In this document: positions 1 through 60,032 of the stretch, piece after piece
How the letters are laid out: every line of letters begins with the position of its first letter
Position numbering within the stretch: position 1 is the first letter of the stretch
Virus record (IMG/VR): IMGVR_UViG_3300024259_000033
Location: 1-60,032 of that record
Length of the DNA stretch: 60,032 nucleotides
Direction: 5' to 3' (one strand)
Source of the DNA: a virus
Notes under the pieces: model-generated
Database searches by the model: none
Seen by the model: the letters and a program-made list of their open reading frames with translations, nothing else
Told to the model about the DNA's origin: nothing
Program-made: the position numbers and the translations under genes

Positions 1-1167
1 TAATATTTCAGTTATAACTGGCAAAGTATTTTTTTGAACTTCATCAGTTAATGTTTCTGAATTTCCCCAATCATCTGTTGCATATATATCATATATTAAA
101 CTATCTCCTTCTACAAAACTAGAAGAATCAAAATCATATGTATTTGTTGTTAATACTTCATCTATTACTAAACTATCTCTAGCATTTTTATATCCTTTCA
201 ATATATATGAAACTTCAGACGTACCAGTTGGAAAACTACCATCGTGAGTAGCTACAGGCCAATCTATAGTAATTTCATCTGCTGTACTTACAACTATACC
301 AGTTGGTGTTACAGTCCCTTGTAAAACAGGAACTTCATTAATAGTATGTGCTACAGAATATATATCTATATTAGAATCTCCACCTATTGCAGAATTAGCT
401 CTTACTTTATATTGTACTACATCCCCTTCAGAATAAGTGTTAGGTATAACTGCTGCATTTGTCTCGACAGTATCACGCAATGTATAAATACCATCATTTA
501 TTTTTTCATATATATAATATTCATCTACTGTATTAAGTTCTATAAAAGGTTCTGGGAATGATAAATTTATATCTTCAACACTATCATTAATAATTAAACC
601 ATTTTTATCTATTTCATTATCTACATCAACTGTTACAACGTCTGTTTCTTCAAATGTTGGTATTGTTATAGCATCTCTATAATATATATATAAAATTGGT
701 TCTTGACTAGGATTATTTGTGCCTTCTAATCGTGTATAATTAACATAGGCATAGCTAGATGTATATATAGCAAACCCTGTTAAATTACTATTATTTAAAA
801 TATCCGTTAATATGCCATTAGTTAAAGCATTATGTTGTCTATTACCACTATATGGTAAAGAAAAAGTACCATACAAATTTCCTAATGAAGGAGTAACACC
901 AGGAGCTGTTAATAAACCATATACATATAAATTCGTATTAGAACCTTGACCTGCGGCAGTTCTTGCACAAGCAAGACTTACACCAGTGATAATTTTATCA
1001 CTTAAACTAGAGCGAATATCTGCTAAATCAAACCACATACAACCAGTTTGTAATGAATCTACACCATCATAACTACCTTGTATTGGTTCTTCATTAAAAC
1101 CACTTCTCCAACTACTATTTCTATATACTCCTATACCAGTAGCATATTTATATGTCCATCCTGTCAT
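1..1167 (-). CDS. Tail fibre/appendage protein with Fn3-like modules, 3' end outside window
   Basis: An open frame of 389 codons starts at the ATG at 1167, preceded by an AGGAGGAAT ribosome binding site, and runs off the left edge without a stop. It begins MTGWTYKYATGIGVYRNSSW. Early residues suggest a carbohydrate-binding or beta-sandwich head. Later parts show repeated, regularly spaced motifs such as VPVLQGTVTPTGIVVSTADE and SYILKGYKNA, typical of fibronectin-III-like tandem domains in phage fibres. It is the last visible gene of the virion operon, directly after the Tal-like gene, where receptor-binding or accessory fibre proteins usually lie. No catalytic motif is visible, so the fibre role is inferred from position and domain style. 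Confidence 0.6.
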   Translation of the reverse strand, partial: MTGWTYKYATGIGVYRNSSWRSGFNEEPIQGSYDGVDSLQTGCMWFDLADIRSSLSDKIITGVSLACARTAAGQGSNTNLYVYGLLTAPGVTPSLGNLYGTFSLPYSGNRQHNALTNGILTDILNNSNLTGFAIYTSSYAYVNYTRLEGTNNPSQEPILYIYYRDAITIPTFEETDVVTVDVDNEIDKNGLIINDSVEDINLSFPEPFIELNTVDEYYIYEKINDGIYTLRDTVETNAAVIPNTYSEGDVVQYKVRANSAIGGDSNIDIYSVAHTINEVPVLQGTVTPTGIVVSTADEITIDWPVATHDGSFPTGTSEVSYILKGYKNARDSLVIDEVLTTNTYDFDSSSFVEGDSLIYDIYATDDWGNSETLTDEVQKNTLPVITEIL

Positions 1168-1175
1168 TATTCCTC

Positions 1176-4100
1176 CTATATTACGATATCAATTCCGTAA
1201 TCGTCCGCTCCTTTCGTTCCTACTTCAATAACCTTTACATCTCCAAGTATCAATCCTACTTGTAACGAAGATCCTTCTTTTTTATTTATTGTTATACTAC
1301 CGCCAACTTCAAGTGCACTAGTAGGTTCTTCTATATTTATTCCAACTTTAACACTATGAGTATCTTCGCTGTCTTCAAATACAATAACATTATTGCCACT
1401 ATTACTAATATGTATTCTTAAATAATCATATACACCATTATTAGCAATATTTATTCCACTTAATACATCTTGTGTATAAGCTGAAGATTCAAATAATAGA
1501 TAATCTTCTGAAGCACTTTTAATTGTTGGTTTTGTAAAACTTATTGATTCACCAGTAATTATCATCCCTTGAGAAAGCGTATCACCATATAACATTATAT
1601 GAAGATTATCAACAGTCATTCTTTTTCCAGAATTAACAGTTGATAAATATGGAAAACTATCTCTTGTATAGACAGTATCTGGTCCAACTATTTCAGAAGT
1701 AGCATTTGGAAATACTCTCAATCCACCATGGAATAAACTAAATCCATCTTCATCTGAAACACTAATTAAATCACTTAATTTTACACTTAAACCTTCTACT
1801 TCAGGATTATTACTATCAGCAGCTTCACCATCAGATTGAAAAGCACTATAAAATTTTTGTGGTATATTATCATCTATTCCAGTACCACTATCATCATCTC
1901 TATCAATAATCAACCCAGCTATTGCTAAAGTACCAGAAAAGGTACTATCTTCTGTAGCATGTATACTACCAGAGAAAGTTCCACTAGAAGCATATAAATC
2001 TCCACCTTGTGTTATTCTAAATGGAGCATTTTCTTTATTATCAGGATTTGTTCCTGCCCAAATACGGATATCGCTATCTGTATCTCCATCATCAGTCATT
2101 CCCGCATTTGGTAAATATAATTTACCTTTTAAATATACACTATCACTATATAATCCATATCCACTTAAAGTACCAAATCCATTAATACTATCTACAATAC
2201 CAGATAGGTTTCCTAAACGTGTTATTGAATTAGTATCTTGTGTTTCGAAGATATCAATAAATGGCCCATTAGCATCTTCTGCAGAAAGTCTGATTCCACA
2301 ACTACCTGTTTGACCAGCATTAACGACCATTGAATTTTGTAATAGATAATAACTATCATAATCTTCAGTCGTACTTAATGAAATAGTAATAGTTCCTTCT
2401 GTATCATTTTTATTTATAATAATACCATCTAAAATTTCTTCAGTTATTACTGATAAAGTATCTTGTAATATTGCTTGTATTTTAACTTGTGCATCAGTAG
2501 TCCATAAAGAATTATTTGTATTAGCTAATTCTATAATTAATTCATTGTTTATAATTAATACATTATTTTGAACTATAAAAGCTGGTGATACATATAATTC
2601 ACCACCAATCGAATTTATTTTTTCATATTCAAATACTGCAGCTTTTAGTTCACCACGTATTGTTGCATTACTAAATTCAGTACTACCATCAGCACTTATA
2701 CGCCATCCAGACACATTTGAAATATAATTAGTAGAACCAATATATCCTAAAGTATCTCCTCCAGCATTAGCAATAGTAATATCACCCACCGATAATGAAC
2801 CTGTTAATGCAGCACTATCAGCTTCTAATGCTCCTGTTAAAACTAAACTATTAGTATATAACATTCCATCATCATATAATCTAAAATCTGCTGTATTATA
2901 ATTACTATCTGAAGCACCAGACCATAATCTTAAATTTGCACCCGTTATAGGATCTAAGAAAATACTATCTTGCCCAATTAGACCTGTGTTATAATAGCTA
3001 CCAGAAATTTGTTCTCCAAGATACATATTACCATATATCCAAGCATTTTCATCTAATTCTATAGAACTACTAAAGATCTTTCCTTGTTTATTAATATAAA
3101 ATTTACTTGTTGTAGGATCGAATAAAGCAGGTGCTACTGGCTCAATACCATTAATCCAAAATACTATTGTATTTTCATCATTATAAACTAATCCAGCTTG
3201 ATATTCTTCACCAATAAATAATTCTGTTAATGTACCACTTATAACATTAATATTACCTGTAATATCAACATTATTTGCAGTTAATAATCCGCCACCTGTA
3301 ATTTGTAAAGCAGCAGAAGTTTTATCATATACATCATTTTCATTTGGAGCACCAGCCCATATTACAACTTCTTCTTCCAAATCAGTTTCAATTGTACCAC
3401 CATAAAAGCCAATATATCCATTAACTCCTATAGTTAAAATTTCTTCTATAGAACCACTATTTGCATGTATAATACCATTAAAAGTACCATCAGTTGCAGT
3501 GATACTACCAGTAATAATAGCATTACTAGCTATTAAACTACCATCTTGTTTAACAATAAATGGAGAATCTGTATAATCATATTCTTCTCCTACATAACTG
3601 GCACCAACCCATAATCGTATAGATTCATCTTCTGCACCCGCCCCTGTTAAACCAGCATTATTATCATCAGTTCCTACTTGTATTGTTTGAGAAAGTAATA
3701 AATTACCATCACTAGTAGATCTTAAGGTAATATCCCCATTCTCATCTAAAAGTTGCATACCATAATAAGTAACAGCATCAACATCAAATTGTCCAATTTG
3801 TAATCTTAATTCATCATCTTTATATATCATAAGTCCATCTGTCGAACTTAATTGTACTACATCTCCTTGAAAGCCTAATGTTAATCCATCCCAATCTAAT
3901 TTTAAATCATAAACTGGATCTCCACCAACATCTACACTTCTTGAGAAACCTAACCCTTCTTCATTAAACTTAATCCATTTAGTAAAATCAGTATCTCCAC
4001 CCGCAGTCTGAGCGAAAGCAAATAATCCTTCATCATTCCAAGTAAATCTTACTTGATTCCCAGAATAAATATTTACTTTACTAACATCTAGTTGTCCTAA

Positions 4101-7037
4101 TGTCATAAGAGAAGCATTAATACCTTTAGGAGTAACGCCTGTATGCCATATACGATTACCTGTTTCGACATCTATACTATCTGATAAAAAGATACCTCCA
4201 CCAATAATCGAAACCATACCTGTGACACCATTCGCATAAGGATAAGTATTCTCAATTTGAAGACCATCATTATCCATTGACATATTAGAAGCAATACCTG
4301 TTCTAAAAGCTATATCATTTTCATCTAAACTAGCTTGTAAAATAGAAGTATCAATTTGATGCAATGGTGTAATGGCAGTAGCCGCTCTCTCATAAGATGA
4401 CCCTCTAGTTTTAATTGTCTCACCAGCGGCAACCATACGTTTAAATAAATCTTCAAACTTTGTTTTATAATTTTGTATCGTTATTTTTGTATCTTTAGGT
4501 GAATCTAAATTGCTTTGTATTGATGAAATTAAACCTTTAACTCCATTAAAATGCAATTCATTATCGTTTATTCTAACTATCTGCCCAACTGAAGGAGTGT
4601 AATGTTCTTTGTCTGTAAAGCTAGAAATATCATGCACATCTACTTTATAACTTACATTAGGTACTGAAGAATTTAACATTACATCTACAGCATCTAAGTA
4701 AAATTGTGTAACAGCACGATTAGTTTTATAAGTTACATCATATGTATTATCTACATAAGTAACATTATTATTAATTTTTAATGTGACATAAAAGCCACCA
4801 TCCACACGACTAATATTATAATCATTAAATTCACTAACTGTATCAGTATTCAAAACATCATTATGCTCTACAGTAATTGAGGAAGAAATGATATTGGTAT
4901 CACTAATTAAAATACGTTTTGTATTTAATGTATAAGCTGTAGTTGGAGCAATTGTTACCGCAGAATTAACATTTGTATCACCAATTTTAAATACATGGTC
5001 TGTTAATGTTAAATTCTTATCTAATAATACTACAATAGGGTAAGATTGTACTGCATGATATTTAATGCAAACTTTATAATGAGCATCAAATAAAAATGTT
5101 TTTACATGCTCTACCCCATCAATATCTGTCCAAGTATCAGTGATTATTAAATCTTCAGGATCGAATATATCATCTACAAACATACCATCGAGAGAGATAT
5201 AAGGATAATATACTTGTGTTAATTCAACACCACTATAGTAAAATGGTTCAAACTCTCCAAGCAAAACATTAGTATCTTCTAATGCGGCAATAGTGTCACT
5301 ATTATTTACTGGGCTCACACTATAATCACTACTCTGCCATGAACCTTCCTTTAGATAATAACCCATGTCATTATCAAAAGCAGTAATAAGTGTTTCTTTC
5401 TCTGAAATTAGAGTGTCGTACTCAGCATCATAATATTTGATTTTAGCATAGACTTCACCATCAACTGCGGCAGAATCTGTTGTATCGCCTAATATGATAT
5501 TAACTGTTTCTATTTGAGTTATTAAAGATTCTAATAAGTCAGTATAAGTTGTTAATTGATTATTATAATAAGAAAATAAGTCATATGTGTAAGTTAAATG
5601 TACATAATCATCTTCTGATACTCCAGCAACACCTATTTTTAATATATAACCATATTCATCTAATATTTTAAAACCAGTATTAATTGTGCCTTCTTCTATT
5701 GTAACAGTATCATTTATAGCGCCTTGTTTTATAGGTTCTACATATAAAGTACCATCTTCTGATTTAACCTGAACTAACTCTTTTGTTTGTGTTAAAATAT
5801 GAGTATCTAAAGATGCATCTATTGTTGCTACTTTATCATTTGAATCATTTATAACATCTTGTGCGGCAACCCTTCTATCTTGCAAACTAGCTAATTCAGT
5901 TTCTTTTTTTATTCTAGTATTATCTACGTCATAATAATTATTTAAGTTCGTAGCAATAGCTAAATTCTTAGTACGTAAAGCAGTCTCAAAAACAATTACA
6001 TTACTATATTTTTCATAAGATAACAATCCTGTTTCATATAAATAATCAAAATTCAAAATGAAGTTATCAGCATTTAAGTTTGCATCTGCATTTGCTATAG
6101 CAATATATCCATCATCTGCATATTGACTCTCTATAGGTTCAACATACATTTTTGTAATTAAGTTTTTTGATTCAATTGTTTTAGATAGACTTTTCAAATT
6201 AGAACGATAATTAATTTCTAATTCACTATCTGTTAAATTATCTATTTTATAAATAACCTCTCTTCCTGTTATAAAGAAAGGTTTATTCGTATTTTCATAT
6301 TTATAAATATATTGAGGAAATACTTGAAAAGCCTCAGCAATATCTTGTGTAATATTATATTTATTACTATTCGATATTTGTAAGAATCTTTCTTTCTGAA
6401 TTAGAGAAGACTGTCCTCCTGAAATATACTCATCGCCATCTAGAACCCAGCTGGTGTTATAGGTCTTCTCATAAATAACGTCGTCATCTCCATTGAGATT
6501 ACTTATATCGACACTATAAGACCATTTGTCACCAGTGGGAAATACACGGTCTAACCAAAAATTAATATTTGGAGTAATTGTAGATTCAGTTTCTTCTTCT
6601 TCTAATAATAATATATCTTCATTTAAAGTTAATTGTTTGCCAATTTTACTTAGTTCGTAAACAGCTAGACTTTCACACTCTACCTTCATAATTAATTGTA
6701 AATTCTTACGCTCTTCTGAAATTTTAGAAACGACGAATTCAAAGATTTCCTGTGTAGAGGTTGACTTGTCATAAATAACTTTAATTTTTTGTTCATTAAG
6801 TAGCTGACGTAATTCATCAGTTTTACTATACCATAGTGGGTTTTCAATAAAATCTTGTGTTGTATTATCATAATATTTTAATGGTATACTAAAAGCAAAT
6901 TTAATTTGACCATTTATATTATTTGTTAAAATTGGATTTGTAATTTGTCCTTTGAACTCTATTTCAGAATTTCCTAAAACATGAAGTAATATATCTTCAT
7001 GAGTCCAAAGTGATATTTCATATCTACGTTTCTCCAT
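1176..7037 (-). CDS. Tal-like tail tip / tail-associated protein (1953 aa)
   Basis: This very long protein directly follows the Dit-like gene. Its first ~400 residues resemble the prophage endopeptidase tail (Tal hub) family: beta-rich, starting MEKRRYEISLWTHEDILLHV, with a segment on inserted loops and strain-release style domains. The middle and C-terminal half contains at least five spaced repeats with a W-x-G core (IRLWVGAS, VVIWAGAP, IVFWINGI, LRLWSGAS, IRIWAGTN), each followed by a small 'D/G-x-L-x-A-x-x-x-x-I-T-G' strand motif. The C-terminus (SALEVGGSITINKKEG) resembles an adhesin or chaperone-like tip. It most likely forms the hub or spike of the siphovirus tail and carries host-contact domains. 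RBS GGAGGGAAC precedes the ATG. No peptidase active site was identified. Confidence 0.75.
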   Translation of the reverse strand: MEKRRYEISLWTHEDILLHVLGNSEIEFKGQITNPILTNNINGQIKFAFSIPLKYYDNTTQDFIENPLWYSKTDELRQLLNEQKIKVIYDKSTSTQEIFEFVVSKISEERKNLQLIMKVECESLAVYELSKIGKQLTLNEDILLLEEEETESTITPNINFWLDRVFPTGDKWSYSVDISNLNGDDDVIYEKTYNTSWVLDGDEYISGGQSSLIQKERFLQISNSNKYNITQDIAEAFQVFPQYIYKYENTNKPFFITGREVIYKIDNLTDSELEINYRSNLKSLSKTIESKNLITKMYVEPIESQYADDGYIAIANADANLNADNFILNFDYLYETGLLSYEKYSNVIVFETALRTKNLAIATNLNNYYDVDNTRIKKETELASLQDRRVAAQDVINDSNDKVATIDASLDTHILTQTKELVQVKSEDGTLYVEPIKQGAINDTVTIEEGTINTGFKILDEYGYILKIGVAGVSEDDYVHLTYTYDLFSYYNNQLTTYTDLLESLITQIETVNIILGDTTDSAAVDGEVYAKIKYYDAEYDTLISEKETLITAFDNDMGYYLKEGSWQSSDYSVSPVNNSDTIAALEDTNVLLGEFEPFYYSGVELTQVYYPYISLDGMFVDDIFDPEDLIITDTWTDIDGVEHVKTFLFDAHYKVCIKYHAVQSYPIVVLLDKNLTLTDHVFKIGDTNVNSAVTIAPTTAYTLNTKRILISDTNIISSSITVEHNDVLNTDTVSEFNDYNISRVDGGFYVTLKINNNVTYVDNTYDVTYKTNRAVTQFYLDAVDVMLNSSVPNVSYKVDVHDISSFTDKEHYTPSVGQIVRINDNELHFNGVKGLISSIQSNLDSPKDTKITIQNYKTKFEDLFKRMVAAGETIKTRGSSYERAATAITPLHQIDTSILQASLDENDIAFRTGIASNMSMDNDGLQIENTYPYANGVTGMVSIIGGGIFLSDSIDVETGNRIWHTGVTPKGINASLMTLGQLDVSKVNIYSGNQVRFTWNDEGLFAFAQTAGGDTDFTKWIKFNEEGLGFSRSVDVGGDPVYDLKLDWDGLTLGFQGDVVQLSSTDGLMIYKDDELRLQIGQFDVDAVTYYGMQLLDENGDITLRSTSDGNLLLSQTIQVGTDDNNAGLTGAGAEDESIRLWVGASYVGEEYDYTDSPFIVKQDGSLIASNAIITGSITATDGTFNGIIHANSGSIEEILTIGVNGYIGFYGGTIETDLEEEVVIWAGAPNENDVYDKTSAALQITGGGLLTANNVDITGNINVISGTLTELFIGEEYQAGLVYNDENTIVFWINGIEPVAPALFDPTTSKFYINKQGKIFSSSIELDENAWIYGNMYLGEQISGSYYNTGLIGQDSIFLDPITGANLRLWSGASDSNYNTADFRLYDDGMLYTNSLVLTGALEADSAALTGSLSVGDITIANAGGDTLGYIGSTNYISNVSGWRISADGSTEFSNATIRGELKAAVFEYEKINSIGGELYVSPAFIVQNNVLIINNELIIELANTNNSLWTTDAQVKIQAILQDTLSVITEEILDGIIINKNDTEGTITISLSTTEDYDSYYLLQNSMVVNAGQTGSCGIRLSAEDANGPFIDIFETQDTNSITRLGNLSGIVDSINGFGTLSGYGLYSDSVYLKGKLYLPNAGMTDDGDTDSDIRIWAGTNPDNKENAPFRITQGGDLYASSGTFSGSIHATEDSTFSGTLAIAGLIIDRDDDSGTGIDDNIPQKFYSAFQSDGEAADSNNPEVEGLSVKLSDLISVSDEDGFSLFHGGLRVFPNATSEIVGPDTVYTRDSFPYLSTVNSGKRMTVDNLHIMLYGDTLSQGMIITGESISFTKPTIKSASEDYLLFESSAYTQDVLSGINIANNGVYDYLRIHISNSGNNVIVFEDSEDTHSVKVGINIEEPTSALEVGGSITINKKEGSSLQVGLILGDVKVIEVGTKGADDYGIDIVI

Positions 7038-7048
7038 GTTCCCTCCTT

Positions 7049-8299
7049 TTATATATAACTATATTGATATGTGATTTCTAAAGCATTAAGAGTACGATCA
7101 CATGTAAATTCTTGTGTATCTAATTCATAGCCGCTATTGTCATAATATCCCAATCCTGTATCAAGAAGTAGGAATTCACCATTATGTACATCACTAATCA
7201 AAGCAGATACCGCCGTTGCAGCAACTATTTCTGTATCTATATCATCTGCAATTCTAGGTGTTGTCCCTTCCATTGTACATTCTATGTTATTACTATCTAA
7301 TAATATAGTCCATGTTGTTGTTACTAAAGCTTCTATACTATCTAACTTATCATCATATGAAAAATCACCTGTGACAGTTGCATTAACTATTAATAATATT
7401 GATTCTTTTACTTCAGAGTCTAGGTTTTCTCTTAGATCGTCCATTACAGCATCTTTGTTTGCATCCCATGTCACATCAGTATAATTTCCTAATATATCTA
7501 GTGCATAGTCAGCATCCGTGAATATACGTGGCTGACTTAAAATAATTTCTTTACTATTTTTATCATTTGTAATTGTATAATCTGTCCATGTTAATACGTG
7601 GTCAGTAAAGCTAGGTGTTAAAGTGAATTGTAGATTTGCTTTTGCTATATTAGTACCCGCATTATACATAATAAAACTAGTAGTATTAACTGGGTCTAAA
7701 TTTTTAACCTGACTCACAAAATTCCCTTCGGGTATAAATACATTTGCTGGCAACCAAGTTAATAATGGTATGCGAGATTGTAAAAACCAACTTCTATCCG
7801 CTAATACATTATCATCTGCAAAGTAGCTATAATCAGTATAGGCTTTAGGATCATATGCAATAAAGTTTAATGTCATATCACCAGCGTATTTGACCTCATC
7901 AAATGTTCTAGCACCAATAGTAGTTTCCGTATCAAATGGCGTAAATGTACCTTGTATTTTATTAGCTAATACAACATAATAATATTTATAATCAGTTTCA
8001 TAAAAAGTTAATTTACCTACCTTACCAACACTAAAATGCTGTATAAAATCAGATAATTGTAATCCAGTCATGCCATCTGTTCCTATTTTGATTTGAAACG
8101 TTTGTTCCTTTATTGTACTACCCCAATATTCACTTTCATTTTTACCAGCAATTTGAGTTGCTATATTGGTAAATTGCGGTGTAATTATAAAAGGTAGGCG
8201 ACTACCATTTAAGATACCCGCCAAACCAAATTCAGTAATACTACGTTCATCAAAAGAGAAATCAATAAATTCTTGATTTTGAATTCCTGTTAAATCCAT
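7049..8299 (-). CDS. Distal tail protein (Dit-like, siphovirus tail family)
   Basis: 416 aa. The N-terminal 160 residues (FDERSITEFGLAGILNGSRL ... TFQIKIGTDG) match the layout of the siphovirus distal tail protein family: an N-terminal belt domain that forms the hexameric ring below the tail tube, followed by a C-terminal beta-sandwich. It lies between the tape measure gene and the Tal-like gene, the canonical Dit position. At 416 aa it is longer than minimal Dit proteins (~250 aa), which fits an evolved Dit with an extra C-terminal domain, possibly a carbohydrate-binding module. Intergenic gaps of 9-12 bp on both sides indicate one operon. Confidence 0.75.
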   Translation of the reverse strand: MDLTGIQNQEFIDFSFDERSITEFGLAGILNGSRLPFIITPQFTNIATQIAGKNESEYWGSTIKEQTFQIKIGTDGMTGLQLSDFIQHFSVGKVGKLTFYETDYKYYYVVLANKIQGTFTPFDTETTIGARTFDEVKYAGDMTLNFIAYDPKAYTDYSYFADDNVLADRSWFLQSRIPLLTWLPANVFIPEGNFVSQVKNLDPVNTTSFIMYNAGTNIAKANLQFTLTPSFTDHVLTWTDYTITNDKNSKEIILSQPRIFTDADYALDILGNYTDVTWDANKDAVMDDLRENLDSEVKESILLIVNATVTGDFSYDDKLDSIEALVTTTWTILLDSNNIECTMEGTTPRIADDIDTEIVAATAVSALISDVHNGEFLLLDTGLGYYDNSGYELDTQEFTCDRTLNALEITYQYSYI

Positions 8300-8308
8300 T
8301 CTTCCCTC

Positions 8309-11300
8309 CTATAAGCTACGAGTAACTACTCGATTACCAGTGCTTTCAGCAACTTCTAATAAAGTTTCTTTTAGCTTGTCTGTTATATTTTCAACATCAT
8401 AATCATTTGCAATATTTGCATTTTCAAATATAATATCTATGTCTAATGTTGTTCCACCAATATTTTTCGCATTTGCTAAATATTTGGTAGCGTTTGCTAA
8501 TTGTTCAAATAATTGACCTTGTTTATCTAAAGCCTGACCATTTAAATAATCTATATTAGTAGAATCATATCCTATTGCATTTTGCGGTGATAAATCTGTT
8601 TTTATGTCCTCTATTCCTTTTGTGCCAAAACTACGTAACCATTCAACAAATTTCTGAAAAATACTTGTTTCTCGTGAATTAAGTACTGTCTCAGGTTTAT
8701 CTTTAGTTCCATGCAACATAGCAAATCCAGTTTTATCTACTAAACCACCTTCTTTATATCCATATATCTTAAATTTTTCTTTAGTGTTAGGACCAACTAT
8801 TCCATCTGCCGAAACATTATTGTCTCTTTGGAATCGTTTAACTGAACCTAATGTTTCACTACCAAAATCACCATCTGCACCATAACGAGGTAAGTCATAA
8901 CCTAGTGCTATTAATGCTTTTTGTAATGCTGTTACACTAGCACCTTTTTGACCTGACTTAATCAATCCACTCAATGATGATACTTGTCCTTCACCAGAGG
9001 GTCTTCCACCAGTAGCAGGTGGATCAACAATAATACTAGGATCATTAGATTCATCGCGAGGGTCGTTTTTATCTTTGGCATTTTTTTCTGCATCATCAAA
9101 TGCAGTGCCATCCATAAGTGCTTTAGCTGCTTCAATTGTCTTGCGTAGATTTTTTAAATACTCTTCTTGCTGTTTAGCACTTAACTCCAAGTATTCTTGA
9201 GAATTAGTTTTAATAAAGTCTAAAATCATTTCATCAGTTTGAGTCATTAAATTATAAACTTCATTCCAATATAATTCCATATTATCTTCTTTTAAACCAC
9301 GTAATTCTTCCAATTGGTCTATTTGATCTTGAATAGCATCCTGTTCCGCACTAGAAGCTTCACGAATACGATCTATTTCATCTTGTCTAGTTGTATCGCT
9401 AAGCTCTTCCTGCTTGTCCTTTAATTGTTGTTCTAAATCAGCAACCTCTTTTGCATATTTACCAGAGGTATCTCTTTTTAATAATGCTAGGCGTTTTTCT
9501 AAATCATTTTGCTCATCTTGAGAACGTTGTTTACTTCTCATATTTTGCTCTTTTTCTAAAGAGGATTCTAATGAACTTAGATATTTCTCATTTGATTCTT
9601 CGCGCATAGCTAATTCTTTTTCAAGAATTTTAATTTTTTCTTGCTCTGCATCTTTTAAAGCAGATAATACTTGTTGCTCTGCCTCAATTTGCATTTCAGT
9701 TAGCTCTTGCAAGTTAGCTGCTTGTTGATTAATTAAATCTTCTAATGCATCTGATAGTTCACTAACAGAATCAAATAATTCTACATACTCATCTATTGCT
9801 TTTTGTATACCATCACCAAGTTCTTGATTACCGCCAGTTGCTTCCATAATTGCATCATAATCTATTTGTAATGTATCACCTACAAAGTATAAGTATCTAC
9901 CATACTCTGCATTTAATTCACCTTTTAAATTTTTTAGATATTCTTGTTGTGCTTCAAGAAGTTCACGTTTTAGTTTTTCTTGTTCTTGAAGACGAATATT
10001 CTCTTCAAGTAAAGAAGCAGCATAAGCACGACCACCACTAATATTTTTACGTTTAGCCTGTAAATTACTAATCTCTTGTTCTAATGTGGCAATACGTTTT
10101 AAATAATTAAACCATTTATCTAATTCTAATAAATATTCTTTAGCAGCATCTGAGCCTCCACTACCAGAACCTTCCTTTGTTAAATCGCTAAGGTCTAGTT
10201 CTTTTAGTGCTTGTAAAGCAAGCATTTGACCATTGATACTACCTATTGCCTCACCTATTCCACCCAACTCTTTAATCGCTAGAGCAAAAAGTGAATCATC
10301 AATTGTTACAGATTCGCCAAATAATCCTTCAAGTGGTGTACCGACATATCCTCCAGAAGCAGACCAAGATTCATCTATAGCAGAGCCGTCAAACCTAGGT
10401 TGTGCAGGAAGTGAGATAACTGTACCATCTTGCATTGCAACAATTTGTCTTGCAGCTATATTAGCTGATCTTGCTATGCTATAATATCCAGCTACTACTT
10501 TCTTAGCATTTGCTAAAGCAGTTTTAGTTGCTAAAACATCAGCATCCAAACGGTTATTAGTAGAGATTTCTAAATTAGTATTTTCGTTATCTAATTTATC
10601 TAAATAAGCTTGTAAATACTCATCTTGATTCGCTATCCCCGCTTCATCTAATTCTTTTAATATAGCAGTTTTTGCATTAGCTACTGTAACTTCATGTTCG
10701 GCTAGCGCTGTAGCCATCTTTGCCTTTTCATTTCCAGTTAATCTACTATTTGTTAATTCTGCTTTTATTGCTTCATATTGACCAACTAATACAGCACGTC
10801 TAGCCTTTAATTCTATAATTGCACTTTCTATAGCCGCATCACTTTTTATTTCTTCACCATTCATGAAAGATTTAACAACTGCTTCATCTAATTTAATTTG
10901 TCCATCGGCAGTCTTTTTAGCATTTTTTAATATCCCAGGATATTCCTGTGCATATTCTAATGCTGCTTTTGCACCAAGAACATTTTTAGAATTTGATATT
11001 TCTTGTAATTTAGTAACTTTTTCTAGACTTTTAGAATAATCATCAATAGAGCTTTGAATAACTTTAAATGGATCAAAGATTTCAAAATTCATTGTATCAT
11101 TAAATACTTTTGCTTCTTCAACCATAAACCCTAATTCATTCTTTGCCTGTTCGAGTACTAATATTAAACTAGAACCTACATCACTTTTAGCAAATGTTTC
11201 ATGATCCTCTTCGGTTGCCCCATCAAGTATATCTATTTCTTTTTCTAAATTAGCTACAGTCTCTTCTTGTTCAGTTATCATATATTGTCTTTTCTGATTT

Positions 11301-14300
11301 TCAAGTTGACTATATTTAGCCATTAGCATATCAATTGATTGTCCAACTAATTCATATCCATTTATAGTCATTCTAAAATCTTCTTCTGTTACTAATCCAG
11401 TATCAGTTAATGTAGTTCTATCACCAATAGTTAAACTTCCTGTTGTATTACGTTCCTGAAGTTCTACACTAGTTTTTAATAGTTCTCTACTTTTTGTTAA
11501 CCCTTCTTCTAGAGTTTTAGTATCTCTTACTGCTAAATCTATTTTATCTAAATAATCATCAAATACTAAAGCTGTAAGATCTTCACCTAATAATTGAGTT
11601 AACTTAGATTGTGCTTCAGTTACAGCAAAAACATCTGTTGGATCTATATTCAAAAAGATATCATTTATAGCATCTTTATTTTTCTCACCTTCTGAACTTC
11701 TTATTAATGTTAGATATCCTTCTAAGTATGCTTTTGCTGCTTTAGCTCCAGCCTCCTGATTCTCTTCAGTAAACGCATCAAGAATATCACCTTGTTTTCC
11801 AACTAGGGTGCTTCTTTCATCTAACGTTAATTCCATAGGCAATTCTAAAATTTCATCAGAACCTAATAGATCACTAATTATTTTTTGCATAGCATCTTGT
11901 TCTTTAAATTTAGCTTCAACTTCTAAATTTAGTTGAATCAATGCAGCATTTAATAATTCATTATTTGTACTATCTATTTGTCCTAATAAACCATCAATAC
12001 TTTCTTTAGTAAGTTGATTATAATTTCCAGCAAGAACTTTATAAAGATCCTGTTCCTCACCTTTAGATATATTGCTTTGCTCTAATATTCCTGTTAAATC
12101 CCTACTTAAATCTACTATATTACCTTCTGCAGCCTTTTGGTTACGTTCAGTTATTCTTTTAGCTTTATTACCATTAATGCGTTTATCCCCAATTTCATCT
12201 TGTAAATTAGTAGATAAAATATTAGTGAATATATCTTCTAGTCCTTTTAAATCTGCAAATTCTTCAACATCTTTATTATTTGAAAAAGCTAGACTAACTG
12301 CGTCTCCCATACTAGTCATTAAAGCATTATCCATTTGTTGCTTTTCAATTCCTAGCTCTTTTTGACGATCACTATATAATTCACTAAGTTCTCTATAAGA
12401 CTTCAATCCTGCATCAGTTAAATTTGTAATTCTTATAATAGCGCCTTCTGAATTTTTTTGTATTAGTTGCTGCTTAGTGTCATCATATGGATTCTCTCTA
12501 ATGTCAGCTGTAGAACCAAGTACTTTTTGAATGTCCTCTGTTCTATTGTCACTTCGACCAGCCGCTTCTATCAATTCTAAGTTATCAACTATTTTTTGCT
12601 CATAATCACCAAAAGTACCAAACTTTATCTCAATTTTATTACTTCCTATATTGTAATCTTGTCTAGTGCTCTTAGCTTCTTTTCCTAAACTATCTATACG
12701 ATCAATATTTGTTACACTTGCTTGTTTTAAAGTTTCTTGTTCTTTTGCTTCATTTAACCTTTCCCATGCATCTGCAGCATGTCCAGCTAATCGTGCATCT
12801 TCATCTAAATATTGAATTAAAGTAGGATACTTAGTAGTTATTTCATCAATTAATGTAACTAGCTCTTCTTTTTTTTCATTACTTCCATCTTGTGCTTTAA
12901 TTAAATTATTATAAGCCATTTCAAGAGAATTAATTTCACCTAGTTCCTTTTTAGATATCTCAAGTTTAGCCTGTGATTCCTGTAATCTTTTTGCTGCTTT
13001 TTCTGCTCTATGCTCAGCTATTTTTATAACAAAAGAAATTGCACCAATTAATGCAGTTGCAACTCCAATCCATATAGAAGCTTTAGATAGCAAGCTAGTA
13101 AATTTTCCAATAAATTTACCAGCGGCATTACCTGCAGCACCAGATAAACCCTTAGCATTTTTTTTACTTTTTAATTGATTCTTTTCAAATTCTGTTTGTA
13201 TTTCAACAGGATTACGTTTAGCATATCTTTTAAACCATCCTATTAATCTTCTAAATTTACTTTTAGCTATAGCATCACTTTTATCTTGGGCTTTAGCTGC
13301 CACTGGTGCTATAGCAGACATTCCACTTTGTACACCTCGTATAATTCCTACAACAAAATTCTTAATCATTGACGAACCAAAGACTAATAATAATGCACTA
13401 ATAGGAAGTGGCATCTGATTCAAGAAACCTAAAATTGCACTTAAAGAATCAATTATAAACTTAAAAGTTTCGGCATTGGCAATCTTTAAATATAATTCTT
13501 GAAATGCGTTAGATAGTTGATTAATCTTACTTTCTAAACTATCTAGTGTTTTATGAAATTGTATTGCAGATGCTCCAGCACTATTTTCAGCTAAACCAAC
13601 TAGTTCCATAGTACGTTCATAATCATTCATTAACGCTAAGAAACGAGATTGCTGTCTAGTACCAGCCGCAGATGTCGCTATGTATCTTTGAGTAATATTA
13701 TCTAATGTACTCCATTTTTTTGATAGTTCTAAGAAAACATCATCTAAATCCTTAAATTGACCAGATGTATTTCTTAATGATACACCAACTGATTTCAATG
13801 CTTTATCAACGGAGTTGACATCTACCATTTCACCATCAACTGGCTCTAATTCGTCAGCACTCTTAGTTAATTGTTGGAAACGAGCTATAATAGTTTTCAT
13901 AGCAGTACCAATATTTTCTGGTGCTTCACGAGTTACCTCAATCATTCCAGCCAAGAACGCAGACGTTGTTGCTATCTCCATACCAGCTGATTTAGCGATT
14001 GAAGCAGTTTTAGTTAATGAATAAGATAATTCTTCTGTACTAACAGCAGCGTTCGCTGATAGATTAGAGAATATATCATTAACCATGTTAGCTTGTTCTA
14101 ATTCTAATTTAAAACCATTAAGAGCGGCTGTCATATAATTTGTTGAAGTAGCGTAATCTAATCCAGCAATTCTAGCCATTTTAATAGTTTCTGTTGTAAG
14201 TTGCATAACTTCATTTGTTTCTTTACCTTGTTGATAGTAAAGTTTTGAAGTAGCATAAGCTCCTTCAACTGTCGAACCTAAACGAGTAGCTAATTTATTA

Positions 14301-15511
14301 TAAGCCCCTATATTATCCCATAAGTCCGCTGCAGTCATATCAGTAACTATTGCTATTTGTGTTATACTTTTATCTAAATCTTTAATATTATTATAAGCTG
14401 TACGTATAGTACGAGAAAGTAATAAATATGCTTGTGAAAATCCAAAAATACGTTTAATTGTATTTGTGGCATTAGCAAACTTAGCTTGTTGTTCATTTAC
14501 TCGTTTAATTTCTTCAGAAGTTTCATTAGCTGCATGACCATACCCTTTTACTCCATTACTAAGTTTTTGTAAATCACCTGTAATTTCCTTAGTATTGTCC
14601 ATGCCTAAATCAACACTTTCTTGTTCTAGTTGTTGAATTCTATTTGTAACATCCATGATCTCTTTTTCAACTTCATTCATGGAATCAGCAGTGCTATCTT
14701 GTGCTAAATTAAAATCTTTTAGTGCTTTAGTAGCGACTGCATACCGTTGAGTTAATTTAGTATATTCTGCTCTATATTCAACGATATCTCTTTTACGATC
14801 ATCAATTTTAGTATCTACTTTCTCTGGATCTTTAAAACGCTTATCTACCTTTACTCCTTGTTTTTGTAAATCAGCAATATTCTTTTCCGTAATTTGTCCA
14901 GTTTCTTTAATTTCATTTTGTATATTTTTAATAGCTGCTTCAGTTTTTGTCATAGAAGCTAATGTAGCCTGGTCATAACCAGAAAGCTCTTGTTTAAATT
15001 GATTTATTTGTCCCTGTAAACCACCTACAATTGCTTTTGCATCTTTCCAAGCTTTTACAGTATTTGCATTTACCCCTATACCAGCAGTATCTCCAACACC
15101 TTTTCTTAACAACCCTTTTTTTTGTTGTTCAAAAATAGCTTTCTTTTTATCACCAAGTTTTGTTAAATCAGTATTTAATTTTTTAATAGTTTTAGCATTT
15201 GGACTATACTCAATAAAATCAGTTTTAGAAATTTTATTCATTTGTTTCTGTATTTTACCAATAGAATTTTCATATTTTTTAAATGCTTTTTCTGCTCTAC
15301 TTACGTCAGCTAAGCTAGACATACCTTGGCTTAGAATTGCACGTAATGCTTGTGCATCTTTCGTTGCATTTTGTAATTCAAGGCTTAATTTACCTTTTGC
15401 TTTATTACCAATCTTTAAATTTTGTAATTTCTTACCTAAGAGGTCAATCGTACTCAACATGCCTTTTGTATCAAAATTACCTTTAAAGTCAATTATATGT
15501 TTGTTTGCCAT
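8309..15511 (-). CDS. Tail tape measure protein with peptidoglycan-binding domain
   Basis: 2400 aa. The N-terminal ~350 residues are coiled coil. A TP901-type tape measure core follows at roughly 370-720 (ITQIAIVTDMTAADLW, YYQQGKETNEVMQLT, AFLAGMIEVTREAPENIGTA). Two hydrophobic segments are seen near 690-720 and 805-830. Long helical and coiled-coil stretches run to about 2150 (for example KQRSQDEQNDLEKRLALLKR). Near residues 2185-2250 there is a complete PG_binding_1 domain (VTALQKALIALGYDLPRYG, DGDFGSETLGSVKRFQRDNN, DGIVGPNTKEKF). The length would specify a tail of very roughly 350 nm by the usual ~1.5 Å per residue rule. The cell-wall domain near the C-terminus suggests a role in wall engagement at DNA entry. 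Confidence 0.92.
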   Translation of the reverse strand: MANKHIIDFKGNFDTKGMLSTIDLLGKKLQNLKIGNKAKGKLSLELQNATKDAQALRAILSQGMSSLADVSRAEKAFKKYENSIGKIQKQMNKISKTDFIEYSPNAKTIKKLNTDLTKLGDKKKAIFEQQKKGLLRKGVGDTAGIGVNANTVKAWKDAKAIVGGLQGQINQFKQELSGYDQATLASMTKTEAAIKNIQNEIKETGQITEKNIADLQKQGVKVDKRFKDPEKVDTKIDDRKRDIVEYRAEYTKLTQRYAVATKALKDFNLAQDSTADSMNEVEKEIMDVTNRIQQLEQESVDLGMDNTKEITGDLQKLSNGVKGYGHAANETSEEIKRVNEQQAKFANATNTIKRIFGFSQAYLLLSRTIRTAYNNIKDLDKSITQIAIVTDMTAADLWDNIGAYNKLATRLGSTVEGAYATSKLYYQQGKETNEVMQLTTETIKMARIAGLDYATSTNYMTAALNGFKLELEQANMVNDIFSNLSANAAVSTEELSYSLTKTASIAKSAGMEIATTSAFLAGMIEVTREAPENIGTAMKTIIARFQQLTKSADELEPVDGEMVDVNSVDKALKSVGVSLRNTSGQFKDLDDVFLELSKKWSTLDNITQRYIATSAAGTRQQSRFLALMNDYERTMELVGLAENSAGASAIQFHKTLDSLESKINQLSNAFQELYLKIANAETFKFIIDSLSAILGFLNQMPLPISALLLVFGSSMIKNFVVGIIRGVQSGMSAIAPVAAKAQDKSDAIAKSKFRRLIGWFKRYAKRNPVEIQTEFEKNQLKSKKNAKGLSGAAGNAAGKFIGKFTSLLSKASIWIGVATALIGAISFVIKIAEHRAEKAAKRLQESQAKLEISKKELGEINSLEMAYNNLIKAQDGSNEKKEELVTLIDEITTKYPTLIQYLDEDARLAGHAADAWERLNEAKEQETLKQASVTNIDRIDSLGKEAKSTRQDYNIGSNKIEIKFGTFGDYEQKIVDNLELIEAAGRSDNRTEDIQKVLGSTADIRENPYDDTKQQLIQKNSEGAIIRITNLTDAGLKSYRELSELYSDRQKELGIEKQQMDNALMTSMGDAVSLAFSNNKDVEEFADLKGLEDIFTNILSTNLQDEIGDKRINGNKAKRITERNQKAAEGNIVDLSRDLTGILEQSNISKGEEQDLYKVLAGNYNQLTKESIDGLLGQIDSTNNELLNAALIQLNLEVEAKFKEQDAMQKIISDLLGSDEILELPMELTLDERSTLVGKQGDILDAFTEENQEAGAKAAKAYLEGYLTLIRSSEGEKNKDAINDIFLNIDPTDVFAVTEAQSKLTQLLGEDLTALVFDDYLDKIDLAVRDTKTLEEGLTKSRELLKTSVELQERNTTGSLTIGDRTTLTDTGLVTEEDFRMTINGYELVGQSIDMLMAKYSQLENQKRQYMITEQEETVANLEKEIDILDGATEEDHETFAKSDVGSSLILVLEQAKNELGFMVEEAKVFNDTMNFEIFDPFKVIQSSIDDYSKSLEKVTKLQEISNSKNVLGAKAALEYAQEYPGILKNAKKTADGQIKLDEAVVKSFMNGEEIKSDAAIESAIIELKARRAVLVGQYEAIKAELTNSRLTGNEKAKMATALAEHEVTVANAKTAILKELDEAGIANQDEYLQAYLDKLDNENTNLEISTNNRLDADVLATKTALANAKKVVAGYYSIARSANIAARQIVAMQDGTVISLPAQPRFDGSAIDESWSASGGYVGTPLEGLFGESVTIDDSLFALAIKELGGIGEAIGSINGQMLALQALKELDLSDLTKEGSGSGGSDAAKEYLLELDKWFNYLKRIATLEQEISNLQAKRKNISGGRAYAASLLEENIRLQEQEKLKRELLEAQQEYLKNLKGELNAEYGRYLYFVGDTLQIDYDAIMEATGGNQELGDGIQKAIDEYVELFDSVSELSDALEDLINQQAANLQELTEMQIEAEQQVLSALKDAEQEKIKILEKELAMREESNEKYLSSLESSLEKEQNMRSKQRSQDEQNDLEKRLALLKRDTSGKYAKEVADLEQQLKDKQEELSDTTRQDEIDRIREASSAEQDAIQDQIDQLEELRGLKEDNMELYWNEVYNLMTQTDEMILDFIKTNSQEYLELSAKQQEEYLKNLRKTIEAAKALMDGTAFDDAEKNAKDKNDPRDESNDPSIIVDPPATGGRPSGEGQVSSLSGLIKSGQKGASVTALQKALIALGYDLPRYGADGDFGSETLGSVKRFQRDNNVSADGIVGPNTKEKFKIYGYKEGGLVDKTGFAMLHGTKDKPETVLNSRETSIFQKFVEWLRSFGTKGIEDIKTDLSPQNAIGYDSTNIDYLNGQALDKQGQLFEQLANATKYLANAKNIGGTTLDIDIIFENANIANDYDVENITDKLKETLLEVAESTGNRVVTRSL

Positions 15512-15520
15512 TTATTCCTC

Positions 15521-17032
15521 CTATGTTAGTAATTTACTAAATTCCGTAACATTCATTTTTAATCTCATTGATAAACTTATTTTTTGTTCATAAGCTTTAA
15601 AAGCTGATGCACCAAATTTATAAATATTATTGGAATATAAATCAGTTTGTCCACCAATTTTTTGTTGCTTCTGGGCTGGTGTTAAAGTTCTATCATATGC
15701 ACGCATTTTTAAAGTTGCAAGATTCGTAACTGGTCCAGCATCAGGGTCTTCACTCATGAACGCTTTCCCTAAAATATTTTGTGAATTATGAAAACTACCA
15801 CGAATACCACCAGTATTTGTAACACCCGTTTTAATTTGTTTATTAACTACTTTTTTTATATGTTCTAATATCCTATATATAGGTACAATTTCTTTGCCTA
15901 ATACAAAGAAATATCCTGCCATTGCTGTTTTACTTGACTTCTGACCAAGGAACTCAGATTTAATAAGTTGAAAACGATTACTCATTGGAATTGAACTATC
16001 AAAGATATTTGCAGTTCCTTGCATAATCCACAATCCCGCAGTATAGTTTAAAATTTTCATAATATCTTCATAAGTTTTAAATTTATCTCTTGTTAAGTTT
16101 GCTTTCTCAAAAACATTACTTTTAAAATCAAAAGAGCCAAATTGTTCGAAATGCAAAATATTATATAAATCAAATAATAATTTATTAATACTGTCATCTT
16201 CTACTATTCTACTATTAGTATCATCCATAATAGTAGATAAAAATTTTCTGATACTACCTTTGCCAGGACTATTAACACGTAAATTAATACCACTACTGTC
16301 GCCAGAAACATTTACGTTTTTAACACTTATTGTAATTGGTATTGTAATACTACCAAGAGCAACATCTGTTTTTACATGTTTAGAATAAACTACTTCTTTA
16401 CTCTTTTTATTTTTTCTTGTGATATCATATTTACCTATTACCTTATTTTTAATTAAACCTTTACCCATATTTATAAAATTACCGACCATAGCTGTTGTAA
16501 TTTCACCGATAATTCCTTGGTAATTTGCATAGGATGGAGTTTTATTATTTTTGCCAAATAACATATTGCCTAATAATTTTCCTTCCTTTCCATTTATATG
16601 CGCAAAACTTGTTTGTATAGCTTCTTGCAAAACTAATTGATCTCTATCTGATATTTTATTAACACCTGTATTTATTTTTTTTATTATTTCTTGTATATTT
16701 ACTTTAGCTTTGGTTTTTGTTTCACCACTAATCGCTGTAAAATTTTTACCTGAACCACTAGCACCATAAGCACTTAATAATTCTTTTTTAACATAACTAC
16801 CAATTATTTCTCCATAATCTCTATATTTATTATTAAATTCTTTGCAGAAAATTATTGGAGAACTATATCCTATTGCTTTTGCAGATTCAAAAGCTAGGTT
16901 TCTAGCACGAGCAATACTAGTATCTAACATAGTTATTAGTCCGCTATTTTTAATATCCGCTGATTTCATAGTGCTTTCTGAAGTTCTATAATTCTCTACA
17001 TTACTATGTAAATACATATTCGCTTTACTCAT
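15521..17032 (-). CDS. Hypothetical tail-region protein, 503 aa
   Basis: No family recognised. The protein begins MSKANMYLHSNVENYRTSES and is Lys/Ser/Asn-rich. It has helical segments at the N-terminus and a central region with strands (SITIPITISVKNVNVSGDSS). It sits between the second tail-tube paralog and the tape measure gene. That slot often holds tail assembly chaperones, but those are smaller and usually joined by a programmed frameshift, and no such slippery overlap is seen here. A virion or tail assembly role is inferred only from position. RBS AGGAGGAAAAG. Confidence 0.5.
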   Translation of the reverse strand: MSKANMYLHSNVENYRTSESTMKSADIKNSGLITMLDTSIARARNLAFESAKAIGYSSPIIFCKEFNNKYRDYGEIIGSYVKKELLSAYGASGSGKNFTAISGETKTKAKVNIQEIIKKINTGVNKISDRDQLVLQEAIQTSFAHINGKEGKLLGNMLFGKNNKTPSYANYQGIIGEITTAMVGNFINMGKGLIKNKVIGKYDITRKNKKSKEVVYSKHVKTDVALGSITIPITISVKNVNVSGDSSGINLRVNSPGKGSIRKFLSTIMDDTNSRIVEDDSINKLLFDLYNILHFEQFGSFDFKSNVFEKANLTRDKFKTYEDIMKILNYTAGLWIMQGTANIFDSSIPMSNRFQLIKSEFLGQKSSKTAMAGYFFVLGKEIVPIYRILEHIKKVVNKQIKTGVTNTGGIRGSFHNSQNILGKAFMSEDPDAGPVTNLATLKMRAYDRTLTPAQKQQKIGGQTDLYSNNIYKFGASAFKAYEQKISLSMRLKMNVTEFSKLLT

Positions 17033-17045
17033 CTTTTCCTCCTAT

Positions 17046-17080
17046 AAAAAAAAAGGTTGACTTATAACAAGTCAACCTTT
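17046..17080 (-). terminator. Rho-independent terminator after tail-tube paralog 2
   Basis: The 10-bp arms AAAGGTTGAC and GTCAACCTTT (17052-17061 and 17071-17080) are followed on the minus strand by a run of T (A run 17046-17054 on plus). It lies 3 bp past the stop of the gene ending at 17084, so the tube paralog is separated transcriptionally from the genes downstream. Confidence 0.85.
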
Positions 17081-17083
17081 ATA

Positions 17084-17890
17084 TTAAGAATCGTTATCTA
17101 TATCTTCTGGCAATTGCATCATTTCCATGGTAGCAGAAGAACTATTTGGTGTACGCCCAGGCATAGCAATCACATTAAATACATGTATTATTGGTGTCGC
17201 TTTACTACCTAATTGTAAATTCAAATTACTTATAATTTTAACTTTTGGCATAACAATAATTCCCGTTTCATTTACTCCTCTATCAGGAGTAATATAATAT
17301 CTACCTTCAAATGACAAATATTCAGAGATTCTATTTTCATCTATAACAACTACATTAAGGTCTCCCTCGTATTCGTAGGTATAATGAACTAGTACTTCTT
17401 TATTTGCATTGGCGAGACCACAATCAATTTCAGTACTTGAGAAAGTACCTGTAATTTTAGATATCCCACTACTTATATCATATACAAAATGAGGCTCTGT
17501 TATAATACAAGTTTTGTCTAAAGTTCCTACTCCACTCGCATCTAAAATTATTTCCTCTCTTTTGCTTAAATAAGCACTTTCATTAGTTGGGCTTTCTAAT
17601 AATTTAGCATTTGTTAAAAATACTAATCCCATTTCACTAATTAAACCATTATTAAATTGCATTTGCATAGGATCATGTTCTTCCCACATTATACGTGCCT
17701 TATTACCTTTTCCACCGCTCGCAGTTGCAATTTTTGTTGGTTCACTAATATTACTTAATTGTATATCATCAAATGACAATATTGTTTCACCAGGCTCATA
17801 AACATATTCACCTACCCTCATACTTACTGTAGCTTTAAACACAGCACTGTATAACTCTTTCATCCCGAAAAAATCACTTGAAATTTCCAT
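17084..17890 (-). CDS. Second tail-tube-like structural protein (paralog)
   Basis: 268 aa. It aligns by eye over its length with the protein encoded at 17960-18757. Shared landmarks in the same order are an S-x-x-x-x-T-x-x-A-x-GGKG-x-x-x-x-I-W motif (IATASGGKGNKARIMWEEHD versus EQTEAKGGKGAPPLIIWDYG), a 'LISEMGLVFLTNAKLLE' versus 'LMTPASLGVLYGAAAVE' segment, and a C-terminal P-x-x-K-I-x-S/x-x-x-L block. It is likely a tail-tube or tube-cap-like virion protein arising from duplication. It is bracketed by its own terminator and that of its neighbour, a pattern often seen for abundant structural proteins. Confidence 0.6.
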   Translation of the reverse strand: MEISSDFFGMKELYSAVFKATVSMRVGEYVYEPGETILSFDDIQLSNISEPTKIATASGGKGNKARIMWEEHDPMQMQFNNGLISEMGLVFLTNAKLLESPTNESAYLSKREEIILDASGVGTLDKTCIITEPHFVYDISSGISKITGTFSSTEIDCGLANANKEVLVHYTYEYEGDLNVVVIDENRISEYLSFEGRYYITPDRGVNETGIIVMPKVKIISNLNLQLGSKATPIIHVFNVIAMPGRTPNSSSATMEMMQLPEDIDNDS

Positions 17891-17907
17891 TCCTTTTCCT
17901 CCAATTA

Positions 17908-17936
17908 AAAAAAGGGTTGCCCGAAAGCAACCCCTT
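17908..17936 (-). terminator. Rho-independent terminator after major tail-tube gene
   Basis: The arms GGGTTGC and GCAACCC (17914-17920 and 17927-17933) enclose the loop CCGAAA and are followed on the minus strand by a T run. It lies between the two tube paralogs and would give extra expression of the promoter-proximal one. Confidence 0.85.
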
Positions 17937-17959
17937 ATTTATCATTCAATTCTTTTCAA

Positions 17960-18757
17960 TTAAACAACGTCATGTTTAATTAACATCATCATGTTATTAT
18001 TCGCATCACGTAATACACGTAAAGTCATATCAAATACAGATGCGTCACCTTCAGACTCCATTGTAAGAGTACTTTCAGAACTTATTTTTGCTCTTGGAAT
18101 AACAAGTTGGAATTTTTCATCCGTACCAAGAGTATTTCTTATCAATGTATCACCGATAACTTTGTAAGTTCCTGGGAAATGAGCTGCATCAATAGTAATA
18201 GTATATGAGTCAGTTCCTTCAGTACCTTCAGTAACAACATCCCAGAAGAATATCATTAGGTCATCTGGAGCACCATCTGTTCCCATAGTAAGAACTTGAG
18301 TAGACATAGCTGCCGTCATTGATCCACGAACACCAGTTGTTAAATTATGGAATTTAATTGTTGAGCCATCAAGTGGTGGATTTGTAGCTACGAAAGTACA
18401 TGTATCTCCTGCTGCCACAGTGATCTTTTCAACCATGCGAACTACACCGTCTGTATCACCAGCTTCTACTGCTGCTGCACCATATAGAACTCCTAATGAA
18501 GCAGGTGTCATTAAAGCATCTTGTAGAGTTAGAGTAATTTCTTTACCATAATCCCAAATGATTAGTGGTGGAGCGCCTTTTCCACCCTTGGCTTCTGTTT
18601 GCTCACTTGTAGTTTCAATTGTAGATACTTTCAAAGAATCTAAATATAATACTACATCGTTGATAGACACGCCAAGACGTGTGTCTGCTGCTAATGCAAT
18701 AAATTGTACATCAGCTACTTCTTTAATCCCATATTGTGTTAAAATATTTTGAGACAT
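17960..18757 (-). CDS. Major tail tube protein (probable)
   Basis: 265 aa, acidic, beta-rich. It opens MSQNILTQYGIKEVADVQFI, then has the GGKG-x-x-x-x-I-W block near residues 58-70 shared with the next gene. An inserted domain lies around 110-200, and a C-terminal strand set ends RDANNNMMMLIKHDVV. Position (after head-tail joining genes, before the tape measure), size and dedicated terminator all fit the major tail tube protein of a long-tailed siphovirus. The family is inferred from position and style, not from a recognised signature. Confidence 0.65.
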   Translation of the reverse strand: MSQNILTQYGIKEVADVQFIALAADTRLGVSINDVVLYLDSLKVSTIETTSEQTEAKGGKGAPPLIIWDYGKEITLTLQDALMTPASLGVLYGAAAVEAGDTDGVVRMVEKITVAAGDTCTFVATNPPLDGSTIKFHNLTTGVRGSMTAAMSTQVLTMGTDGAPDDLMIFFWDVVTEGTEGTDSYTITIDAAHFPGTYKVIGDTLIRNTLGTDEKFQLVIPRAKISSESTLTMESEGDASVFDMTLRVLRDANNNMMMLIKHDVV

Positions 18758-18777
18758 TAAACTTTTTCCTCCTATTT

Positions 18778-19524
18778 TTAATCTTTTATTGGGATATTAT
18801 TAACCCAATGTCTTATTTTATCTTCACTGATTTTTGCACCAGCCAAAATTGCTTGAATAGCAGATTGATAATTTTCTTTCATCTGCATACGTTGTAATTG
18901 GTCATAAAAAGCATAATAAGGGGTCTCCCAAATATTGTTAATATTCATACCAATTCCACCTACTGCAACACTACCAATTAAATCAGCAAAATCCATCGTA
19001 GTGTTGTTTTTCTTTTTTTTAAGTTTTTTTAAAATTCTCTCTCGTTCTTTAAACTTTTCTGCTAGGTCTCTAGCGCCTGCACTTCCAGGATTTAACTTAC
19101 GTACTTTATCATCTAAACAATTCTGTGTCGCAACAATAATTTGAAAATTATTAAAATTATCTTTTGTAATTACTCTCTTTTCAGAGGGTTTACCAATTAT
19201 TATACTTCCTAAATCAGTTACTATTCGAATTTTTTCATTAATTACTAAGTATAATGCTTTTGTAAATTCATTGAGGAAGACAATGTTATTTTTGCAATAG
19301 AACATAATATAGTCAAATATATGATCAAAGTGTTCTTCCTTATCTTCATTTAAATCCTCTATTGAAAGCAGTAATAAATGTATACTCTGAAAAACTGTTT
19401 GATATGATTTTATTGCTATATCATTTAAAGTCATTGGGTGAATAAGACAAATATCTTCAAATTCAATGGGTAACCCTCGTAATAACTTTAATCTACTTAT
19501 ATCAATTTTGCTCGATTGATCCAT
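18778..19524 (-). CDS. Hypothetical tail-morphogenesis protein (assembly-chaperone candidate)
   Basis: 248 aa, largely helical, with a Lys-rich linker near 165-180 (ERERILKKLKKKKN). Its C-terminal motif is YYAFYDQLQRMQMKENYQSA, which resembles the end of large-phage proteins encoded next to tail genes. The start overlaps the end of the upstream gene by 23 bp. It could be a tail assembly chaperone placed upstream of the tube gene rather than downstream. That assignment is inference from composition and position. Confidence 0.4.
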   Translation of the reverse strand: MDQSSKIDISRLKLLRGLPIEFEDICLIHPMTLNDIAIKSYQTVFQSIHLLLLSIEDLNEDKEEHFDHIFDYIMFYCKNNIVFLNEFTKALYLVINEKIRIVTDLGSIIIGKPSEKRVITKDNFNNFQIIVATQNCLDDKVRKLNPGSAGARDLAEKFKERERILKKLKKKKNNTTMDFADLIGSVAVGGIGMNINNIWETPYYAFYDQLQRMQMKENYQSAIQAILAGAKISEDKIRHWVNNIPIKD

Positions 19525-19978
19525 ATACCATACTGAATCCAGCTAATTCATCATAAGGGACAACTAACTCTGCGCCTTGTGAAGTAACTGTTCCTATACC
19601 ATTTAGTTTGTACCCTTCAAACATTTGGTCTATTTCTTTCATAATAAGATAAGGTCTTTGTGCATTAGCGTCTATTCCCCAAGTTCCCTTAGGACAATAT
19701 ACATCAAATGCTATTAGATTTAAAAGATAATTTGTATTATCATCTAATCTATTAAACTGAGGGAGTCTAACAACTACCTTAGATTCTTGATCTTTACTAT
19801 CATCAACAAAAGGCTCTAATATAATATTAGTGCCTAATACTTGTTCTATTTTATATGTATTTCCATTTTGTAATACTTCTCTACTAGTATCTTTTAATAA
19901 TCTAATTAGAGTTTGATTTGTTAATAATCTATTGCTGATACGAACCATTGATATACCAGCAGCTTCATATTTATTCAT
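19502..19978 (-). CDS. Tail terminator / tail completion-like protein
   Basis: 158 aa alpha/beta protein located between a head-tail connector-like protein and the tube gene, the usual place for the tail terminator. The segment RPYLIMKEIDQMFEGYKLNG followed by a strand region ending LAGFSMVYGS resembles the helix-strand layout of gpU/tail-completion folds. RBS AGGTGGTTG (minus strand) precedes the ATG. The overlap with the next gene suggests coupling. Assignment is positional. Confidence 0.45.
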   Translation of the reverse strand: MNKYEAAGISMVRISNRLLTNQTLIRLLKDTSREVLQNGNTYKIEQVLGTNIILEPFVDDSKDQESKVVVRLPQFNRLDDNTNYLLNLIAFDVYCPKGTWGIDANAQRPYLIMKEIDQMFEGYKLNGIGTVTSQGAELVVPYDELAGFSMVYGSIEQN

Positions 19979-19986
19979 TCAACCAC

Positions 19987-21195
19987 CTACCATAATGATT
20001 CTATATTTATTACTTTTGTTGCAACTTCTTCTTCGTCAACTAAAGCACGCAAGGTCACTTCACCAGTGCCATATTCTTCAGCAGTTAAAGTGTAAGTGCT
20101 ACCAACTAACGTTAGTGCGACTAAAGCTGTTGTATCTAATGTTATAGAATAAGTAACGCTTTCAATTACGCCATTATTCTTTTTAACTAAAGTATATGTA
20201 TCTGATAAACTATTACGTAAATAAGCATCACCTACTATAGTATAAGTTAATCCGTCATCAATGACAACTTCTGCGGCAAAAGCTTCAATAGTAAATGTAG
20301 CAGTTACTAGATTATTATCATCTAATGTAACAGTACCTACTGTAGTTCCAACTGCATTTAAAGTTATAGTATCGTTAGATACACTGGCGATTGATACATC
20401 TGCTATACTTATAGTATAAGCACTATCTATTAATTTACCATTTCTGTAAATATTCACATTCACATCTACTGTATCTGATACATTACCTATAATAGCAGAA
20501 CCATTTTCTACTTCAATAGTAATAGTATTTAGTTTATGATTATCTGCAATATCTGTAGATGAGCTATCAATATTTGGATCTAACTCTGTTAACTCAGCAG
20601 TAACATATAACAAACCACTGGTAGTTATACGATCTACATGTTGTATTTCATAAACCTCATCTTCTATCATAAGTCGATTTTTATTCTTAATATTACATGA
20701 TGTCATTAAAAAGCGTACTAATGCTGTATTGTTGTCAAAATATGTGCCATTATTGGTTGCAGAATTGAGTCTTGTAGAACTATTACGTGCACCTAAGACA
20801 TACATATCAGTACTATTTAATACACCTTGATTATCAATGTATTGTACAGAATGATTTACTTTTAGAATTATAAATATTTGATAAGCATCCTTTGTTTGTG
20901 TTACTTTATCAAATACTATCCATTTATCATCTAACCATGTAATTATACTACCAACTGATAGTGTAATATTATTAGAAATCATTAATTTTTGTGTTACTTT
21001 ATTTTCATCTTCTTTATTCTTATGGATAACGCATGGATATCCTTTATTACTTAAATAAATAATCTCCTTATTAGGAGATTGACTTACAAATTTTTCAAAT
21101 TGATTAGCGACTTGAGTTTCAATTCGCTCTTGTGGATTTTTCCCATAGTGATTTACTTTTCTCTTATATTCTCCGAAAAAATAATTATCAGCCAT
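19987..21195 (-). CDS. Head-tail joining protein with C-terminal Ig-like (BIG2) domain
   Basis: The start is set at the ATG at 21195 (MADNYFFGEYKRKVNHYGKN) because AGGTGATC lies 5-6 bases upstream. An alternative ATG nine bases earlier (21204) exists. The N-terminal half (to ~residue 200) includes YLSNKGYPCVIHKNKEDENK and a strand-rich core reminiscent of head-closure or connector proteins. The C-terminal half consists of Ser/Thr/Val-rich beta repeats (TITIEVENGSAIIGNVSDTV; VSYSITLDTTALVALTLVGS) typical of bacterial Ig-like decoration domains. It overlaps the preceding gene by 8 bp. Confidence 0.5.
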   Translation of the reverse strand: MADNYFFGEYKRKVNHYGKNPQERIETQVANQFEKFVSQSPNKEIIYLSNKGYPCVIHKNKEDENKVTQKLMISNNITLSVGSIITWLDDKWIVFDKVTQTKDAYQIFIILKVNHSVQYIDNQGVLNSTDMYVLGARNSSTRLNSATNNGTYFDNNTALVRFLMTSCNIKNKNRLMIEDEVYEIQHVDRITTSGLLYVTAELTELDPNIDSSSTDIADNHKLNTITIEVENGSAIIGNVSDTVDVNVNIYRNGKLIDSAYTISIADVSIASVSNDTITLNAVGTTVGTVTLDDNNLVTATFTIEAFAAEVVIDDGLTYTIVGDAYLRNSLSDTYTLVKKNNGVIESVTYSITLDTTALVALTLVGSTYTLTAEEYGTGEVTLRALVDEEEVATKVINIESLW

Positions 21196-21454
21196 CGAGA
21201 TCACCTACCAAATTAAGACATTCGAAAATTACTTTTCTAAAATATGGGTAAGATAAGAATTTTAATGCACTTAGCTTTCCATATAAAGCCCAATACTTTT
21301 TCTCATCAAAATTACCTTCTAGAGCTAATAGTTCGATAGAAATTGTATCTAAAAATTTTTCCCACTGTCCTTTATTTTCATATTCACATAATAAACCATA
21401 AATTCGACCTTTTAATTTATCTTTATATATACTAACTCCAATTACTGGAATCAT
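21188..21454 (-). CDS. Small hypothetical head-tail region protein, 88 aa
   Basis: The protein begins MIPVIGVSIYKDKLKGRIYG. It is mixed alpha/beta with a single Cys in CEYENKG. It overlaps both neighbours (4 bp upstream, 8 bp downstream), which indicates translational coupling inside the head-tail cluster. Size and position suggest a connector accessory protein, but no family was recognised. Confidence 0.4.
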   Translation of the reverse strand: MIPVIGVSIYKDKLKGRIYGLLCEYENKGQWEKFLDTISIELLALEGNFDEKKYWALYGKLSALKFLSYPYFRKVIFECLNLVGDLDG

Positions 21455-21900
21455 TGGTCTTTACCAACTAGAGTACCAAAATCAAAAGCTTTTCTATGAT
21501 ATGTGTTTAGGTCTTTTTCAAATTTTGCATCTAAGTAATCTACGGTTGTTTTTAAAGCCTTTAAATAATTGGCTTTAGATGATTGGTTCCAATCTTGCTC
21601 ATTATAATCTAATCTTAAATTATCTATATCTGCAAGAAGTTGTGCAACCCAAGTACTTCGCATCCCTGATGCCAATACTTCTATTTCATTTTGAGTGATA
21701 TCTTCATCAAAATACCATTCTTCTTCTTCTTCGTTATAAGTCATTGTTAAGTCAATATCAGGTCGTATAAAATTAAAAATTGCTGTATTAAGCAATTTTA
21801 TCCAAGAAGACTTGGCAACTGAAATATCAGCTTCAGTCACCCAATCATATTCTTTTACTTGACTTAAGAATTTACTATAAACAGTTGTTGCTGCAATCAT
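21451..21900 (-). CDS. Head-tail connector-like protein, 149 aa
   Basis: Helical protein, MIAATTVYSKFLSQVKEYDW, with acidic and Trp-rich segments (YNEEEEEWYFDEDITQNEIE) and LASGMRSTWVAQLLADIDNL. Predominantly helical 100-150 aa proteins just after the capsid gene are usually adaptor/connector proteins bound to the portal. This is an assignment by position and fold style. RBS AGGAGGAATAT. Confidence 0.5.
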   Translation of the reverse strand: MIAATTVYSKFLSQVKEYDWVTEADISVAKSSWIKLLNTAIFNFIRPDIDLTMTYNEEEEEWYFDEDITQNEIEVLASGMRSTWVAQLLADIDNLRLDYNEQDWNQSSKANYLKALKTTVDYLDAKFEKDLNTYHRKAFDFGTLVGKDQ

Positions 21901-21915
21901 AGTATATTCCTCCTT

Positions 21916-22404
21916 TTATTGTGCAGATAATGGATCTTCCATAGATTCCTCTAAGGCTACTGCTTTTAATATATCCACATCACAATATTTCTTTAGACTA
22001 TTTACAATATTTATACCAGTCATTTTTTGTTTTCTAGCAATATTTACTGTTTCATCCAGTGTGCTTTGTGAAGCATTTTCTAAGAATTTATCTAATTGTA
22101 ATTTAGAACCTTTAAGTTTTTTTTCAATATCCTGTAAATCAGCAACAATCCTATTAGATTTTGGATCATCTTCATCAATTATCATAAGCTGTTTTTCAAA
22201 TTCTACATCATTAAGAATTTTCAAAAACCCTTCTTTAAATAACTTCATAACTCCGCCTTCGTATATAGCTTCATCCATAATCTCTTTGGAAATCTGACGT
22301 ACCATGCCAGGCATGAATTTAAAACTTACATGCCTTGCAGGTACTCCAAACCATACTATTCCACTCGAAAAACTCTTTATTTTTACTTTTTCACTCATTT
22401 CCAT
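21916..22404 (-). CDS. Hypothetical protein downstream of capsid gene, 162 aa
   Basis: The N-terminal half is a small beta region (KIKSFSSGIVWFGVPARHVS), and the remainder is helical and charged. The N-terminal 'V-W-F-G-x-P-A' strand motif is seen in small phage proteins encoded next to the major capsid protein. It is probably a minor head protein. RBS GGAGAG lies upstream of the ATG at 22404; a second ATG lies two codons in. Confidence 0.4.
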   Translation of the reverse strand: MEMSEKVKIKSFSSGIVWFGVPARHVSFKFMPGMVRQISKEIMDEAIYEGGVMKLFKEGFLKILNDVEFEKQLMIIDEDDPKSNRIVADLQDIEKKLKGSKLQLDKFLENASQSTLDETVNIARKQKMTGINIVNSLKKYCDVDILKAVALEESMEDPLSAQ

Positions 22405-22444
22405 TTTGGTACTCTCCTTTTACTCTAAACTTTAAAATTTAATC

Positions 22445-23485
22445 TTATGATAAAGAACTAAATCCAGTTCCAGTAAGATCACTGTTCTGGTATATTCCCC
22501 AACTATGAACTGCGCCTACAACAGCAACACTCATTTTTTTATAAGCTTGAATTTCAATACCTCTATCTCTATTCTTGAATTCATCAACAATTGTATTGCC
22601 TTCAAATCCAACATAAACTACTTTTTCTTTTCCAGCTGGCATTACATAAGCGATGCCTGGATCCATTACAAAAGCAGTATTTAATGCATCTGTAACCGAT
22701 TGTGGTAATACAACTACAGGATAGCTTTTGAATTTACCAATATATCCTTTTTCTCTAACATCAATCATATCTTGATTAGGAAGGAAAGCTGTAGTAGTAG
22801 AACCAAATGTCATAACGTTAGACATTGTTGCTGCAAATTGTGGTGCACAGTAAATTATAGGACTTCCGTATGCAGATATAACTTGACACATTGCCAACAT
22901 ATTTGCATCACTAAATCCAGCTGCAGTTAACTTATTAGCGGCTGGTCTAGCTGCTGCTGACCAAGATTCCCTTAATGCTAACTGTACTAATTCATACACT
23001 TTATCTGTAATTCCTTCAATAAGTATATCATAAACGTCACCAAGATCTTCTTTGCCACTTAGATAACGTTCAAAATCAACTTCAATACCTCCACCATAAG
23101 CGAATGGTGTAATATTAACTTCTGCACTATCTAAACGGAATGTTTCCGCTTGACCAGCAGGTGTAATACGTGTTACAAATTGCTTACCACGTAATTTACC
23201 AAGTTTTCTTTTAAAAGTAACTTTTTGTCCATGTCCTACTGTTTGAACATCAGCGAACGCAGAGAAAGCTGCTAATACTTTAGTTGGAACAATATCATCG
23301 ATTGCTTCTTGTAGCAATTCGAAAAATTCTAATTTATTTCTACGAAATAGATTATAGTTTCCAACTAGCTTGTTTAACTCATCACGTAATGCGCTTTCAG
23401 TATCTACTTTTTTATCAGCAAATTCTGTAGGCACTGTTCCGTGAGAAACATGTTTCAATAAATTTTTAATTAATTTTGTATCCAT
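22445..23485 (-). CDS. Major capsid protein (HK97 fold)
   Basis: 346 aa. An N-terminal helical delta-like region (1-75) is followed by the P/A-domain style sequence: TFKRKLGKLRGKQFVTRITP, YGGGIEVDFERYLSGKEDLG, and the C-terminal strand block ending NRDRGIEIQAYKKMSVAVVG. The last motif (rdr-g-ieiqa-kk-g-a-v) is highly typical of HK97-fold capsid proteins. It lies downstream of portal, protease-scaffold and decoration genes. The RBS GAGGAGGAAT is very strong, fitting high expression. Confidence 0.9.
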   Translation of the reverse strand: MDTKLIKNLLKHVSHGTVPTEFADKKVDTESALRDELNKLVGNYNLFRRNKLEFFELLQEAIDDIVPTKVLAAFSAFADVQTVGHGQKVTFKRKLGKLRGKQFVTRITPAGQAETFRLDSAEVNITPFAYGGGIEVDFERYLSGKEDLGDVYDILIEGITDKVYELVQLALRESWSAAARPAANKLTAAGFSDANMLAMCQVISAYGSPIIYCAPQFAATMSNVMTFGSTTTAFLPNQDMIDVREKGYIGKFKSYPVVVLPQSVTDALNTAFVMDPGIAYVMPAGKEKVVYVGFEGNTIVDEFKNRDRGIEIQAYKKMSVAVVGAVHSWGIYQNSDLTGTGFSSLS

Positions 23486-23496
23486 TATTCCTCCTC

Positions 23497-24045
23497 TTAG
23501 CCTACTGCTAATATTTGTATTTTTATTCCCTCTGTTCCATCAGGCATTGTGTAATATTTTACAACTTTACCATAAGTAACTGACGAACCAACAGCATCGG
23601 CCAATGTAGGTACTCCTGAAATACCAGGTACTACATAAACTTCAGTGTCTAATGCTCCTAAAGCTGCTACTACAGCTGCTTCATCTGCATAAGAAGCCGT
23701 ATCAAACGAGAAGCAATTTGTTGTATATCTATCATTTACACCCAATGGGTATAAACGTGGATACTGCCCTCCGATTTGATAAAAATTCTCTAATCCTTGC
23801 TCAAATTGATTGTATAAAGCTTCGCTTGTTGCAACTAAGCTTAATCCTTTTGAAGTAACTGCTGGTAAAAAAACTGCTTCGTTAGCCATGTCATATTGTA
23901 ACCACATCCCATTTTCGCATTTTACAGTCAAAAATTCTGTAGCATCTAAAGGTAATTGTGATAAAATAAGTCCATTCTTTGCAGAATTGACAGCATTTTT
24001 TTCAACCATTCCATAGCCTGCTATTCCATAACGTGTTATAGCCAT
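23497..24045 (-). CDS. Capsid decoration / minor head protein
   Basis: 182 aa, beta-rich, starting MAITRYGIAGYGMVEKNAVN. It contains FLTVKCENGMWLQYDMANEA and a C-terminal TYGKVVKYYTMPDGTEGIKI. It is encoded between protease-scaffold and capsid, the standard site for head decoration or cement proteins. No signature was recognised; position and composition carry the call. RBS GGAGGATAT. Confidence 0.6.
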   Translation of the reverse strand: MAITRYGIAGYGMVEKNAVNSAKNGLILSQLPLDATEFLTVKCENGMWLQYDMANEAVFLPAVTSKGLSLVATSEALYNQFEQGLENFYQIGGQYPRLYPLGVNDRYTTNCFSFDTASYADEAAVVAALGALDTEVYVVPGISGVPTLADAVGSSVTYGKVVKYYTMPDGTEGIKIQILAVG

Positions 24046-24085
24046 TAATTATATCCTCCTATAATTATTTTATTTATTTGTTTTA

Positions 24086-24841
24086 TTAATCCTCAACCAC
24101 ATATTTATTTAAATATGATACGATTGTTTTTGGTGTTTCATCTCCGTCATTTTTCTTAAATGTACTAGCTGGTGTTTTTTCATCATCAAAATCTACCAAT
24201 CCATTTTTTTCAACGAATAAGCTTGCTAATTCTTTTTTAACTTCTGCTTTTGTAAAATCAGCAATATTGTCTTGTATTGATTTCATTTCTTCTTCAGATA
24301 AGACACCGCTATAATTTTTAATTATTTCTTGTTTTTCAGCAAGTTCTCTTGTTTTAACTTCTGTTTCTAAAACATCAATATGAGCTTTCATCTTACTAAA
24401 AATTTCTAAGAAGTTATCTGGTAATGCACCAGCTTCTTCTAATTGAGATGTAAAATCTACAATCTGTTTTTCTTTTTCAGAAATTGTTATTACATTAGCC
24501 GCCAATGTTTCTGCATCACCTGCTAATCTTTCATTAACTTCTGTATAACTATCTAATTTAAAAGTTTCAGTGATTTCTGCTTTAGCAGCAATCTCCTCTA
24601 CACTCAAACTATATAATTCAACTTCAACCTTACCTATGATTTTAATTTTACCTTCTTCTTCTGTAAAACTAACTTGATAGAATTTGTCTTCATCATATTT
24701 ATAAGCTATACATATGTTATCTTTTATACCATTAATGGCAAAAGATACAAATCCTTCAGACTCATACTTCTCATTTAATGCGTTAAATAATGCAGAATAT
24801 ACTTCGCTGTCTTTTAGATTAAATTTAATTGCTTTTGGCAT
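24086..24841 (-). CDS. Nested scaffold protein (internal in-frame start)
   Basis: The sequence AGGAGGAG, five bases and then ATG occurs inside the protease-scaffold gene (RBS at 24847-24854, ATG at 24841) in the same frame. The 251-aa product MPKAIKFNLKDSEVYSALFN ... would be scaffold without protease. This mirrors the lambda C/Nu3 arrangement. The match of a perfect Shine-Dalgarno at ideal spacing, at the boundary between the protease domain and the helical part, makes true internal initiation likely. Confidence 0.7.
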   Translation of the reverse strand: MPKAIKFNLKDSEVYSALFNALNEKYESEGFVSFAINGIKDNICIAYKYDEDKFYQVSFTEEEGKIKIIGKVEVELYSLSVEEIAAKAEITETFKLDSYTEVNERLAGDAETLAANVITISEKEKQIVDFTSQLEEAGALPDNFLEIFSKMKAHIDVLETEVKTRELAEKQEIIKNYSGVLSEEEMKSIQDNIADFTKAEVKKELASLFVEKNGLVDFDDEKTPASTFKKNDGDETPKTIVSYLNKYVVED

Positions 24842-25510
24842 TTCTTCTCCTCCTATTTTTTCTTTTTCATTCGTTAACAATATATCTTTTTTATATTGTT
24901 CTTTAAGTTGGAATAATTTGCTAATTACTTCAGTATCATTCTCAGCTGTCTTTTTACTATAAAAAGCAGAGCCAATAAACGCTGGGTCAACTTCATCCCC
25001 TAATACACATAATCCTGTAAACATAGCGTAACTATAAATATAAAACAACTCTCCATCCACCATACTCCATTTACCTTCGATAGTATATGGTTCTAATTCC
25101 ATAGATTGCTGTTTACCTACGATTAACTTTGCTTCTTCATATCTGCCAGTCCATAAATGAACATCAAAACATGCATAAATCCTTTCAACTCCATCTTTGT
25201 CTAAATGTGTTTCCCATTCAAAGTTGTAGTTTTCAGGTACATACCCATATCCTTGAGTGCCCTCAGTAGGATGACCATAGTGATCTGTGTAATCAAATTT
25301 CTCATGATCGAAGAAGCCTACTATAGGAGTGCCTACTATCTGATCAATTAGCATTGTAGCTACTTCATCAGTAATATAACTTCTATTAGGATTCGCTCCT
25401 CGATAAAAAGCTCTTAGTCTAGCTTTTGAAATTAAAGGATTATCAGTTGATGATAAATCCGTAATAGTTGTGGTAAATATAGTTGGTACTCTTGCTAAAT
25501 TATTTCCCAT
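24086..25510 (-). CDS. Prohead protease-scaffold fusion
   Basis: 474 aa. Residues ~1-190 form a protease-like domain with IVGTPIVGFFDHEKFDYTDH and the downstream GKQQSMELEPYTIEG, where the Ser in QQSMELEP is a plausible catalytic residue, as in U9/S78-like prohead proteases, with His in the FDHEKF/HYGH region. From residue ~224 the protein becomes helical and charged, with coiled coil (~330-420: ETLAANVITISEKEKQIVDF), typical of a scaffold. An internal start with its own RBS (24841) allows the scaffold part to be made alone. It sits between portal and decoration/capsid genes. Confidence 0.75.
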   Translation of the reverse strand: MGNNLARVPTIFTTTITDLSSTDNPLISKARLRAFYRGANPNRSYITDEVATMLIDQIVGTPIVGFFDHEKFDYTDHYGHPTEGTQGYGYVPENYNFEWETHLDKDGVERIYACFDVHLWTGRYEEAKLIVGKQQSMELEPYTIEGKWSMVDGELFYIYSYAMFTGLCVLGDEVDPAFIGSAFYSKKTAENDTEVISKLFQLKEQYKKDILLTNEKEKIGGEEMPKAIKFNLKDSEVYSALFNALNEKYESEGFVSFAINGIKDNICIAYKYDEDKFYQVSFTEEEGKIKIIGKVEVELYSLSVEEIAAKAEITETFKLDSYTEVNERLAGDAETLAANVITISEKEKQIVDFTSQLEEAGALPDNFLEIFSKMKAHIDVLETEVKTRELAEKQEIIKNYSGVLSEEEMKSIQDNIADFTKAEVKKELASLFVEKNGLVDFDDEKTPASTFKKNDGDETPKTIVSYLNKYVVED

Positions 25511-25520
25511 CTTTACCCTC

Positions 25521-27077
25521 CTATTCTTTATTGTTCTCTAGTGTGCGCTGGTCTTTCTCATTATCTTCTAAAGTTTTCCTTCCGCCACTATTATTTTTGT
25601 TGCCGTTTTCACCATTTTGTTCACCTTTTTCATCTACTTTTTTAGAAGAATCTCCATCTTGTGTATGAGAAGATTGAAGTGGTAACAATGTGCTAGGTAA
25701 ATCTAAAATAACGTTTTCTAGATATTGTAATCCAACCATTCTACTCTGTGGTGTACCTTTAGCAACAGATACAATTAGCTTATCAAAACCAAATTGAGCA
25801 GTCTTTAAGTATGTATCAATCATCTCTTTTTGATTCTGTAATGTAACAGGTAAGATCTCAACATCAAAATCAAATTTATTTGTGCCAAAGCGTTGATTAA
25901 TTTGATATCCAAGCCAATCACTAATTTGTTTAACCATATGCCACATAATAGATGTATCTTTATTAACTGAATATTTTAAGGCATTACTTCCTGTTGCATT
26001 AAATATATTTGAACTAATGCCTGTTTTATCATAAATAGCTCTTTTATACTTTTCAGTATTATCCTGTGAAGCCTGTGTTGAACTATCAAAAGTTTCTAAT
26101 TTAATCTGTCCTGGTGTCATAGCTACATCTACATCAGGATTTTCAGAAAATGCTGCACCTAGGGCCGCATGTAACTCAGCCATTTCTGGCAAAGTGTAAA
26201 CCGATTTTCCTGATTTAGTATCAAATGGCATTTCTTGAATAAGTAAATTCTTTAAATTCTTTTCATCTCTATTTGTTTCTCTCTCTTCAGAAAAATCATA
26301 TTGTAATGTACTTGGTATAGAACCAATAAAGAAAGGTACTTTATCTTCAAAATAAAATGCCATTCCCATTTTAGATGATACTAAATACCATTTATTCTCT
26401 TCTGTTTTAGTATTACTATATTTATTATAAGCTTTTTGTATATCTTTCGGATAGCTATTTAAAGATTCTTTACGTTTAGTATTGTCCCTAATTGTATCAA
26501 AATAAGCCATATTTAATTCAACTAAATTAATATTATTATCATTTTTATAATATGTTCTACAATAACCATAAGGTAAATCTTGTATCGCATATCCATCAGT
26601 GAATTCCCTAAATAAACCAAAATAAATCCCATTTTTTAATATTGTAGCTACTATATGTTGACATTCACTATTTAAAAATGTCCTGTCCATAAAGTAACAC
26701 GCCGCATTATAGGCCTTTGTAAATTTTACATCATTTACTTTATCTATATCTAACATAAATGGAGTTAAATGCATATAATATAATAACAATGAACTATAAT
26801 AATTAATGCTTGATTTATATATACCACTAGTACGATAATAATGTTGTGATAATAAAACTAAATCAGCAGGATTACCACTTTGGATACTCTGATATATTTC
26901 TTCTAATGTATATGATTCACGTACAATATTATTTAATGAAGAAGTAGTATCTGTACTCTTAGTACTAGTAGCAACTAAAGCTTCTTTATATTTAGCGAAA
27001 TCTTCTTTTGTATTAATTTTATCTGGCTCAACTCTCCTTCTATTAAAACCAAATAATCTATTTCGTTTTTCTTCCAT
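25521..27077 (-). CDS. Portal protein
   Basis: 518 aa. The protein has a helical N-terminal region, then 'IYKSSINYYSSLLLYYMHLT', a central wing and clip region, and a C-terminal tail rich in Asp/Glu/Lys/Asn. Size, position between the terminase large subunit and the protease-scaffold gene, and the 'LVLLSQHYYRTSGIYKSSIN' layout (helix leading into the stem) are characteristic of siphovirus portal proteins. The gene starts at the stop of terL (1-bp overlap). RBS AGGAGGAATTA. Confidence 0.85.
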   Translation of the reverse strand: MEEKRNRLFGFNRRRVEPDKINTKEDFAKYKEALVATSTKSTDTTSSLNNIVRESYTLEEIYQSIQSGNPADLVLLSQHYYRTSGIYKSSINYYSSLLLYYMHLTPFMLDIDKVNDVKFTKAYNAACYFMDRTFLNSECQHIVATILKNGIYFGLFREFTDGYAIQDLPYGYCRTYYKNDNNINLVELNMAYFDTIRDNTKRKESLNSYPKDIQKAYNKYSNTKTEENKWYLVSSKMGMAFYFEDKVPFFIGSIPSTLQYDFSEERETNRDEKNLKNLLIQEMPFDTKSGKSVYTLPEMAELHAALGAAFSENPDVDVAMTPGQIKLETFDSSTQASQDNTEKYKRAIYDKTGISSNIFNATGSNALKYSVNKDTSIMWHMVKQISDWLGYQINQRFGTNKFDFDVEILPVTLQNQKEMIDTYLKTAQFGFDKLIVSVAKGTPQSRMVGLQYLENVILDLPSTLLPLQSSHTQDGDSSKKVDEKGEQNGENGNKNNSGGRKTLEDNEKDQRTLENNKE

Positions 27078-28906
27078 TAATTCCTCCTATTTGTAGTTTG
27101 TCTATGTCGTGAATCGTTACGTATTCTATCAGCTTTACCTGTACTAAACATAACATATTCGCCCATTTGCTGTTGTTCTCTACGTTTCCTTTTATAATAT
27201 TCCTCTTCATAATGCTTTATTCTATATAATCCCATTTCAAATGCAGAAAATTTATCCTTTCCTAAACGACTAGAAATTTTCTCTACACTAATATTTGAAA
27301 TTTCAGGTTTTACTTTTAAATTCAACAACTCATCAACAAAACGAGATGTCATTTCATAAGGCATTAAAAATCGATTTCTTTCTATATAAGACATTTTTTG
27401 TCCTTTTTTAGTACCAAGTAATTTTGCCCTAGCCACACGATCGGAAATTAATAATCCAACATGACCACTATTAATTTGTGTATAACAATTACCATGCATT
27501 TGACTATTTATATCAGCTGTAGCCTTTAAAATATATAATATCTTTGGTGCTGAATCTGGTATTAATCCTCTATATTTATCATCATCATCATTTATAATTC
27601 CCATCGGTCCTAATAACTGACCAGTAACATCACATATAGTTGGAATAATTAAAAAGTCAACTAATCCCGCACCAACTCCATTACCATCTAAAGTAACTTC
27701 TCTTACTTCAAATTCTTTAGCTATGCGTTTAATTTGTGCAGATTGTATTAGAAAATGTGAATCTGTTGTAACAATAATATTTACTATCTTTTTATAAAAG
27801 CTATCGCCTTGTGGATAATTTTTAAACACGAAAATAGCAGTTTGATTATCAAATCTACCTACATCTACACTAATAGTGTAAAAGACATCTGGGTTTGATA
27901 TAACTTTTTGAGCCTTGAATTCAGCTCGTACAACACGTCTATGTCGCGATACTTTATCTTCTTTAAACCATGAATCATCACTTGCGCCAGTCCATCTACT
28001 TAAATATTCTCTAGCAAAAGAATCTTCTTTATAAGTACTAGACATACGTATTTCATTAACATACTTTTTACTTAATAATCCATGTCTAACAGGAATTCTA
28101 TAATCTCCTCCCCATATAAAAGCAGATGATGGATTTACTATCGAAGTAATTAATAAATCAATTAGCCGTTCATATGCATATGTAGATTTTGACCCAGCCG
28201 TAGTTACATAAATCTGTTGTTGATGAGGCTCATTATCGTTCACTAACCCAAGAATATTATGTCTATTAATATTCATTAAAGGTAAAACTACTTCATTAAC
28301 CTTATCTCCATCCATTTTAACTATTTCTTCAAGTATCCCGCCATGACGCCTTCCACCACGCGCACTATCCGCTACGCCAACAACATCAAATAAACTACCA
28401 TTTTTACCTGTCAACTTAACATAATCATTACTCATATTCAATATAAATTCATTCGCTATTATAGGAAATAAATCTATAATTTCAGTTACCTTCTCTTTCG
28501 CTATCTGTACAGCCTGCTTCTTAACTGGTGCACAAATAAATCGTTTACTTCTTGGTAAAAAGATACATGATAACATAGTCGCCAATATAGATAAAAATGA
28601 TTTAGAAAATGCACGTGTAAAAACTGCATAATGATAACGGAATCGCATACATGCTCTAAGAAAGATTCTCTGATAGAAATATAGCGAAAAATGTGAATTT
28701 ACAGGCGTAACCAAATCGATAAATATATCTGGGTAAGCCATAAAGTGATCGAAGTAATTTTCGATAATTTCGCTATTCTCGCGAATAAATGCTTCGGTCA
28801 AAATAGCCCCTTTTTCTAAATCAATACCTTCACGCTGCGGGCGCGCATATGTCTTATTTGTATCAAACATATCAGTATTAGCAGAGTGCATATTTAAACT
28901 ATTCAT
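27077..28906 (-). CDS. terL: Terminase large subunit
   Basis: 609 aa packaging motor ATPase-nuclease. The N-terminal ATPase has an adenine-binding Q (YQRIFLRACMRFRYHYAVFT) and a degenerate P-loop TRAFSKSF, followed by ILATMLSCIFLPRSKRFICA. A Walker-B-like segment GGILEEIVKMDG ends in the catalytic acid pair. The RNase-H nuclease domain begins YTISVDVGRFDNQTAIFVFK (first Asp) and has EVTLDGNGVGAGLVDFL (second Asp). The start overlaps the upstream gene by 8 bp. The P-loop lacks a classical GKT/S, as in many large-phage terminases. Confidence 0.92.
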   Translation of the reverse strand: MNSLNMHSANTDMFDTNKTYARPQREGIDLEKGAILTEAFIRENSEIIENYFDHFMAYPDIFIDLVTPVNSHFSLYFYQRIFLRACMRFRYHYAVFTRAFSKSFLSILATMLSCIFLPRSKRFICAPVKKQAVQIAKEKVTEIIDLFPIIANEFILNMSNDYVKLTGKNGSLFDVVGVADSARGGRRHGGILEEIVKMDGDKVNEVVLPLMNINRHNILGLVNDNEPHQQQIYVTTAGSKSTYAYERLIDLLITSIVNPSSAFIWGGDYRIPVRHGLLSKKYVNEIRMSSTYKEDSFAREYLSRWTGASDDSWFKEDKVSRHRRVVRAEFKAQKVISNPDVFYTISVDVGRFDNQTAIFVFKNYPQGDSFYKKIVNIIVTTDSHFLIQSAQIKRIAKEFEVREVTLDGNGVGAGLVDFLIIPTICDVTGQLLGPMGIINDDDDKYRGLIPDSAPKILYILKATADINSQMHGNCYTQINSGHVGLLISDRVARAKLLGTKKGQKMSYIERNRFLMPYEMTSRFVDELLNLKVKPEISNISVEKISSRLGKDKFSAFEMGLYRIKHYEEEYYKRKRREQQQMGEYVMFSTGKADRIRNDSRHRQTTNRRN

Positions 28907-29828
28907 CTAAAATACCATCATCATCAAATTCTATATCCTCAGTAGAGTTAACTCCCGCATCGTACTTCTCCACTTCTTGATTACTAAGTTCAACATCTAA
29001 CCTCTCTATCTTATTCTTTAAATCTATTCTCTCTTTTACTTGCTCTTTAATCCCAGGTTCATTATCTATCAATGAACGTATATACCCCTGTATATTAACT
29101 ATAGTCTCATCTACCACATCCTGTGATTCTCCATTATAAAACTTAGGGTTCCATCCCTTCTTAACTAAAAACATAACTAACTCACCGATAGATTCAAAAT
29201 CACCACTACTAGTTGCATTTTTAGTACTAAATCCCGCACTCTTAATAAGAGCATTATAAGAACTAATTGTATCTTTAAATCCTGTCCCTTCCTTAATCTG
29301 TCTATCAGCAACCAATGCCAATCTACATACTTTTTTAGCTATATCTTTAGTTGTTCCTAAACTAAGGTCTTGTGTATAAATCATATCTTCAAGCAAACGT
29401 TGCATATACTCCATTTCCTCAATAGAATACCCACTACCCCATGTTTTAGTCAACTTCTTAATCTTACCCTTACTCAATGAAGCCAATTTCTCGACTTCCC
29501 TCTCTTCTTCCAAAATCGCATGCCATTGCTTATTCACATCAGTCCAATCTATCTCATGATAAACATCCTTCATCATAAGTTGACCATAAACCATAAGTGC
29601 ATCCATACCGTTAGTTTGATAAAGCGTCATCCATTCATCAGGTGCAAATGGGTAATCTAGCCATTGGCATAGTTTGTCCAGTGAGTGTAAATCATCTCCT
29701 TTTAATTGTACAACCAAACATTTAATGCATATAGTGCTATGCCCACTCGGGAAGAATGGGCTGTGTGTTGGCAAGTATTGTGTTTCAGGTAATAAATTAT
29801 TACATTTATCACATTTATAATTGGTCAT
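28899..29828 (-). CDS. Terminase-region zinc-finger protein (small-terminase candidate)
   Basis: 309 aa. Cys pairs near the N-terminus (YKCDKCNNLL and TICIKCLVV) form a probable zinc ribbon. The middle is helical (CQWLDYPFAPDEWMTLYQTN), and the acidic C-terminus ends EDIEFDDDGILDE. Genes directly upstream of and overlapping terL commonly encode the DNA-recognising terminase component. The zinc ribbon and a helical oligomerisation region would suit that role, but no classical HTH was recognised, so a packaging accessory protein is equally possible. Confidence 0.5.
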   Translation of the reverse strand: MTNYKCDKCNNLLPETQYLPTHSPFFPSGHSTICIKCLVVQLKGDDLHSLDKLCQWLDYPFAPDEWMTLYQTNGMDALMVYGQLMMKDVYHEIDWTDVNKQWHAILEEEREVEKLASLSKGKIKKLTKTWGSGYSIEEMEYMQRLLEDMIYTQDLSLGTTKDIAKKVCRLALVADRQIKEGTGFKDTISSYNALIKSAGFSTKNATSSGDFESIGELVMFLVKKGWNPKFYNGESQDVVDETIVNIQGYIRSLIDNEPGIKEQVKERIDLKNKIERLDVELSNQEVEKYDAGVNSTEDIEFDDDGILDE

Positions 29829-29854
29829 TTTCCCCTCCTATAGACAAGTAAGTC

Positions 29855-30229
29855 TTATCTACTTATATAATGTGTATTGTACACACTAATACAATTTTGT
29901 GATTCGTCATTTATAATAATGCTCATTTTACCTAGCATTTTAAGTTTAATTTTATTTTCAATTTTAAAAAAATCCCTAGATATCTTTTCGCTATAAAAAC
30001 TATTAATACTATTATATACATCTTCGTCTAATTTTATCCTATCAGGCGCTATTTTCTTATCATTATAATAATTCATATATAGATCTTCTATTACACCAAG
30101 TGTAAGAACAGGTGATAAATTTAAATAATTTATAAATCTATTATTATCACATACTCTTCTCATTTCCTCAATTCTTTCTCTTTCTTCTATTCTCTCATTT
30201 GCTGTTAATAAGTTAATCATCATATTCAC
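29855..30229 (-). CDS. Small phage protein with P-x-x-I-x-L module, 124 aa
   Basis: The N-terminal 30 residues are helical (NERIEERERIEEMRRVCDNN). The C-terminal ~70 residues carry APDRIKLDEDVYNSINSFYS then KMLGKMSIIINDESQN. That layout (P-x-x-I-x-L, helix, G-x-x-I-x-x-D) resembles a small alpha/beta module frequent in phage proteins of unknown function and recurs twice in the next gene. It overlaps that gene by 4 bp (ATGA-type). Function unknown. Confidence 0.45.
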   Translation of the reverse strand: MNMMINLLTANERIEERERIEEMRRVCDNNRFINYLNLSPVLTLGVIEDLYMNYYNDKKIAPDRIKLDEDVYNSINSFYSEKISRDFFKIENKIKLKMLGKMSIIINDESQNCISVYNTHYISR

Positions 30230-30975
30230 ACCTTAATGCCCTTACTCTCATATCTTATATCAATCTCAATATTACTACTATTATCCACAACAATATCCAA
30301 ATTAGCAAAACTAACAACATTACAAAGCACATCCATAGACGCTAACTCACGATTATAATACCAATTCAATGCTTCATGCGCTACACTATTTAAATGTACC
30401 ACATTAGGTTCACACTTAAATTTTCTTATAAATCCTTTTTTTGCTCTAATTATTCTCTCTCCAATAGGCTCTTCTCTCTTTTTGAAAATCTTAATAAACT
30501 CTTCCTTATACTCCCCTATAGCAACAATTTCCATATCATAAATAGAGTTTAATTTTTTAGAACATTGGAGACTAAATGCATTTAGACTTTCCTCTTTTAA
30601 ACTCTGTAAATAGGCTAGTATAAGTGGGGTAACCTGAATAGTATCTGCTACTTTACCATAAGTTTTAAAATAGTGAAGTTTCACATCTTTAATGAGGGAG
30701 AGTGATATGTTGTGTATACCCATTCTAGTATTGAAGATTAGTAGTTCTGATTGGTTGTTTGTAGAAGGCGGGCAGACCTTCTTACTCTTCATTTTTTTTC
30801 TCTTCTCTGTCTCATTCGACTCTTTCTTAAAAATTTCTAGTAGTTCAGATAGTGAAGTATCAGCATCTAAACTTTCTGTATCGTTTTCAATACAAAAGAT
30901 ATCTATTGTTTCAGTTGTGGTCTTCTCTTCTATTTCATACCATTTTTTTTCTTTTGTTATTTTTTTCTTTTCCAT
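30226..30975 (-). CDS. Two-module hypothetical protein related to neighbour, 249 aa
   Basis: A charged N-terminal ~80 residues is followed by two diverged copies of the module seen in the neighbouring gene: GKVADTIQVTPLILAYLQSL...YDMEIVAIGE (about 113-165) and KCEPNVVHLNSVAHEALNWY...LDIVVDNSS (about 185-240). The repeat was detected by eye from the shared P/T-x-x-I-x-L...aromatic...x-I-V-x-D pattern. Function unknown; the location upstream of the terminase genes suggests an early virion-assembly or packaging accessory role. Confidence 0.45.
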   Translation of the reverse strand: MEKKKITKEKKWYEIEEKTTTETIDIFCIENDTESLDADTSLSELLEIFKKESNETEKRKKMKSKKVCPPSTNNQSELLIFNTRMGIHNISLSLIKDVKLHYFKTYGKVADTIQVTPLILAYLQSLKEESLNAFSLQCSKKLNSIYDMEIVAIGEYKEEFIKIFKKREEPIGERIIRAKKGFIRKFKCEPNVVHLNSVAHEALNWYYNRELASMDVLCNVVSFANLDIVVDNSSNIEIDIRYESKGIKV

Positions 30976-30997
30976 TTTGTCTCCTTATATTTATGTA

Positions 30998-32206
30998 TCA
31001 TTTCTTCTTCTCTTCTCTATGTTTTTTATCACAAACTTTACACTGATTGCTCAATCCATCATGATTAGTAGTCTTCTTAACAAAATTCCTCGTATCTTTC
31101 AATTTTTTCTTCCCACAGCTAGAGCAATTCTTCCACTTATTATTGCTTTGTCTAAATAACCATTCATCATAAATCAAATCTGCGGTAACTGCTATCTTCA
31201 TACAAATCTCTTGTTTCCATATCGTACTTATATAATTCACCGAATACGCAAGACCAAACATCATTCGTAATTCATGCTGTATACGCTCATTCGTCCACTT
31301 ATCAATCTTCCTTATAAGTATCTGCATACGTGGAGGAGCAAGTGGCGCTCTCTTAATAGTTTCATCCAATGACCACATAATGTATTTCATTTGACCGTTA
31401 AGATTAGCTTCTGACGATTGACGAAGGAGAGAATAGTTCTCTAATAAGTGATAGACATGGTCAGGGTTATTTAGTTGTAAGCGAGGTGCTGGCTTACCAT
31501 ATTTATCCACGAATGAATCAGATTCCCAGTCGATTGCGGCGGGAGCATTAAAGGTTGTACCCATCGTAAAGCAAGGCGGATGCGCTGAGTCTTTAAGATA
31601 GTATTGATGGCGACGTATATCAATAAGGGTATGTTTCCATTTGTACTTTGTTATATTATCTAAAACAGGTACTGCGGGCCTACCTTCCTCCTCTTCTATT
31701 TTTCCATTATTAACATCTAATATGTATTGCATGCGGTCAATTGTAATCCAAACTTCTTTCATTCCTGGTATATCACCATGATGAGTTTTTGCATTGGTAC
31801 ATATTCCTTCTTTATTTGTATATGGGCGAATTATAGTTTGTTTTGGTTTGGTATATGTATTTCTCTTAATTGGTTTAATTTCTTTTTGGTCGAACATAGG
31901 ATTTTGTAGCAAAGCGTCTAGTGATTCTGGTTGTTTCTTTTTATAGGAATTATGTTTTCCTTCTATTTGAACATTTTTCTTTTGTACCTCATTCTTCTCT
32001 GTTTTCGGGTCTTTACCATATAATATATAGTTAGCTGCCCCTTCTAGTTGTTTAGTGACACTAGTTGATACTCCTAATCCTTTATTAGAGTAATATTCTT
32101 CTAGTGTAGTTATCACATTATCATCTACAATTTTATTGACAAGTGCGGCACGGTCTACATTACTGTATACTCCATAATCTAGTTGTTTCAATATTTGTAA
32201 ATCCAT
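30998..32206 (-). CDS. Zinc-ribbon protein, first gene of the virion operon, 402 aa
   Basis: The C-terminus holds a four-Cys zinc ribbon (WKNCSSCGKKKLKDTRNF ... LSNQCKVCDKKHREEKKK). The central region has PGMKEVWITIDRMQYILDVN and a helical stretch LLENYSLLRQSSEANLNGQM. It is the promoter-proximal gene of the leftward structural operon, with RBS CAGGAGATT before the ATG. Similar zinc-ribbon proteins occur upstream of terminase genes in Gram-positive phages and may bind the packaging site, but that is inference. No catalytic motif was seen. Confidence 0.45.
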   Translation of the reverse strand: MDLQILKQLDYGVYSNVDRAALVNKIVDDNVITTLEEYYSNKGLGVSTSVTKQLEGAANYILYGKDPKTEKNEVQKKNVQIEGKHNSYKKKQPESLDALLQNPMFDQKEIKPIKRNTYTKPKQTIIRPYTNKEGICTNAKTHHGDIPGMKEVWITIDRMQYILDVNNGKIEEEEGRPAVPVLDNITKYKWKHTLIDIRRHQYYLKDSAHPPCFTMGTTFNAPAAIDWESDSFVDKYGKPAPRLQLNNPDHVYHLLENYSLLRQSSEANLNGQMKYIMWSLDETIKRAPLAPPRMQILIRKIDKWTNERIQHELRMMFGLAYSVNYISTIWKQEICMKIAVTADLIYDEWLFRQSNNKWKNCSSCGKKKLKDTRNFVKKTTNHDGLSNQCKVCDKKHREEKKK

Positions 32207-32274
32207 TTAAAATCTCCTGTGTCATTACACGATGTATTTGTAAACTTTATTATAATAAAGATTACCTTAATTTA

Positions 32275-32303
32275 AGTATAGCATAAAAAGAGTGAAAAGT
32301 CAA
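32275..32303 (-). promoter_or_regulatory. Promoter of leftward virion operon
   Basis: On the minus strand TTGACT (32303-32298), 17 bp, TATACT (32280-32275). It uses the same TTGACTTTTT...TATAMT pattern as thirteen other promoters in the window and faces the first structural gene, whose ATG is at 32206, leaving a leader of about 60 nt. Confidence 0.8.
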
Positions 32304-32656
32304 GTTTTGAGGTATAAGAGTTGAAAAATTAATTACGTAAATGGTTGGGTAGCCATATGTCATTTTATGGTAAAAACGACAAATAATCACAAAACTACCC
32401 CCCACCCAGAATTTGACAAACGAGGTATCCCTTACCAATAATATAAATTGGTAAGTAATGTCAAATCAGATATATCCTGTTAAATGGCGGGAATATGCGG
32501 GAATAACCGATATACTGTTTAATGGTAAATAGTGTAAAATTCTCTTAAAACTGGAATATATCACTTTTTCTCAAAAACTTCATATCCGATGGTAAATTTT
32601 GTATTAAATTACATTAGTTTGTGTAATAAAAAACATATGTTTTTAACGTTTTTCTA
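32304..32656. other. Divergent intergenic region with inverted and direct repeats
   Basis: About 350 bp without a gene between the leftward and rightward transcription units. It contains a 9-bp hairpin CTTACCAAT/ATTGGTAAG (32431-32455) flanked by the outer pair ATTTGACA/TGTCAAAT (32411-32418 and 32459-32466). It also holds a tandem direct repeat GCGGGAATA at 32487 and 32497 (10-bp period) and a C-rich run CCCCCCACCC near 32398. No coding potential was seen. Such a site could be a regulatory node, packaging site or origin. Confidence 0.6.
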
Positions 32657-32685
32657 TTGACTTTTAGACGTCTATAATATATACT
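32657..32685 (+). promoter_or_regulatory. Promoter with internal palindrome (operator) before nuclease-like gene
   Basis: TTGACT (32657-32662), 17 bp, TATACT (32680-32685). The spacer contains the perfect 10-bp palindrome TAGACGTCTA (32665-32674), which shares its AGACGT half-site with the 19-bp palindromes downstream. A protein bound there would occlude RNA polymerase, so this looks like an autoregulatory or repressor operator. Confidence 0.7.
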
Positions 32686-32723
32686 TATAGAGTAATACTA
32701 TATTTAAAGTGAGGTATTAGAAA

Positions 32724-33341
32724 ATGTCAAAAAATTACAAACGTACAGACAGGCAAAGAGCGAATTTCCAGAAATTGTTAAAAACGCTAAATGTGGCAGA
32801 TGATGGCAAAACTGGAAAAACATTGGAAATGGTTGTTAGACGTGAATTAAATAATCGTTATAAGTTTGACAGCCTAAAAAGCGTAGCACCTGCGAATATG
32901 GAAGATGTTTCCAGAGCAGGTAAAAATTATGAGGTTAAAAGTGGTGGCGGTGAATTATTGACAGCAAGATTAGAGGATTTACAGAATTTGACAATCGAGC
33001 AAGCGGTTGACAAAATAATGGAAAATTATTCCACTACTGATTTCTTTATAATAAACGTTGCACCACTATTTTATAGCGAAACCCAAAATTTGCTATATGA
33101 TAACACTTGGGTACTAAATCGACTAGGATTTGCCAGTTGGTTATTAGGACAAGTGAAAATGTTAAAAACTGGTAAAGAAGGAAAATTGATTACACCGATT
33201 AGAATGTCACCGAAGGCAAAATCTGGTAATCGAGGGTATTGCTTATCTTTACAAACTCCGAGTTATTTTACAGAAACGACATTAATTGACAATTCGATTT
33301 GTAGCTTTAGTGATTACTTAAAGAAATTGAGAAGTGCATAA
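32724..33341 (+). CDS. PD-(D/E)XK nuclease-like / restriction-endonuclease-like protein
   Basis: 205 aa. After KTGKTLEMVVRRELNNRYKF (the Glu-bearing helix of PD-(D/E)XK folds) comes ANMEDVSRAGKNYEVKSGGG, where Asp, about ten residues, then E-x-K fits the catalytic core. The C-terminal half has a WLLGQVKMLKTG segment and a strand-rich end. RBS AGTGAGGTATTAG. It is the first gene of the rightward palindrome-marked cluster. Candidates are a Holliday-junction-type or restriction-like nuclease. A DNA-binding regulator derived from that fold is also possible, because the shared operator lies in its own promoter. Confidence 0.55.
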   Translation: MSKNYKRTDRQRANFQKLLKTLNVADDGKTGKTLEMVVRRELNNRYKFDSLKSVAPANMEDVSRAGKNYEVKSGGGELLTARLEDLQNLTIEQAVDKIMENYSTTDFFIINVAPLFYSETQNLLYDNTWVLNRLGFASWLLGQVKMLKTGKEGKLITPIRMSPKAKSGNRGYCLSLQTPSYFTETTLIDNSICSFSDYLKKLRSA

Positions 33342-33347
33342 TTTAAG

Positions 33348-33376
33348 GGCTTGTGAGACTAATAGTCTCACAAGCC
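33348..33376. repeat. 13-bp perfect stem-loop between genes
   Basis: GGCTTGTGAGACT (33348-33360), loop AAT, AGTCTCACAAGCC (33364-33376). It is a very stable hairpin 7 bp past the stop of the nuclease-like gene. There is no clear T run after it, so it may be a weak terminator, a processing site or an mRNA stabiliser. Confidence 0.7.
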
Positions 33377-33431
33377 ATAATTTACCATTCCGTAGGGTTG
33401 ATACCGTACGGGATACGGGAGATGGAAAGAA

Positions 33432-33734
33432 ATGACAAAACAGTTTAGAATTGATAATTTAAAAAGAAAAAAAGAAGTTAATGAAAATAAAATTAAATTG
33501 ACAGAATTTGCCATATCAAAACTAGATAGCGTACCAATTAACCAGAAAATATTCATTAAGGTATATTATGGCAATCGTTTTAACTTTGCTAAAACTAGAT
33601 TGTATAACTGTACTATGACAGAATTTACCAGTAATATTAAGAAGTTTAATCGTACTATTACAAAAATTGCCAAACAAGGTGGAGGCTTCCAGATGTTTGA
33701 TGATAGTAACGGGTGTGATATGGTAGTGGTATAA
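33432..33734 (+). CDS. Basic hypothetical protein, 100 aa
   Basis: Lys/Asn-rich protein MTKQFRIDNLKRKKEVNENK with a central IFIKVYYGNRFNFAKTRLYN and C-terminal AKQGGGFQMFDDSNGCDMVV. RBS GGGAGATGGAAAG. It lies in the first rightward unit, after the stable hairpin, and is closed by a terminator at 33776. No family recognised; the basic character would allow nucleic-acid binding. Confidence 0.5.
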   Translation: MTKQFRIDNLKRKKEVNENKIKLTEFAISKLDSVPINQKIFIKVYYGNRFNFAKTRLYNCTMTEFTSNIKKFNRTITKIAKQGGGFQMFDDSNGCDMVVV

Positions 33735-33775
33735 TATGGTAGTAGTAGTATTATATGGTATCGTTTAATAGTAAT

Positions 33776-33798
33776 AAGGGAACGGCTGTTCCCTTTTT
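33776..33798 (+). terminator. Rho-independent terminator
   Basis: AAGGGAAC / GTTCCCTT stem (33776-33783, 33788-33795) followed by TTTTC. It closes the unit ending with the 100-aa gene. Confidence 0.85.
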
Positions 33799-33811
33799 CT
33801 TTATATGTTTT

Positions 33812-33830
33812 TTAGACGTACAACGTCTAA
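33812..33830. promoter_or_regulatory. 19-bp palindromic operator, copy 1
   Basis: TTAGACGTACAACGTCTAA, arms TTAGACGT/ACGTCTAA around ACA. It lies just after a terminator and upstream of the unit encoding a 22-aa peptide. The downstream promoter here is weak (TTGTAT-like -35). Confidence 0.85.
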
Positions 33831-33898
33831 GAAAAGGGGTTGTATATAGGGTTATTATATGGTAGTATTAAGTATATCTTGAATGGAGAATTACCAGT

Positions 33899-33967
33899 AT
33901 GTATAACTATGAAACAGACCAGTTTGAGCCTGATGACGGGGTTACCTTAGAACCAGAAGAGTATTAA
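33899..33967 (+). CDS. 22-aa acidic peptide
   Basis: MYNYETDQFEPDDGVTLEPE plus EY, with seven acidic residues and no basic ones. TGGAGAA lies eight bases before the ATG. It is preceded by an operator palindrome and followed by its own terminator, so it is a stand-alone unit like its neighbours. A regulatory or inhibitor peptide is conceivable; a chance ORF cannot be excluded. Confidence 0.4.
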   Translation: MYNYETDQFEPDDGVTLEPEEY

Positions 33968-33992
33968 GCTGAGCAATAGTTTTGTCTGAGCA

Positions 33993-34018
33993 AGCACTCA
34001 ATATTGAGTGTTTGTTTT
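33993..34018 (+). terminator. Rho-independent terminator
   Basis: The perfect palindrome CACTCAATATTGAGTG (33995-34010) followed by TTTGTTTTTA closes the 22-aa peptide unit. Confidence 0.75.
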
Positions 34019-34029
34019 TAGTGTATTTT

Positions 34030-34085
34030 TTAGACGTACAACGTCTAAGAAAACATTTGACATAGTGGGTTTACTATGCTATAAT
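34030..34085 (+). promoter_or_regulatory. Operator copy 2 with promoter of HAD gene
   Basis: Palindrome TTAGACGTACAACGTCTAA at 34030-34048, eight bp, then TTGACA (34057-34062), 17 bp, TATAAT (34080-34085). The consensus promoter and fixed offset are repeated at three further genes. Confidence 0.85.
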
Positions 34086-34113
34086 TAGGTATAGTTAATA
34101 GAGGAGGAAAATA

Positions 34114-34578
34114 ATGGTAAGAGTTATATTTGATATGGACGGTACGATTGCGGATTTATATGCTGTCAATAATTGGCTTGAGGGATTAAGAGCAGAAAAA
34201 GCGGGATTATACATAAATTGTCAGCCAATGGTGGATATGGTAAGATTGACTAATATATGTAAAAGATTACAAAGCAAGGGAATTAAGATAGATATTATCA
34301 GTTGGGCATCTCTCGGTTGTTCAGAGGAATATTTTGACATAATCAAGCAAGAAAAAAAGGCATGGTTAAAGAAATATTTTCCAGTTGAGTTTGATAGTAT
34401 TAGCATTACGCCTTATGGTTTCCCAAAAGAAAAAGTTGCACTTAGAGGACAAACAAAAATTTTAATTGATGATAATATTGATGTTTTAAATTCATGGCAA
34501 ACACCGATACAACGTAAAGCGATTAATGCGAATAGTGATTTTATAGAAGTTTTAGAAATTATGGATAACATTCTCTAA
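34114..34578 (+). CDS. HAD-superfamily hydrolase
   Basis: 154 aa. Motif I FDMDGTIADL (D nucleophile and D+2 acid) lies at residues 6-15. A Ser-bearing strand IKIDIISWASLG (motif II) is near 66-77. A Lys in FPKEKVALRG (motif III) precedes ILIDDNIDVL (motif IV, paired Asp) near 118-127. Phage HAD proteins of this length act as small-molecule or polynucleotide phosphatases; the substrate cannot be deduced. RBS GAGGAGGAAAATA. The gene is an isolated transcription unit under operator copy 2. Confidence 0.8.
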   Translation: MVRVIFDMDGTIADLYAVNNWLEGLRAEKAGLYINCQPMVDMVRLTNICKRLQSKGIKIDIISWASLGCSEEYFDIIKQEKKAWLKKYFPVEFDSISITPYGFPKEKVALRGQTKILIDDNIDVLNSWQTPIQRKAINANSDFIEVLEIMDNIL

Positions 34579-34596
34579 CCTCCTAATATAGTACAG

Positions 34597-34617
34597 AGAA
34601 GGAAAATTTTTCCTTCT
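34597..34617 (+). terminator. Rho-independent terminator
   Basis: AGAAGGAAAA / TTTTCCTTCT stem (34597-34617), followed by a T-rich stretch. It lies after the HAD gene and immediately before operator copy 3. Confidence 0.7.
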
Positions 34618-34626
34618 TATAGTTTT

Positions 34627-34683
34627 TTAGACGTACAACGTCTAAGAAATACTATTGACAAATTTTATTTCTCGTGTTATAAT
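34627..34683 (+). promoter_or_regulatory. Operator copy 3 with promoter
   Basis: Palindrome at 34627-34645, nine bp, TTGACA (34655-34660), 17 bp, TATAAT (34678-34683). Confidence 0.85.
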
Positions 34684-34714
34684 TACTTATAAAATAAAAG
34701 GAGGAAGTCAAATT

Positions 34715-35023
34715 ATGGCTGACAAAAAATTTAAAGTTTCAGAGGTAAACGGTGAAATTCGTGAACAGGTTTTTTCTATTCTTGAAAGTTCTCTTAAGGA
34801 AAGCGGAGCTGAACAGTATAACACGGGCACTTATGGCATTTCCGTTAAAGACTTAACGGGAGCAGAACGAATTGTCGAGGTGAAAATCACAGCTAAGAAG
34901 GCAGATTTTGACATTGGTGAAGCATTGGAAGATTACCAAAACAAGCTCACAGCGAAAGAAGAACGTGAGATAAAGGCGAAAGCTAAAGCGGTTAAAGTTA
35001 CAAAAATTGCCAAAAAGGATTGA
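34715..35023 (+). CDS. Lys/Ala-rich small protein, paralog A (102 aa)
   Basis: The start is set at ATG 34715 (MADKKFKVSEVNGEIREQVF) behind AAAGGAGGAAGTC. An upstream in-frame ATG would overlap the promoter. An N-terminal ~70-aa alpha/beta domain contains YGISVKDLTGAERIVEVKIT and AKKADFDIGEALEDYQNKL, then a basic helical tail (EEREIKAKAKAVKVTKIAKK). Three further genes (36061, 36760 and minus-strand 37776) share the order G-x-W/Y-x-I/F-x-V-x-D-L-x-G...V-K-I-T-x-K-K-x-D-x-x-I/R-G-(D/E)A...D-E-Y and a Lys/Ala tail. Function unknown; the basic tail suggests nucleic-acid or chromatin-like binding. Confidence 0.7.
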   Translation: MADKKFKVSEVNGEIREQVFSILESSLKESGAEQYNTGTYGISVKDLTGAERIVEVKITAKKADFDIGEALEDYQNKLTAKEEREIKAKAKAVKVTKIAKKD

Positions 35024-35029
35024 TTGATT

Positions 35030-35051
35030 GGGGAACATTAGTTCCCCTTTT
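35030..35051 (+). terminator. Rho-independent terminator
   Basis: GGGGAAC, loop ATTA, GTTCCCC, TTTT (35030-35051). It closes the paralog A unit. Confidence 0.9.
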
Positions 35052-35063
35052 CATTTGTAGTTT

Positions 35064-35120
35064 TTAGACGTACAACGTCTAAATAAAGGTATTGACATTA
35101 TTATTCTTTTGTTATATAAT
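35064..35120 (+). promoter_or_regulatory. Operator copy 4 with promoter of exonuclease
   Basis: Palindrome at 35064-35082, nine bp, TTGACA (35092-35097), 17 bp, TATAAT (35115-35120). Confidence 0.85.
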
Positions 35121-35154
35121 AGGTATATATTAAATAATAGAAAGAGGTAAAAAA

Positions 35155-35919
35155 ATGTATAATATTTGTATTTTTGACACAGAAACAACTGGTTTAGTTA
35201 AGCCGTTTTGTTACAATATTGGATATATTATCCATGACCTAGAAACTGGCAAAGATTTACTAAAGCGGGAATTTGTGGTTGAGCAGATTTGGCATAATAT
35301 ACCATTATTTTCTACGGCTTATTATGCTGATAAAAGACCAATCTATATTAAACGCATGAGAGCAAGAAAAATTCTTTTGGAAAAATTTGGATATATCACT
35401 CAAATTATGAAACGTGATTTTAAAAAACTAAATGTTAAAAACGCTTATGCATATAATTCAACTTTTGACAAAAATGTTTTTGAATTTAATTGTGATTTTT
35501 TCAAAGTATTAAACCCATTTGATAATGTGGAAATATTTGATATTTGGACTTATGCACAGAATAAAATTGCTTTTACTGATGATTACAAAGCTTTTTGTGA
35601 AAAAAATGAACTATTTACAGAAACTGGTAATTTCTCCACTAATGCGGAAAATATATATAAATTTATTACTAATGACAATGAATTTATCGAAGAACACACA
35701 GCATTAAATGATAGTAAAATAGAATTGGCAATTTTGCTAGAATGTGTCAAACGTGGTGCGCAATTACAAACTCACTATAAAAAGTATAGTTGTGTTCCTA
35801 GACATAATAACAAACCATGCAAGATAAAAGTGGATAATAATGTAATTTTTGAAGGTACTTTCCAGAAGAAGTATGCAACTAAAGATTTGAAAGTTATTAA
35901 CTTAACTACTAAAGTTTGA
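35155..35919 (+). CDS. DnaQ-like DEDDh 3'-5' exonuclease
   Basis: 254 aa. Exo I is IFDTETTGLVKP (residues 6-17, Asp/Glu pair). Exo II is NAYAYNSTFDKNVFEF (Asp after YNSTF). Exo III is EEHTALNDSKIELAIL, with His as general base and Asp four residues on. This is the proofreading-type single-strand exonuclease fold, as in phage recombination or DNA-repair exonucleases. The C-terminal ~50 residues (YKKYSCVPRHNNKPCKIKVD) form a small basic extension. RBS AAAGAGGTAAAAAA. It is transcribed alone under operator copy 4. Confidence 0.85.
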   Translation: MYNICIFDTETTGLVKPFCYNIGYIIHDLETGKDLLKREFVVEQIWHNIPLFSTAYYADKRPIYIKRMRARKILLEKFGYITQIMKRDFKKLNVKNAYAYNSTFDKNVFEFNCDFFKVLNPFDNVEIFDIWTYAQNKIAFTDDYKAFCEKNELFTETGNFSTNAENIYKFITNDNEFIEEHTALNDSKIELAILLECVKRGAQLQTHYKKYSCVPRHNNKPCKIKVDNNVIFEGTFQKKYATKDLKVINLTTKV

Positions 35920-35923
35920 CATT

Positions 35924-35944
35924 AGAGGGAAATTTTCCCTCTTA
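35924..35944 (+). terminator. Rho-independent terminator
   Basis: AGAGGGAAA / TTTTCCCTCT stem with a following T-rich region, directly before operator copy 5. Confidence 0.7.
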
Positions 35945-35950
35945 TAGTTT

Positions 35951-36007
35951 TTAGACGTACAACGTCTAAGAAATACTATTGACAAATAGAATGAAATATT
36001 ATATAAT
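35951..36007 (+). promoter_or_regulatory. Operator copy 5 with promoter
   Basis: Palindrome at 35951-35969, nine bp, TTGACA (35979-35984), 17 bp, TATAAT (36002-36007). Confidence 0.85.
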
Positions 36008-36060
36008 GTATTTAGAGTTAAGAAATAAAAAATTCCAAATACGAAAGGTGGATAAAAAAA

Positions 36061-36393
36061 ATGGGCGAAGTTAAAATTACAAAAATGGCAAATGACAAAA
36101 GTGTACGTGACCAAATGGTCAATGTATTAGGCGAGGTTGTCGAAAATAGCGAGGGACAAATTGGAACTTCAGAATGGCTTTTTGGTTTTGAAGATTTAAA
36201 AGGTCAAATGCGTGGCGTAACTATTAAAGTTACTGTTAAAAAAGATGATTTCAACATCGGTGACTCAGTAGACGAGTACGAGGAACTTGTACTTGAAAAG
36301 GCGGCTATCGCAGAAGAAAAAGCGATTGCTAAAGCAAAAAAAATTGCGGCTGATGAAAAAAAACGTGCGGCTAAAAAAGCGAAAGCTGAATAG
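36061..36393 (+). CDS. Lys/Ala-rich small protein, paralog B (110 aa)
   Basis: MGEVKITKMANDKSVRDQMV ... TSEWLFGFEDLKGQMRGVTI then KVTVKKDDFNIGDSVDEYEE and a Lys/Ala helical tail. It shares with paralog C the opening K-I-T-K-M-x-N-D-x-S-V-R. RBS GAAAGGTGG. It is a single-gene unit under operator copy 5. The same unknown function as its paralogs is assumed. Confidence 0.7.
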   Translation: MGEVKITKMANDKSVRDQMVNVLGEVVENSEGQIGTSEWLFGFEDLKGQMRGVTIKVTVKKDDFNIGDSVDEYEELVLEKAAIAEEKAIAKAKKIAADEKKRAAKKAKAE

Positions 36394-36395
36394 TT

Positions 36396-36425
36396 AAAGG
36401 GGGATTTATCCCCTTTATTTTTTTT
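36396..36425 (+). terminator. Rho-independent terminator
   Basis: AAAGGGG / CCCCTTT stem (36396-36402, 36410-36416) followed by ATTTTTTTT. The T run abuts the variant palindrome at 36424. Confidence 0.9.
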
Positions 36426-36442
36426 AGACGTTCTACGTCTAA
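36424..36442. promoter_or_regulatory. Variant 19-bp palindrome, copy 6
   Basis: TTAGACGTTCTACGTCTAA: identical arms with a TCT centre instead of ACA. No TTGACA promoter follows on the plus strand. A partial site TAGACGTCT lies at 36488-36496. It may be a last operator of the array or a decoy. Confidence 0.75.
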
Positions 36443-36499
36443 ATTTCACTTTTGTCAATACTTTACCACCATAAATTTTACCTTTTCTAGACGTCTCCA

Positions 36500-36650
36500 A
36501 AATTTTCCATATAAGGCAATGCGAGCAAGGATTTTCCAGTATTTGCCAGTGCGAGCAGCTGGAAAATTTTACCAATTCACCTACGAGCAGGAAGCGCTTC
36601 CATTTTTTACCATTGTGAGCAGGATCTTACTCAATTACCAATCTTTCCCA
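36500..36650. repeat. Phased degenerate repeats, GCGAGCA core every ~31 bp
   Basis: Non-coding stretch with GCGAGCA at 36521 and 36551, ACGAGCA at 36583 and GTGAGCA at 36615. Each is preceded by an ACCA- or CCAGT-like element and followed by a short palindrome (CAGCTG, GGAAGCGCTTCC). Two more copies occur at 37308 and 37339. The spacing is about three helical turns. Confidence 0.6.
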
Positions 36651-36671
36651 TAAGAAACTTTTATAAAAGTG

Positions 36672-36700
36672 TTGACTTTTTTCCGCTTTCGTGGTATAAT
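36672..36700 (+). promoter_or_regulatory. Promoter of paralog C
   Basis: TTGACT, 17 bp, TATAAT in the phage-wide TTGACTTTTT style. It carries no 19-bp palindrome upstream but follows the phased GCGAGCA repeats. Confidence 0.8.
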
Positions 36701-36759
36701 AGTATTATAAGAGTTAGAAAAATAATAAAATGGGTAATAAACCCAGAAGGAGTGTCAAA

Positions 36760-37101
36760 ATGGGAAAAATTACTAAAATGGTAAATGATGCGAGTGTAAG
36801 GAATTATGTGGCAATCGAGCTAGAAGATGTATTGACAAAATTAGGTGCAGAAAAAGTTGGAAATGCATTATGGGCAATTCCAGTTGTTGACTTAAGAGGT
36901 GAAGATAGGTCAGCTACCATCGGAATTACAGTTAAGAAAGAAGATTACAATCGAGGCGATGCAGCGGATGAATATACAGACCTTGTAGAAGAAAGGAAAG
37001 TTAAGGCAGAAGAGAAAGCAGTTGCCAAAGCTAAGAAAATTAAGGTAGATGCAAAAAGACGTGCGGTTATGGCAGAAAAAGCCAATGCGGAAAAAGAATA
37101 G
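36760..37101 (+). CDS. Lys/Ala-rich small protein, paralog C (113 aa)
   Basis: The start is chosen at ATG 36760 (MGKITKMVNDASVRNYVAIE) seven bases after AAGGAG. Another in-frame ATG at 36730 lacks an RBS. The core is LWAIPVVDLRGEDRSATIGI and TVKKEDYNRGDAADEYTDLV, then a basic Ala/Lys tail. Clearly paralogous to the genes at 34715, 36061 and 37776(-), it is regulated by a different promoter type from paralogs A and B. Confidence 0.7.
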   Translation: MGKITKMVNDASVRNYVAIELEDVLTKLGAEKVGNALWAIPVVDLRGEDRSATIGITVKKEDYNRGDAADEYTDLVEERKVKAEEKAVAKAKKIKVDAKRRAVMAEKANAEKE

Positions 37102-37110
37102 ATAATGGAA

Positions 37111-37138
37111 AAAGAGGATTTTATATCCTCTTTTTTTT
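37111..37138 (+). terminator. Rho-independent terminator
   Basis: AAAGAGGAT / ATCCTCTTT stem followed by a run of T (37111-37138). Confidence 0.9.
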
Positions 37139-37375
37139 ATACTTTTTTCTGTATGATTTTTGGAAAATTTTGACAAATAAGCTATAAAATCCTTCTCTTA
37201 CCAAGTTTTTCCAACTTATCGCTAATTTTTCCAACTTATTAAGTATTTTATAGCAGAGTGGGTTACTCGGCGCGCATCCTACTCTACTTTACTCTTTTTA
37301 ACCACTTGCGAGCAGGAAAACTCTACAAATATACCAATATAAGCAAGAAAATCTACTCTCACCTACTTTTTTGTA
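37139..37375. repeat. AT-rich intergenic region with further GCGAGCA copies
   Basis: About 240 bp between convergent genes, no ORF. It contains near-repeats of CTTATCGCTAATTTTTCCAA type around 37200-37240, a GC patch GGCGCGC at 37269, and ACCACTTGCGAGCAGGAAAA at 37301-37320 with a second copy core ATAAGCA near 37339, again ~31 bp apart. Confidence 0.5.
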
Positions 37376-37424
37376 TAAAATAAAAACGCATCTAGCACAT
37401 ACGACCGTATGTAACTAGACACGT
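37376..37424 (-). terminator. Terminator of minus-strand paralog D
   Basis: Nested stem TCTAG-c-ACATACG / CGTATGT-aa-CTAGA (37391-37419) followed on the minus strand by TTTTTATTTTAT. Confidence 0.75.
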
Positions 37425-37452
37425 TAAATCAAGGGGGATTTTAGTCTACTGA

Positions 37453-37776
37453 CTATTCTGCAGCTTCTGCTGCTTTAGCTGCCTTAGCAGCCGCCTTTTC
37501 AGCTTTTTCTTTAGCTTTTGCTTCAGCTAAAGCTTTTCTCTCAGCTTGCTTTTCTTGCTTTTCAGCATACTCAGCTCTGATTGCATCAAGATCAAACTTC
37601 TCAGGATTCTTATAAGTAACTTTCACTGTGACGAACTGTCCATCGCCAACATCAGCTAACATTCCTTCTGAAACTGGTTCTGTAACAAAACCTGCTCCTT
37701 GTAATGCTTCTCCTACTACTTCATAAAGACTTCCTCTTAATACCGTTTGGTCTGCTGCTGTTAATTTTTCTGACAT
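37453..37776 (-). CDS. Lys/Ala-rich small protein, paralog D (107 aa)
   Basis: The start at 37776 (MSEKLTAADQTVLRGSLYEV) follows TGGAGT; a longer upstream start lacks an RBS. GDGQFVTVKVTYKNPEKFDL, then AIRAEYAEKQEKQAERKALA, and a tail of nearly pure Ala/Lys/Glu (KEKAEKAAAKAAKAAEAAE). It is the most diverged of the four paralogs and is encoded on the opposite strand behind a ~210-nt untranslated leader. The highly charged tail would be helical. Confidence 0.65.
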   Translation of the reverse strand: MSEKLTAADQTVLRGSLYEVVGEALQGAGFVTEPVSEGMLADVGDGQFVTVKVTYKNPEKFDLDAIRAEYAEKQEKQAERKALAEAKAKEKAEKAAAKAAKAAEAAE

Positions 37777-37986
37777 TGTTGTACTCCATTTCTGCACTTA
37801 TTGTGCACTCTCATTTATTATTTTTAAGGACTTACACCTTAAATAACTCTGTTTAGTGTACATAGGGTGATAAACACCCTACATACAATCAAATACTATA
37901 TACCTATAACAATCGAAGGCACATGTTATAGGTGTAAAGCGTTTGTGCTACGCTGAAAAGGCTTTCTCAACCTTTTCTATACTTAT
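37777..37986 (-). promoter_or_regulatory. Long untranslated leader of paralog D
   Basis: About 200 nt between the promoter and the ATG. It has hairpin-forming segments (GTAGGGTGTTTATCACCCTA around 37868-37887; CCTATAACATG...GTTATAGG around 37903-37938). It may be a regulatory leader; no known riboswitch was recognised. Confidence 0.5.
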
Positions 37987-38015
37987 AGTATATCATATTT
38001 TTCGCAAAAAGTCAA
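37987..38015 (-). promoter_or_regulatory. Promoter of paralog D
   Basis: Minus strand TTGACT (38015-38010), 17 bp, TATACT (37992-37987), with the recurring TTGACTTTTTGCGAAAAAT context. Confidence 0.85.
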
Positions 38016-38029
38016 CCTTTCAACTTACT

Positions 38030-38745
38030 TGATACTTAATATAATATATTATAAGCAGTGACTAGCCTTTATAGTAAAAGTAGCCAAGCCACTTATAGCG
38101 TGTTTTAATACTACATACTACATACTATTGCAATATCAGCACCAACCATCAGTTATAACGCCCGACTATGCGACCTATTCGGAAGGCATCCGCCAACTAT
38201 TCTATAAGAAGTTAGCAACTTGTTAAGTATTGGTTTAGTAATGATCTAAACGATACCCCTCTAAGAATTCTAAGCCAAATTTAGGATTTGAACCTAAATC
38301 TCTAATCTAAAGAATTAGTAATTTGAATCTAAAGAATTAGTAATTTGAACCTAAATCTAAAGGATTAGTGTGTTTCCTATTACACCATTTTGACAAATAC
38401 TCCCTCGTACCAGTAATCACTAGCACAAGGAAGAGGTTTTCGAAGTAGCAAAGTACCATGCCCTACTTTTATAATATAACTTTGTTTCTGTGTCCAGTGT
38501 ATGGTTTCCGTTTCGATTGAATATTACATTTTTTGAAGGTCTTATTGCCTTAGCTACTAGCACTCTACAATGAATCGTATGTAGAGGTCCGCTTATTTTA
38601 CTTGTTCGGTACGAGCAAGACTTACAGGTTTCCCTCGGCATATTCCACCGTATAGTAAGTATAGGGGCTACTCTCAACCCGTAGCACGGTTCCCATTCTA
38701 AGTGCGGAATCACACTAAGTTAAAAGATTTCTCTCTCAACCTTAT
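38030..38745 (-). ncRNA. Structured non-coding transcript containing a tRNA-like element
   Basis: A strong minus-strand promoter starts a ~700-nt region without coding potential. Stems visible by eye include GCTAC/GTAGC (38667-38685), CTTGTTCG/CGAGCAAG (38601-38619, one mismatch) and CTCTACA/TGTAGAG (38563-38586). A tRNA-like fold lies at 38273-38394 within the transcript. Large ornate phage RNAs such as GOLLD and ROOL are often next to or around tRNAs, so this is a candidate member of that kind of RNA; sequence identity to them could not be tested. Confidence 0.5.
38273..38394 (-). tRNA. tRNA-like element (Lys-type anticodon) with 22-bp tandem insertion, probable pseudo-tRNA
   Basis: On the minus strand: acceptor GTCAAAA, then TG, D-arm GTGT-AATAGGAA-ACAC, a CTAAT...ATTAG anticodon stem with TTT in the loop, T-arm TTAGG-TTCAAAT-CCTAA, and acceptor 3' strand ATTTGGC. 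Between the first anticodon-stem copy and the T-arm there are two tandem copies of a 22-bp unit (38306-38327 and 38328-38349), which lengthen it to ~122 nt. It has no encoded CCA. It is probably inactive unless the repeat is removed. Confidence 0.55.
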
Positions 38746-38751
38746 ATATAT

Positions 38752-38780
38752 ATTATATCAAATTTTTCGCAAAAAGTCAA
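38752..38780 (-). promoter_or_regulatory. Promoter of structured RNA
   Basis: Minus strand TTGACT (38780-38775), 17 bp, TATAAT (38757-38752). No start codon with an RBS follows, so it appears to drive RNA. Confidence 0.85.
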
Positions 38781-38811
38781 GATATATATACCAATTATTT
38801 TTACTCTATAA

Positions 38812-38907
38812 TCAATCTCCTAATGTTGCATTTATTACACACCATAGTGCCCATATTAATACTAAATACGTCATTGAGCTACTTAGTGAACCAAACAGTG
38901 GATGCAT
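38812..38907 (-). CDS. Tiny membrane peptide, 31 aa (operon gene 4)
   Basis: MHPLFGSLSSSMTYLVLIWA then LWCVINATLGD, with one hydrophobic helix. GGAGGTAAATTAAT precedes the ATG. It is the last gene of a four-gene mini-operon of membrane peptides. Confidence 0.5.
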   Translation of the reverse strand: MHPLFGSLSSSMTYLVLIWALWCVINATLGD

Positions 38908-38908
38908 A

Positions 38909-39010
38909 TTAATTTACCTCCATTAAAACTATTAACATCATAACACTACCATAAGCAAGCATTATCAATCCAATAACTCTACCTATATATAATAAAAACC
39001 AAGGTATCAT
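38909..39010 (-). CDS. Tiny membrane peptide, 33 aa (operon gene 3)
   Basis: MIPWFLLYIGRVIGLIMLAY then GSVMMLIVLMEVN, almost wholly hydrophobic. The start codon overlaps the upstream stop (ATGA), indicating translational coupling. Confidence 0.5.
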   Translation of the reverse strand: MIPWFLLYIGRVIGLIMLAYGSVMMLIVLMEVN

Positions 39011-39156
39011 GCGGCACCAACTAAACTAATCCCATATACAATTAATTTTGTGAATCCATATACTATACTTACACCTATACCTACAATAATCATAGCTAAT
39101 AATAAACCTAAAAAATTTATACCACCTATGTTCCCTATTCTCTTATCATCACCCAT
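39007..39156 (-). CDS. Small membrane protein, 49 aa (operon gene 2)
   Basis: MGDDKRIGNIGGINFLGLLL followed by two short hydrophobic stretches (AMIIVGIGVSIVYG and KLIVYGISLVGAA). The start at 39156 is chosen because it follows the upstream stop by one base; a longer frame upstream overlaps gene 1 and lacks an ATG. Confidence 0.55.
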   Translation of the reverse strand: MGDDKRIGNIGGINFLGLLLAMIIVGIGVSIVYGFTKLIVYGISLVGAA

Positions 39157-39157
39157 A

Positions 39158-39280
39158 TTATTTCTTCTGTTTCTCCTTCTTAGCCACCCCAAGGATCTTA
39201 TCTAAAACTCCAATCCCACATATGAGACCAACTCCAAAGATACCAATTCCAGCAAGCACTGCTACAAAAATATTCACCAT
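39158..39280 (-). CDS. Small membrane protein, 40 aa (operon gene 1)
   Basis: MVNIFVAVLAGIGIFGVGLI, then a Cys and a basic tail (KILGVAKKEKQKK). One Gly-rich transmembrane helix with a positively charged C-terminus, a layout seen in small holin-like or toxin-like peptides. RBS GGAGAGAGAG. First gene after the promoter at 39353. Confidence 0.55.
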   Translation of the reverse strand: MVNIFVAVLAGIGIFGVGLICGIGVLDKILGVAKKEKQKK

Positions 39281-39324
39281 TCTTTCTCTCTCTCCTATAA
39301 ATCTTCTTTAATTGTCTATAATTC

Positions 39325-39353
39325 ATTATACCATTTTTTCCGCTAAAAGTCAA
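39325..39353 (-). promoter_or_regulatory. Promoter of tiny-membrane-protein operon
   Basis: Minus strand TTGACT (39353-39348), 17 bp, TATAAT (39330-39325). Confidence 0.85.
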
Positions 39354-39673
39354 GGATAGGGGTGAGGGAGTACTACTATTTAAAAAAAGATTATAGTAAG
39401 TATTTATTTGTAGAAAGCGGCGAGATCATTGGTGAGCAGTATAAAAAAAAATTCGGGTTTTTGGTTTTAGAAGGACTTTTTACAGTAAAATTGTTGACAT
39501 AAGGTTAAATGTGTGCTAACACAAATTCACAACTAACTTAAAATCCCAACTTTACCTACTCCAAATTCATACTTTTATAGCGTAAATCCCTAAGTATACG
39601 CAAAAACCTACTATACTTATACAATTACATATACTCTCATGCAAACAAACCATTTATACAACTAAATTGTACA
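39354..39673. other. Gene-free AT-rich strand-switch region
   Basis: About 320 bp between divergent transcription units. No convincing ORF, RNA fold or repeat was found apart from short A/T tracts and a TTGTTGACATAAGG motif near 39491. Confidence 0.5.
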
Positions 39674-39755
39674 AGGGCCGGTCCCTCTGGCCACGCCCTG
39701 CGGGCTGTGTGCTTACGCGACCTACGAGATTCCAGTGCCTGCGGCACGGATCTCG
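39674..39755. repeat. GC-rich hairpin block at strand switch
   Basis: An abrupt GC-rich island of ~80 bp in an AT-rich genome. It contains GGCC...GGCC, GCCC-TGC-GGGC, and a long stem CGAGAT-t-CC-a-GTGCC / GGCAC-GG-ATCTCG with a TGC loop (39725-39755). It lies between the leftward and rightward transcription units. Confidence 0.7.
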
Positions 39756-39976
39756 ATGGTTGTTTTAGTTTTTAAGAATGTATACGATTAGCGTATAAAT
39801 AATTATGTGTATATATAGTATATAATTTTTAACTTACAGTTATTCTGTGTTTGCTTTGTGTTTTTTGTATAAAATTTAGGAAGTTTTTTTTGGTTGTTGG
39901 TTGGGTGTTGTACGATGGGTGTATAGTTTTTTTGTACAATAGGGATTTTTGTATATAAGAGAGTTGTGGATTAAGC

Positions 39977-40005
39977 TTGACTTTTTACGAAAAATATGGT
40001 ATACT
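39977..40005 (+). promoter_or_regulatory. Promoter of rightward accessory genes
   Basis: TTGACT, 17 bp, TATACT. It shows that the metallophosphoesterase frame upstream of about 40012 is untranslated. Confidence 0.85.
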
Positions 40006-40053
40006 AGTAGTATAAGAAGAATAGAAATAGATATGAAAGAGAGAGAGAAAAAG

Positions 40054-40554
40054 ATGTTTGAAAATTATTTTGTAACAAGCGATACACATTTTGACCATAA
40101 AAATATTATTAAATATGCAGATAGACCTTTTGATAGTGTAGAACATATGAATACAGTATTAGTTGATAATATTAATGAGATAGTAGGTAAGAATGATATA
40201 TTAATACATTTAGGTGACTTTTCTTTCAATTCTAATAAAGATATGATAAAGGAAGTTGTTAATGAGATTAATTGTAAAAATATTATGCTTTTACTTGGTA
40301 ATCATGACCGTAGTAAATCTATGAGTTTTTGGAATAGTTTAGGTTTGAAAGAAATACATAGATATCCTTTTATAATGAATGAGTTTTTTATATTTAGTCA
40401 CGAACCAATGTTTATGAATGATAGTATGCCTTATGTTAATTTTCATGGTCATATACATCAAAACTCAATAGCAAGTGACAAATTTATAAACTGTTGTGTA
40501 GAAGTTAATGAATATAAACCAATTCGTATATCGGATATTAAATATATTAAATAG
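40054..40554 (+). CDS. Metallophosphoesterase
   Basis: 166 aa from ATG 40054 (MFENYFVTSDTHFDHKNIIK); an in-frame ATG at 40033 is the alternative. All calcineurin-like motifs are present: DTHFDH, ILIHLGDFSF, LLLGNHDRSK, FIFSHEPMFM and FHGHIHQNS, giving the Asp/His/Asn ligand set for two metals. Phage proteins of this size hydrolyse phosphodiesters of nucleotides or nucleic acid; the substrate is not predictable. First gene of a long rightward run of small genes. Confidence 0.85.
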   Translation: MFENYFVTSDTHFDHKNIIKYADRPFDSVEHMNTVLVDNINEIVGKNDILIHLGDFSFNSNKDMIKEVVNEINCKNIMLLLGNHDRSKSMSFWNSLGLKEIHRYPFIMNEFFIFSHEPMFMNDSMPYVNFHGHIHQNSIASDKFINCCVEVNEYKPIRISDIKYIK

Positions 40555-40563
40555 GAATATAAA

Positions 40564-40743
40564 ATGACTAAGACAGGATTTTACGCTAAAGATAAAGATG
40601 AATTTGAAATTTATCGAGGTAATGATAATAAATTAATGATACATAAAACACAAGGTGAGAATAGATTTAATACTAGTTGTACTAGTAAGATATATAATAA
40701 GATGATTGATAAAGGATATTGTAAAGTTAGAGAAGGGAAATAA
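40564..40743 (+). CDS. Small hypothetical protein, 59 aa
   Basis: MTKTGFYAKDKDEFEIYRGN, charged, with CTSKIYNKMIDKGYCKVREG at the C-terminus. Starts 9 bp after the upstream gene with a weak RBS (AGGAATATAAA). No family recognised. Confidence 0.45.
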   Translation: MTKTGFYAKDKDEFEIYRGNDNKLMIHKTQGENRFNTSCTSKIYNKMIDKGYCKVREGK

Positions 40744-40746
40744 TCA

Positions 40747-41013
40747 ATGAAGAAAAGAATTATAGTTAGAAAAATTCCAGATATGGAATGAGTATTTGGA
40801 GTTTGTATAAAAATTAAGAATATTATAATAGATGATATAGACTTTAGTTTTAATTATGTTATTGATATAAATAGTGTAAAATATCTTGGGCATTTCACAG
40901 GAAAAACTATAGAAAAGTCTTATTTTACAAAAAATAAATTAGAAAATGGCTATGCTTATGAATTAGCTATGAAAGATATATTGAATATGTATGCTTTCTC
41001 AAATATGATATAA
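40747..41013 (+). pseudogene. Small gene interrupted by in-frame TGA at codon 15
   Basis: The frame MKKRIIVRKIPDME then TGA, followed by VFGVCIKIKNIIIDDIDFSF and on to 41013, is open over 88 codons except for this one TGA (40789-40791). A Trp codon (TGG) there would give a natural sequence (DMEWVFG). It may be a nonsense mutation, a sequencing error or TGA recoding. There is no good restart codon right after it. Confidence 0.5.
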
Positions 41014-41093
41014 AGAAAAATAACTTATGTTTAATATACAACAAATTGCGATATTATTTATAAGATAATTATAAACTTTAATAGAGGTAGAAA

Positions 41094-41267
41094 ATGAAAC
41101 TTTATGCAGTAGATGGTACAAGTATTGATACAAAAGATTTAACAAAAGATGAATATGCTGAAATATTAAAACTTGGTAAAAATGATGGTATAGGAATTAA
41201 ATTTGAAAGTTTTATTAAAATATGCGGCGAAGATAAAACTACTGATAAAACTAGGAATAATTATTAA
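41094..41267 (+). CDS. Small hypothetical protein, 57 aa
   Basis: MKLYAVDGTSIDTKDLTKDE, acidic, with a single Cys (IKICGEDKTT). RBS AGAGGTAGAAA. Unknown. Confidence 0.45.
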   Translation: MKLYAVDGTSIDTKDLTKDEYAEILKLGKNDGIGIKFESFIKICGEDKTTDKTRNNY

Positions 41268-41275
41268 GTAAGGTA

Positions 41276-41362
41276 ATGAATAAAGTATTTATATCTAGAG
41301 CAAGGAAAGTTAAAAGATACTTTGTTAGAAGTAAGGATAAAATAAGCTATGATTATAAATAG
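41276..41362 (+). CDS. Basic 28-aa peptide
   Basis: MNKVFISRARKVKRYFVRSK DKISYDYK, strongly basic; AAGTAAGGTA lies before the ATG. It may be a real micro-gene or chance; it fills an otherwise tight gene run. Confidence 0.3.
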   Translation: MNKVFISRARKVKRYFVRSKDKISYDYK

Positions 41363-41372
41363 GAAGGTGTAA

Positions 41373-41661
41373 ATGAAAACAACAGTTGTAAATATAAATG
41401 TAGATAAAGATTATGATGTGTATATTGGTCGTGGTTCTAAGTGGGGGCAATCCATTTAAAATGCTTAATCAATCAGATGAAGAAAGGGATAGAGTTTGCG
41501 ATAGATATGCAGAGCGTTTTTTTTATACAAGTTTAAGTTATTACTTACATGAATTAAAAGGTAAGAGATTGGGATGTTATTGTAAACCTAAGCGATGTCA
41601 TGGTGATTTTTTAGCTAATTTAGCAGATGATTTAGGAGTAGTTGAAAGTAAAGATAAATAG
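41373..41661 (+). pseudogene. DUF4326 family protein, frameshifted at a G run
   Basis: The first frame encodes MKTTVVNINVDKDYDVYIGR GSKWG and then stops at 41460. The second frame continues NPFKMLNQSDEERDRVCDRY and ends with the family hallmark ELKGKRLGCYCKPKRCHGDF. Joined, they give the normal DUF4326 order (VYIGRGSKWGNPFK ... LGCYCKPKRCHG). The break is at GGGGG (41443-41447); four Gs would restore one frame. Family proteins are ~100 aa and found in many phages, with a likely nucleotide-related role. Confidence 0.75.
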
Positions 41662-41669
41662 GAGGAGAA

Positions 41670-42035
41670 ATGAAACAAAAATATATAATAATTATTATGT
41701 TAGTTATGATATTTATTTTAGCAGGATGCGGCGGTACTATAGAAGATGAAAGTATGCCTATATTTATTGCAGGTGAAATTCAAGAAATAAGTGAATTTGG
41801 GAATTCCATACTTGTTTATTCTGAGGCTGAAACAGTTAAGGGATTGATATGGATTGGTATAGATGAGAATACAATTTTCCACCCAGATGTAAATCGTGAT
41901 TTTAATGTTGGTAATTTTATTGAAATTGGTGTAGTGGGTGGTATTGCAGAGTCATATCCAATGCAGGCTCATGCTGATTATATTTATGATAATGAAATGA
42001 TAATAGAACAAAAAGACCAATTAAATAATGTTTAA
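41670..42035 (+). CDS. Phage lipoprotein (DUF3221-like OB fold)
   Basis: 121 aa. Signal peptide MKQKYIIIIMLVMIFILAGC with lipobox LAGC, so Cys20 would be lipidated and the mature protein anchored outside the membrane. The mature part (GEIQEISEFGNSILVYSEAE, KGLIWIGIDENTIFHPDVNR, VGNFIEIGVVGGIAESYPMQ) has the small beta-barrel pattern of host DUF3221 lipoproteins. Phage lipoproteins of this type can act in superinfection exclusion. RBS GGAGGAG. The role is inferred. Confidence 0.7.
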   Translation: MKQKYIIIIMLVMIFILAGCGGTIEDESMPIFIAGEIQEISEFGNSILVYSEAETVKGLIWIGIDENTIFHPDVNRDFNVGNFIEIGVVGGIAESYPMQAHADYIYDNEMIIEQKDQLNNV

Positions 42036-42059
42036 ATAATATAAATTAAAGGAGACAAA

Positions 42060-42119
42060 ATGAAGTGTAATTGTGATAATAAAAGATGGTTTTTGAGGTA
42101 TAATGCTATATGGCTTTAA
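42060..42119 (+). CDS. 19-aa leader-like peptide
   Basis: MKCNCDNKRWFLRYNAIWL. AAAGGAGACAAA gives a strong RBS. Its stop overlaps an ATG of the next gene (TAATG), so it may couple translation of that gene, like a leader peptide. Confidence 0.4.
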   Translation: MKCNCDNKRWFLRYNAIWL

Positions 42120-42415
42120 TGAACGCAAAAGATGCTTATTTAAAAGCTATGAAGAGAAGAGTAATAGTTTTAGACGAAGTTTTTAATACAATAATAGATA
42201 AAATAGATGGACATGCGGAAGATAAAATAAACTCTGGTTATTTTGTATTAACTATGGATTTATCTAAATTTTGCTATATTGATTATGTTTTTACTAAAAT
42301 CATTAACCATTATGAAGAAAAAGGATTTTATGTAAGGACTAATTGTTATATAAGCCCAACTACAATTGTTCTTGATTGGTCAAAACAAAAGAAATGGTTT
42401 AAGACTAAGAATTAG
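42110..42415 (+). CDS. Hypothetical protein, 101 aa
   Basis: MALMNAKDAYLKAMKRRVIV, helical N-terminus and KCYIDYVFTK-style strand centre (LSKFCYIDYVFTKIINHYEE). The start may be ATG 42110 or ATG 42119, the latter coupled to the upstream stop. The layout is similar to the 95-aa protein at 43342 (both have D/E-x-x-x-C-L/Y-I-D-x-x-x-S/T-x-L/I then Y/F-x-V), so they may be distant paralogs. Function unknown. Confidence 0.5.
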   Translation: MALMNAKDAYLKAMKRRVIVLDEVFNTIIDKIDGHAEDKINSGYFVLTMDLSKFCYIDYVFTKIINHYEEKGFYVRTNCYISPTTIVLDWSKQKKWFKTKN

Positions 42416-42426
42416 TATATATAACC

Positions 42427-42455
42427 TTGACTTTTTGTATAATAAATGATATAAT
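42427..42455 (+). promoter_or_regulatory. Promoter
   Basis: TTGACT, 17 bp, TATAAT in front of the gene at 42497. Confidence 0.85.
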
Positions 42456-42496
42456 GAATTATAAAGAAAATAGAAATAGAAAGGGAGTATAGAATA

Positions 42497-42892
42497 ATGG
42501 CAATTAGAGATTATAGTAAAGAACTTCGTAAATTGAAAGAGGATTTACAAAAAGAAATTGAAAATGATACAATCACAGAATTAGAATGGGCTGATGCAGA
42601 TTATGATTTAAAACGTACTGTAAGTATTATTCAAAATAAAGATACTGCACTTTGGATTTATGAAGCAATACTTAGTTGGCTTGGTGAAGATTGTGGTTCT
42701 ATTGATTGGCATGATATTGGTACTGCTTTATATGAATATCATAATGATGAAGATTTTGAATTAAATAAAGTAGAAGCAGTTGTTAGTGAGATAAGAAGCA
42801 AGATGTTTAAGGGTAATATTGGATTTTGGTTATTTGAACTGGATAATTGGTGGGATTGGCAAGGTAAAGCATTAGATAGGGAGGAAGATTAA
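42497..42892 (+). CDS. Acidic hypothetical protein, 131 aa
   Basis: MAIRDYSKELRKLKEDLQKE, mostly helical and Trp-rich at the C-terminus (GFWLFELDNWWDWQGKALDR). RBS AAAGGGAGTATAG. Its stop overlaps the next start (TAATG). No family recognised; acidic helical phage proteins can be DNA mimics or inhibitors, but nothing specific supports that here. Confidence 0.5.
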   Translation: MAIRDYSKELRKLKEDLQKEIENDTITELEWADADYDLKRTVSIIQNKDTALWIYEAILSWLGEDCGSIDWHDIGTALYEYHNDEDFELNKVEAVVSEIRSKMFKGNIGFWLFELDNWWDWQGKALDREED

Positions 42893-43071
42893 TGAGTAAT
42901 GTAGGAAAGATAGTTAAATTTGGAGTTCTATTCAAAAGTGTTGGAACGATTATTAAAAAACGTAATGATGGCTATGTTGTTGAAAATAGTCAACATGCTC
43001 GTTATCTAATATCTTTAGATGGAGAAGGGAAGAGCTGGATAGAGTTTAATGAACAGGAGAAAATAAAGTAA
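42892..43071 (+). CDS. Small hypothetical protein, 59 aa
   Basis: MSNVGKIVKFGVLFKSVGTI then a beta-rich region (DGYVVENSQHARYLISLDGE) resembling a small KOW/SH3-like barrel. Translation is coupled to the upstream gene by TAATG. Confidence 0.45.
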   Translation: MSNVGKIVKFGVLFKSVGTIIKKRNDGYVVENSQHARYLISLDGEGKSWIEFNEQEKIK

Positions 43072-43112
43072 CTAATAAGAAGTTGGAGAAATAAATTATA
43101 CCTAATAATATT

Positions 43113-43339
43113 ATGGAAGATATAATTGATAGTATATTAGGTAGTTGTAAATCTCTCGCTTCTTTTTGTGAGTTTTTGGCTTTGAACAAGAAGATATAAC
43201 TGATGAGCAATATGAGATGTTAAATGAACAAGGTTTTCTTTGTAATTGTTGTAATTGGTGGTGTTGGAGTGATGAAGAAGGTGGCGTTAATGAAATTGAA
43301 GAGCAAATTTGTAGTCAATGTGCTGAATATGGAGAATAA
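43113..43339 (+). pseudogene. Zinc-ribbon protein frameshifted at a T run
   Basis: The frame from ATG 43113 (MEDIIDSILGSCKSLASFCE FLA) stops at 43199. The -1 frame then reads FEQEDITDEQYEMLNEQGFL CNCCNWWCWSDEEGGVNEIE EQICSQCAEYGE to 43339, with a four-Cys zinc-binding set (CNCC ... CSQC). The likely junction is the TTTTT before GGC; one more T would restore a single frame of about 75 aa. Confidence 0.5.
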
Positions 43340-43341
43340 AG

Positions 43342-43629
43342 ATGTTGGAAAAAATTTTTAATAAAGAAGAGTTTGATATAGATAGTTTAAAGAAGTATAC
43401 CAATGAGAATAAGATTAAACAAACAAAAAAGCTACATAAGAAAATTATGTATTTAATTAATAAAGAAGCTAAAGCTGGATCTTATAAGCTTATTATAAGT
43501 TTTAAACCTAGAGAAATGTGTCTTATAGATTTTCTTCGTAGTAGGTTAGAAGATGACTTCTTTAAAGTAACTGAAACGAAATTTGGTATTGAGATAGAAT
43601 GGGAGTTAGATAAAGAAAAATATCTATAA
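43342..43629 (+). CDS. Hypothetical protein, 95 aa
   Basis: MLEKIFNKEEFDIDSLKKYT, lysine-rich. The C-terminal half REMCLIDFLRSRLEDDFFKV is shared in style with the protein at 42110. RBS-like GGAGAATAAAG. Function unknown. Confidence 0.45.
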   Translation: MLEKIFNKEEFDIDSLKKYTNENKIKQTKKLHKKIMYLINKEAKAGSYKLIISFKPREMCLIDFLRSRLEDDFFKVTETKFGIEIEWELDKEKYL

Positions 43630-43638
43630 AGGAGAAAA

Positions 43639-44187
43639 ATGGGTAATATAAAAATAATTACGAAAGAATTATTTATTGGTGAATATATTAATCAGGAGTC
43701 AGTAGGTAAAACTATTGAAAAAATCACAGAAATTAATTTAGAAGATGATGAAATTAGGCGATTATATGGGGATAAATGTAAAATAAAACCAATCTCATTA
43801 TTTATAAATTCCTATGGTGGAAGTGTTTATGATGGGTTCGCCTTAATAAATGCTTTATTAAATAGCACTACTCCTGTTAATACTATTTGTATTGGTTCAG
43901 CTATGAGTATGGCTTTCATTATCTTTTTATGTGGAAAAGTTAAAATAATGGGGCAGTATAGTACTTTAATGTATCATGAATGTTCTCAGTTTGTTTGGGA
44001 TAAATTAGAAGGTGTAAAGTTAAAAATAGAAGAAGCAGGAAGATTACAAGCTATGATGGATCATATAGTTATATCTAATAGCAAAATTACACAAGATGAG
44101 TTAAATGATATAAAGAAACGAAAAGCTGAATGGTATATTGATATAATTGAAGCAAATAGGTTGGGATTAATGGATAGAGGTATATAG
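43639..44187 (+). CDS. ClpP-like serine protease
   Basis: 182 aa. The ClpP/crotonase fold is clear: PISLFINSYGGSVYDGFALI (oxyanion GG), NTICIGSAMSMAFIIFLCGK with catalytic Ser90, STLMYHECSQ with His113, and KKRKAEWYIDIIEANRLG with the catalytic Asp in the usual place before the conserved E-A-x-x-x-G-L-x-D. It stands among accessory genes, not in the head module, where a separate prohead protease exists. It may act with or against the host Clp system. RBS AAAGGAGAAAA. Confidence 0.8.
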   Translation: MGNIKIITKELFIGEYINQESVGKTIEKITEINLEDDEIRRLYGDKCKIKPISLFINSYGGSVYDGFALINALLNSTTPVNTICIGSAMSMAFIIFLCGKVKIMGQYSTLMYHECSQFVWDKLEGVKLKIEEAGRLQAMMDHIVISNSKITQDELNDIKKRKAEWYIDIIEANRLGLMDRGI

Positions 44188-44218
44188 TAGATATTGGTGT
44201 ATTTAAATGACTGGATTA

Positions 44219-44261
44219 AACAATAAGTTTGCTTGACTTATTGTTTTTTTTATGGTATAAT
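44219..44261 (+). promoter_or_regulatory. Overlapping terminator and promoter
   Basis: AACAATAAG / CTTATTGTT stem (44219-44227, 44237-44245) followed by a T run forms a terminator. Its loop and 3' arm contain the -35 TTGACT (44233-44238) of a promoter with TATAAT at 44256-44261, 17-bp spacer. One 43-bp element ends one unit and starts the next. Confidence 0.75.
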
Positions 44262-44301
44262 TATATTATAAAGGAAATAAAATTAATAAAAAAGGAATAA
44301 A

Positions 44302-44640
44302 ATGGAATATTATATAATAATAACAGAAGAAATTGGTAAACGTATTGCTATTACAAGAAAAAAATTATGTCTTTCTCGTAGTTTTATTGCACCTAGAATT
44401 GGAATTACACCTAAAGAATTATGTTCTATTGAAAATGGAAATGGTATTGTCACTCATAGAATGTTTGAAGCACTTAATTGGATTACGGGTATAAGCGAGG
44501 AAGAGTTTAGAAATGGATTTAATAATGAGTGGTATGATAGAGTAATTGAAAAACAACTATTTAATATGAAAGGTTATAATATTCATCAATTATATAGTTT
44601 AACAGCATTTAAAAATTTTATAAAAAATGGAACCGATTAA
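44302..44640 (+). CDS. XRE-family HTH regulator, possibly frameshifted at 3' end
   Basis: 112 aa. The HTH domain lies at residues ~8-60 (IGKRIAITRKKLCLSRSFIA, PRIGITPKELCSIENGNGIV), matching the Cro/CI-type fold, then a helical tail. RBS AAAGGAATAAA. After the stop (44640) another frame stays open to 44849, and an extra A in AAAAAA (44632-44637) would fuse them, giving ~70 more residues. It is a candidate regulator for the operator family, though nothing links it directly. Confidence 0.65.
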   Translation: MEYYIIITEEIGKRIAITRKKLCLSRSFIAPRIGITPKELCSIENGNGIVTHRMFEALNWITGISEEEFRNGFNNEWYDRVIEKQLFNMKGYNIHQLYSLTAFKNFIKNGTD

Positions 44641-44849
44641 AAAATGGTGATGGATATATAACAAGAAGAATATTACGTAAATTGAATAAGGTTTTTAAGT
44701 CAAATGATTTGTTTATATTAGAAGGATATATGAGTTCGGCTTTATTTCTTAGATTAAAAAGAATTTGGATTGCTCAGAAAAGATGGGAAAAACATTATGA
44801 AGATGATAAGTTATTTACATTTTTACTTATGAAAGATTGGAAAGTATAA
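44641..44849 (+). pseudogene. Open frame without start, probable 3' part of XRE gene
   Basis: KNGDGYITRRILRKLNKVFK ... WIAQKRWEKHYEDDKLFTFL LMKDWKV stays open from about 44620 to the stop at 44847-44849. It has no usable ATG near its beginning. It looks like the natural continuation of the XRE protein after a one-base shift. Confidence 0.4.
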
Positions 44850-44982
44850 TGAGTGAATATCTTATAACAAAAGAGAGTAAAAAATATTTAAAAAAAGCAT
44901 ATAAGAAATTTAATTGGCGGGGGGGGAAAGACGATTAATTAAGAGATGTGCAAAAATATTAAAATCTTTAATAGAGGAGTAA
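44849..44982 (+). pseudogene. Small protein broken at an eight-G run
   Basis: MSEYLITKESKKYLKKAYKK FNWRGGKDD ends at 44938. The frame that continues after the G8 run (44919-44926) reads ERRLIKRCAKILKSLIEE to 44982 and looks more protein-like. G8 is exceptional in so AT-rich a sequence. Its start is coupled to the upstream stop (TAATG). Confidence 0.45.
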
Positions 44983-45006
44983 TAAAAGGAAAGAAAGGAG
45001 AAATTA

Positions 45007-45186
45007 ATGAGTGATGATTTATGTACAAAATGTAAAAATAATAAGATTTGTAAATTTGAAGATGGAGTTAAGGATTATATTGAAAATATTGAAAATATTG
45101 ATAGTTTAACTCCTATTTGTCTTACTGTTCTTTTTGAATGTAGATATTATGAACCTAGTTCACATAATAATATTAGAGGTTATTAA
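45007..45186 (+). CDS. Cys-rich small protein, 59 aa
   Basis: MSDDLCTKCKNNKICKFEDG with C-x-x-C and further Cys at PICLTVLFECRYYEPSS, so a small zinc-binding fold is likely. RBS AAAGGAGAAATTA. This style of short protein is common in Gram-positive phages; function unknown. Confidence 0.5.
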   Translation: MSDDLCTKCKNNKICKFEDGVKDYIENIENIDSLTPICLTVLFECRYYEPSSHNNIRGY

Positions 45187-45188
45187 TT

Positions 45189-45404
45189 TTGGAGAATAAA
45201 ATTATAACACCACCCCAATTTAGAGATAATATTAATATTGTTGAACAAGATATGGCTTTACATCGTAATAGAATGGAAGTAGTCGGATATATTAATGGTA
45301 TTAATACTATAATGGGAATATTAAACAAAATAATATTTATGGATTGTACTGATAAGGAGAGAAATAATGAATTATATTGGAGTAAAGTTTTTAAACAAAG
45401 ATGA
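45189..45404 (+). CDS. Hypothetical protein, ~71 aa, TTG start
   Basis: The only long-frame start is TTG at 45189 (MENKIITPPQFRDNINIVEQ). The predicted RBS is weak and a later ATG (45251) would give a shorter product. It overlaps the next gene's start by 38 bp in another frame. Unknown; the start is uncertain. Confidence 0.35.
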   Translation: MENKIITPPQFRDNINIVEQDMALHRNRMEVVGYINGINTIMGILNKIIFMDCTDKERNNELYWSKVFKQR

Positions 45405-45639
45405 AAATGGTAATTTAGTACCGAGAGGGATTGAATATACTTTTAAAATTGAATTAGATAAACGTATATCTTATATTATTGGGAATACAATAATAATGTC
45501 TAATCAATATCTTGGTAAGGGGCTTTTATTAACCTCTATTATGAATGAAGGACAAGCAGCAAGGAAATATCCTATTGATGGATTAGTAGAATTAAAAGTT
45601 GAAGAATATGACTCTTATGAGAGAATTAAAAATTTATAA
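45367..45639 (+). CDS. Hypothetical protein, 90 aa
   Basis: MNYIGVKFLNKDENGNLVPR GIEYTFKIELDKRISYIIGN. Beta-rich with a Val/Glu C-terminal strand. RBS AAGGAGAGAAATA. No family recognised. Confidence 0.5.
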   Translation: MNYIGVKFLNKDENGNLVPRGIEYTFKIELDKRISYIIGNTIIMSNQYLGKGLLLTSIMNEGQAARKYPIDGLVELKVEEYDSYERIKNL

Positions 45640-45650
45640 AAGAGGTATAA

Positions 45651-45878
45651 ATGAAAGATAAAACTTTAAAAAGTTTAGCTGGGGTAAGGATGCGTAATAG
45701 TGATGGAGTAATGAATCGTATTATTTGTGCACCATCATATAAAGGTGAACAATGGATTGCATTTACTAATGAGGATACTTTGGAAATTTTTTGTTGCCCA
45801 CTAATTGAGTATATTAGTTGCCTACCTCTTAAAAAACAACAAAAATTTAATAAGTTAATTGGGAAATTAACGTTTTAA
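45651..45878 (+). CDS. Hypothetical protein, 75 aa
   Basis: MKDKTLKSLAGVRMRNSDGV with a strand motif YKGEQWIAFTNEDTLEIFCC. RBS AAAGAGGTATAA. Unknown function. Confidence 0.45.
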   Translation: MKDKTLKSLAGVRMRNSDGVMNRIICAPSYKGEQWIAFTNEDTLEIFCCPLIEYISCLPLKKQQKFNKLIGKLTF

Positions 45879-45892
45879 ACAAGGAGGAAGAA

Positions 45893-46168
45893 ATGATAGA
45901 ACCTAAAATAATTTTCACAGTTGAGGATTTTCTAAAAGGCGGCATTGCTATACATTGTCCTAGTCCTTTTCAATTTGATAAGTTGCTAGATTATATGTAT
46001 ATAAAAGATAATCGTACAGCTTTAAAAACTAAATTATGGTTTGCCCATTGGTTTAGTACTGCTATTGGGTTTAATGTAGAAGATTTAGAGTTTAAAGTAT
46101 TAAGGAAATCAATGTTTCCAGAGGATACTAGAATATTTAAGTTTAAAGAATTATTCTTAAATGATTGA
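45893..46168 (+). CDS. Hypothetical protein, 91 aa
   Basis: MIEPKIIFTVEDFLKGGIAI HCPSPFQFDKLLDYMYIKDN. RBS AAGGAGGAAGAA. Its TGA stop lies inside the -35 box of the next promoter (TGATTGACT), showing tight packing. Function unknown. Confidence 0.5.
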   Translation: MIEPKIIFTVEDFLKGGIAIHCPSPFQFDKLLDYMYIKDNRTALKTKLWFAHWFSTAIGFNVEDLEFKVLRKSMFPEDTRIFKFKELFLND

Positions 46169-46193
46169 CTTTTTCCTTATAAAATGGTATAAT
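46165..46193 (+). promoter_or_regulatory. Promoter of kinase-like gene
   Basis: TTGACT, 17 bp, TATAAT. The -35 overlaps the stop codon of the preceding gene. Confidence 0.85.
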
Positions 46194-46223
46194 TAATTAT
46201 AACGTTGAAAGAAGGTATAAATT

Positions 46224-47033
46224 ATGTTTAATAATTTAAATAGTTTCCATAAAGAAAGCAAGGCGATTATCGGAGATATTTTTAATAAGTATCCATCTTT
46301 AATCACAGCAGTAAGAGCAGATAGTTGGGTAATGAGTGAGTCTGGCTTAAGAACTACTACCATAAATGATATAGAGTTTACTATGGGTGTTGATAGATTA
46401 GTTTTAATACCTAAACATCACAAATATGTTATAAAAATACCATTTAATATACAAGATTTTGATGCGTGTAAATTTGAAATAGAAGTTTATGAGCATGCTA
46501 AAGGTTTAAAAATAGACGGTTGTTTTGCTGAGATAGTACAGTCTGGTAAGTTTAATATAGACATTATTCCTGTTGATATTATCGACTATAGATTTTTAAA
46601 TAGTGTATTCTCGCATGATGGCGATGAATTTGTAGGTCGTTTAGATAATTTTAATGATTTATTTTTAAAACTAAAAGAACTTTATATAGATTGTGTTGTT
46701 AATATAGATTTACCTTATTATTTAGCAGAATATGCTGGAGAAGAAGTGCCAGATGATAATCTTTCTTGTGGTGATTGTGATGGTTGTAATAACGATGAAT
46801 TTGAAAGTTGTACAATAATGACAGCTAGATTAGATACAACTATAAATTATTCATATACAGGGTTACACGATTTAGACCCACACATATATAATATGTTTAT
46901 AGAACAATATGGAATGGATGATTTTCTTTTATTAAGAGAATTATTAAAAGAATATGACTTAACTGATTTTCATAATGGTAATGTAGGATGTTTAAAAAAT
47001 GGTAATATAGTTATTTTAGATTATGCAGCATAG
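46224..47033 (+). CDS. Protein-kinase-like / aminoglycoside-phosphotransferase-fold protein
   Basis: 269 aa. The ATP-binding lobe has HKYVIKIPFNIQDFDACKFE (Lys of the VAIK-type strand) and Glu in EIEVYEHAKGLKIDG. The catalytic loop is YDLTDFHNGNVGCL (a D-x-x-x-x-N pattern with HxxN) and the metal site NIVILDYAA corresponds to DFG. A Cys-rich insert (SCGDCDGCNNDEFESC, near 188-203) may bind zinc. Such proteins are known from several large phages with unproven substrates. RBS AAAGAAGGTATAA; first gene of its transcript. Confidence 0.65.
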   Translation: MFNNLNSFHKESKAIIGDIFNKYPSLITAVRADSWVMSESGLRTTTINDIEFTMGVDRLVLIPKHHKYVIKIPFNIQDFDACKFEIEVYEHAKGLKIDGCFAEIVQSGKFNIDIIPVDIIDYRFLNSVFSHDGDEFVGRLDNFNDLFLKLKELYIDCVVNIDLPYYLAEYAGEEVPDDNLSCGDCDGCNNDEFESCTIMTARLDTTINYSYTGLHDLDPHIYNMFIEQYGMDDFLLLRELLKEYDLTDFHNGNVGCLKNGNIVILDYAA

Positions 47034-47041
47034 GAGGCGAA

Positions 47042-47236
47042 ATGAATTTAATAATAAGTTTAGTAATGGGCGGTCTAATTATTGTCTTTTTATATTTTAG
47101 TAGATTATTCTATCAATGCTTTAAAGCGATGGATAAATATTCGAATCATGTATGGGAAATAATTATAATAGTAGCAGTATATTTAATTATAATATTGTGC
47201 TTAGTATTTTTAATAATGGGATTGACATTAATGTAA
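47042..47236 (+). CDS. Small two-helix membrane protein (holin-like candidate)
   Basis: 64 aa. MNLIISLVMGGLIIVFLYFS, a short charged loop with CFKAMDKYSNH, then VWEIIIIVAVYLIIILCLVF. Two transmembrane helices and short tails fit class II holins. The lysin-like gene is 4 kb away, so the holin role is only possible. RBS AGGAGGCGAA. Confidence 0.5.
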   Translation: MNLIISLVMGGLIIVFLYFSRLFYQCFKAMDKYSNHVWEIIIIVAVYLIIILCLVFLIMGLTLM

Positions 47237-47254
47237 TTCTTTATTATAAAGTTT

Positions 47255-47286
47255 AAAGAGTGCTTATTATTATAAGCACTCTTTTT
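47255..47286 (+). terminator. Rho-independent terminator
   Basis: AAAGAGTGCTTAT / ATAAGCACTCTTT stem followed by TTAATT. It closes the accessory gene run before the tRNA array. Confidence 0.9.
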
Positions 47287-47297
47287 AATTGGAAGAG

Positions 47298-47326
47298 TTG
47301 ACTTTTGACAGAAAATATGGTATAAT
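47298..47326 (+). promoter_or_regulatory. Promoter of tRNA array, unit 1
   Basis: TTGACT, 17 bp, TATAAT, starting transcription about 20 bp before tRNA-Gln. Confidence 0.85.
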
Positions 47327-47352
47327 TATATTATAAGATAGGATAGAAGTTT

Positions 47353-47427
47353 AGGCGAGTGGTGTAATCGGTAACACATGACACTTTGACTGTCACATAC
47401 ATAGTTCAAGTCTATGCTCGCCTACCA
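47353..47427 (+). tRNA. tRNA-Gln (anticodon TTG)
   Basis: Acceptor AGGCGAG/CTCGCCT, D-arm GTGT...ACAC, anticodon loop CTTTGAC, T-arm CATAG-TTCAAGT-CTATG, disc A and encoded CCA. Confidence 0.9.
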
Positions 47428-47439
47428 AAAGAGGTTAAT

Positions 47440-47703
47440 ATGATTAAGAGAACAGCTAGGGAAACAATTGAGGTAATAGAAAATGGAGAGATAGTAAGTA
47501 AGACTACTAGGAATATAGAGGAAATTGATGATAGTGCATATCAATCGCTTTTCCCTTTTCATTATCGTGATGTATTAAATCCCTTTAAAGAGTTGGATTG
47601 GAATATACCTAAGCCAACTTGTAAGGAAGATGAAGTAGCTAAATATGGTAGTTCAACAGGTGATAAAGTACATATAAAGCCAGAGACTACGAGTAAATTG
47701 TAA
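47440..47703 (+). CDS. Small hypothetical protein, 87 aa
   Basis: The start at ATG 47440 follows AAGAGGTTAAT. A longer frame running into the tRNA is rejected. MIKRTARETIEVIENGEIVS, charged, with a Pro-rich centre (FPFHYRDVLNPFKELDWNIP). Function unknown. Confidence 0.5.
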   Translation: MIKRTARETIEVIENGEIVSKTTRNIEEIDDSAYQSLFPFHYRDVLNPFKELDWNIPKPTCKEDEVAKYGSSTGDKVHIKPETTSKL

Positions 47704-47843
47704 AATATTTAGTAAAAAGGCGGTTTTAATTTGAGTATTAATATTATATAATTAATATATTATATAATCACTATTATTATGTACATATTTATCTACCATG
47801 TTGTAGAATAAGAATCCAAGGCTCGCAATGCGTTTCTCGGTTT
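47704..47843. other. Spacer before tRNA-Thr
   Basis: AT-rich, with a TATATAATTAATATATTATATAAT-type palindromic stretch around 47744-47768. No gene or clear terminator was seen. Confidence 0.4.
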
Positions 47844-47918
47844 GCCGAATTAGTTTAATAGGTAAAACAATAGTTTTGTACTCTATAAACGAGGGTTTGA
47901 ATCCTTCATTCGGCTCCA
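47844..47918 (+). tRNA. tRNA-Thr (anticodon TGT)
   Basis: Acceptor GCCGAAT/ATTCGGC, D-arm GTTT...AAAC, loop TTTGTAC, T-arm GAGGG-TTTGAAT-CCTTC, disc T, CCA encoded. There is one mismatch at the base of the anticodon stem. Confidence 0.8.
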
Positions 47919-47944
47919 ACTAAATTATAAAGAAAGGAAAAATA

Positions 47945-48337
47945 ATGAAAGAATATTTTGAAGGATATGTAAGTACAGAACCAGAGGATGTAAACGAACC
48001 AACTAATAAAGATATAAAAAGTAGTAGATTAAAGAATAGTTATACTTTAAGTGGTTCTTATAGTAATAATAGCAAGAGAAAAGACAATATAATTTTAACT
48101 ACAATAGCTATAGTTAGTATAATAATAGGATACCTATCATCTTATATTTTAACATGGGGAGTCTTAGTCGATTATTTTAATACTATTAATCCTATGTTTA
48201 ATATAGTTTTATTATTAATTTATATAGGTATGGGATTCATTATGTCATTAACCGCTTTAGTCATACTTGGTTATATTTGGGCATTTATTTGTTGGATAGG
48301 ACATATTATAAGGAAAAAGAAAAATATAGGAATGTAG
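47945..48337 (+). CDS. Membrane protein, 130 aa, three transmembrane helices
   Basis: A hydrophilic N-terminal 45 residues (MKEYFEGYVSTEPEDVNEPT) precedes three hydrophobic segments: NIILTTIAIVSIIIGYLSSY, MFNIVLLLIYIGMGFIMSLT and LVILGYIWAFICWIGHIIRK. It lies between tRNA genes. RBS AAAGGAAAAATA. Function unknown. Confidence 0.55.
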   Translation: MKEYFEGYVSTEPEDVNEPTNKDIKSSRLKNSYTLSGSYSNNSKRKDNIILTTIAIVSIIIGYLSSYILTWGVLVDYFNTINPMFNIVLLLIYIGMGFIMSLTALVILGYIWAFICWIGHIIRKKKNIGM

Positions 48338-48657
48338 CTAAATGGTTAAGGCACTCTTCCACGAATATTCAAGCAGTAGTAGACAAACCTACCTGTATTA
48401 CATGTGGTGTTGAAATATCCTCACGTAACTTGAAGTACTGTATCAAATGTGCTGGTGCTATTAGAAGAAAAGCTGAAAGACCAAGCCCAATACAATTAAA
48501 AGAGTTGATTAGATTGCAACCGTTCACTACTATTGCGGCACAATTTGGTGTTAGTGATAATGCAATACGAAAATGGTGTAAACTATATAATTTACCATCA
48601 ACAAAAAGAGAAATAAATAGCTATTCAGATAATGAATGGAAAAATATAGGGACATAA
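48338..48657 (+). pseudogene. HNH/homing-endonuclease-associated domain fused in frame to tRNA-like sequence
   Basis: An open frame without a proper start reads NVAKWLRHSSTNIQAVVDKP, then a C-x-x-C...C-x-x-C zinc motif (TCITCGVEISSRNLKYCIKC) and a helix-turn-helix-like block (PFTTIAAQFGVSDNAIRKWC, KLYNLPSTKREINSYSDNEW). This is the C-terminal part of HNH-type or mobile-element proteins often found at tRNA genes. The first ~45 bases look like a tRNA 5' half (GTAGCTAAATGGTTAAGGC, TTCCA loop, Gly-like). The stop lies inside tRNA-Ile. Probably a remnant of a tRNA-targeting element. Confidence 0.5.
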
Positions 48658-48721
48658 TGTAATGGGAACATGTCTCTCTGATAAGGAGGCTTTCCAAGTT
48701 CGAATCTTGGTATCCCTACCA
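48648..48721 (+). tRNA. tRNA-Ile (anticodon GAT)
   Basis: Acceptor AGGGACA/TATCCCT (one mismatch), D-arm ATGT...ACAT, loop CTGATAA, T-arm CCAAG-TTCGAAT-CTTGG, disc A, CCA encoded. It overlaps the preceding reading frame by 10 bp. Confidence 0.85.
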
Positions 48722-48772
48722 AGTGATATGGTGTTAATAAAATGAAATAATTATAAATTATGGAGGTTTATT

Positions 48773-49111
48773 ATGGCTTATGAAAATGGCAAACAAGTAA
48801 ATAGATATGCTAACAAAATAGAACATAAACGCAGACAATGGGAGAAGTGCTTTAGCCCGCAATGTTCTTTCTTTCCAGTTAAATTTATGTCTTTGTTCCC
48901 AGAAGATTACTGGTTAGATGAAAATAAACAAGTAGAATATTGGAGAGCATATGATTATTCTACTAACAGAGTATTCGCAAAAAAGCAAACAAATAAAAGA
49001 TTGCGACAAGATAATAGGAAATTAAATGATACTCTTTATTATGAAAATTTCCCAAATTATCAACATGGACAATTTCATAAACAATTTGATTATTGGTGGG
49101 CTGTTTATTAA
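48773..49111 (+). CDS. Basic hypothetical protein, 112 aa
   Basis: MAYENGKQVNRYANKIEHKR, rich in aromatic residues and Gln/Asn/Lys (FSPQCSFFPVKFMSLFPEDY, FPNYQHGQFHKQFDYWWAVY). RBS TGGAGGTTTATT. Short aromatic proteins like this recur in Gram-positive phage genomes; no function recognised. Confidence 0.5.
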   Translation: MAYENGKQVNRYANKIEHKRRQWEKCFSPQCSFFPVKFMSLFPEDYWLDENKQVEYWRAYDYSTNRVFAKKQTNKRLRQDNRKLNDTLYYENFPNYQHGQFHKQFDYWWAVY

Positions 49112-49124
49112 ACAGCCTATATAT

Positions 49125-49201
49125 GCATCATTGACTTAGTTGGTTAAAGCAAGACACTTTTAATGTCGAGATCCAAGGTTCGAATCCTTAATGATGCACC
49201 A
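49125..49201 (+). tRNA. tRNA-Lys (anticodon TTT)
   Basis: Acceptor GCATCAT/ATGATGC, D-arm with TTGGTTA, loop CTTTTAA, T-arm AAGG-TTCGAAT-CCTT, disc A, CCA encoded. Confidence 0.85.
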
Positions 49202-49324
49202 GCACCAGACTGATCAACTGGCTCTAATATTATTCGGGATATTAGATGGGACAAAACGTACATATTCGTCGTTTCTCTAAGTTTTGGTATTTATACCGAC
49301 TTTATTTTTCAGAATATGTAATTT
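49202..49324 (+). other. Structured spacer between tRNA-Lys and tRNA-Phe
   Basis: It holds two clear stems, CCAG...CTGG near 49206-49220 and CTAATAT/ATATTAG near 49225-49246, but no T-arm, so it is not a tRNA. It may be a small RNA or processing spacer. Confidence 0.35.
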
Positions 49325-49400
49325 GGGAAGTTCGTATATTTGGTATGTACATTCGGTTGAAGCCCGAGCGGTTGAGGTTCGACTCCTTGACTTCCCACCA
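49325..49400 (+). tRNA. tRNA-Phe (anticodon GAA)
   Basis: Acceptor GGGAAGT/ACTTCCC, loop TTGAAGC, stem TTCGG/CCGAG, T-arm with TTCGACT loop, disc A, CCA encoded. Confidence 0.88.
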
Positions 49401-49405
49401 TTTAT

Positions 49406-49479
49406 GCTCTGTTAGTTCAAAGGTAGAACACTCGGCTTACATCCGAGAGATAATAGTTCGAATCTATTACGGAGTACCA
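49406..49479 (+). tRNA. tRNA-Val (anticodon TAC)
   Basis: Acceptor GCTCTGT/ACGGAGT, D-arm GTTC...GAAC, stem CTCGG/CCGAG with loop CTTACAT, T-loop TTCGAAT, disc A, CCA encoded. Confidence 0.88.
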
Positions 49480-49504
49480 GACGGTTTCACTTATCGTGAA
49501 CAAA

Positions 49505-49589
49505 GTGCGTGAAAGATAAATATAGTTGCAACTATATAGATCCAATGGGTGGTAGCAAGCAGTAACACGTAAAACAAACTATCACGCGT
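49505..49589 (+). ncRNA. tRNA-sized structured element lacking a T-arm
   Basis: Ends pair as GTGCGTGA (49505-49512) with TCACGCGT (49582-49589). Inside is a perfect stem ATATAG-TTGCAA-CTATAT. It has roughly the length of a tRNA and abuts tRNA-Trp, but has no TTC-type T-loop. It could be a degenerate tRNA or another small RNA. Confidence 0.35.
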
Positions 49590-49665
49590 ACCAGTATAGT
49601 AGTAAATGGGAAAACGACGGTCTCCAAAACCGATATTCTAGGTTCGAGTCCTAGTACTGGTGCCA
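49590..49665 (+). tRNA. tRNA-Trp (anticodon CCA)
   Basis: Acceptor ACCAGTA/TACTGGT, stem CGGT/ACCG with loop CTCCAAA, T-arm CTAGG-TTCGAGT-CCTAG, disc G, CCA encoded. Confidence 0.88.
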
Positions 49666-49675
49666 AGTGTATTTA

Positions 49676-49704
49676 TTGACTTTTTCTTAAAAAAATGATA
49701 TAAT
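49676..49704 (+). promoter_or_regulatory. Promoter of tRNA array, unit 2
   Basis: TTGACT, 17 bp, TATAAT ahead of the two tRNA-Arg genes. Confidence 0.85.
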
Positions 49705-49789
49705 TATATTATATAAGTGATAAAAATTATAAAAAGGAGTAACCAAGAAGGAAAAAAGATATTATAAAATATACAGAGAAAGAATATAT

Positions 49790-49865
49790 GCGTCTATAGC
49801 TCAGCGTATAGAGCACTTGACTACGAATCAAGAGGGCATAGGTTAGAATCCTATTAGACGCCCCA
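49790..49865 (+). tRNA. tRNA-Arg (anticodon ACG)
   Basis: Acceptor GCGTCTA/TAGACGC, D-arm GCTC...GAGC, stem CTTGA/TCAAG, loop CTACGAA, T-arm ATAGG-TTAGAAT-CCTAT, CCA encoded. Confidence 0.88.
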
Positions 49866-49887
49866 ATATTCCTCTTAGGACTACCAT

Positions 49888-49963
49888 AGATCTATAGCTT
49901 AACGGATAGAGCAACATTCTTCTAAAGTGTCAGATGAAGGTTCGAATCCTTCTAGGTCTACCA
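49888..49963 (+). tRNA. tRNA-Arg (anticodon TCT)
   Basis: Acceptor AGATCTA/TAGGTCT, stem ACATT/AGTGT, loop CTTCTAA, T-arm GAAGG-TTCGAAT-CCTTC, disc A, CCA encoded. Confidence 0.88.
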
Positions 49964-50002
49964 AAATTATAATTATAAATTAATATAAGAGGAGGCATAA
50001 TC

Positions 50003-50146
50003 ATGGGAATAAAAATATTTTTAACATTACTAATATGTGTAATTAGTGCATTATTAGGAATAGATGTACATGTTAAAAATTACAAAGGGGTAGCTATTGA
50101 AGGAACTTTAGTATTTTTAATTTCAATAGCAATAGTATTATCATAA
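50003..50146 (+). CDS. Small membrane protein, 47 aa
   Basis: MGIKIFLTLLICVISALLGI then DVHVKNYKGVAIEGT and a second helix LVFLISIAIVLS. Strong RBS GAGGAGGCATAATC. Two transmembrane helices; lies inside the tRNA array. Confidence 0.6.
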   Translation: MGIKIFLTLLICVISALLGIDVHVKNYKGVAIEGTLVFLISIAIVLS

Positions 50147-50167
50147 ATAAATAAATCGATTTACATT

Positions 50168-50253
50168 GCGAGGGTGATGGAACTGGAGATACATGCAGCA
50201 CTTAAAATGCTGTGCTTAGATGATTGAGGGTTCGACTCCCTCCCTTCGCACCA
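50168..50253 (+). tRNA. tRNA-Leu (anticodon TAA)
   Basis: Class II tRNA. Acceptor GCGAGGG/CCTTCGC, stem CAGCA/TGCTG, loop CTTAAAA, long variable arm TGCTTAGATGATT, T-arm GAGGG-TTCGACT-CCCTC, CCA encoded. Confidence 0.9.
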
Positions 50254-50274
50254 TTAAAATATAAGAGGTGAATT

Positions 50275-50520
50275 ATGAAAATTTTTAAACGTATTAGAAA
50301 TTCTTATCAAAAATATTGTTGTAGTTGTAATTATTTTGTTAAAACTTATAAATACAAAGAAGAAAAAGAATATAATATTCGTGGTAATATATATAAAGCA
50401 CCATATATTAAACGTATATGTAAAGATTGTATGAATGAAGTATCTTATGGTAGAGATAAAGATAAAAATATAAAAAGTTTAGAAAAAGCAATGAGATATG
50501 GTGCTGTAACTAAGCGGTAA
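50275..50520 (+). CDS. Zinc-binding small protein overlapping tRNA-Cys, 81 aa
   Basis: MKIFKRIRNSYQKYCCSCNY and RICKDCMNEVSYGR give a C-x-x-C/C-x-x-C zinc-ribbon pair on a very basic protein. RBS AAGAGGTGAATT. The last 21 bp are shared with the 5' end of tRNA-Cys, so RNA processing would truncate the message. Function unknown. Confidence 0.5.
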   Translation: MKIFKRIRNSYQKYCCSCNYFVKTYKYKEEKEYNIRGNIYKAPYIKRICKDCMNEVSYGRDKDKNIKSLEKAMRYGAVTKR

Positions 50521-50574
50521 GGTAATAGATTGCAAATCTATTTTTCCTCAGTTTAAATCTGAGCAGTACCTCCA
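50500..50574 (+). tRNA. tRNA-Cys (anticodon GCA)
   Basis: Acceptor GGTGCTG/CAGTACC, stem ATAGA/TCTAT, loop TTGCAAA, T-loop TTTAAAT, disc T, CCA encoded. Confidence 0.85.
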
Positions 50575-50589
50575 AAGAAAGGTGAATAA

Positions 50590-50763
50590 ATGGAAATATA
50601 TATAAACAAAAAAATTAATCGTGTATATGTTCTTGTAGAAGAAATTAATATTATTGAAAGTAGATTTTTATGTATTAATGATGGTTATACATATACCATA
50701 CCTATCAATGAGTTAATGTTTGTAGTTAATGATAAACAAATAGGTTTTTATAAAAGAAGTTAA
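50590..50763 (+). CDS. Small hypothetical protein, 57 aa
   Basis: MEIYINKKINRVYVLVEEIN IIESRFLCINDGYTYTIPIN, a small beta-rich protein. RBS AAAGGTGAATAA. Function unknown. Confidence 0.5.
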   Translation: MEIYINKKINRVYVLVEEINIIESRFLCINDGYTYTIPINELMFVVNDKQIGFYKRS

Positions 50764-50773
50764 TACACTATAA

Positions 50774-50859
50774 GCAAGAGTGACGGAACTGGAAATACAT
50801 GCTGGTCTTAGAAACCAGTGCTTAGATGATTGAGGGTTCGACTCCCTCCTCTTGTACCA
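50774..50859 (+). tRNA. tRNA-Leu (anticodon TAG)
   Basis: Class II tRNA. Acceptor GCAAGAG/CTCTTGT, stem CTGGT/ACCAG, loop CTTAGAA, variable and T-arms nearly identical to the other tRNA-Leu, CCA encoded. Confidence 0.9.
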
Positions 50860-50868
50860 AGGAGAAGA

Positions 50869-51072
50869 ATGGAAAATAAAATTGATAATCTCGCAATGTT
50901 AGAGTTATTTCATAAGCGAGATAAAACAGAAATTAATATGTCTTTTGAAGCTTTTTGTAAAAAAAAGATAGACACAAAAGAATATTATCAAGAAGTAAAT
51001 ATAGCCAATTTAAAAAAATTAAATAAAGATATTACTACTGTAATAAATCATGCGATTTATAAATTATTATAA
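50869..51072 (+). CDS. Small hypothetical protein, 67 aa
   Basis: The start at ATG 50869 follows AAGGAGAAGA; a longer frame is only translated tRNA-Leu. MENKIDNLAMLELFHKRDKT, helical and charged. Unknown. Confidence 0.5.
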   Translation: MENKIDNLAMLELFHKRDKTEINMSFEAFCKKKIDTKEYYQEVNIANLKKLNKDITTVINHAIYKLL

Positions 51073-51116
51073 TTTATTAGTTGTATTTTTATATATAATA
51101 AAAAGGAAGGTGATAT

Positions 51117-52079
51117 ATGCGTTTTAACAAAGCTATTGCTATTACTATTATCATATCATTAGTATTAGTAGTAAGTGGTTTTTTATGGTTACCTACTATT
51201 GAAATAGAATCAATATTAAGTACAAAAGAAAATACACTACAAAGCAGCAATTCTTATATAATAGATGTTAATTATAGATCGAATAATATCTATAAAGAAC
51301 CTATAATTGAGAAAGTAGAAATAGAAGTAGAAATAGAAAGAACTATACAAGAAGAATTTGAATATTTAACTATTTCACAAAGCTTAACTAAGGAAGAACA
51401 AGTATTATTATTTATAGATTTAATCGCACCACAAATGAGTCAGGAACATATAGATTGGGGACTATGGGCTAGTCCTAGAATTGCACAGGCTATATTGGAA
51501 TCAAGCATTGGTAGTTCTGGAATAGCTCAAAATACAAATAATCTATTTGGAGTAAAAACAGACGACGATGATTCAGATTATGAAGTATATGTACAAGAAT
51601 TTATTAATGGACAATGGCAATCAGTAAAATCACAATTTAAAACATATGATGCATGGCATAGTAGCATAACTGATCAAGGCGAATTATTATGTGGTAGGCA
51701 ATATACTGGATTTAGAACAGCCCAAACTGTAAAACAAGCTTGTTTTAAATTACAAACTAGTGGATATGCTACAGATGAAAGATACTATTTAAAATTAATT
51801 AGTATTATTAATAGTTATGATTTGACACGTTTCGATAGAGAGGAACAAAATGATTATACATTTTTTGTATTAAAGGAAGGTGGTAGTTATAGACCGCCTG
51901 AAACACGTATACTACAAGATTTATTAATAAGTCATGGATATGATATTGTTTCCGATGGAGATTTTGGTCCATCAACTACAGAAGCAGTTAAAGACTTTCA
52001 ACTTAGGTGTGGTTTAGTTAGTGATGGTAAAGTAGGAATAAAGACTCATAAAAAACTAATAGGATATGAAGATTTTTAA
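51117..52079 (+). CDS. Membrane-anchored glucosaminidase lysin with peptidoglycan-binding domain
   Basis: 320 aa. N-terminal signal-anchor helix at residues ~7-27 (ITIIISLVLVVSGFLWLPTI). The GH73/LytG-type glucosaminidase domain (~110-240) contains SPRIAQAILESSIGSSGIAQ (catalytic Glu), NTNNLFGVKTDDDD and FRTAQTVKQACFKLQTSGYA. A C-terminal PG_binding_1 domain (~262-315) has LQDLLISHGYDIVSDGDFGP and TTEAVKDFQLRCGLVSDGKV. It cleaves the glycan backbone at lysis. The anchor would hold it at the membrane or give SAR-type export. RBS AAGGAAGGTGAT. Confidence 0.85.
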   Translation: MRFNKAIAITIIISLVLVVSGFLWLPTIEIESILSTKENTLQSSNSYIIDVNYRSNNIYKEPIIEKVEIEVEIERTIQEEFEYLTISQSLTKEEQVLLFIDLIAPQMSQEHIDWGLWASPRIAQAILESSIGSSGIAQNTNNLFGVKTDDDDSDYEVYVQEFINGQWQSVKSQFKTYDAWHSSITDQGELLCGRQYTGFRTAQTVKQACFKLQTSGYATDERYYLKLISIINSYDLTRFDREEQNDYTFFVLKEGGSYRPPETRILQDLLISHGYDIVSDGDFGPSTTEAVKDFQLRCGLVSDGKVGIKTHKKLIGYEDF

Positions 52080-52090
52080 AAGGAGAAAAT

Positions 52091-52414
52091 ATGAGGACGT
52101 CTAAAATTAGAGGTCATAAAATATTTTACGATGGTACAGAATGGCGGTTTTGTGATACAAGAAAAGCTACATCACAAGCCGCCTTTTTGTCACGTCCATG
52201 CAATTATTGTAAAAAATATTCTACCAAAGAAGGGTATGATGGATGTTTAGGAACATTAATTGGTATAATGAATGTATGCTGTGGTCATAGAAGAAAAAAA
52301 GAAAGTTATGTTCAATTTTTAGATGGTCATTCAATACATGGTAAAGACGCATATAAAATTTTAAAAATACTTAAAAGAATAAATGGAGGACAAAATGAAA
52401 AAGAAAATACGTAA
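52091..52414 (+). CDS. Cys-rich conserved-type phage protein, 107 aa
   Basis: MRTSKIRGHKIFYDGTEWRF CDTRKATSQAAFLSRPCNYC, then GCLGTLIGIMNVCCGHRRKK and SYVQFLDGHSIHGKDAYKIL. Cys and His pattern C..C...C..CC.H suggests one zinc site. This protein type recurs in Gram-positive phages with unknown function. It overlaps the start of the phosphatase gene by 20 bp. RBS AAAAGGAGAAAAT. Confidence 0.55.
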   Translation: MRTSKIRGHKIFYDGTEWRFCDTRKATSQAAFLSRPCNYCKKYSTKEGYDGCLGTLIGIMNVCCGHRRKKESYVQFLDGHSIHGKDAYKILKILKRINGGQNEKENT

Positions 52415-53519
52415 ATTGCTATTTGCTTTAATACTATTTTTATGTGTTAATGTATTTGTTGGAGCAGGCTTGCCTGCGACAGCAGAAAGGCAATTAGGAA
52501 ATGAAAAAGAATACATATTTTATGTAATTGGCGATGGGATGGGAGAGGCTCATCTACAATTAGGTAATATTTATAGCAAAGTTGCATATGGAAGTTCGGC
52601 AGTATGGGAATATCCTAGTTATCGTAGTATGTTAATAGGTGGTGCAGAAAGTTCACAGGGTGGTTCTATGTTAGCAACAGGCGAAAAAAATGGTGCAGGA
52701 TTAATTTCTGAACGCAAGGATGGAACAGAATTGATTACTATTTTAGATGTGGCAAAAGAAAATGGATATGCTACTGGTATTGTTACTAATGCAAGTTTAG
52801 CTGATGCTACCCCTGCTGCATTTTATGCACATGCAGACTATAGAAATAAAATGGATACTATATCGAAATGTATCCCTACATCAGAAGTTGACTACTTCAT
52901 TGGAGGTGGAAAGAATTTTCTAGATCGTAACAATATTGAGGGAGAAAACATAGTTAGTGTAATAGATTATGATTTACCTTTCCTTTATTTGAGACATCAT
53001 GAAAAATTTAAGCATTTATATGAGGATTTACCTTCTTTATTAAATATGACTTTAGATGCAATAGATTATTTAAATGATGATAATGATAAGATGTTTATAG
53101 TAATTGAGTCTTCTGCAATTGATGGTGCGGGACATCAGGAAAATGATGTGTATGCTGCGGCAGAAATGAATAGAATGAACTCACTAATTAGAATGTTATC
53201 TTCTTTTGATAATGCTAATATAATATTGACTGCTGATCATGAAACAGGTAATCATTCTATGTTAGATAAGCCTATTGCAATTAATCCTAAAAAAGAACCT
53301 ATCAATTTAATTTCAGCATCTAGAATGACTGCTAAGATTGCATATAATGCGGGATTAAGACCCCATTCTTCAAAACATTCGAGACAAAAAGTCCCATTAG
53401 TCTTATTCTTAGATGACGGCAAGGATGTACATCATTTTACCGATTGCAAATCTATTGTTGATATACCACATGCTATTTGTGATATGATGGGATGGGAAGA
53501 TACTCTAGATAATGATTAA
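52395..53519 (+). CDS. Secreted alkaline phosphatase (PhoA family)
   Basis: 374 aa. The start at 52395 follows TGGAGGACAAA. Sec signal peptide MKKKIRKLLFALILFLCVNV with cleavage near LPATAE. The active site is complete: VIGDGMGE (Asp47), GAESSQGGSMLATGEK (Ser86 nucleophile; Glu85 replaces the usual Asp), LADATPAAFYAH (Asp137, Thr139), VIESSAIDGAGH (Glu238, Asp243, His247), LTADHETGNHS (Asp281, His282) and a final His328 in SSKHSRQ. It would hydrolyse phosphomonoesters outside the membrane. Such a gene is rare in tailed phages; phosphate scavenging is the simplest idea. A terminator follows. Confidence 0.85.
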   Translation: MKKKIRKLLFALILFLCVNVFVGAGLPATAERQLGNEKEYIFYVIGDGMGEAHLQLGNIYSKVAYGSSAVWEYPSYRSMLIGGAESSQGGSMLATGEKNGAGLISERKDGTELITILDVAKENGYATGIVTNASLADATPAAFYAHADYRNKMDTISKCIPTSEVDYFIGGGKNFLDRNNIEGENIVSVIDYDLPFLYLRHHEKFKHLYEDLPSLLNMTLDAIDYLNDDNDKMFIVIESSAIDGAGHQENDVYAAAEMNRMNSLIRMLSSFDNANIILTADHETGNHSMLDKPIAINPKKEPINLISASRMTAKIAYNAGLRPHSSKHSRQKVPLVLFLDDGKDVHHFTDCKSIVDIPHAICDMMGWEDTLDND

Positions 53520-53550
53520 TAAGGAACTTATAAAATACTAACTAATATAA

Positions 53551-53597
53551 AAGTCAAGCTATAAAAGCTTGACTTTTCCAGTTTTTTATGATATAAT
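53551..53597 (+). promoter_or_regulatory. Overlapping terminator and promoter
   Basis: AAGTCAAGC / GCTTGACTT stem (53551-53559, 53567-53575) plus TTCC ends the phosphatase transcript. The 3' arm contains the -35 TTGACT (53569-53574) of a promoter with TATAAT at 53592-53597 for the ligase gene. Confidence 0.8.
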
Positions 53598-53626
53598 AGT
53601 ATTATAAGATAAAGGAAGGCAAAAAT

Positions 53627-54280
53627 ATGAAAAAAACATTATATCCAAAAACAGAAAGATACAATCCTAAAAAGCTAATACAGATTACTGAAAAAATTAA
53701 TGGTGAATGTATTGGTTTTGCTAAGGATTTAGATGGTAATTTTATGATTATACAAAGGAATAATTTTTTTACGTTATTTTGTAATGATCACAATGAAATA
53801 GATTTTTCTAATGAGTTAAGTGTTATTTCTATTTTATATAAACAACTTCATGACTGGTTATTAGAAAATGGAGAAATGTTATTTAATGAACTACATTCAG
53901 GTTCAGTAATTTTTGGAGAGTGGGTTCATTCAAATTCAGGTACCTATACTCAAGGTCATTATGGAGATAGTTTATTTAAAATGTTTGCTAAAGCAAATAT
54001 AGACGAATATTATATTATAGGTCGTTATAAATATGACCATGACTTATTTAAATATCCATTCATGAATGTAGAAATACCTTCTTATATTGATGTAGTTCCA
54101 TTTATTAATAAAATGCCTATGTGTGCTTTAAGTTTAGAATTTTTAAATCGTTTGTATGAGCGTTATACACGAACATATGGAATTCATGTAGAAGGATTCG
54201 TAATTGAGATTGATGGGATGATAAAAAAGTATGTTCGTAAAAAAGAAAATAAAACTATCGAACATTTTTGGAAAGATTAA
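53627..54280 (+). CDS. ATP-dependent RNA-ligase-like nucleotidyltransferase
   Basis: 217 aa. The motif I lysine lies in ITEKINGECIGFAKD (Lys23). Motif III is VIFGEWV (~95-100), motif IV GIHVEGFVIEIDG and motif V IKKYVRKKEN near the C-terminus. The order and spacing fit the minimal nucleotidyltransferase domain of Rnl2-like RNA ligases; a DNA ligase is less likely because no OB domain follows. The neighbouring tRNA array and split tRNA make RNA repair or joining a natural role. RBS AAAGGAAGGCAAAA. Confidence 0.7.
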   Translation: MKKTLYPKTERYNPKKLIQITEKINGECIGFAKDLDGNFMIIQRNNFFTLFCNDHNEIDFSNELSVISILYKQLHDWLLENGEMLFNELHSGSVIFGEWVHSNSGTYTQGHYGDSLFKMFAKANIDEYYIIGRYKYDHDLFKYPFMNVEIPSYIDVVPFINKMPMCALSLEFLNRLYERYTRTYGIHVEGFVIEIDGMIKKYVRKKENKTIEHFWKD

Positions 54281-54305
54281 ATTTGAAAATACTATAACAA
54301 AATTA

Positions 54306-54334
54306 TTGACTTTTTGTGAAAAAAATGATATAAT
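54306..54334 (+). promoter_or_regulatory. Promoter of ~1.4-kb structured RNA
   Basis: TTGACT, 17 bp, TATAAT. The transcript would start near 54341; no start codon with an RBS follows for 1.4 kb. Confidence 0.85.
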
Positions 54335-54859
54335 AAGTTATAAAGAGAATTAAAAAATAAATAGATTTGGCAGTTTGGTGTCAACGAAGATAAATATGGT
54401 AACATATGAAAAGATAGTGTGATAAACTATCGCTATGAAAATAGTCTATCCAAACAATTGAGGACAGAGAGCTTCCCCTAATGGGTGCTTGTTTCATTAA
54501 GTGATTTGTGGAACTATAGCCTGTGAAGTTTTCCCAAAATGCGATGGTGTCTTATAATGTGCTAATTGTTATAAGATTATGCTACGTCAGAAACAACGGA
54601 CAGTCTGCGTTTCGTGCTATTATAACGATAGCTAGGGAATTGGTAAAACGAACAGTATCTAGAACTCAAAGACTATAAGTTTGAACTTAATCAGTAAAAG
54701 CGATAGTCAATATTACAAACGGTTTTTGGTTTAGCCTAGAATCTAGTAATATATCATGAGTAAACATGATTGTTGAAAATGTATAGCGGTGTGTTGCATT
54801 TATTATTCGCAAGATAATAAACAACTGTACTGGCACATCGTGTATCAGACCAGATTTGC

Positions 54860-54914
54860 GTAGGTTCGATCCCTACCTTCCCCACCATTTGGGGAAGTAG
54901 CTCAGTGGTAGAGC
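54860..54914 (+). tRNA. Permuted tRNA halves (3' half before 5' half)
   Basis: First comes T-arm GTAGG-TTCGATC-CCTAC, acceptor CTTCCCC and ACCA (54860-54887). Then comes TTT, followed by acceptor GGGGAAG (54891-54897), TA and D-arm GCTC-AGTGGTA-GAGC. The acceptor strands pair perfectly (7 of 7), but in reverse order, so the acceptor stem is a hairpin closed by ACCATTT. The anticodon arm is not resolved: after GAGC the sequence TTAGT-ATTAGA-ACTAA forms a hairpin, while ACCAG or CCAGA precedes the T-arm. Joining would need splicing or ligation of the flanking RNA. Confidence 0.6.
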
Positions 54915-55746
54915 ATTAGTATTAGAACTAAGTTAGAGAAAAGGTTATAAGCAAAAGACCAGTACATGGTTAGACGAAAGCAACTTAATGCCGTACTTAC
55001 AGAGGAATACGGCTCAATGGATACTGCAAGTTGAAATTGATTAATGGCATTTCTGCACGGTGGGTTCATTACCCTTTACATGCTGACGGTAGGAAATACA
55101 TTGAGTAGTTTAATTAATAAGAGGAGTGCCACTCTTTAAAAAAGGCAGTTGTAAGCAATACCGTTTTGGAACGGTGGATAAATAGAGAATAAATAATTCT
55201 ATAAAAGATGCTTAATGGTAGTTATAATCTCAGACTTTACCTATTTCTGTAAACAAGTAAATTGCGAAAGCATTTATGAGTTAAAGGAGTTTATGTAAGT
55301 AAACTCCATGATGTCGATGTAGTATGCCTCCACGTGGCGACATTGGGTAATTCTAAATACTATAGGTGAATTAATGACTGAATAATCCTTTTCACGGGAT
55401 AAGGTATGGTAAATATCGGGGTGAAGTTCCCTAATTTGAAATTCGATAGAAATATAAGATGTTAGCCAGTTTCAATATGATTGACCGTCATTAGATAGAC
55501 TAAACGATAGAGAAGCTATGCGGTGTTAAAACTGAATTTAGTTTCTTGCGGCTAGAGTATATCTCGAATGTGGTTTAGGTTGTAATATAATATGAAAGTC
55601 CGCTAATTTTGCAAGTAGTGAATGTATTACTTGGGTAAAACTGAATAACCCTGCTTCTAGTAAGTATCCTATTAATGAATGACGAGCCTATAAAGTTGAT
55701 TGAGAATGAAATTTACCAAATTAATATATACTATTGTATATATCAG

Positions 55747-55785
55747 AAATAGTGTATTTGCAAAAGTACACTATTTTTATTTTAA
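55747..55785 (+). terminator. Terminator of structured RNA
   Basis: AAATAGTGTA / TACACTATTT stem followed by TTATTTT, just before the RBS of the next gene. Confidence 0.85.
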
Positions 55786-55795
55786 GGAGGAACTT

Positions 55796-56149
55796 ATGAA
55801 ACATATAGTACCATATGGAGTATCTGAATGGGACATTTTATTTGATAATGATATAAGTGTAGAATTAAAACATGTTAAATATGAAACTACAAGTATATTT
55901 GGTGGAGCAGATGGAGAAAGACGTATACAAGTTGATATTATCCATGCATCATTACCTGTTGATTTAATATTGACATTGTTAAATAATAAGGTAAAACAAA
56001 TTAGACAAAAGGTTGTCATACAATCTCTAGAGACAAGTGAGCAATCTACAATGGAAAATTTATTCGATGTTAATACATTTGAAATTGAAATAATTGCTGC
56101 AACACTTAGCCCAGCTGATATTCGTATAAATATTAATAAGATGATATAA
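55796..56149 (+). CDS. Hypothetical protein, 117 aa
   Basis: The start at ATG 55796 follows AAGGAGGAACTT; an upstream in-frame ATG lies in the structured RNA. MKHIVPYGVSEWDILFDNDI, alpha/beta, with FGGADGERRIQVDIIHASLP. It is the only protein gene between the structured RNA and the next tRNA cluster. Function unknown. Confidence 0.55.
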   Translation: MKHIVPYGVSEWDILFDNDISVELKHVKYETTSIFGGADGERRIQVDIIHASLPVDLILTLLNNKVKQIRQKVVIQSLETSEQSTMENLFDVNTFEIEIIAATLSPADIRININKMI

Positions 56150-56153
56150 AGAT

Positions 56154-56182
56154 TTGACTTTTTCAATAATTTATGATATAAT
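56154..56182 (+). promoter_or_regulatory. Promoter of tRNA array, unit 3
   Basis: TTGACT, 17 bp, TATAAT ahead of tRNA-Met. Confidence 0.85.
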
Positions 56183-56269
56183 TAATTATAAATTAAAATA
56201 TAAATATTTAATTTAAAAGTTATAGTAAATAATCTAGCTTTTTACAAAATAATAGAACATTTAAAACGA

Positions 56270-56341
56270 TGCGGGTTAGTGTAACGGCAGCATATAAGAC
56301 TCATTATCTTAAGGTGGGGTTCAACTCCTCGCCCGCACCCA
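56270..56341 (+). tRNA. tRNA with CAT anticodon (Met or Ile2), copy 1
   Basis: Acceptor TGCGGGT/GCCCGCA, stem TAAGA/TCTTA, loop CTCATTA, T-arm GGGG-TTCAACT-CCTC, disc C, CCA encoded. A one-base register uncertainty exists in the T-stem. Confidence 0.8.
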
Positions 56342-56344
56342 TAT

Positions 56345-56420
56345 GACGCATTAGAACAATTGGTTAGTTCACCACCCTTTCAAGGTGACAACATGGGTTC
56401 GAACCCCGTATGCGTTACCA
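56345..56420 (+). tRNA. tRNA-Glu (anticodon TTC)
   Basis: Acceptor GACGCAT/ATGCGTT, D-arm GAAC...GTTC, loop CTTTCAA, T-loop TTCGAAC, disc A, CCA encoded. Confidence 0.85.
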
Positions 56421-56560
56421 AAAAACGGAAGTACTTGTCGAGGACTTCGGAGTGATAACTAGGACAAGGAAAGAGTGAAACATTGATAAGTTGTTTGATC
56501 AGTTATCTATACAACAGTGTAAGATGTGGACGTGGGAAGTTGGGTGTTGTCTTCCCTTTT
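56421..56560 (+). ncRNA. ~140-nt structured RNA with predicted pseudoknot and terminator
   Basis: CTTGTC/GACAAG stem (56434, 56463). Interleaved pairs GATAA/TTATC (56485, 56503) and GTTGT/ACAAC (56490, 56511) form an H-type pseudoknot. A hairpin GGGAAG/CTTCCC (56534-56556) with TTTT ends it. It lies between two tRNAs and shows no ORF. Confidence 0.5.
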
Positions 56561-56562
56561 AA

Positions 56563-56634
56563 GGTTCTATCGTATAGCGGTTAATACAACGGACTGTCGA
56601 TCCGTAAACGAGAGTTCAATTCTCTCTAGAATCG
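56563..56634 (+). tRNA. tRNA-Asp (anticodon GTC), no encoded CCA
   Basis: Acceptor GGTTCTA/TAGAATC, stem ACGGA/TCCGT, loop CTGTCGA, T-arm with TTCAATT loop. After discriminator G the DNA reads GAC, so CCA must be added by an enzyme, unlike most neighbours. Confidence 0.85.
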
Positions 56635-56678
56635 GACTTATAATTATTTAAAGGTTTCATAAAAAGAGGCATTTAGCT

Positions 56679-57320
56679 ATGTCATACATTTATCAGATTA
56701 CCAATATAGTAAATGGCAAGCAATATATTGGTAAAACAGAAGGAACAATTGAAGAACGATGGAAACAACATTGCAAATCTTATAAACGGATAAATTGCGA
56801 AAAACGTCCATTATATTCAGCTATGAAAAAATATGGGTTAGATAGTTTTGTTATTATAAAACTAGAAGAATGTTTGCCACAAGATAGCAATGAAAAAGAA
56901 AAATATTGGATTGAAATATTAGGAACTTTTAAAAAAGGTTATAATGCAACTATTGGTGGAGATGGTGCTTTATTTATAGACTATGATTTAGTAGTAGAGA
57001 ACTATAAACATTTAAAAAATCAAACCAGTGTTGCAGAACTAATGAATATTACAACCGATAGCGTTAGAAAAATATTAAAAATTAAACATATATCTATATT
57101 AACAAGCAAAGAGGTTAATATTAATAGAGCAAATACGATTAATATGTTTGATAAAAACAATAAATTCATACGTAGTTTTGCTTCAGCAAAAGATGTAGGT
57201 AGATTTTTAATTATTAATAATAATTATACACAAGCAAATCTTACTTCAATATCTACAAATGTTGGTAGAGTTTGTAAGGGAAAAAGAAAAACCTGTATGG
57301 GTTTTATATGGGGAATATAG
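56679..57320 (+). CDS. GIY-YIG homing endonuclease
   Basis: 213 aa. The nuclease domain at ~1-90 has YIYQITNIVNGKQYIGKTEG (the GIY...YIG pair as YIY/YIG), the Arg/His motif TIEERWKQHCKSY and Glu/Asn in EKEKYWIEILGTFKKGYNAT. The C-terminal part (~95-213) has HTH/NUMOD-like segments (NQTSVAELMNITTDSVRKIL; FDKNNKFIRSFASAKDVGRF). It is a free-standing endonuclease between tRNA genes, and its stop overlaps the next tRNA by two bases, suggesting insertion by homing into the tRNA array. Confidence 0.85.
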   Translation: MSYIYQITNIVNGKQYIGKTEGTIEERWKQHCKSYKRINCEKRPLYSAMKKYGLDSFVIIKLEECLPQDSNEKEKYWIEILGTFKKGYNATIGGDGALFIDYDLVVENYKHLKNQTSVAELMNITTDSVRKILKIKHISILTSKEVNINRANTINMFDKNNKFIRSFASAKDVGRFLIINNNYTQANLTSISTNVGRVCKGKRKTCMGFIWGI

Positions 57321-57394
57321 CAGTATGGTATAATTGGCTAACACATTCGGTTCATACCCGTAAGTTATAGGTTCAAACCCTTTTACTGCTACCA
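57319..57394 (+). tRNA. tRNA-Met (anticodon CAT), copy 2
   Basis: Acceptor AGCAGTA/TACTGCT, stem TTCGG/CCGTA, loop TTCATAC, T-loop TTCAAAC, disc A, CCA encoded. Confidence 0.85.
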
Positions 57395-57828
57395 AAGCGT
57401 TATTTATAGTTTTCTCGCTTTAAAAGGCAAAGCTATCCCATGATAATTTGACGAAGAGTTTGGTAAAGAAATTATTATCGCAGAAGTATATTAGTGCGAT
57501 TCATAAGAATCTAATGCTTGCGTGAAGAACTATTGTCATTTTTAGTCACGTTGACACAAAATGAATGTGTGTATATACAGAGAAAATATACTTACCTTAT
57601 TGTTTATATCTAGTTGGCACAATAATGGTGTACCCCATATAATCCAACATTAAAATTTAACTTCTTTTATGGTGATAACCTAGTTGTGTAGTAGGGAGTT
57701 AGGTGTAGATATTAATTAATGCTACTTATAAAATATATCTTGATTGTAAGCCCATCAAGTATAAAGCGACAATGGCTAGGGATTTAGGAAGTCGCATACT
57801 AATGTATATCCAGAAACCTAATTTATAT
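57395..57828 (+). ncRNA. ~430-nt structured RNA between tRNA-Met and tRNA-Ala
   Basis: No coding potential. AAAGCG/CGCTTT (57394, 57416), a nested stem near 57490-57515, TTATTGT/ACAATAA around 57598-57626, CTTGAT/ATCAAG (57739, 57754), and an interleaved pair GCGAC/GTCGC (57766, 57791) with TTAGG/CCTAA (57784, 57817), i.e. a pseudoknot just before the tRNA. It is similar in style to the RNAs at 38 kb and 54 kb but with no obvious sequence identity. Confidence 0.5.
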
Positions 57829-57905
57829 GGGGTAGCATGATCCAAGGTTGGCGACAGTGCCTTGCAAGCACCGTGTGGCAGGTTCAATTCCTGTGTGCTC
57901 CACCA
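57829..57905 (+). tRNA. tRNA-Ala (anticodon TGC), irregular D-arm
   Basis: Acceptor GGGGTAG/GTGCTCC contains G3:T70, the alanine identity pair. Stem GTGC/GCAC with loop CTTGCAA, T-arm GCAGG-TTCAATT-CCTGT, disc A, CCA encoded. The D-arm is short and weakly paired (CC-AAGGTT-GG) and the last acceptor pair mismatches, so it is an atypical but probably real tRNA. Confidence 0.7.
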
Positions 57906-58041
57906 ATATAGTAATAATAGTATAAAAAGTTAAAATAGATACCTATCTTTCTTACATAAAATATGAGAGTATAAGAATTTCATTTAAAATTCAAACTATT
58001 CTAATTTTTTTAAACATACGAGGAATCGTAGGGAGGGATAA
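57906..58041 (+). other. Spacer before repeat protein
   Basis: AT-rich, with no clear phage-type promoter and only weak -10-like motifs; a strong RBS GGGAGGG lies at its end. Confidence 0.4.
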
Positions 58042-59751
58042 ATGACTAAATTAAGTGAACTTAAAACATTTGTTCAAGGACAAAGAGTTAATAGTAATGT
58101 TTTTGATTCATTAATTGATGGAGTAAGAGAAGAAGCATTAGAATCTGGTGTAGCAATAGATCCGACTTTTACAGGCAATAGACCAAATACAGGTGTTGCA
58201 TTTGGTAGTTCAGCTAATACACAAGCAGGCGTAGCTCCTGTGTTACAAGCAGAAAGCACAACAATAGCGACACAAGCAACGGCTGGAGGAATTTTGGTTG
58301 TTCGTGTAACATCAGCTTTATTAAGTGGTGGACAAAAGGACATTCCAATTACAGTAACAACAGGTGCTATTGGTGCAGTAGGAGCGGAAGTTCGTGCGGC
58401 ATTAGCATTAGATAATGATATTGATACACACTTTGTAGTAAGTGGTGCAGATGAAAATATTATATTAACTGCTAAAGTAGATGCAGCAGATGATGCTACA
58501 TTGGCATTTTCATTAATTACAGATGGTGACACAGGCGTAACAGTTGGTGCATCAGGTGATACAGTTGCAGGTGTTGCAGCAGTATTACAAATTGAAACAG
58601 CTACGGTTGGTGTTGCAGCAGCAGCGCCAGGAACTTTACAAGTTAGAATAACATCAGCATTATTAGATGGTGGCTATAAAGACGTTCCTATAGCAGTAGC
58701 TACGTCAAATCAAAGTGCAGTAGCATTATATATTCGTGATGAATTAGCCGATGATGTTGATATCGATACACATTTCACAGTAAGTGGTAGTACAGCTAAT
58801 ATTATATTAACTGCTAAAGTAGCAGCAGCAGATGATGCTACACTTGCAATAGCTATTCAAGATGCAGACGGTACTAGTGTAGCATTAAGTGGTGCTTCTG
58901 CCAATACAGCAGCTGGTGTAGCTCCTGTATTACAAGTTGAAACTATTGAAGTTTTAACTGCTGATGGTTATGCTGGAACATTAGGAATGACAATAACATC
59001 TGCACTATTAGGTGGTGGTAATAATGCTATTACAGTTGACTTACTTACTACAGATAATACTGTCGATTTAGTTGCTACAAAAATTCGTGCTGCTTTAGCA
59101 GATGGCGAAATTGAGACTCATTATACTATTGGTGGTAGTGCAGCAGAAATTACATTAACAGCAATAGTTGCAGCAGCAAATGATGCAACATTAGACATAG
59201 CATTAGATACTGTTGGTGCTTCTGGTGTAACATTAGGTGCATCTGTAGATGCAGTTAGTAATGTAACAGGAGTTGTACAAATTGAAACTATTGAAGTAAC
59301 AACTGGAGCTAGTGTATCTGAAGAATTATCATTTAAAGTAACATCAGCTTTATTAACTGGTGGTTCACAACAAGTCGATTTAGAAGTATTAGAAGATGAT
59401 ACAGTTAGTCAAGTCGCAGCAAAGATTCGTGCAGCATTACCTTTAAATTCGGAAATTAATGCAGGATTTACTATTGGTGGAAGTGGAGCATTTGTTATAC
59501 TAACTGCAAAAGCATCTGCAGCAAATGATGCAACTTTAGCTATGGCTATTGTAACTGGTGAAACGGCAACTGATGCTTTAATATTATTTACAGATAGTGA
59601 TGGCAATATTACAAGCACTACTGTCAGCGTATTAAAAATTATTAGTTTAGAAATTGGAACATATGATATTACTACTGATCAAGCAACATTAACTCCAGAC
59701 ACATTAGAAGTAACAGGAAATGCAATTTTAGAATTAGGAATAGCATTTTAA
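58042..59751 (+). CDS. Structural-type protein with four ~115-aa tandem repeats
   Basis: 569 aa. A short N-terminal region is followed by four tandem copies (about 57-181, 182-298, 299-410, 411-527) of a beta-rich unit of the form V-L-Q-x-E-T...T-S-A-L-L-x-G-G...V-A-x-x-I-R-A-A-L...F-T-V/I-x-G-S-x-A-x-I-x-L-T-A-K...A-N-D-A-T-L-x-I-A-I. The same repeat type is known in tail- or virion-associated proteins of Bacillota phages. Ala/Thr/Val-rich composition and lack of a signal fit a virion decoration or fibre repeat. RBS GGGAGGGATAA. Confidence 0.65.
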   Translation: MTKLSELKTFVQGQRVNSNVFDSLIDGVREEALESGVAIDPTFTGNRPNTGVAFGSSANTQAGVAPVLQAESTTIATQATAGGILVVRVTSALLSGGQKDIPITVTTGAIGAVGAEVRAALALDNDIDTHFVVSGADENIILTAKVDAADDATLAFSLITDGDTGVTVGASGDTVAGVAAVLQIETATVGVAAAAPGTLQVRITSALLDGGYKDVPIAVATSNQSAVALYIRDELADDVDIDTHFTVSGSTANIILTAKVAAADDATLAIAIQDADGTSVALSGASANTAAGVAPVLQVETIEVLTADGYAGTLGMTITSALLGGGNNAITVDLLTTDNTVDLVATKIRAALADGEIETHYTIGGSAAEITLTAIVAAANDATLDIALDTVGASGVTLGASVDAVSNVTGVVQIETIEVTTGASVSEELSFKVTSALLTGGSQQVDLEVLEDDTVSQVAAKIRAALPLNSEINAGFTIGGSGAFVILTAKASAANDATLAMAIVTGETATDALILFTDSDGNITSTTVSVLKIISLEIGTYDITTDQATLTPDTLEVTGNAILELGIAF

Positions 59752-59781
59752 ATAAATTATAAAAAGGAAATAGGAGAAAAT

Positions 59782-60032
59782 AATGACATTAGTAAATACT
59801 GATTTTATTACAGGAAAGGAAATTGAAACATTAGGAATTGTAAAAGGTTCTATGATTCAATCAAAGCATTTAGGACGTGACATAATGAGTGCTTTTAAAA
59901 CAATTGTAGGAGGAGAACTTACTTCTTACTCAGAAATGTTAAATGAAGCAAGAGCGATTGCAACTAAACGTATGATTGAAGATGCTAAAGAACTTTATGC
60001 TGATGCTATCATTAACGTACGATATGCAACAA
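59782..60032 (+). CDS. YbjQ/DUF74 heavy-metal-binding-type protein, 3' end outside window
   Basis: 83 codons to the edge. MTLVNTDFITGKEIETLGIV KGSMIQSKHLGRDIMSAFKT with VGGELTSYSEMLNEARAIAT and AYADAIINVRYAT-like end (LYADAIINVRYAT). This is the YbjQ (UPF0145) signature: K-G-s-x-v...D-i-x-a-x-x-k-x-x-x-G-G-E-l-x-x-Y. Family function is uncertain. RBS AGGAGAAAATA; follows the repeat protein by 30 bp. Confidence 0.85.

Follow-up and report, generated by a model that had tools for sequence, protein, structure and literature searches.

Genes and palindromes of the array

The window (the whole 60,032-nucleotide stretch of viral DNA analyzed here, an IMG/VR fragment) contains an array of single-gene units on the plus strand, bordered by the first gene of a divergent packaging operon (30998–32206, minus strand). 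This border gene encodes a 402-aa protein that matches phrog_5767, “sigma factor” (E 1.2e-29), with an HTH-like segment and a C-terminal Cys4 zinc ribbon; its homologues mark the border of the array in relatives, and are also found in relatives without palindromes. On the other side of the border, the array-head promoter (TTGACT-17-TATACT, 32658–32686, plus strand, as are all array features below), read directly from the sequence, carries a half-operator, TTAGACGT (32664–32671), in its spacer. The head gene (32724–33341) encodes a 205-aa protein predicted to have a restriction-endonuclease (PD-(D/E)XK) fold, and a 100-aa open reading frame was called downstream of it (33432–33734). Unit 1 holds a predicted 22-codon open reading frame, again read directly from the sequence (33899–33967). 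The units beyond it encode a HAD-type phosphatase resembling 5'-deoxyribonucleotidases (34114–34578; phrog_2643, E 7.8e-11), a small paralog with a Lys-rich tail (34715–35023), a DEDDh-type exonuclease-like protein (35155–35919; phrog_20187, with invariant DxE, D, H, and D), and a second small paralog with a Lys-rich tail (36061–36393), both paralogs being assigned by family comparison. A fourth-unit paralog (36760–37101) has its own promoter without a full operator. The small-paralog family, with four copies in the window, was present in 22 of 22 contigs.

The exact 19-mer TTAGACGTACAACGTCTAA occurs five times in the window (33812–33830, 34030–34048, 34627–34645, 35064–35082, and 35951–35969), and a sixth copy at 36424–36442 is a centre variant, TTAGACGTTCTACGTCTAA, with two mismatches to the 19-mer. 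A preliminary description of this DNA had reported these six copies, and all are present where it placed them, against an expected count for the 19-mer of 0.01 in dinucleotide shuffles. Allowing a free 3-bp centre returned the six sites and no further copies in the 60-kb window, and a reversed-pattern control gave no matches there. Read from the DNA, each unit has the order terminator-like hairpin, palindrome, promoter, gene, with one palindrome per single-gene unit; as had been claimed, such a hairpin precedes every site.

The promoter geometry that had been described for four of the sites is exact: TTGACA-17-TATAAT begins 8 bp after the site at 34030 (promoter 34057–34085) and 9 bp after those at 34627 (34655–34683), 35064 (35092–35120), and 35951 (35979–36007). 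The copy at 33812 shares the 9-bp geometry but has a weaker promoter, TTGTAT-17-TAGTAT (33840–33868). The variant at 36424 has TTGTCA 9 bp downstream, with no good −10 and hence no clear promoter, and resembles a site that has decayed or that ends the array. Similar promoterless end sites also occur in relatives.

Palindrome arrays in related phages

Counting the palindrome beyond the window, as the preliminary description had proposed, extended the array to other phages. In IMG/VR, 12 stretches contain the exact 19-mer and 78 its free-centre form, and about 30 other viral contigs carry at least three free-centre sites, TTAGACGT-NNN-ACGTCTAA, one per single-gene unit. Many of the array-bearing contigs apparently come from rumen. 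The window terminase has its best match in Geobacillus virus E3 (47%), and the window encodes 16 tRNAs. For comparison we took 21 related contigs whole; the sequence of relatives totals 1.48 Mb. In this sequence the half-sites TAGACGT and ACGTCTA are separated by a gap of 3 bp 320 times, whereas the remaining gap lengths between 0 and 12 total five occurrences. The outer TT and AA, which lie outside the search pattern, are invariant throughout the 10-bp spacing class (125 sites), while the 3-bp centre uses 47 of the 64 possible triplets over 409 de-duplicated sites. For 223/283 sites the preceding 70 bp contain a strong hairpin, compared with 37/283 in a control segment. Matches to the 14-base pattern in Patescibacteria and Paenarthrobacter have a fixed centre (TAGACGTCSGACGTCTA) or represent one conserved locus, and we therefore treat them as unrelated to the phage motif.

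The sites are not spread in genes: 46 of the 320 fall within open reading frames as called mechanically, the individual calls being uncurated. They are conserved upstream of orthologs, preceding exonuclease, HAD, and small-paralog genes in 13–17 phages each. These shared arrays back the earlier proposal that one sequence-specific factor would control a regulon of single-gene units.

The relatives have a common synteny, in which a late packaging operon starts with a 400–450 aa protein (phrog_5767) and the palindrome array diverges from it. Many contigs read TAG as an amino acid, which raises their open coverage from ∼0.64 to 0.87–0.91; alternative coding of this kind has been demonstrated experimentally in gut phages (PMC9523058). 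In-frame TAG is present in 14/18 of the phrog_5767 proteins, against 1/26, 2/20, 1/26, and 2/28 in array families. Because array genes avoid in-frame TAG and late genes use it, array genes would be translatable under the standard code, before recoding, which suits early expression. An Rfam search gave no match for a hammerhead-like motif.

Helical phasing to the −35 box

Over the 409 de-duplicated sites, the distance from operator to −35 box clusters at about 10, 20, 30, and 40 bp. A word count (TTGAC, TTGCA, TTTAC) that uses no promoter model placed the peaks between the 17-mer and −35 at 8–10, 19–20, 29–30, and 40 bp. In a promoter scan that returned 283 good promoters, 91 of 107 spacings of at least 14 bp were in phase (Rayleigh R 0.75; the p of ∼1e-26 presumes independent sites and is hence optimistic). 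Two observations are independent of this p-value. Spacing classes are mixed within single phages (10, 20, 30, and 40 within one array of G019; 9–10, 19–20, and 29–31 in G012), and the exonuclease orthologs of different phages have spacings of 7–9, 18–20, 28–30, and 39 bp, that is, whole-turn differences. In two contigs, G013 and G004, the phasing is not clear.

Array operators all lie upstream and clear of −35, none overlapping an array promoter, and by comparison they keep the same helical face at different distances, G013 and G004 being unclear; both features are those of class I activation. Given a transcription start 7 bp after the −10 box, operator centres would fall near −55, −65, −75, and −85. 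The same-face phasing relative to the core promoter suggests that the bound factor touches RNA polymerase, most likely as class I activators do. With such direct contact, the looping that had been offered beside activation becomes unnecessary.

The array promoters are near consensus, with TTGACA or TTGACT in 246/283 and an extended −10 in 207/283, counts from a set chosen for good matches. An activator is therefore not obviously needed, and the footprint would be no different for a repressor that contacts polymerase. Such a protein would use the same operator and the same contact to hold polymerase at strong promoters, shutting the array off over time. There is a precedent in phi29 p4, a dimer on inverted repeats that contacts RNA polymerase and, beside promoters of different strength, activates some and impedes others, activating A3 and impeding A2c (PMC3100819). 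We nevertheless consider repression of the array unlikely, since the operator never overlaps array promoters and the core promoter is entered only at the head gene. In addition, the 12 contigs searched, several of which may be incomplete, yielded no integrase of the tyrosine or serine type, so there is no reason to expect a lysogeny repressor. Net activation of the array is the sign of regulation that we moderately favor.

The head gene and its promoter

At the first gene, a compact palindrome had been described between −35 and −10. An element is indeed there, as the spacer of the head promoter (TTGACT-17-TATACT) contains TTAGACGTCTA and the head gene has no upstream operator, but a conserved compact palindrome did not hold up: TAGACGTCTA occurs four times in the 1.48 Mb of relatives' sequence, and two of these copies belong to full sites. 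Instead, the recurrent element in head promoters is the half-site TTAGACG. The window and contigs G001, G005, G007, G010, G015, G017, G019, G021, G025, and G032 each have a half-operator that sits in the spacer of the head promoter or overlaps its −35; about half the phages have a half-site in the head promoter. At promoter scores of at least 11, six half-sites fall in core promoters, all of them those of head-family genes.

The head half-site matches the phage's own operator in relatives that use other palindromes (see below): TTCGTAC in L290, L296, and L302, CATCTAA in L313, TTAGATGT in L417, and ACATCCA in L453. With one automatically picked promoter per head, 11 of 39 heads match their own arm at 7/8 positions or better, compared with 1.25 expected from shuffled arms (permutation p 0.002). 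Because the half-site is of the phage's own palindrome type, the head gene is probably repressed by the array's factor, as its negative target. The opposite effects once proposed for the first and the remaining promoters thus have their counterpart in a different layout of sites, while activation at the latter is what we infer. Negative wiring of the head gene also fits an autoregulated regulator, short of proof.

The head protein is small and is encoded by the first array gene in 20/20 contigs examined. It has invariant G, E, D, and ExK, and shows the D and (D/E)xK with a preceding E of the PD-(D/E)XK motif. A structure model of one member (pLDDT 93.9) gave, as nearly all of its leading matches, restriction enzymes, RecU/Hjc resolvases, and other PD-(D/E)XK enzymes; the best, NhoI, had a Z of 7.5, below 8, with an rmsd of 3.8 over 117 aligned residues. 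Foldseek alone found no significant PDB match for this model, and its best BFVD match was “Restriction endonuclease” (E 1.9e-8). The window head's own model is weaker (pLDDT 69) and points to the same superfamily. Judged from these models, the head protein is of the PD-(D/E)XK fold.

A search for a gene linked to the palindrome by co-occurrence, also suggested earlier, pointed to the head gene, found in 15/15 contigs with the operator and 0/18 without, but this count overstates the link. In deeper searches most of the apparent exceptions turned out to have a head, yet a few contigs with the operator still lacked a match, and relatives with other palindromes have other small PD-(D/E)XK-like proteins at the head position. 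Aligned heads proved too diverse to serve for scanning the collection.

A protein of this fold might instead cut or nick the palindromes, which would then be cassette borders for gene exchange between phages, with regulation secondary. The sites do lie at unit borders, the head nuclease fold has its conserved D and ExK, and the gene content of arrays differs widely. We find this highly improbable, because 10-bp phasing to −35 and half-sites in the head promoter are needless for cutting and cutting at 20 or more sites would destroy the phage's own genome. With the palindromes taken as regulatory sites, the head protein is a tentative candidate for the operator-binding factor. Similarly tentative is the fuller proposal, in which the head protein would bind the operator, activate the array from the phased palindromes, repress its own gene through the half-operator, and, by its rapid divergence, drive the switching of operators.

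Operator types among related phages

Using the array exonuclease as bait for relatives with other palindromes, we found the gap-3 palindromes TTAGATGT, TTCGTACGT, TTGGATGT, TTATCTGT, TTAGACGA, and TTAGGTGT. Around the phrog_5767 border gene we found TTAGACTT, TTAGACCT, and palindromes of lower similarity, together with TTAGGTGT at a gap of 2 and TTAGACGT at a gap of 4. These other operator types have the same spacing classes relative to −35 and the same array layout. Array-type single-gene units also occur in phage Phass-1 and in the Enterococcus phages EF1 and VRE9_1, there with no recurrent 8-3-8 palindrome.

Since close relatives carry different palindromes, a host origin of the factor is unlikely. 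Binding by a host transcription factor would suit promoters of the host sigma-A type, and the phage factor is still only a candidate, but we find it the least credible explanation, given the different palindromes of closely related phages, the occurrence of the free-centre motif in many copies only in phage-like contigs among the matches listed, and its presence in 0/288 other genomes of the class of one array-holding bin, a class that may not be the host.

The operator type requires nine changes on the head tree and nine on the neighbour tree. Heads that are 60–62% identical serve different operators, and very divergent heads share one. As a test of what drives switching, tree covariation gave no discrimination, whether the operator was compared with the head or with the border gene. 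The border “sigma factor,” the array winged-helix protein, the small paralogs, the HAD phosphatase, and the exonuclease were each rejected as palindrome markers, all being present in palindrome-free relatives too. Among array families, nearest-neighbour operator purity was highest for the winged-helix protein (18/23), in differences that are small and confounded by descent. An 83-aa winged-helix protein of the gyrase region was found in 8/8 large contigs; its recognition-helix region differs among phages sharing one operator, and we set it aside.

Proposed regulation and comparison with known systems

We assign a probability of roughly 0.6 to the following explanation as a whole. The palindrome would serve as operator for a single DNA-binding protein, encoded by the phage and probably a dimer, through which a lineage of large phages would control an early cluster of single-gene units. 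From its site before each promoter, on the side of the helix that polymerase occupies, this protein would touch host RNA polymerase and, most likely, activate the units together. At the head promoter, where the half-operator lies between −35 and −10, the same protein would block the head gene while accumulating. Lineages would have swapped to other palindromes of the same geometry, giving each phage a private regulon key.

By sequence comparison, then, this is a phage regulon whose palindromes are phased and differ in type between lineages, and whose head gene is wired oppositely. New beyond the first observation are the quantized spacing to −35, the operator switching, and the own-type half-site of the head. 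The arrays look like a natural experiment on promoter geometry, with more than 280 scored promoters and one operator shifted by whole helical turns, and they may offer a family of matched operator/regulator pairs of different specificity in uncultured phages abundant in animal guts. Should the head protein prove to be the regulator, it would be a case of a restriction-endonuclease fold converted into a transcription factor. Whichever reading holds, the palindromes are a simple metagenome marker of the phage lineage and of its early gene cluster.

P2 Ogr and P4 delta provide class I-type activation from sites near −55, and the centre we place near −55 coincides with the position of Ogr sites. 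VirR of Clostridium perfringens is a Gram-positive precedent for helical phasing (PMC2838878). These class I activators, like the factor proposed here, have a palindromic or repeated site upstream of −35 whose effect depends on the helical face. Unlike those systems, the present phages have ∼6–25 separate single-gene units each, with a spacing that slides by whole turns up to 40 bp; homologues of Ogr and VirR were not identified in them, and activation is what we infer.

In SPbeta, the repeated element SPBRE is bound by MrpR (PMC10516654). As here, this is a dispersed intergenic operator in a large Firmicutes phage, and the nuclease/recombinase-type fold of its regulator is a likeness to the candidate head protein. 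SPBRE is, however, a different, AT-rich motif, and the SPbeta genome has no copies of the TTAGACGTACAACGTCTAA-type palindrome, which rules out that the palindrome is SPBRE. A regulator of tyrosine-recombinase fold (PF00589) was found in 0/12 contigs, several of which may be incomplete. The phi29 p4 system resembles our proposal in its inverted-repeat dimer, polymerase contact, and effects that are opposite by promoter; it differs in having few sites in one region and strong bending, and p4 itself was not found here. Mycobacteriophage L5 has many dispersed copies of one regulator site, its stoperators, and shares with these phages the use of a single site in many copies. Stoperators are asymmetric, genome-wide, and tied to lysogeny, whereas the sites described here are palindromic, confined to one array, and phased to promoters.

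Genetic code and RNA features of the window and its relatives

The genetic code is not uniform among the related phages, the window included. TAG is read as sense in the late genes of six of the compared contigs (G010, G012, G014, G015, G016 and G017) and of other relatives of the window (L198-L281); the window itself, G001, G013 and G025 appear to use the standard code. The window also carries a GOLLD RNA on the plus strand (54786-55236, 167.9 bits), which lies within the tRNA-rich part of the phage, and ARAGORN found 16 tRNAs in the window.

In two compared contigs (L260 and L276), the intergenic space between the head gene of the array and the next gene holds the sequence CTGATGAG...CGAAA, which looks like the core of a hammerhead ribozyme, although an Rfam search at the gathering threshold returned no match.

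One more small paralog and other palindromes

Past the array end, at 37453-37776 of the window, the opposite (minus) strand encodes one more member of the family of small Lys-rich paralogs. Two relatives that lack the 8-3-8 operator (L311 and L363) carry other dense palindromes within the same arrays, for example TTGTTAAANNTTTAACAA, GAACATATGTTC and AATTGTCNGACAATT. Among Enterococcus relatives, the -35 box of the next gene sits inside a terminator-like inverted repeat, AAAAGGGTTGACAAACCCTTTT (phage VRE9_1, L368, 10777-15389). A fixed-centre palindrome, TAGACGTC(C/G)GACGTCTA, is dispersed in several Patescibacteria genomes (L089-L159: Giovannonibacteria, Nomurabacteria, Nealsonbacteria and Moranbacteria), with 2-5 copies per contig in some contigs.

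Follow-up and report, generated by a model that had tools for sequence, protein, structure and literature searches.

A GOLLD RNA in a viral record carries a circularly permuted tRNA-like module in its variable linker

Introduction

Cryo-EM of the GOLLD RNA env-38 revealed a 14-mer RNA cage (Kretsch et al., 2025; PMC12286853). The linker of env-38 was unresolved in this structure and was inferred to lie inside the cage. Phage tRNAs are sometimes present in the GOLLD linker, and divergent 5' regions are known for the class (PMC12286853). In a mycobacterial GOLLD a pseudo-tRNA has been predicted (PMC6582537). The tRNA-like domain of bacterial Y RNA superposes on tRNA in a circularly permuted manner (PDB 6CU1; PMC11472068).

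We analyzed a stretch of 60,032 bases, referred to here as the window, which is the virus record IMGVR_UViG_3300024259_000033. The RNA described below resembles GOLLD (RF02032; env-38, PMC12286853) in its full-length match to the 3' domain, its AGCAAAAG motif, a linker-closing helix, a divergent 5' region and its location in a phage tRNA island. In the known accounts the linker contains ordinary tRNAs or a pseudo-tRNA; the RNA of the window differs by a permuted tRNA-like module and by about 540 nt of extra RNA. With YrlA (RF02553), whose domain is recognised as a tRNA mimic, the module shares the same circular permutation and the succession of T-arm, closed acceptor hairpin and D-arm. Unlike YrlA, it is located in a GOLLD and not in a Ro60-binding RNA, matches the family below its cut-off, is not accompanied by a Ro60 gene in the records searched and includes an anticodon-like arm. 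In the two-piece tmRNA (RF04321) a short loop with CCA likewise leads from the acceptor 3' strand to a 5' strand that follows it, whereas the window has a canonical tRNA D-arm, no identified tag reading frame, a score of 22.3 bits against a cut-off of 47, and GOLLD as the partner RNA. Red algae and archaea have permuted tRNA genes, which also encode the tRNA 3' half ahead of the 5' half; in the window, however, the breakpoint lies 3' of the anticodon arm, the decoding parts are not conserved in relatives and splicing is unsupported. We found no description of a permuted tRNA in GOLLD in the literature covered; an earlier remark may stand in the first publications on GOLLD and Y RNA, which lay outside that coverage.

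Results

A GOLLD RNA in a viral tRNA island

The Rfam GOLLD model (RF02032) matches window positions 54786-55236 over its entire length (model positions 1-416 of 416) with 167.9 bits (E 2.2e-45), compared to a gathering score of 150 bits. The RNA is a GOLLD with an unusual linker, and its location agrees with that of the class, in phages or prophages close to tRNA genes: the record encodes phage proteins, and ARAGORN predicts 12 tRNA genes upstream of the GOLLD (47.3-50.9 kb) and four downstream (56.2-57.4 kb). The terminase of the record shows 35-48% identity to terminases of large Bacilli phages (Geobacillus virus E3, Enterococcus phage H1). The features of the locus are as follows.

53627-54280, plus strand: RNA ligase gene (PF09414, 34.7 bits, cut-off 27) directly upstream of the GOLLD RNA, given as context and with a putative role
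54306-54334, plus strand: sigma-70 promoter-like site (TTGACT-17-TATAAT, 11 of 12 positions, TG before the -10 hexamer; total for the region not above shuffles)
54341-54785, plus strand: probable 5' region of the GOLLD RNA, folding better than shuffles (z -3.03, 0 of 100)
54786-55236, plus strand: conserved GOLLD 3' domain including the linker (RF02032)
54949-54957, plus strand: conserved GOLLD motif AAGCAAAAG at the 3' end of the linker (Rfam alignment), used to fetch other GOLLDs
55237-55785, plus strand: structured 3' extension with an A+U-rich hairpin and a T-run at its end (z -2.67, 1 of 100 shuffles)

No Rfam match was found in 54341-54785. The folded RNA continues for about 540 nt beyond the Rfam-defined GOLLD domain, and 55237-55785, in which no Rfam match exceeded threshold, could be an extension of the GOLLD or a second RNA. 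The A+U-rich hairpin and T tail that close it are likely a terminator, although a strict terminator scan, which needs three G-C pairs, did not report the hairpin. The initial annotation had described an ornate RNA with its own promoter and terminator, and listed several ornate RNA classes, of which GOLLD proved to be the right one. The assignment to GOLLD, the folded RNA following the Rfam domain and an anticodon-like arm at 54916-54931 had not been recognized.

Three further observations were made in the window. The heptamer CTTCCCC at 54472-54478, in the 5' region, is an exact repeat of the acceptor 3' strand described below, and its pairing with GGGGAAG at 54891-54897 could form an alternative structure. 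An alkaline phosphatase-like gene (PF00245, 87 bits) is present at 52383-53519, close to the endolysin gene of this phage genome. On the minus strand, 38273-38394 (122 nt) gives an Rfam tRNA match of 33.7 bits which is not called by ARAGORN and is possibly an interrupted or degenerate tRNA.

A permuted tRNA-like module in the GOLLD linker

The variable linker of the GOLLD contains a permuted tRNA-like module (54860-54931), which the Rfam alignment places in a variable, unpaired stretch just before AAGCAAAAG. The module and the helix that encloses it are composed of the following elements.

54826-54833, plus strand: 5' strand of the linker-closing helix, TGTACTGG, pairing with 54959-54966 (minimum-energy fold)
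54859, plus strand: C at tRNA position 48, Levitt partner of G15 (comparison of the 15-48 pair)
54860-54876, plus strand: T-arm, GTAGG-TTCGATC-CCTAC (direct reading)
54877-54883, plus strand: acceptor 3' strand, CTTCCCC, all seven positions forming Watson-Crick pairs with 54891-54897
54884-54890, plus strand: acceptor hairpin loop, ACCATTT, with a CCA end remnant (ACCA at 54884-54887, TTT at 54888-54890; direct reading)
54891-54897, plus strand: acceptor 5' strand, GGGGAAG (direct reading and fold)
54898-54914, plus strand: U8-A9 and D-arm, GCTC-AGTGGTA-GAGC (D-arm 54900-54914, with A14, G15 and G18G19; direct reading)
54916-54931, plus strand: anticodon-like hairpin, TTAGT-ATTAGA-ACTAA, with a 6-nt loop (minimum-energy fold)
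54959-54966, plus strand: 3' strand of the linker-closing helix, CCAGTACA (minimum-energy fold and comparison of positions)

Free folding of 54820-54975 (z -2.45) returned the 8-bp closing helix, the T-arm, the acceptor hairpin, the D-arm and the 5-bp anticodon-like stem. The acceptor hairpin comprises 8 bp in this fold, the seven pairs being extended by one A-T pair, and the anticodon-like loop of 6 nt becomes 8 nt if its last pair opens. The coordinates and letters given in the initial annotation, its count of seven acceptor pairs out of seven and its 8-bp helix enclosing the halves were all correct. The chain is broken 3' of the anticodon arm, in the variable-loop region and thus outside the anticodon loop. 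ARAGORN did not predict an ordinary tRNA at the site, and the two halves do not match any tRNA of the window well. A permuted-tRNA pattern matched the window once and 100 shuffled windows not at all. As a control for chance, 739 pairs of adjacent ordinary tRNAs in the fetched loci were inspected, and two of these (0.3%) had acceptor strands complementary at all seven positions.

In many GOLLDs a counterpart of the 8-bp helix, with different letters, begins right after AGCAAAAG. Examples are TGTGTCAG/CTGACACA in L058, ACAGTAG/CTACTGT in the viral locus L308 (see below), and CCCGAAG/CTTCGGG and GACGGAC/GTTCGTC in other GOLLDs. The occurrence of a helix of other sequence at the same position indicates that the 8-bp helix is an element of GOLLD and not part of the tRNA. 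This conclusion depends on fixed position combined with sequence turnover, because a shuffle control for the closing helix did not discriminate owing to the large search space.

Conservation and covariation of the module in relatives

Relatives were retrieved with a pattern in which a tRNA 5' half is linked to AGCAAAAG, followed by DNA searches of bacterial genomes. The patterns required AGCTCA-type D-arms, so that more divergent modules would escape. Most of the first 59 loci matching the GOLLD pattern were not GOLLDs, and a strict GOLLD pattern with TAATGCC gave no matches. The permuted module was found at the same place in a GOLLD (173 bits) of a second viral contig, IMGVR_UViG_3300032038_000517 (L308). 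About 400 nt downstream of this GOLLD, within a tRNA island, lies a ROOL RNA (327.7 bits). Flavobacteriaceae GOLLDs L328, L336, L338 and L340 scored 119-131 bits, which is below the gathering score, with E-values below 1e-30. The DNA searches identified GOLLD in 13 of 69 Winogradskyella genomes and in two further genomes from Flavobacteriaceae, and each of the 16 distinct GOLLD loci retrieved from this family contains the permuted module in the same position. Winogradskyella marincola YYF002 is one carrier of the module.

In an alignment of the flavobacterial modules (A2), 96.4% of the cells pair and 11 of 19 pairs show changes on both sides. The covariation score was 0.426, compared to 0.156 for shuffled alignments (0 of 500 reaching the observed score) and at most 0.114 for slid ones. 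After addition of the window and L308 (A3) the score was 0.474 against 0.173 for shuffled alignments, and each of the six counted acceptor pairs varies on both sides among relatives. The T stem is fully paired in the 17 aligned modules, with two compensatory pairs, and the D-stem is 95.6% paired, again with compensatory changes in relatives. The covariation that the initial annotation had proposed as a test is therefore present, and contradicts the alternative it had raised of two decayed tRNA copies. When the record was searched with a model built from the flavobacterial copies alone, window 54838-54961 was the top hit at 44.7 bits, and the runner-up within the window scored 28.9 bits. At the Levitt pair 15-48 the window and L308 have G-C and 12 of the 16 flavobacterial modules have A-T, a change that fits a folded tRNA core.

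Other parts of the module vary. The acceptor loop is ACCATTT in the window, CGGGAG in L308 and AACA in L372, a module with a leucine-type tRNA body; CCA is thus not conserved, although many flavobacterial modules have ACCA or ACCG, often as a remnant, after the acceptor strand. Acceptor length ranges from 4 to 8 bp across the permuted modules, with four pairs only in L338. Anticodon loops differ in sequence and length among relatives, and the anticodon arm is deleted entirely in L363, L374 and L375. Because neither CCA nor the anticodon is conserved in relatives, a decoding tRNA is not what selection keeps. The copy in the window has a perfect acceptor and ACCA, and relatives from other lineages are what suggest that tRNA function may be lost in it.

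Searching phage DNA with the GOLLD of the window returned no relative, none was retrieved via the adjacent RNA ligase gene, and eight terminase relatives (including Geobacillus E3 and Enterococcus H1 and EF1) gave no GOLLD match. As these searches yielded no GOLLD closely related to that of this phage, the covariation is mainly that within Flavobacteriaceae. In some 100 further viral GOLLDs the linker had no recognizable tRNA-like element, indicating that the module is dispensable for the GOLLD class and is a lineage-specific variant.

Permuted modules were also encountered outside GOLLD. In the flavobacterial loci L387 (7014-7225), L388 (9784-9967) and L361-L375 a second RNA with one or two tandem permuted modules (YrlA-like, 35-41 bits) lies downstream of the GOLLD. 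In L387 and L388 it is followed by an SPFH/slipin gene, and L388 also has an RtcB RNA ligase gene. Permuted modules among repeated Y-RNA-type stems occur in Rhodobacter phage RcXuper (L377, 1496-1573), L119 and L105, and these three were set aside as GOLLD modules since they lie in Y-RNA-type repeats and not in GOLLD. In RcXuper an alpha-type permuted tmRNA was matched in addition (106-108 bits), and a TROVE gene is present on the L119 contig. The remark in the initial annotation that no permuted tRNA was known from a phage does not hold for modules of this kind, which are found in phage Y-RNA-type loci; permuted domains are, moreover, known in bacterial Y RNAs (PMC11472068). Candidates L378-L382 were rejected as chance or tandem-tRNA matches, and L393 and L394 as ordinary tandem tRNAs.

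Unpermuted tRNA bodies in other GOLLD linkers

Several viral GOLLDs have ordinary or degraded tRNA bodies just 5' of AGCAAAAG, at the same place as the module. These are Gln in L025, Asn in L039 and L055 and Met in L046, with a further body in L058. The linker bodies of L303, L312 and L313 match the Rfam tRNA model without the acceptor stem (model positions 7-64), and similar bodies are present in L318, L034 and L056. The GOLLDs with unpermuted linkers (L025, L039, L303, L312, L034, L056) resemble the GOLLD of the window in having a tRNA-derived fold at the same spot with D- and T-arms kept; they differ in their normal order and, in several cases, in the absence of an acceptor stem. The dispensable part is thus the acceptor stem in unpermuted linkers and the anticodon arm in permuted ones. 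D-arm and T-arm remain in both topologies, which argues that the elbow is kept in both. This apparent retention of the elbow across topologies is the core of the interpretation given below.

Discussion

We propose that the RNA is a GOLLD in which the permuted linker module probably acts as a built-in tRNA mimic, comparable in this to the permuted tRNA-like domain of YrlA, and not a permuted tRNA gene. The chain would enter the module at the variable-loop side, run through the T-arm, the closed acceptor hairpin, the D-arm and the optional anticodon-like arm, and leave beside its point of entry, where the 8-bp GOLLD helix would clamp both ends. Judged from its sequence, the module is predicted to fold as a tRNA-like core with a D/T elbow (U8-A14, 15-48, and G18G19 with the T-loop), and we infer that it is a permanent part of the GOLLD and not a tRNA precursor. 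By analogy with env-38, a single cryo-EM structure of a different GOLLD, the module may be located inside the RNA cage. Such a tethered mimic could recruit, hold or titrate a factor that recognizes the tRNA elbow, for instance a tRNA-modifying enzyme, RNase P, the ribosome or a nuclease, and binding or holding of a predicted factor of this type is the likely role of the module. As the chain ends would lie at the variable loop, the most that nucleases acting on tRNA ends could do is open the small acceptor loop, and the permuted GOLLD chain would thus stay in one fold. Were an ordinary tRNA at the linker site processed at its ends, the GOLLD would be split in two.

Alternatively, the short loop after CCA might be removed by RNase P together with a nuclease acting on tRNA 3' ends. 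The product would be a two-piece GOLLD, comparable to two-piece (permuted) tmRNA, in which the acceptor stem and the elbow hold the chains together and a CCA 3' end lies inside the cage. The perfect 7-bp acceptor, ACCA and TTT spacer of the window copy speak for such processing, ACCA or ACCG is kept after the acceptor strand in many flavobacterial modules, and the Rfam tmRNA_permuted model weakly matches the core (22.3 bits, cut-off 47). However, the hairpin loops of L308 (CGGGAG), L372 (AACA), L363 and L371 are without CCA and the acceptor of L338 is only 4 bp long, so cleavage cannot be the general function. We consider the two-piece arrangement unlikely as an explanation of the module, while a two-piece form is possible for the ACCA-bearing copy of the window.

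The window module has the permuted tRNA-like domain that characterizes YrlA, which raises the question whether GOLLD captured a Y RNA domain, possibly bound by a Ro60-type protein. The Rfam YrlA model matches the core with 28.1 bits in the window and 37.7 bits in L308, and Y-RNA-type units with the same module adjoin flavobacterial GOLLDs and occur also in phages. All matches are nevertheless below the YrlA cut-off of 69, the match in the window covers model positions 30-81 only and lacks the Ro60-binding stem, and no TROVE/Ro60 gene was found in the window record (probably a fragment), the L308 record or four flavobacterial genomes. With 28.1 bits against 69, a match to the domain only and no Ro60 gene in the record, the RNA was not classified as a Y RNA, and we regard capture of a YrlA domain as improbable.

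According to the initial annotation, the RNA would have to be cut and rejoined within the anticodon region to give a mature tRNA. The permutation on which this suggestion was based is real, covaries and is part of a GOLLD, whereas tRNA production by joining is not supported: the loop has 6 nt, the anticodon arm and CCA are not conserved, L338 keeps a 4-bp acceptor, and the break lies in the variable-loop region. A true permuted tRNA gene, with halves excised from the GOLLD and joined into a decoding tRNA, would account for the perfect acceptor, the T-arm, the D-arm and ACCA. In its favor, an RNA ligase (PF09414) is encoded directly upstream, and RtcB is encoded near one flavobacterial copy. 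The canonical 7-nt anticodon loop with U33 and the conserved anticodon of a functional tRNA are lacking, as the loop has 6 nt in the best pairing (or 8 nt) and neither the anticodon nor the entire arm is conserved. Homologues of the ligase are found in Aerococcus AVP phages and Lactococcus P087-group phages, in which no GOLLD is annotated alongside (as judged from annotation and not from RF02032 scans), and the adjacent ligase was rejected as a joining enzyme on this ground. This explanation is very improbable. To our knowledge, the splicing endonuclease used for permuted tRNAs is absent from bacteria, which also counts against it.

Decay of two adjacent tRNAs may well be the origin of the module, and ACCA-TTT-GGGGAAG resembles a normal spacer of a tRNA cluster in an RNA flanked by 16 ordinary tRNAs, but a mere accident, in which two adjacent copies lost their outer halves and now stand head to tail, is hardly credible given the rarity of fully complementary acceptors among adjacent ordinary pairs, the recurrence of the arrangement with compensatory changes in two other lineages and the poor match of the halves to the tRNAs of the window.

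Taking the module as a tethered tRNA mimic, we tentatively extend the proposal to other GOLLDs, an extension that we consider possible but doubtful. GOLLD cages of several lineages might present an interior tRNA elbow, in two opposite topologies that would have arisen independently from tRNAs and of which the permuted one would resist tRNA-end processing; GOLLD would then be an RNA compartment capturing a host or phage factor that handles tRNA. The linker is the sole part of GOLLD unseen by cryo-EM, and in some lineages selection appears to maintain it in a tRNA-like fold, one that could not serve as an ordinary tRNA precursor. GOLLD joins the Y RNAs as a host of permuted tRNA-like domains, and the observation that tRNAs are sometimes near or in GOLLD may be turned into a testable idea, namely that the cage displays a tRNA mimic.
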